11,308 nucleotides of DNA. It comes from Nitrospinae bacterium RIFCSPLOWO2_12_FULL_45_22 (lineage in GTDB: Bacteria; 2-12-FULL-45-22). Below, piece by piece: positions 1 through 11,308 of the stretch (within the stretch, counting starts at the first letter, position 1; each line of letters begins with the position of its first letter). The notes under the pieces were generated by a model. It was given only the letters and a program-made list of their open reading frames with translations, was not told the origin of the DNA and ran no database searches. The DNA is taken from positions 1-11,308 of the forward strand of contig MHDQ01000312.1 of NCBI GenBank assembly GCA_001803565.1, written 5' to 3'. The position numbers and the translations under genes are program-made.

Positions 1-116
1 GTTTGAATTTATCATTAATTTTATCACCCAGGAACAATTTGTAAACTTTTTGCTTGATAGCATAGAAAACCATAAACTTCAATAAGTATATACTAAAACA
101 CTCAATTAAGTTTTCC

Positions 117-145
117 TTGACATAACTGATTTTTCTTCTTAGGAT
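117..145 (+). promoter_or_regulatory. Candidate sigma70-type promoter
   Basis: A perfect -35 hexamer TTGACA (117-122) is followed after 17 bases by TAGGAT (140-145), which matches four of six consensus -10 positions. The spacing is ideal and the surroundings are AT-rich. It would drive the gene at 348 after a leader of roughly 200 bases. The call rests on pattern alone. Confidence 0.4.
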
Positions 146-188
146 GAATTTCCTCTTTTTCAGGCTATCAAGCGATTTATTGATGTAG

Positions 189-255
189 GGACAGGGATCG
201 CTTTGCCCTGTCCGCCGTGTCGGCACAGGCAGGCATGTCCGAATAACCCCGGACA
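189..255. repeat. Two adjacent short hairpins in the leader
   Basis: The first hairpin has perfect 8-base arms, GGACAGGG (189-196) and CCCTGTCC (206-213), with a 9-base loop. The second has 6-base arms, TGTCCG (236-241) and CGGACA (250-255), with an 8-base loop. Both use the same GGACA/TGTCC vocabulary, so alternative pairing between them is possible. No T-tract follows, so they are poor intrinsic terminators. They look like part of a dispersed intergenic repeat, but this cannot be tested within the window. Confidence 0.45.
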
Positions 256-312
256 GTACTCAGAAGTCATAAGATAAGAATCATTATTCTGGATTCTGAC
301 TCCTGACTACTG
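254..312. repeat. Imperfect palindrome, 59 bases
   Basis: The left arm starting at 254 matches the reverse complement of the right arm ending at 312 at 16 of the first 19 positions (CAGTACTCAGAAGTCATAA against CAGTAGTCAGGAGTCAGAA). The centre, near 283, is less well paired. It ends about 20 bases before the ribosome binding site of the gene at 348. It belongs to the same general class as the other intergenic palindromes of this window but shares no obvious sequence with them. Confidence 0.5.
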
Positions 313-347
313 CATTCTTAATTCTAACTTATCAGGAGGGATTAGCT

Positions 348-1535
348 ATGGGAGCCACTTTGGAGAAACTTTTTGAACCCATAAAGATAAACAAGCTAGA
401 GGTAAAAAACCGGGTTTGTTATGCCCCGACCGGAAAGTCTCACTTCACGGAAGATGGCTATATGACAGATCAGGCTATCTGTTATTATGTGGCCCGGGCA
501 AAGGGTGGTACGGGCTTGCTCATAGTGGAGGTTTGTCTTCCCCATACCAAATATGCCCGGCCGTTACATAGGTTATTAGGTTGCTGGGATGATTCCCAAT
601 TGGCAGGACTCCGGAACCTGGCTGAGGCCATCCATGCCGCTGGGGCCAAGGCGGTTGTGCAAGAAAGCCTGGGCTTTGGCAGTCAGGCCATGTTCCCTAT
701 CAGGGGTGAAGTAGTAGCACCATCCGATGTTCCCACCTCTATCCAGAAAGGGGGTGCACCCAGGGGGCTGCAATATATGGAAGGTGTAACCGGAACAACG
801 CCCCGGCCCCTAACCAAAGTGGAAATAGTTGAGTTAGAAGATGCCTTTGCCTTGGGCGCAGAGAGGTTAATGAAGGCAGGGTTTGATGGTTTAGAAATCC
901 ACGGCTGCCATGGATATCTCATCGCAGAATTTCTTTCGCCTTACAGCAATAAACGACAGGATGAGTATGGAGGTAGTTTAGAAAACAGGTTGAGGTTAGC
1001 CCTGAATCTGTTAAAGAAGAGCCGGGAAAAGGTAGGGGCTGATTTTGTTATCGGGTTCCGGATGAGTGGTGATGAGCATATAGAAGGGGGATATGATTTG
1101 GAAGAGGGGCAAAAGATCGCCCGCGAGATCGAAAAGGCCGGCGCAGACTATATCCATATCTCTTCGGGTCGCTATGAGGTTATGAACCTGATGCTCCCGG
1201 ATAAAGAAGGGACTATGCTCCAGGAGGCCAGGGCCATAAAAGAAGCCGTTAAATTACCGGTTATATGCCCCAATATCCATGATCCCCTGACCGGTGAAAA
1301 GGCCCTCCAGGAAGGGATGGCCGATATGGTCTCGCTATCCCGCGGATTGATTGCCGATCCGGCCTGGGCTAATAAAGCCAGGGAGGGAAGGATTAAAGAG
1401 ATAAATAGGTGTATCCTTTGTAATACCTGTCTCAAGACCCTATTTTCCGGGTTCACTATCCGCTGTGCCGTTAATCCCGAGGTCGGCTGGGAAAGGTTCA
1501 TCCCAGAATACCATCCGCCTATCCGGGGCAGGTAA
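348..1535 (+). CDS. OYE-type NADH:flavin oxidoreductase, lacking the FAD/NAD domain
   Basis: This 395-residue protein is the FMN-binding TIM-barrel part of the Old Yellow Enzyme/2,4-dienoyl-CoA reductase family. Visible marks are the N-terminal LFEPIKINKLEVKNR, the active-site region HGCHGYLIAEFLSP (185-198), DEYGGSLENR (205-214) and SRGLIADP (331-338). After the barrel comes an iron-sulfur motif, C355-x2-C358-x2-C361-x11-C373, then NPEVGWE. Family members with this motif normally run to about 650 residues with a C-terminal FAD/NAD(P) half. Here the protein stops 22 residues after the last cysteine, and no remnant of that half follows. It may therefore receive electrons from another protein rather than directly from NAD(P)H, for example the flavin and iron-sulfur subunits encoded downstream. 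The ATG follows AGGAGGG at 334-340. Family assignment is firm; substrate is unknown. Confidence 0.9.
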   Translation: MGATLEKLFEPIKINKLEVKNRVCYAPTGKSHFTEDGYMTDQAICYYVARAKGGTGLLIVEVCLPHTKYARPLHRLLGCWDDSQLAGLRNLAEAIHAAGAKAVVQESLGFGSQAMFPIRGEVVAPSDVPTSIQKGGAPRGLQYMEGVTGTTPRPLTKVEIVELEDAFALGAERLMKAGFDGLEIHGCHGYLIAEFLSPYSNKRQDEYGGSLENRLRLALNLLKKSREKVGADFVIGFRMSGDEHIEGGYDLEEGQKIAREIEKAGADYIHISSGRYEVMNLMLPDKEGTMLQEARAIKEAVKLPVICPNIHDPLTGEKALQEGMADMVSLSRGLIADPAWANKAREGRIKEINRCILCNTCLKTLFSGFTIRCAVNPEVGWERFIPEYHPPIRGR

Positions 1536-1551
1536 ATTAAAAACCACGGCT

Positions 1552-1570
1552 ACCATTTCCATTAAATGGT
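1552..1570 (+). terminator. Weak hairpin after the OYE-type gene
   Basis: Perfect 7-base arms, ACCATTT (1552-1558) and AAATGGT (1564-1570), enclose a 5-base loop 17 bases past the stop codon. The stem is AT-rich and the following bases (TTGATTCAG) are not a T-tract, so at best this is a weak terminator or a 3' end stabiliser. Confidence 0.25.
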
Positions 1571-1599
1571 TTGATTCAGAAGTAAAATTTTGTTATGCT
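1571..1599 (+). promoter_or_regulatory. Candidate promoter for cooC
   Basis: TTGATT (1571-1576) and TATGCT (1594-1599) are separated by 17 bases, and each matches four of six sigma70 consensus positions. It begins immediately after the weak hairpin at 1552-1570 and lies about 60 bases before the cooC start. This suggests that the CO dehydrogenase genes can be transcribed separately from the preceding gene. No CooA-like operator is recognised. Confidence 0.35.
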
Positions 1600-1657
1600 T
1601 AATAGCACATACTTGAGCTAAAAAGTATTGTTTCTTATTGCACCACAGGTGTCTTTG

Positions 1658-2443
1658 ATGAGAATAGCTATTTCCGGTAAAGGTGGAGTGGGAAAGACTA
1701 CCCTGGCTGCCTGGATAGCCCGCTTGCTGGTCAAAGAAGGCCAGAATGTCCTCGCCATAGATGCCGATCCTACCAATAACCTGGCCCCTACCTTAGGCTT
1801 CCCGCCAGAGCTATACGAAAATATTGTTCCTCTGAAAGAGAGGAGCAACCTTATAGAAGAAAGGGTGGGAGCGCAGGGGGGGTTCTTTCGACTCAACCCC
1901 AAGGTGGATGATCTATTGCCTCAACTAGCAGTAGAATATCAAGGAATCAAGCTAATAGTTATGGGCACCATCAAAGAGGCCGGAGGTGGTTGTGCCTGTC
2001 CAGAGAATACTTTATTAAGGGCTTTTATCGGTCATCTCTTGTTAGAAAAAGGAGAATCGGTAATCGTAGATATGGAAGCGGGCCTGGAGCATCTGGGTCG
2101 AAGGACGGTTGAGGCAGTAGATGCCTTGCTCGTAGTTGTAGAGCCCAGTCAGAATAGCATAATGGTCGCCAAAAAGATAAAAGAGCTGGCTGAGGGTTTG
2201 GGCCTTAAAAAATCCTTTTTCGTGGCCAATAAGATCAATTCAGCCGAAGAAGAGCTCTTTATTCGAGCCCGATTGCCTGAGGAACATCTGCTAGGTTATT
2301 TGCCCTATTCTGAAAGTTTAAGGCGGCAGGCCCTTTCTGAATTATCTGAATCCTCTGTATTGACTAGGGATGCCAGGCTGGAGAGCGAGCTTAAGAACCT
2401 CTTGCGCCAAGTCAGGCTCAGAGGGATAACCCCAGGTAATTAA
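1658..2443 (+). CDS. cooC: CooC, nickel-insertion ATPase for carbon monoxide dehydrogenase
   Basis: CooC is a MinD/SIMIBI-class ATPase that helps insert nickel into the C-cluster of CooS. This 261-residue protein begins with a deviant P-loop, GKGGVGKTT (residues 7-15), whose first lysine is the signature lysine of dimerising family members. IDADPTNN (34-41) and DMEAGLEHLGRRT (138-150) are the nucleotide-switch regions typical of CooC. The metal-binding C112-x-C114 pair, in GGGCACPEN, falls at the residue numbers known for the characterised CooC1. That supports the ATG at 1658, preceded by AGGTG at 1646-1650, over the in-frame TTG ten codons upstream. It lies upstream of cooF-like and cooS genes, the expected maturation context. 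CooJ and CooT nickel chaperones are not seen here. Confidence 0.95.
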   Translation: MRIAISGKGGVGKTTLAAWIARLLVKEGQNVLAIDADPTNNLAPTLGFPPELYENIVPLKERSNLIEERVGAQGGFFRLNPKVDDLLPQLAVEYQGIKLIVMGTIKEAGGGCACPENTLLRAFIGHLLLEKGESVIVDMEAGLEHLGRRTVEAVDALLVVVEPSQNSIMVAKKIKELAEGLGLKKSFFVANKINSAEEELFIRARLPEEHLLGYLPYSESLRRQALSELSESSVLTRDARLESELKNLLRQVRLRGITPGN

Positions 2444-2488
2444 GATAACTTAATAATAGCGTAGGAAAGTCTATTCTGGACTCAGATA

Positions 2489-2612
2489 GACACAGATTAT
2501 CAGGATTTTAATAAAGTGGGCAATAAGCCGTGAGGAGAGAGAAGTTAACGGCTTACTGCTTACTCCTTACTGCTCACCAAAATATCTGTCTGAATCTGTG
2601 AAAATCTGTGTC
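2489..2612. repeat. Nested palindrome with CACAGATT-type outer arms
   Basis: The outer arms GACACAGATT (2489-2498) and AATCTGTGTC (2603-2612) pair perfectly over 10 bases, and the similarity continues inward with gaps. Inside lies an independent hairpin, TAAGCCGT (2524-2531) with ACGGCTTA (2548-2555). The inner segment 2530-2572 aligns without gaps to 7839-7881 at 35 of 43 positions, although the outer arms of the two elements are unrelated. Confidence 0.6.
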
Positions 2613-2613
2613 C

Positions 2614-2746
2614 TAATTAATTGCCACTGAAAAATGGGGTGTCGAGCAAGCTCGACCACTACATGCATCATGAAAACAGTATTGCTAGAGCAATCGGTAG
2701 TGGTAAAGCTTGCTTTGCTGGTTTTTTCAGTGGGAACTAATTAATT
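2614..2746. repeat. MITE-like inverted-repeat element, about 133 bases
   Basis: Two arms of about 50 bases (2614-2662 and 2697-2746) are imperfect inverted copies around a 34-base centre. Perfect paired blocks include CCACTGAAAAA (2624-2634) with TTTTTCAGTGG (2723-2733), and ACCACTAC (2655-2662) with GTAGTGGT (2697-2704). The left arm also holds its own perfect hairpin, GTCGAGC-AA-GCTCGAC (2641-2656). The size and inverted ends resemble a miniature non-autonomous element. No transposase and no clear target duplication is seen. Confidence 0.55.
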
Positions 2747-2770
2747 TAAGAATAAAGGAGGAGTCCAGCA

Positions 2771-3274
2771 TTGAAAGATGTATTCATTGAATTAGAAAAG
2801 TGCCAGGGTTGTAAATCGTGTGAGTTGGCCTGTGCCGTTGAGCATTCTAAGGCAAAAACCCTCTTCGCTGCTATAAGCGAAACACCTTTACCCCGGAAAA
2901 GGGTCTTTGTCGAATATGTTGACGGTAAACGATTTCCAATTCAGTGTCGCCATTGCGAAGAGGCGCCCTGTGTAGCTATATGTGTCTCAGGGGCTTTGAG
3001 TCGGGACGAATCGCGGGCCCTAGTTACCCATTCCAAAGAAAGGTGTATTGGCTGTGGGATGTGTGTAATGGTATGCCCTTTTGGCGTTATTACCAGGGAG
3101 ATGGGCAGTAAAGTGATTACAAAATGCGACCGGTGTAAGGATAGGGATGAGCCGGCTTGTGTTGAGTCCTGCCCGGTAGGGGCCCTGGTTTTTACTGATA
3201 TGGAAGAGCTAGAGAAGACCAGGCGAAGAGGGGTCATAAAAAACGTACTAATTGGTGGCTTCAAGGCCAGCTAA
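2771..3274 (+). CDS. cooF: CooF-like four-cluster [4Fe-4S] electron-transfer protein
   Basis: CooF-type proteins carry electrons between CooS and a partner enzyme. This 167-residue protein has 16 cysteines in the four-cluster DmsB/HycB arrangement: C11-C14-C17-C21, C59-C62-C67-C71, C92-C95-C98-C102 and C119-C122-C130-C134. It has no signal peptide or membrane segment, so it should be cytoplasmic. The start is a TTG at 2771, seven bases after a strong AAAGGAGGAG (2754-2763). No ATG lies in frame before the first cluster motif, and a start at residue 1 keeps the usual VFIELEKCQGC opening. Its position between cooC and cooS supports the CooF role. The same fold serves many oxidoreductases, so the true electron acceptor is inferred. 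Candidates are the NuoE/F/G-like subunits encoded downstream. Confidence 0.88.
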   Translation: MKDVFIELEKCQGCKSCELACAVEHSKAKTLFAAISETPLPRKRVFVEYVDGKRFPIQCRHCEEAPCVAICVSGALSRDESRALVTHSKERCIGCGMCVMVCPFGVITREMGSKVITKCDRCKDRDEPACVESCPVGALVFTDMEELEKTRRRGVIKNVLIGGFKAS

Positions 3275-3287
3275 TATGCGGGACGGG

Positions 3288-3356
3288 GTTATTAGGTGAT
3301 TAGGTTATTGGATAATCTAAATAACCAATGACCCAATAACGTAATGACCCAATAAC
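3288..3356. repeat. GTTATT-type imperfect palindrome with tandem 15-base repeat
   Basis: The left arm 3288-3311 matches the reverse complement of the right arm (ending at 3356) at 21 of 24 positions. An inner hairpin pairs GGTTATT (3303-3309) with AATAACC (3320-3326). The right arm contains AATGACCCAATAACG twice, at 3327-3341 and 3343-3357. It lies between the cooF-like gene and cooS, 66 bases before the cooS ribosome binding site. It has no T-tract and is not a convincing terminator. Confidence 0.6.
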
Positions 3357-3434
3357 GAAATTCTCTATCTACTCTGTGGTTAGACCGGCAGAGGCATTTC
3401 TGTAAAAGACGTAGTTTTCAGTGGAGGGACAAAG

Positions 3435-5348
3435 ATGACGGAGAGTGAGAAGAAGTCTAGTGATTTAGCATCAAGATATATGCTGGATAAAGCCAAGGCC
3501 CTTGGCCTGGAGACCATCTGGGATCATTATGAAGCTATGTTGCCCCAGTGCGGTTTTGGTGAATTAGGTGTCTGTTGCCGGATGTGCCTGGAAGGCCCCT
3601 GTCGGATAGACCCCTTTGGCGAAGGAGCAAAGGTAGGGGTCTGTGGTGCTACGGCCGATGCTATTGTTGCCCGGAACCTGGATCGGGCCATTGCCGCTGG
3701 TACTGCCTCCCATTCTGATCATGCCCGCCATGTAGCCCTCACGCTGCTGGCCGTAGCGGAAGGTAAGGCCCCAGATTACAAGATAACCGATGTAGGAAAG
3801 TTGAAGCAGGTAGCTAGCCGGATAGGTATCAAGCTAGATAAAAAGGATAATCTTACCCTGGCTAAAGAGGTAGCGCTTGCTGCCCTGGAAGATTTTTCTC
3901 GACAAGATGTCAATATACCCTTGACCTGGGTTGCGACCACCATGACCCCGGGACGCATCGAGGTATTTTCTAAATTGGGTATTGTCCCGCACAATATAGA
4001 TGCCAATGTCTCAGAGATCATGCACCGCACCAGCCGCGGTAATGATGCCGACCCGGTCAATTTATTACTCGGAGGAATCAAATGTGCCCTATGCGACTAT
4101 GCTGGTTGCCATATCGCCACGGACCTGTGCGATATCCTCTTCGGTACCCCTAAGCCGGTAGTCTCCCAGGCCAACCTGGGGATATTGAAAAAGGATGCAG
4201 TGAACATTGCTGTCCATGGCCATAATCCCCTCCTCTCGGATATAGTGGTAGATGTCGCAGGTCAACTGAGAGACGAAGCCATCAAGGCCGGGGCCAAGGA
4301 AGGGATAAATATGGTAGGGATCTGTTGCACTGGTAATGAAGTCCTGATGCGCAAGGGGGTAGGTATGGCTACCCACTCGGTATCGCAAGAATTAGTGGTC
4401 ATGACCGGCGCCTTAGATGCTATAGTAGTTGATATTCAGTGCATTATGCCCTCCCTGAGCTCTTTGTGTGACTGTTTCCATACCAAATTAATAACCACCA
4501 TGCCTATTGCAAAGATACCCGGGGCTACCCATATAGAATTCCATGATGATAAAGCGGTAGAATCGGCCAAGAAGATCATTCGGTTAGCTATCGAGGCTTA
4601 TAAGCACCGGGACCCCAAAAAAGTGGATATCCCTGATGTAAAACAGACGGCTATGGCTGGCTTTAGCCTCGAGGCTATTGTAGAAGCCCTGAGTAAGGTA
4701 GATGCCAAAGACCCCTTAAAACCTTTGATAGATAACATTGTCAATGGTAATATCCAGGGTATTGCCCTGTTTGCCGGCTGTAACAATGTAAAAATAGTAC
4801 AGGACCAGAACTATCTGGCTATGGTAAAGGAATTGGCTAAGAATAACGTTTTAATCCTGGCAACGGGCTGTGGCGCTGGGGCCTTTGGCCGGCATGGCTT
4901 TCTAACTTCAGAGGCCACAGAAGAATATGCTGGCCCGGGACTTAAGGCCGTCCTTACTGCTATTGGTCAGGCAGTAGGCTTGAATGCCCCATTGCCCCTG
5001 GTATTACATATGGGCTCCTGTGTAGACAATACCCGGGCAGCGGATGCAGCCGTTGCGGTAGCTAATAAGCTGGGGGTGGATATATCACAACTGCCCGTGG
5101 TAGCATCCGCGCCGGAGGCCATGGCAGAAAAGGCCATTGCCATTGGTACCTGGGCTGTGGCTGCGGGATTACCTACCCATGTAGGTGTGGTACCACCGGT
5201 CCTGGGTGGACCATTAGTCACGGAAGTCTTAACTAAAACGGCCAAGGACCTTTTGGGTGGTTATTTCATTGTGGAGACCGATCCGGTGGCGGCAGCGGGG
5301 AAGCTATTGGATGCTATCAGAGAGCGCCGCAAGGGATTGGGTATCTGA
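3435..5348 (+). CDS. cooS: Anaerobic nickel-iron carbon monoxide dehydrogenase, catalytic subunit
   Basis: CooS catalyses the reversible oxidation of CO with water to CO2, two protons and two electrons. The 637-residue length is normal for the monofunctional enzyme. All cluster ligands known from the Carboxydothermus hydrogenoformans CODH-II structure appear present. C39 and C47 (D-cluster) and C48, C51, C56 and C70 (B-cluster) fall at identical numbers. H261, C298, C336, C449, C479 and C529 (NiFe C-cluster) are at the same number or three higher. The catalytic lysine corresponds to K566, in SAPEAMAEKAIA. The histidines H93, H96 and H99 of the proton path are also there. The ATG follows GGAGGG (3423-3428). 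No acetyl-CoA synthase subunit accompanies it, so it probably acts as a free-standing CO dehydrogenase or CO2 reductase. The NuoE/F-like genes downstream suggest coupling to NAD(P). Confidence 0.98.
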   Translation: MTESEKKSSDLASRYMLDKAKALGLETIWDHYEAMLPQCGFGELGVCCRMCLEGPCRIDPFGEGAKVGVCGATADAIVARNLDRAIAAGTASHSDHARHVALTLLAVAEGKAPDYKITDVGKLKQVASRIGIKLDKKDNLTLAKEVALAALEDFSRQDVNIPLTWVATTMTPGRIEVFSKLGIVPHNIDANVSEIMHRTSRGNDADPVNLLLGGIKCALCDYAGCHIATDLCDILFGTPKPVVSQANLGILKKDAVNIAVHGHNPLLSDIVVDVAGQLRDEAIKAGAKEGINMVGICCTGNEVLMRKGVGMATHSVSQELVVMTGALDAIVVDIQCIMPSLSSLCDCFHTKLITTMPIAKIPGATHIEFHDDKAVESAKKIIRLAIEAYKHRDPKKVDIPDVKQTAMAGFSLEAIVEALSKVDAKDPLKPLIDNIVNGNIQGIALFAGCNNVKIVQDQNYLAMVKELAKNNVLILATGCGAGAFGRHGFLTSEATEEYAGPGLKAVLTAIGQAVGLNAPLPLVLHMGSCVDNTRAADAAVAVANKLGVDISQLPVVASAPEAMAEKAIAIGTWAVAAGLPTHVGVVPPVLGGPLVTEVLTKTAKDLLGGYFIVETDPVAAAGKLLDAIRERRKGLGI

Positions 5349-5495
5349 ATATTCGGGGGAGAGAAAATTACTTTCTCGGCCCAGCACCGACTTGCGATTG
5401 TTGGGTTACATGCAGGAAAAAGGGGCCAGTAAGAAAAATTCTTATCCAGCATGGGCGGAGTAGGATCAGCCGGAGGAGGTGAAAGCTTTTTAATT

Positions 5496-5954
5496 ATGGA
5501 AAGACTAGAAGCAATAATAAAAAATTATGGATTTGAAAAAAGAGCCCTTATACCTATTCTCCAGGATATTCAGACAGAGTATGGCTGGCTCTCTGAGGAC
5601 TTATTAAAGCAAGTGGCCCAGAGGTTGAAAATTCCCTCAATGGACGTGTTCAGTGTTGTAACATTTTATAAGTCTTTCAGATTGAAGCCTATAGGTAAGT
5701 ATTTCATGACTGTCTGTCTTGGCACTGCATGTCATGTAAGGGAAGCACCCGAAGTATTGGGTGAGATTCAGAGAAAGATCGGCATAAAAAACGGTGAGAC
5801 TACCGCTGATAATCTCTTTACCCTGGAAACGGTTAACTGTGTTGGGGCATGTGCCTTAGGCCCTATTGTTATGGTGAATAATGAATACCACGGTTTGATG
5901 AATAAAAACAAGATAGACCAACTCATCAAGAGGCTCTATGCAAAGGATCTATAA
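5496..5954 (+). CDS. nuoE: NuoE/HydC-like thioredoxin-fold [2Fe-2S] subunit
   Basis: This 152-residue protein is the 24-kDa-type subunit that partners NuoF or HydB flavoproteins. It has an N-terminal helical bundle (about 1-60) and a thioredoxin-like domain with the [2Fe-2S] ligands C74-x4-C79 and C115-x3-C119 (CLGTAC, CVGACALGP). Translation most likely starts at ATG 5496, since homologues begin near MERLEAIIKNYG. GGAGGAGGTGA (5472-5482) is a very strong Shine-Dalgarno sequence but lies 13 bases away. A longer frame opens at ATG 5451, but its extra 15 glycine-rich residues contain the Shine-Dalgarno sequence itself and are unlikely to be translated. The 3' end overlaps the next gene by 17 bases, implying translational coupling. 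The gap after cooS is 147 bases, with a small hairpin (GAGAAA 5361-5366 with TTTCTC 5372-5377) but no clear terminator. Confidence 0.92.
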   Translation: MERLEAIIKNYGFEKRALIPILQDIQTEYGWLSEDLLKQVAQRLKIPSMDVFSVVTFYKSFRLKPIGKYFMTVCLGTACHVREAPEVLGEIQRKIGIKNGETTADNLFTLETVNCVGACALGPIVMVNNEYHGLMNKNKIDQLIKRLYAKDL

Positions 5955-7785
5955 TCTGCAGGACTTAGATGATTTAAGGGCAGAAATAAAAAAAAGGCCT
6001 CAGGGCAAAGCTATAACTATTGCTGTTTGCAATGGTACGGGTTGCCAGGCGTATGGGTGCGGGAAGGTTACTCAGGCATTTATGGATGAAGTCACAAAAC
6101 ATGGACTGGATGTGGAGATCAAGCCAACGGGTTGCCACGGCTTCTGCCAATCGGGTCCCATTACAGTTATACACCCGGACGGCATCTTCTATCAGAGGAT
6201 AAAACCTGAAGATGTAGGGGAGATCATTTCAGAAACTATCATGAGAAATCGTATCATACAACGTCTCCTCTATGAGGACCCTTTAACCCTTGAGAAAATC
6301 ACCTATGAGAAAGATGTACCCTTTTATAAAAAGCAGATGCGAATAATCTTTGGGAATAACGGATTTATCAATCCCAGAAACATAGATGACTATATCGCCA
6401 TTGGTGGCTATTCGGCCATATCTAAGGTACTCAAAGAGATGGAGCCGGAAGAAGTGATAGGGGAAATAAAAAACTCTGGCTTGCGGGGAAGAGGAGGTGC
6501 TGGTTTTCCTACAGGAGTAAAATGGGAGGTTTGCCGGAACGCAGAAGAGGATCAAAAATACCTTATATGCAATTCTGATGAGGGGGACCCCGGGGCATAT
6601 ATGGACCGTAGTCTTTTAGAAGGGAATCCCCATTCCGTGATAGAGGGAATGCTCATAGGCGCTTATACCATTGGGGCACCGAAGGGCTTTATCTATGTCC
6701 GTCATGAATATCCCCTTGCCGTAAAGAATATTTCCTTTGCTATTTCACAAGCTAGCGAATATGGGTTATTGGGAAAAGACATCCTTGGCCCTTCTTTTAG
6801 TTTTGATATCGAGATTATCAGGGGTGCCGGGGCCTTTATCTGTGGTGAGGAGACTTCACTGATAGCCTCTATTGAAGGGGGTAGGGGGGAGCCGCGGCCC
6901 AGACCTCCATATCCTGCCCAAAAAGGTCTCTGGGGTAAACCGACCAATATCAATAATGTCGAAACCTGGGCCAATATTCCGCTTATCATAGATCGGGGAG
7001 CCGATTGGTATACCCAAATGGGTACTGAAAAAAGTAAAGGGACCAAGATATTTTCCCTGGTAGGTAAAATCAACAATACCGGTCTGATTGAGGTGCCTAT
7101 GGGCATTAGCTTGCGAGAGGTCATCTACGAGATTGGGGGTGGTATTCCCGGGGGTAAGAAATTCAAGGCTATCCAGACTGGAGGTCCTTCTGGTGGCTGT
7201 ATCCCGGCAGCCATGCTCGATCTTCCCATAGATTATGAGGGCTTAACGGCCGCGGGTTCCATTATGGGTTCCGGCGGTTTAGTCGTCATGGATGAAGATA
7301 CCTGTATGGTTGACGTAGCAAAATATTTTCTCAAATTTACTGTCGATGAATCCTGCGGCCTATGCACTCCCTGCCGGGAAGGGATCAAGCAGATGCTTCA
7401 TCTCCTTACCCGAATAACCGAAGGAAAGGGTAAGGAGGGAGATATTGAGCTGCTAGAGGAGCTATGTCAGGCGATAAAGGATGCCTCCCTGTGCGGCTTG
7501 GGGGGGACAGCCCCTAACCCGGTCCTCTCAACACTCCGCTATTTCCCGGAGGAATACCAGGCCCATATCAAAGACAAGAGATGCCCAGCGAAGGTATGCC
7601 GCCCATTAATCCGCTATCAGATAGATGCTGAGAAATGTGTTATCTGTGGCCTATGTATAGAGAGTTGTCCAGAAGGGGCTATTGCAAGCGAAGCAGGCGA
7701 GTCCCCCACTATAAATCTCGATAAATGTATCAAATGTGGTATATGCCTTGATACCTGCCCCTCTGAAGCTATTATAGTGCAATGA
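5938..7785 (+). CDS. nuoF: NuoF/HydB-like NAD(P)H-oxidising flavoprotein with extra iron-sulfur domains
   Basis: This 615-residue subunit is the NAD(P)H and FMN site of a Nuo/Hyd-type complex. Its domains in order are as follows. Residues 20-100 form a thioredoxin-like domain with C31, C36, C66 and C70. Residues 125-350 form the FMN/NADH-binding core, with GLRGRGGAGFPTGVKW and NSDEGDPGAYMDRSLLEGNP. An SLBB domain lies around 365-450. The N3-type [4Fe-4S] site is ESCGLCTPCREG (C473, C476, C479) plus C519. A C-terminal two-[4Fe-4S] ferredoxin has C567-C570-C573-C577 and C597-C600-C603-C607. C549 and C554 (CPAKVC) precede the ferredoxin, as in HydB. This layout is that of HydB/HndC, not respiratory NuoF, which lacks both ends. 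It starts inside the NuoE-like gene after AAGAGG (5928-5933). With CooS nearby, NAD(P) coupling of CO oxidation is inferred. Confidence 0.95.
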   Translation: MQRIYNLQDLDDLRAEIKKRPQGKAITIAVCNGTGCQAYGCGKVTQAFMDEVTKHGLDVEIKPTGCHGFCQSGPITVIHPDGIFYQRIKPEDVGEIISETIMRNRIIQRLLYEDPLTLEKITYEKDVPFYKKQMRIIFGNNGFINPRNIDDYIAIGGYSAISKVLKEMEPEEVIGEIKNSGLRGRGGAGFPTGVKWEVCRNAEEDQKYLICNSDEGDPGAYMDRSLLEGNPHSVIEGMLIGAYTIGAPKGFIYVRHEYPLAVKNISFAISQASEYGLLGKDILGPSFSFDIEIIRGAGAFICGEETSLIASIEGGRGEPRPRPPYPAQKGLWGKPTNINNVETWANIPLIIDRGADWYTQMGTEKSKGTKIFSLVGKINNTGLIEVPMGISLREVIYEIGGGIPGGKKFKAIQTGGPSGGCIPAAMLDLPIDYEGLTAAGSIMGSGGLVVMDEDTCMVDVAKYFLKFTVDESCGLCTPCREGIKQMLHLLTRITEGKGKEGDIELLEELCQAIKDASLCGLGGTAPNPVLSTLRYFPEEYQAHIKDKRCPAKVCRPLIRYQIDAEKCVICGLCIESCPEGAIASEAGESPTINLDKCIKCGICLDTCPSEAIIVQ

Positions 7786-7794
7786 TTATTGATA

Positions 7795-7900
7795 ACCGCA
7801 GAGACGCAAAGGACGCAGAGATATGTAGGTCGTAAGGAGTGAGGAGTTAGTAGTTAACTCCTCACTGCCCACTCCTTACTGAACTTTGCGCCTTTGCGGT
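7795..7900. repeat. Nested palindrome with GCAAAGG-type outer arms
   Basis: The outer arms ACCGCAGAGACGCAAAG (7795-7811) and CTTTGCGCCTTTGCGGT (7884-7900) pair at 15 of 17 positions. Inside is a perfect 12-base hairpin, AGTGAGGAGTTA (7838-7849) with TAACTCCTCACT (7855-7866), and an overlapping alternative, GTAAGGAGTG (7832-7841) with CACTCCTTAC (7870-7879). The inner module 7839-7881 is shared with the element at 2489-2612. It lies 9 bases after the NuoF-like stop and 12 bases before the next ribosome binding site, so it fills most of that gap. Confidence 0.65.
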
Positions 7901-7912
7901 GCATAATTTTTT

Positions 7913-7932
7913 CGAGGAGAGAATAAACCATT
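7913..7932 (+). promoter_or_regulatory. Ribosome binding site pointing to an ATT start codon
   Basis: GAGGAGAG (7914-7921) is followed 8 bases later by ATT (7930-7932), then ATA, AAA and TTG (7939-7941), all in one frame. An in-frame TAA at 7924-7926 blocks any start further upstream. The TTG is 17 bases from the Shine-Dalgarno sequence, which is too far for efficient initiation. Starting at ATT gives the sequence M-I-K-L-I-V-N, the usual opening of this family. Confidence 0.5.
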
Positions 7933-8691
7933 ATAAAATTGATTGTTAATAATCAAGAGATCGAAGCAAAGGAAGATAGTACTCTCTTGCAAGCTGCTTC
8001 TGCCATGGGTATTGTCATCCCTACCCTATGCTTTCATGAAGCATTGGGGCCTCATGGTAGTTGTCGGGTATGTCTGGTAGAGATAGTAAACGGTGCCCGG
8101 CCGGGACTGGTGGCCTCTTGCACCTATCCGGTCGAAGAAGGATTAGTCGTAGAGACCAATAATACTAAAGTTCTAAAAACCAGAAGGATAATGGTTGAAC
8201 TCCTATTAGCCCGCTGTCCTGACTCAACAAAGATTCGGGGACTGGCTAACGATTTAGGCATTGCTGAACCCCGGTTTGATAAAGAAAATGAGAGTTGTAT
8301 CTTATGTGGCTTATGTGTACGGGTTTGTCGAGAGATCGGCATAAACTCGGTGGGGTTCATTCAACGGGGGACCAATAGAGAGGTCACTACCCCCTTCCAG
8401 AAACCTTCAGAGGTCTGCTTGGGTTGCCAGGCCTGTGCATTCCTCTGCCCCACGGGTGCGATAAAGTTTGAAGATGTAGCCGAGGAAAGAAAAGTAGAAA
8501 AATGGAAAACATCCATTAAACTCCAGCGATGTTCTTCCTGCAGCCGGCCCTTCTTCCCTGAGCCATTGCAGCTTTATTTAAAAGAAAAGGAGTTATTAGT
8601 ACCAGAAAATATAGGACTATGTGAAGTATGCCGCCGCAAATCCCTCGGCTCCAGACTGGCCAGCATCCTTAGCCGAAAATCAACGGTATAG
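7930..8691 (+). CDS. NuoG/HydA-N-like iron-sulfur protein without a catalytic domain
   Basis: This 253-residue protein (numbered from ATT 7930; 250 if TTG 7939 is used) matches the N-terminal electron-transfer part of NuoG and [FeFe]-hydrogenase HydA. A plant-type [2Fe-2S] domain has C34-x10-C45-x2-C48 and C64. A short linker ELLLARCPDSTKIRGLA lacks the His-Cys cluster ligands of NuoG. Two [4Fe-4S] motifs follow, C123-C126-C129-C133 and C163-C166-C169-C173. The tail has two CxxC pairs, C201-x2-C204 and C231-x2-C234, resembling a zinc-ribbon or extra cluster site. No H-cluster or molybdopterin domain follows, so it must act as a wiring subunit for another enzyme. CooS is the obvious candidate in this cluster, though HdrA-type partners elsewhere cannot be excluded. 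The gene starts 144 bases after the NuoF-like stop, behind the palindrome at 7795-7900. Confidence 0.88.
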   Translation: MIKLIVNNQEIEAKEDSTLLQAASAMGIVIPTLCFHEALGPHGSCRVCLVEIVNGARPGLVASCTYPVEEGLVVETNNTKVLKTRRIMVELLLARCPDSTKIRGLANDLGIAEPRFDKENESCILCGLCVRVCREIGINSVGFIQRGTNREVTTPFQKPSEVCLGCQACAFLCPTGAIKFEDVAEERKVEKWKTSIKLQRCSSCSRPFFPEPLQLYLKEKELLVPENIGLCEVCRRKSLGSRLASILSRKSTV

Positions 8692-8819
8692 ACTTGTGAA
8701 TTGAAATAAGAGGTGCTGACCCCAAAAAATTGGAGCTGGTTGTACTGTGAAATCTATGATTCCATTAGAAAAGGTTCACTGAATATTTACCGTCACAGTT
8801 CAGCCCTATCGAAAATGAA

Positions 8820-8895
8820 TGTCATTCTGACCGAAGGGAGGAATCTTTATTTACCTCCGGTCTCGGAAAGATTTCTCGCTGCGCTCGAAATGACA
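8820..8895. repeat. Dispersed-type palindrome (TGTCATTCTGA family)
   Basis: The left arm 8820-8848 and right arm 8867-8895 are imperfect inverted copies (TGTCATTCTGACCG against the reverse complement TGTCATTTCGAGCG, and so on). Weaker flanking similarity, CAGTTCAG near 8796-8803 against CTGAACTG at 8902-8909, suggests a longer structure. Sequences of this type, which read as RFFAALRMT-like peptides in one frame, are common non-coding repeats in many bacterial genomes. An open frame through 8713-8928 is therefore not annotated as a gene. The whole gap 8692-8968 holds nothing else that I can support. Confidence 0.6.
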
Positions 8896-8968
8896 AAGAA
8901 CCTGAACTGGTACTATTTACCGAACTGATAATTACTTTTGGCTTGCTATAAGGGATACCATAACGGTT

Positions 8969-9493
8969 ATGGGAAAAGGGCTTATCTTAGTCTTTACTGG
9001 TGATGGTAAGGGAAAGACCACAGCGGCTCTGGGTATGGCCCTGAGGGCTACGGGGCACGGTCTTAGAGTTTTAGTGGTACAGTTTATTAAAGGTAGCCGA
9101 CAATATGGCGAGTTAATAGCAGCCCAAGGATTACCATTATTAGAGATAGTGCCTATGGGCAAGGGCTTTATCAATTTGAGGGCAAAAGAACCCTTACCAG
9201 AAGATAAAGAACTAGCCCAGAAGGCCTGGTCTTTTTGCCAGGAAAAGGTTGGCACAGGCAAATACGACCTGATTATCCTGGACGAGATCAGCTATCTGGT
9301 AAACTGCCACCTGTTGCCCCTGGAAGAGGTATTAGCTCTCTTACGGAATAAACCACCCAATCTCCATCTGGTCCTTACTGGTAGGCAGATGCCCCAGGCT
9401 ATAATAGAAGTAGCTGATCTAGTTACTGAGATGAAAAAGATAAAACATCCCTACGACCAAGGCATTGCCGCCCAACCTGGCATAGAATATTAA
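8969..9493 (+). CDS. cobO: ATP:corrinoid adenosyltransferase, CobO/BtuR type
   Basis: The enzyme transfers the 5'-deoxyadenosyl group of ATP to the cobalt of a reduced corrinoid, making the coenzyme B12 form. The 174-residue protein is typical in length. It has the N-terminal P-loop TGDGKGKTTAALG (10-22), LVVQFIKG (35-42), the LIILDEI strand (101-107) and the family's C-terminal signature HPYDQGIAAQPGIEY (160-174). The ATG at 8969 fits homologues, but the upstream AAGGGA (8950-8955) is 13 bases away, so initiation may be weak. It follows the NuoG-like gene after a 277-base gap containing a palindrome, so co-transcription is uncertain. A link to corrinoid proteins of the Wood-Ljungdahl pathway is possible, but no such gene lies in the window. 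Confidence 0.95.
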   Translation: MGKGLILVFTGDGKGKTTAALGMALRATGHGLRVLVVQFIKGSRQYGELIAAQGLPLLEIVPMGKGFINLRAKEPLPEDKELAQKAWSFCQEKVGTGKYDLIILDEISYLVNCHLLPLEEVLALLRNKPPNLHLVLTGRQMPQAIIEVADLVTEMKKIKHPYDQGIAAQPGIEY

Positions 9494-9527
9494 GGATAAC
9501 GAGGGTTAGAAAAACAAAAATACGCTC

Positions 9528-9549
9528 ATCCTGAGCTTTTTCGAAGGAT
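9528..9549. repeat. Short CCTGAGC...CGAAGG repeat-like sequence
   Basis: ATCCTGAGC, five T bases and CGAAGGAT form a partly self-complementary block with perfect ATCCT/AGGAT ends. It resembles a dispersed intergenic repeat found in many bacterial genomes. It lies 35 bases after the adenosyltransferase stop codon. The rest of 9494-9683 shows no gene and no convincing promoter. Confidence 0.35.
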
Positions 9550-9683
9550 TGGTTGTAACTATAGTGAAAAATATCCACAATATTATGCATAACATCCCAC
9601 TTTGTAGGGGTAACTGAAATAGGGCATTTTTTAACCGTATCTGAAGGCGTAGTTATGAGAATATCAAAGGTAGGTGGAGTTCA

Positions 9684-10853
9684 ATGAGACAAGCTTTCAT
9701 TATTATGCAAATTGGTAATCCCAACTTGGATATAGTTTGTAAAGAGTCTATCGTCCCTGCACTACAGTCGTGCGCCCTTGAACCAAAGCGTGTTGATAAA
9801 CATAATGAGGGTGGTTTGTTAAAAAGTGAAATAGTTGGATTTATAAAATCGTCAGATATTATTGTTGCCGATCTTACCAATGAAAGGCCTAATTGTTACC
9901 TTGAGGTAGGATATGTTATGGGTCTAGACAAATTACGAAATTTAATTCTAACTGCACGAGAAGACCATAATCAGGATAGCCCAAATTATAAAAAGGGAGG
10001 CCCTAAGATTCATTTTGATCTAAGTGGCTATGATATCTTATTTTGGGAGCCAAACAGCCTTAATAAATTTAAAGAAGAACTTGAAAAGCGTGTAAGGCAC
10101 CGGCTAGAAACTTTAGAACTTCGTATGCCTACTTCGGTTTCTCCTTGGGATGAAGAATGGATTTCCCAACAGCAAGATTTAGCTTTCTCGGGGCTAGAAA
10201 GATCCGGTAAATCAGGATTCATGGAAATTCGAATGACTCTACCTGATTCGAAGATTAGTATCGCACACGAAGAACTGCTTCGCATCGCTGAACAAGCACA
10301 AATTTCTACATCCGGTTGGCCCCTTGGAGTTGTTGTTAATAGCGAAGAATATTGTCCAAAATCAACGACAGGTGGTATTGTTGCTGAAATAGATTCTGGA
10401 GGTGGAAGGAGTTATGATTATTGGACTATTCGAAGAGACGGTACATTTTATTTGCTGAAAAGCTTGTTTGAGGATGGGAGGAAACAAGGATATATCTTTT
10501 ACGATATAAGGATAGCTCGGATAACAGAAGCTTTGCTTTACGCTGTTCGTTTTTATTCAGGTTTTAAGGTACCTCCTGATTCTCGCATTTTAATCAGAAT
10601 ACGACATGGGGGACTTAAAGACCGGGTTCTCGGTACTTCGAGAGTAGAAAGAGTCCCCGATTACAACCGTAATTGTAAAGATGATGAAGTATGTACTGAG
10701 GTTGAAACAACTTTTAAGAAAATAGAATCAGATCTAGTGGATCTCGTCCAAAGGTTCACACAGGAACTTTTTGTAATATTTAATTTTTTTAAAGTCAACA
10801 GAAAGGAACTGGAGGATATAGTCAACAATTTCATGGCAGGAAGAGTTACATAA
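9684..10853 (+). CDS. Two-domain protein: deoxyribosyltransferase/TIR-like N-terminus plus conserved C-terminal module
   Basis: This 389-residue protein has no assigned function. Residues 1-145 resemble the nucleoside 2-deoxyribosyltransferase-like/TIR-like nucleotide-binding fold. The strand FIIMQIG opens it, then come SSDIIVADLTNERPNCYLEVGYVMG (written here as SSDIIVADLT and NCYLEVGYVMG, 56-80, with D63 and E74 as likely key residues), NLILTARE (86-93) and FDLSGYDILFW (111-121). Residues about 175-315 form a second module with GWPLGVVV, RSYDYWTIRRDGTFYLLKSL (242-261), DIRIARITEALLYA (274-287) and RIRHGGLKDR (305-314). My recollection is that this module also occurs behind AlbA/Schlafen-type domains. 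The tail (335-389) is helical. There are no signal or membrane segments. The ATG follows AGGTGGAG (9672-9679). The more AT-rich text and the neighbouring antitoxin-like gene suggest an accessory, possibly defence-related locus. Confidence 0.75.
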   Translation: MRQAFIIMQIGNPNLDIVCKESIVPALQSCALEPKRVDKHNEGGLLKSEIVGFIKSSDIIVADLTNERPNCYLEVGYVMGLDKLRNLILTAREDHNQDSPNYKKGGPKIHFDLSGYDILFWEPNSLNKFKEELEKRVRHRLETLELRMPTSVSPWDEEWISQQQDLAFSGLERSGKSGFMEIRMTLPDSKISIAHEELLRIAEQAQISTSGWPLGVVVNSEEYCPKSTTGGIVAEIDSGGGRSYDYWTIRRDGTFYLLKSLFEDGRKQGYIFYDIRIARITEALLYAVRFYSGFKVPPDSRILIRIRHGGLKDRVLGTSRVERVPDYNRNCKDDEVCTEVETTFKKIESDLVDLVQRFTQELFVIFNFFKVNRKELEDIVNNFMAGRVT

Positions 10854-11004
10854 TGTATTTGTGCCATCAGATAACAGCATGTTTGCAGTTTGCTTCGCTT
10901 CCCCAAACGCTTTTCACTTCGCAAAGCCCGGGAACCCTAACCGTTATTGTTCCTGGATCAGGAGGGCAGTTCAACAAGCTTATAGGATAAGGAGGGGAAC
11001 GAGA

Positions 11005-11210
11005 ATGAATCCGCTTTTGCAGCGTATTTCTGTTGATCCAAATGTATGCTTCGGCAAACTCTGCATTCCCGGCACCGAATATGGGTATTTCGGTTCCTTG
11101 ATTTTTTATCCAATAGGATGAGCATTGGGGAAATTCTCGCAGAATATCCTCAACTGACTAAGGAAGATATTCAAGGTGCTATAGCACATGGCGGGGGAAG
11201 GAGGTACTAA
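11005..11210 (+). pseudogene. DUF433 antitoxin-like gene broken by a one-base frameshift
   Basis: DUF433 proteins are small helix-turn-helix-like antitoxins of about 70-80 residues. The first frame from ATG 11005, after an excellent AAGGAGGGG (10989-10997), reads MNPLLQRISVDPNVCFGKLC then IPGT, the classic family opening. It then runs into unrelated sequence and stops at 11121. Reading from about 11077 in the neighbouring frame restores the rest of the family: IWV, FLDFLS, then MSIGEILAEYPQLTKEDIQG and AIAHGG, ending at TAA 11208-11210. Adding one base near 11074-11078 (ACCGA to ACCCGA) would give a continuous protein of 68 residues with the expected GTRIWV junction. It could be a real loss-of-function mutation or a sequencing error in a C run. 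It lies 2 bases before the next gene. Confidence 0.8.
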
Positions 11211-11212
11211 TT

Positions 11213-11308
11213 ATGAAGGCTATTCTTCAAAAGCAGATAGATGAGATGACAGAGGATGAGCTTAAAGAAGTCCTTCGAAGGGATTATCTAAGAAGGCTTA
11301 CTCGTTAC
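11213..11308 (+). CDS. Unrecognised small protein, cut by the window end
   Basis: Thirty-two codons are open to the window edge, starting at ATG 11213 behind a near-perfect AAGGAGGT (11198-11205, spacing 7). The sequence begins MKAILQKQIDEMTEDELKEV and continues with LRRDYLRRLTRY. It is highly charged, probably alpha-helical, and shows no recognisable motif. It follows the broken DUF433 gene with a 2-base gap, and its ribosome binding site lies inside that gene, so the two form an operon. DUF433 partners are usually PIN-like toxins beginning MKILIDENL, which this does not resemble. A second regulatory or antitoxin-like component is possible, but the function is unknown. Confidence 0.65.
   Translation, partial: MKAILQKQIDEMTEDELKEVLRRDYLRRLTRY

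Follow-up and report, generated by a model that had tools for sequence, protein, structure and literature searches.

A carbon monoxide dehydrogenase gene cluster with a predicted electron-bifurcating BfuABC core, a pairing that was probably assembled more than once

A carbon monoxide dehydrogenase (CODH) coupled to a bifurcating flavoprotein core was predicted by Schut et al. in 2022 (PMC9304861) as "Codh-Bfu", a Type 2 BfuABC with CO as the third substrate, from four Firmicutes sequences; the examples include Acetohalobium arabaticum and Clostridium cellulovorans, and their BfuB belongs to clade 49. NuoEFG-like proteins had been noted near WLP-type CODHs in 2019 (PMC6344411). In the open-licence literature we found no study of Codh-Bfu later than PMC9304861 and no biochemical test of any Codh-Bfu. 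The enzyme class itself is not new, having been predicted in 2022.

The window, the whole stretch of DNA analysed here, is the entire 11.3-kb contig C312 of a 3.67-Mb genome that is 85% complete. Its plus strand carries cooC, cooF, cooS, bfuC, bfuB and bfuA in this order, followed by a corrinoid adenosyltransferase gene; coordinates and family matches agree with the first-pass annotation, which had placed cooC, cooF, cooS and then HydC-, HydB- and HydA-N-like genes on one strand. cooC (1628..2443) encodes a P-loop ATPase for nickel insertion (CbiA/MinD-type P-loop family) and is also present in other Codh-Bfu loci. The first ATG giving the P-loop N-terminus is at 1658 (1628/1658-2443). cooF (2771..3274; Fer4_11, CooF tree) encodes a ferredoxin-like protein whose 16 Cys make up four [4Fe-4S] motifs, and cooS (3435..5348) the Ni-CODH catalytic subunit (TIGR01702, 755 bits, cut-off 478). 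Several genes of the cluster are separated by gaps of about 150-330 bp, which we counted against assuming one transcript. Rfam gives no match in the window, and promoter- or terminator-like sites are no more frequent there than in shuffles. The window has neither energy-converting NiFe hydrogenase genes next to cooS, as in CODH-ECH, nor a pyridine-nucleotide-disulphide oxidoreductase (FNOR) gene next to cooF-cooS, as in CODH-FNOR. Upstream, 348-1535 encodes a 395-aa old-yellow-enzyme type oxidoreductase; of the mycofactocin OYE model (645 residues), it matches the N-terminal half only. Downstream, 9684-10853 encodes a 389-aa protein with no Pfam or NCBIfam match; its residues 44-96 are similar to a TIR effector profile (PADLOC, 7e-9).

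The nearest solved structure to CooS is CODH-II (1su6). A ligand check identifies it as a Ni-CODH, with complete ligands for the C, B and D clusters (C39, C47, C48, C51, C56, C70, H263, C297, C336, C449, C479, C529 and K566 were found); the histidine and five cysteines of the C-cluster and the catalytic lysine are all kept. CooF, which we propose as the electron relay from CooS to BfuA, has 16/16 Cys conserved across eight Codh-Bfu CooFs.

The three Bfu proteins resemble the BfuABC family (HydABC-like). BfuC (5496..5954; NuoE/HydC-like; PF01257, 3.9e-52) is the thioredoxin-like [2Fe-2S] subunit, and C74, C79, C115 and C119, expected of a BfuC, are conserved (8/8). BfuB (5938..7785; HydB-like) is the predicted FMN/NAD(H) bifurcating subunit, and its best solved relatives are HydB subunits of bifurcating hydrogenases, 7t2r_B (885 bits; a bifurcating NiFe-hydrogenase and the best match in the PDB), 7q4v_B and 8a6t_B. 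The B2 cluster of 7t2r is held by Cys438, Cys476 or Thr, His525, Cys531 and Cys536 (PMC8880783), which correspond to C456, T494, H543, C549 and C554 of BfuB. The N-terminal [2Fe-2S], the B1 (N3) site and both C-terminal [4Fe-4S] sites (eight Cys) are complete, so that FMN domain, SLBB, N3, B2 and C-terminal 2x[4Fe-4S] are all present, as in a BfuB. The full HydB layout first read in this 615-residue flavoprotein is thus upheld by the ligand check and the match to 7t2r_B. As a control, the complex I NuoF of the same genome (L037) is without the N-terminal and C-terminal sites specific to bifurcation. The ligand set of a bifurcating core is present; bifurcation itself, and NAD rather than NADP as the acceptor, are putative. 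At the N-terminal [2Fe-2S] site, the Codh-linked BfuBs L022, L077 and L127 of other genomes have Gly-Gly where the first two Cys would stand; the absence of these two cysteines in some Codh-linked BfuBs is a point against the bifurcation reading. BfuB is lengthened to 1013-1062 aa in L238 (1174-4269), with similar lengths in L243, L029, L025 and L035. In L238 this gene adjoins a formate dehydrogenase within an acs operon, and the added part of the protein is a GltD-like domain of the pyridine-nucleotide-disulphide oxidoreductase type.

BfuA (7939..8691; HydA-N-like; best PDB match 9mqx_A) had been said to keep the wiring clusters of HydA and to have no H-cluster domain. Of the HydA clusters it does keep the [2Fe-2S] and two [4Fe-4S], but the His-ligated one is absent (no PF10588 match), so that the statement on the wiring clusters applies in part. 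The protein has no PF02906 (H-cluster) match, as had been noted, no molybdopterin domain and no catalytic domain of its own. With A1, A2 and A4 only and neither A3 nor A5 (the A-numbering of the motifs is our interpretation), it belongs to Type 2, a class in the scheme of Schut et al. (PMC9304861). The C-terminus has an extra Cys4 site (C198, C201, C228, C231), which is also in 9mqx_A. The predicted model of BfuA is moderate (pLDDT 72, pTM 0.50), and its fold match to 9mqx_A contributes little beyond the sequence match.

The host genome was surveyed by family searches over the 85%-complete assembly, and absences refer to this assembly. No [FeFe]-hydrogenase was found and no [NiFe] hydrogenase matched above cut-off (one [NiFe]-like match is sub-threshold), in keeping with the first description of a cluster with no hydrogenase. 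The genome has a single cooS; one other genome of the phylum was searched and has no such cooS. It has three NuoF/BfuB-type genes: the bfuB of the window, a formate-dehydrogenase-linked gene on contig C317 and one of complex I type. On C317 (L038, 64-7319), bfuC-bfuB lie with an 871-aa molybdopterin formate-dehydrogenase-like protein, followed by NfnA/NfnB-like genes. This Bfu is the closest to BfuC and BfuB of the window (71 and 75% identity). A separate CODH/ACS of CdhA/CdhC type is encoded on C157, where the CdhA-like gene is near the CdhC-like gene. Here (L056, 8785-15887) the CdhA-like protein has 842 aa and the short CdhC-like protein 317 aa, an archaeal type in a bacterial genome, and a MoxR/VWA-like gene lies between the two.

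The arrangement recurs. In a scan of named species genomes with a CooS alignment, 80 loci were kept, and five of these have the order cooF-cooS-bfuC-bfuB-bfuA (a Syntrophomonadaceae MAG, a Clostridiales Family XIII MAG, two Treponema MAGs and an Archaeoglobaceae archaeon). A second sample comprised 386 genomes, mostly of different genera, and was diverse and non-random. cooS was found at E<=1e-100 in 38 of them, and a Bfu with stand-alone BfuA adjoins it in 6/38 (the window genome, G011, G039, G060, G451 and G472). The strict clusters with stand-alone BfuA (L022, L199, L077, L084, L091, L093, L127, L021, L198, L227 and G472) range over Bacillota, Treponema, an Archaeoglobaceae archaeon and several other bacterial families, and most have the order cooF-cooS-bfuC-bfuB-bfuA. 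Both genomes with this CooS type in the phylum of G011 have Bfu genes; other loci there, with more distant CooS (about 35-38%), were examined with 1.5-kb flanks and have none. The search for conserved synteny that had been proposed thus finds cooS with the trio in ten or more loci, unrelated genomes included. As the arrangement recurs in at least ten loci, chance adjacency of cooS and the bfu genes is excluded.

Proximity alone is no proof of coupling. In five further genomes of the 38 a formate-dehydrogenase-type Bfu lies near cooS in acs operons, and the acs-operon loci examined have a formate-dehydrogenase-type BfuA. Loci L238, L243, L246, L250 and L252 were therefore rejected as Codh-Bfu, the Bfu belonging to molybdopterin (formate dehydrogenase-like) proteins; L250 is classed only through its genus, which is that of L252. 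Recurrence of the trio without cooS and with its own catalytic partner had been named beforehand as evidence against coupling, and half of this is found: the trio occurs without cooS, and beside formate dehydrogenases. Such behaviour would be expected if the family is modular, as it is, and in the host the formate dehydrogenase has its own bfuCB.

CooS and Bfu of the window appear to have different histories. In the CooS trees the window protein groups with G420, its closest sister, which has FNOR beside it, and with hydrogenase-linked CooS, apart from the other Codh-Bfu CooS; the nearest relatives L058 and L088 have energy-converting NiFe hydrogenase genes alongside. In the BfuB tree the sister of the window protein is the formate-dehydrogenase paralogue from the same genome (75%). 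A single clade is rejected by AU tests both for Codh-linked BfuB (p 2.6e-6) and for Codh-linked CooS (p 8.6e-5). These p-values are somewhat optimistic: gene context defined the groups, but the tests were run after the first trees had been inspected. The two rejections indicate that the CODH-Bfu pairing probably arose repeatedly. Repeated joining is the simplest reading of the trees; a weaker one is that the genes were joined once, long ago, and that parts of the cluster were replaced later.

An exchange of cassettes can be followed between two species of one genus, G343 (L225, contig C33) and G472 (L226/L274, contigs C141 and C80). Their cooC-cooS DNA is 89-97% identical and their CooS 93.6% identical up to the last codons of cooS, where the loci diverge. 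G343 continues with cooF-FNOR, and this 96%-complete genome has no BfuB match at E<=1e-60. G472 continues with a different cooF (49% identical) and then bfuC, within which contig C141 ends; its final 141 bases recur unchanged as the first 141 bases of C80, which completes bfuC and carries bfuB and bfuA. Since the loci are alike up to the end of cooS and different after it, the acceptor cassette, cooF included, was exchanged and cooC and cooS were retained. Short of biochemistry, this swap argues more strongly than anything else that the Bfu genes serve such a CooS. Together with the conserved synteny and the full ligand sets, it supports the first-pass proposal that CooS feeds electrons to the Bfu module.

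We consider it likely that the cluster encodes a Codh-Bfu, a CO-oxidising enzyme that shares electrons between NAD and ferredoxin. Complex formation, electron path, bifurcation and stoichiometry are modelled on characterised Bfu homologues. CooC would mature CooS, which would oxidise CO at its Ni-Fe-S cluster. Electrons would pass from the B and D clusters of CooS through CooF to A4, A2 and A1 of BfuA and on to the BfuBC core, where FMN with the B and C clusters would split them between NAD+ (exergonic) and ferredoxin (endergonic). The net reaction would be 2 CO + 2 H2O + NAD+ + 2 Fd(ox) -> 2 CO2 + NADH + 2 Fd(red) (protons omitted), reversible in principle. CO at high concentration can reduce ferredoxin without bifurcation, which counts against a need for it. 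The E0' of CO2/CO is about -520 mV; at pCO2 0.1 atm and pCO 1e-6 atm we estimate that the couple rises to about -370 mV, which is too weak for ferredoxin alone, yet near the NAD+/ferredoxin mean. The enzyme would probably serve to scavenge CO when it is scarce and, by itself, too weak a donor to reduce ferredoxin; Schut et al. had made the same argument for low CO (PMC9304861).

The same proteins might also form a complex that does not bifurcate, a CO:NAD(P)+ oxidoreductase with NAD(P)+ as its sole electron acceptor, which is also the presumption for CODH-FNOR. The in-place FNOR exchange is evidence that the same cooS can work with a simple NAD(P) reductase, and CO is a strong enough donor for NAD+ unaided; however, BfuB retains the ligands of B2 and the two-cluster domain at the C-terminus, both reported to be missing in non-bifurcating homologues (PMC9304861), and we regard such an enzyme as unlikely. 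It is quite improbable that the complex works in reverse, NADH and reduced ferredoxin driving CO2 to CO for acetyl-CoA synthase. L021, L198 and L227 do have bfuCBA, cooS and acs genes in one cluster and the window genome has CdhC, but no acs gene is adjacent in the window, the host has its own CdhA near CdhC and, with E(CO2/CO) near -520 mV, CO2 reduction by a mixture of NADH and ferredoxin would be uphill unless CO were trapped. That CooS-CooF reduces free ferredoxin and BfuABC serves a partner encoded elsewhere is very improbable: the trio is found without cooS in other genomes and its best BfuCB relative in the host serves formate dehydrogenase, but unrelated genomes repeat the pairing although their CooS and BfuB come from different lineages, cooF is swapped along with the Bfu cassette, and formate dehydrogenase already has its own bfuCB.

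Returning to the bifurcating Codh-Bfu, the broader proposal, which we hold with about even confidence, is that CODH and the Bfu core came together on several independent occasions, in Bacteria and in Archaea and in part through in-place exchange with an FNOR cassette, to give a CO:NAD/ferredoxin bifurcating enzyme for trace CO, and that the window copy unites a CooS of the hydrogenase/FNOR lineage with a copy of the host's own formate-dehydrogenase Bfu core. Repeated assembly and the natural swap argue for a real function behind a prediction that once rested on four sequences. The two species with 93.6% identical CooS, one apparently feeding FNOR and the other Bfu, are a ready experimental pair. 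If active, the enzyme would account for the ability of anaerobes to draw energy from CO at very high dilution, and for a link between the pools of CO, NAD and ferredoxin that needs no hydrogenase.

The cluster shares with the predicted Codh-Bfu (PMC9304861) the clustering of CODH genes with bfuABC, CO as the proposed third substrate and a BfuA without catalytic domain. In the published examples the CODH genes lie between bfuB and bfuA, whereas in the window cooF-cooS precede bfuC-bfuB-bfuA; the published layout, which the window does not match, is an argument in PMC9304861 and not a definition. The published list is of Firmicutes only, whereas relatives of the window cluster span other phyla and an archaeon, and the window BfuB is closest to the formate-dehydrogenase Bfu of its own genome. 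The bifurcating hydrogenase NiFe-HydABCSL (7t2r/7t30) has the same BfuB layout and ligands and an A subunit that lacks the H-cluster and is supplied by an additional catalytic partner, but the partner is a NiFe hydrogenase and HydA is much longer (692 aa). The BfuA of the electron-bifurcating tungsten aldehyde oxidoreductase Wor-Bfu (9mqx) has the same length, clusters and C-terminal Cys4, but the third substrate is an aldehyde. CODH-CooF-FNOR clusters (PMC6344411), one of which occupies the same locus in the sister species of a Bfu carrier, also place an NAD(P)-linked flavoprotein beside cooS and cooF, but FNOR consists of one pyridine-nucleotide-disulphide oxidoreductase and lacks a bifurcating core. 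As far as the open-licence literature goes, our additions to these systems are a broader distribution, assembly on more than one occasion, the cassette swap and the mixed ancestry of the window copy.
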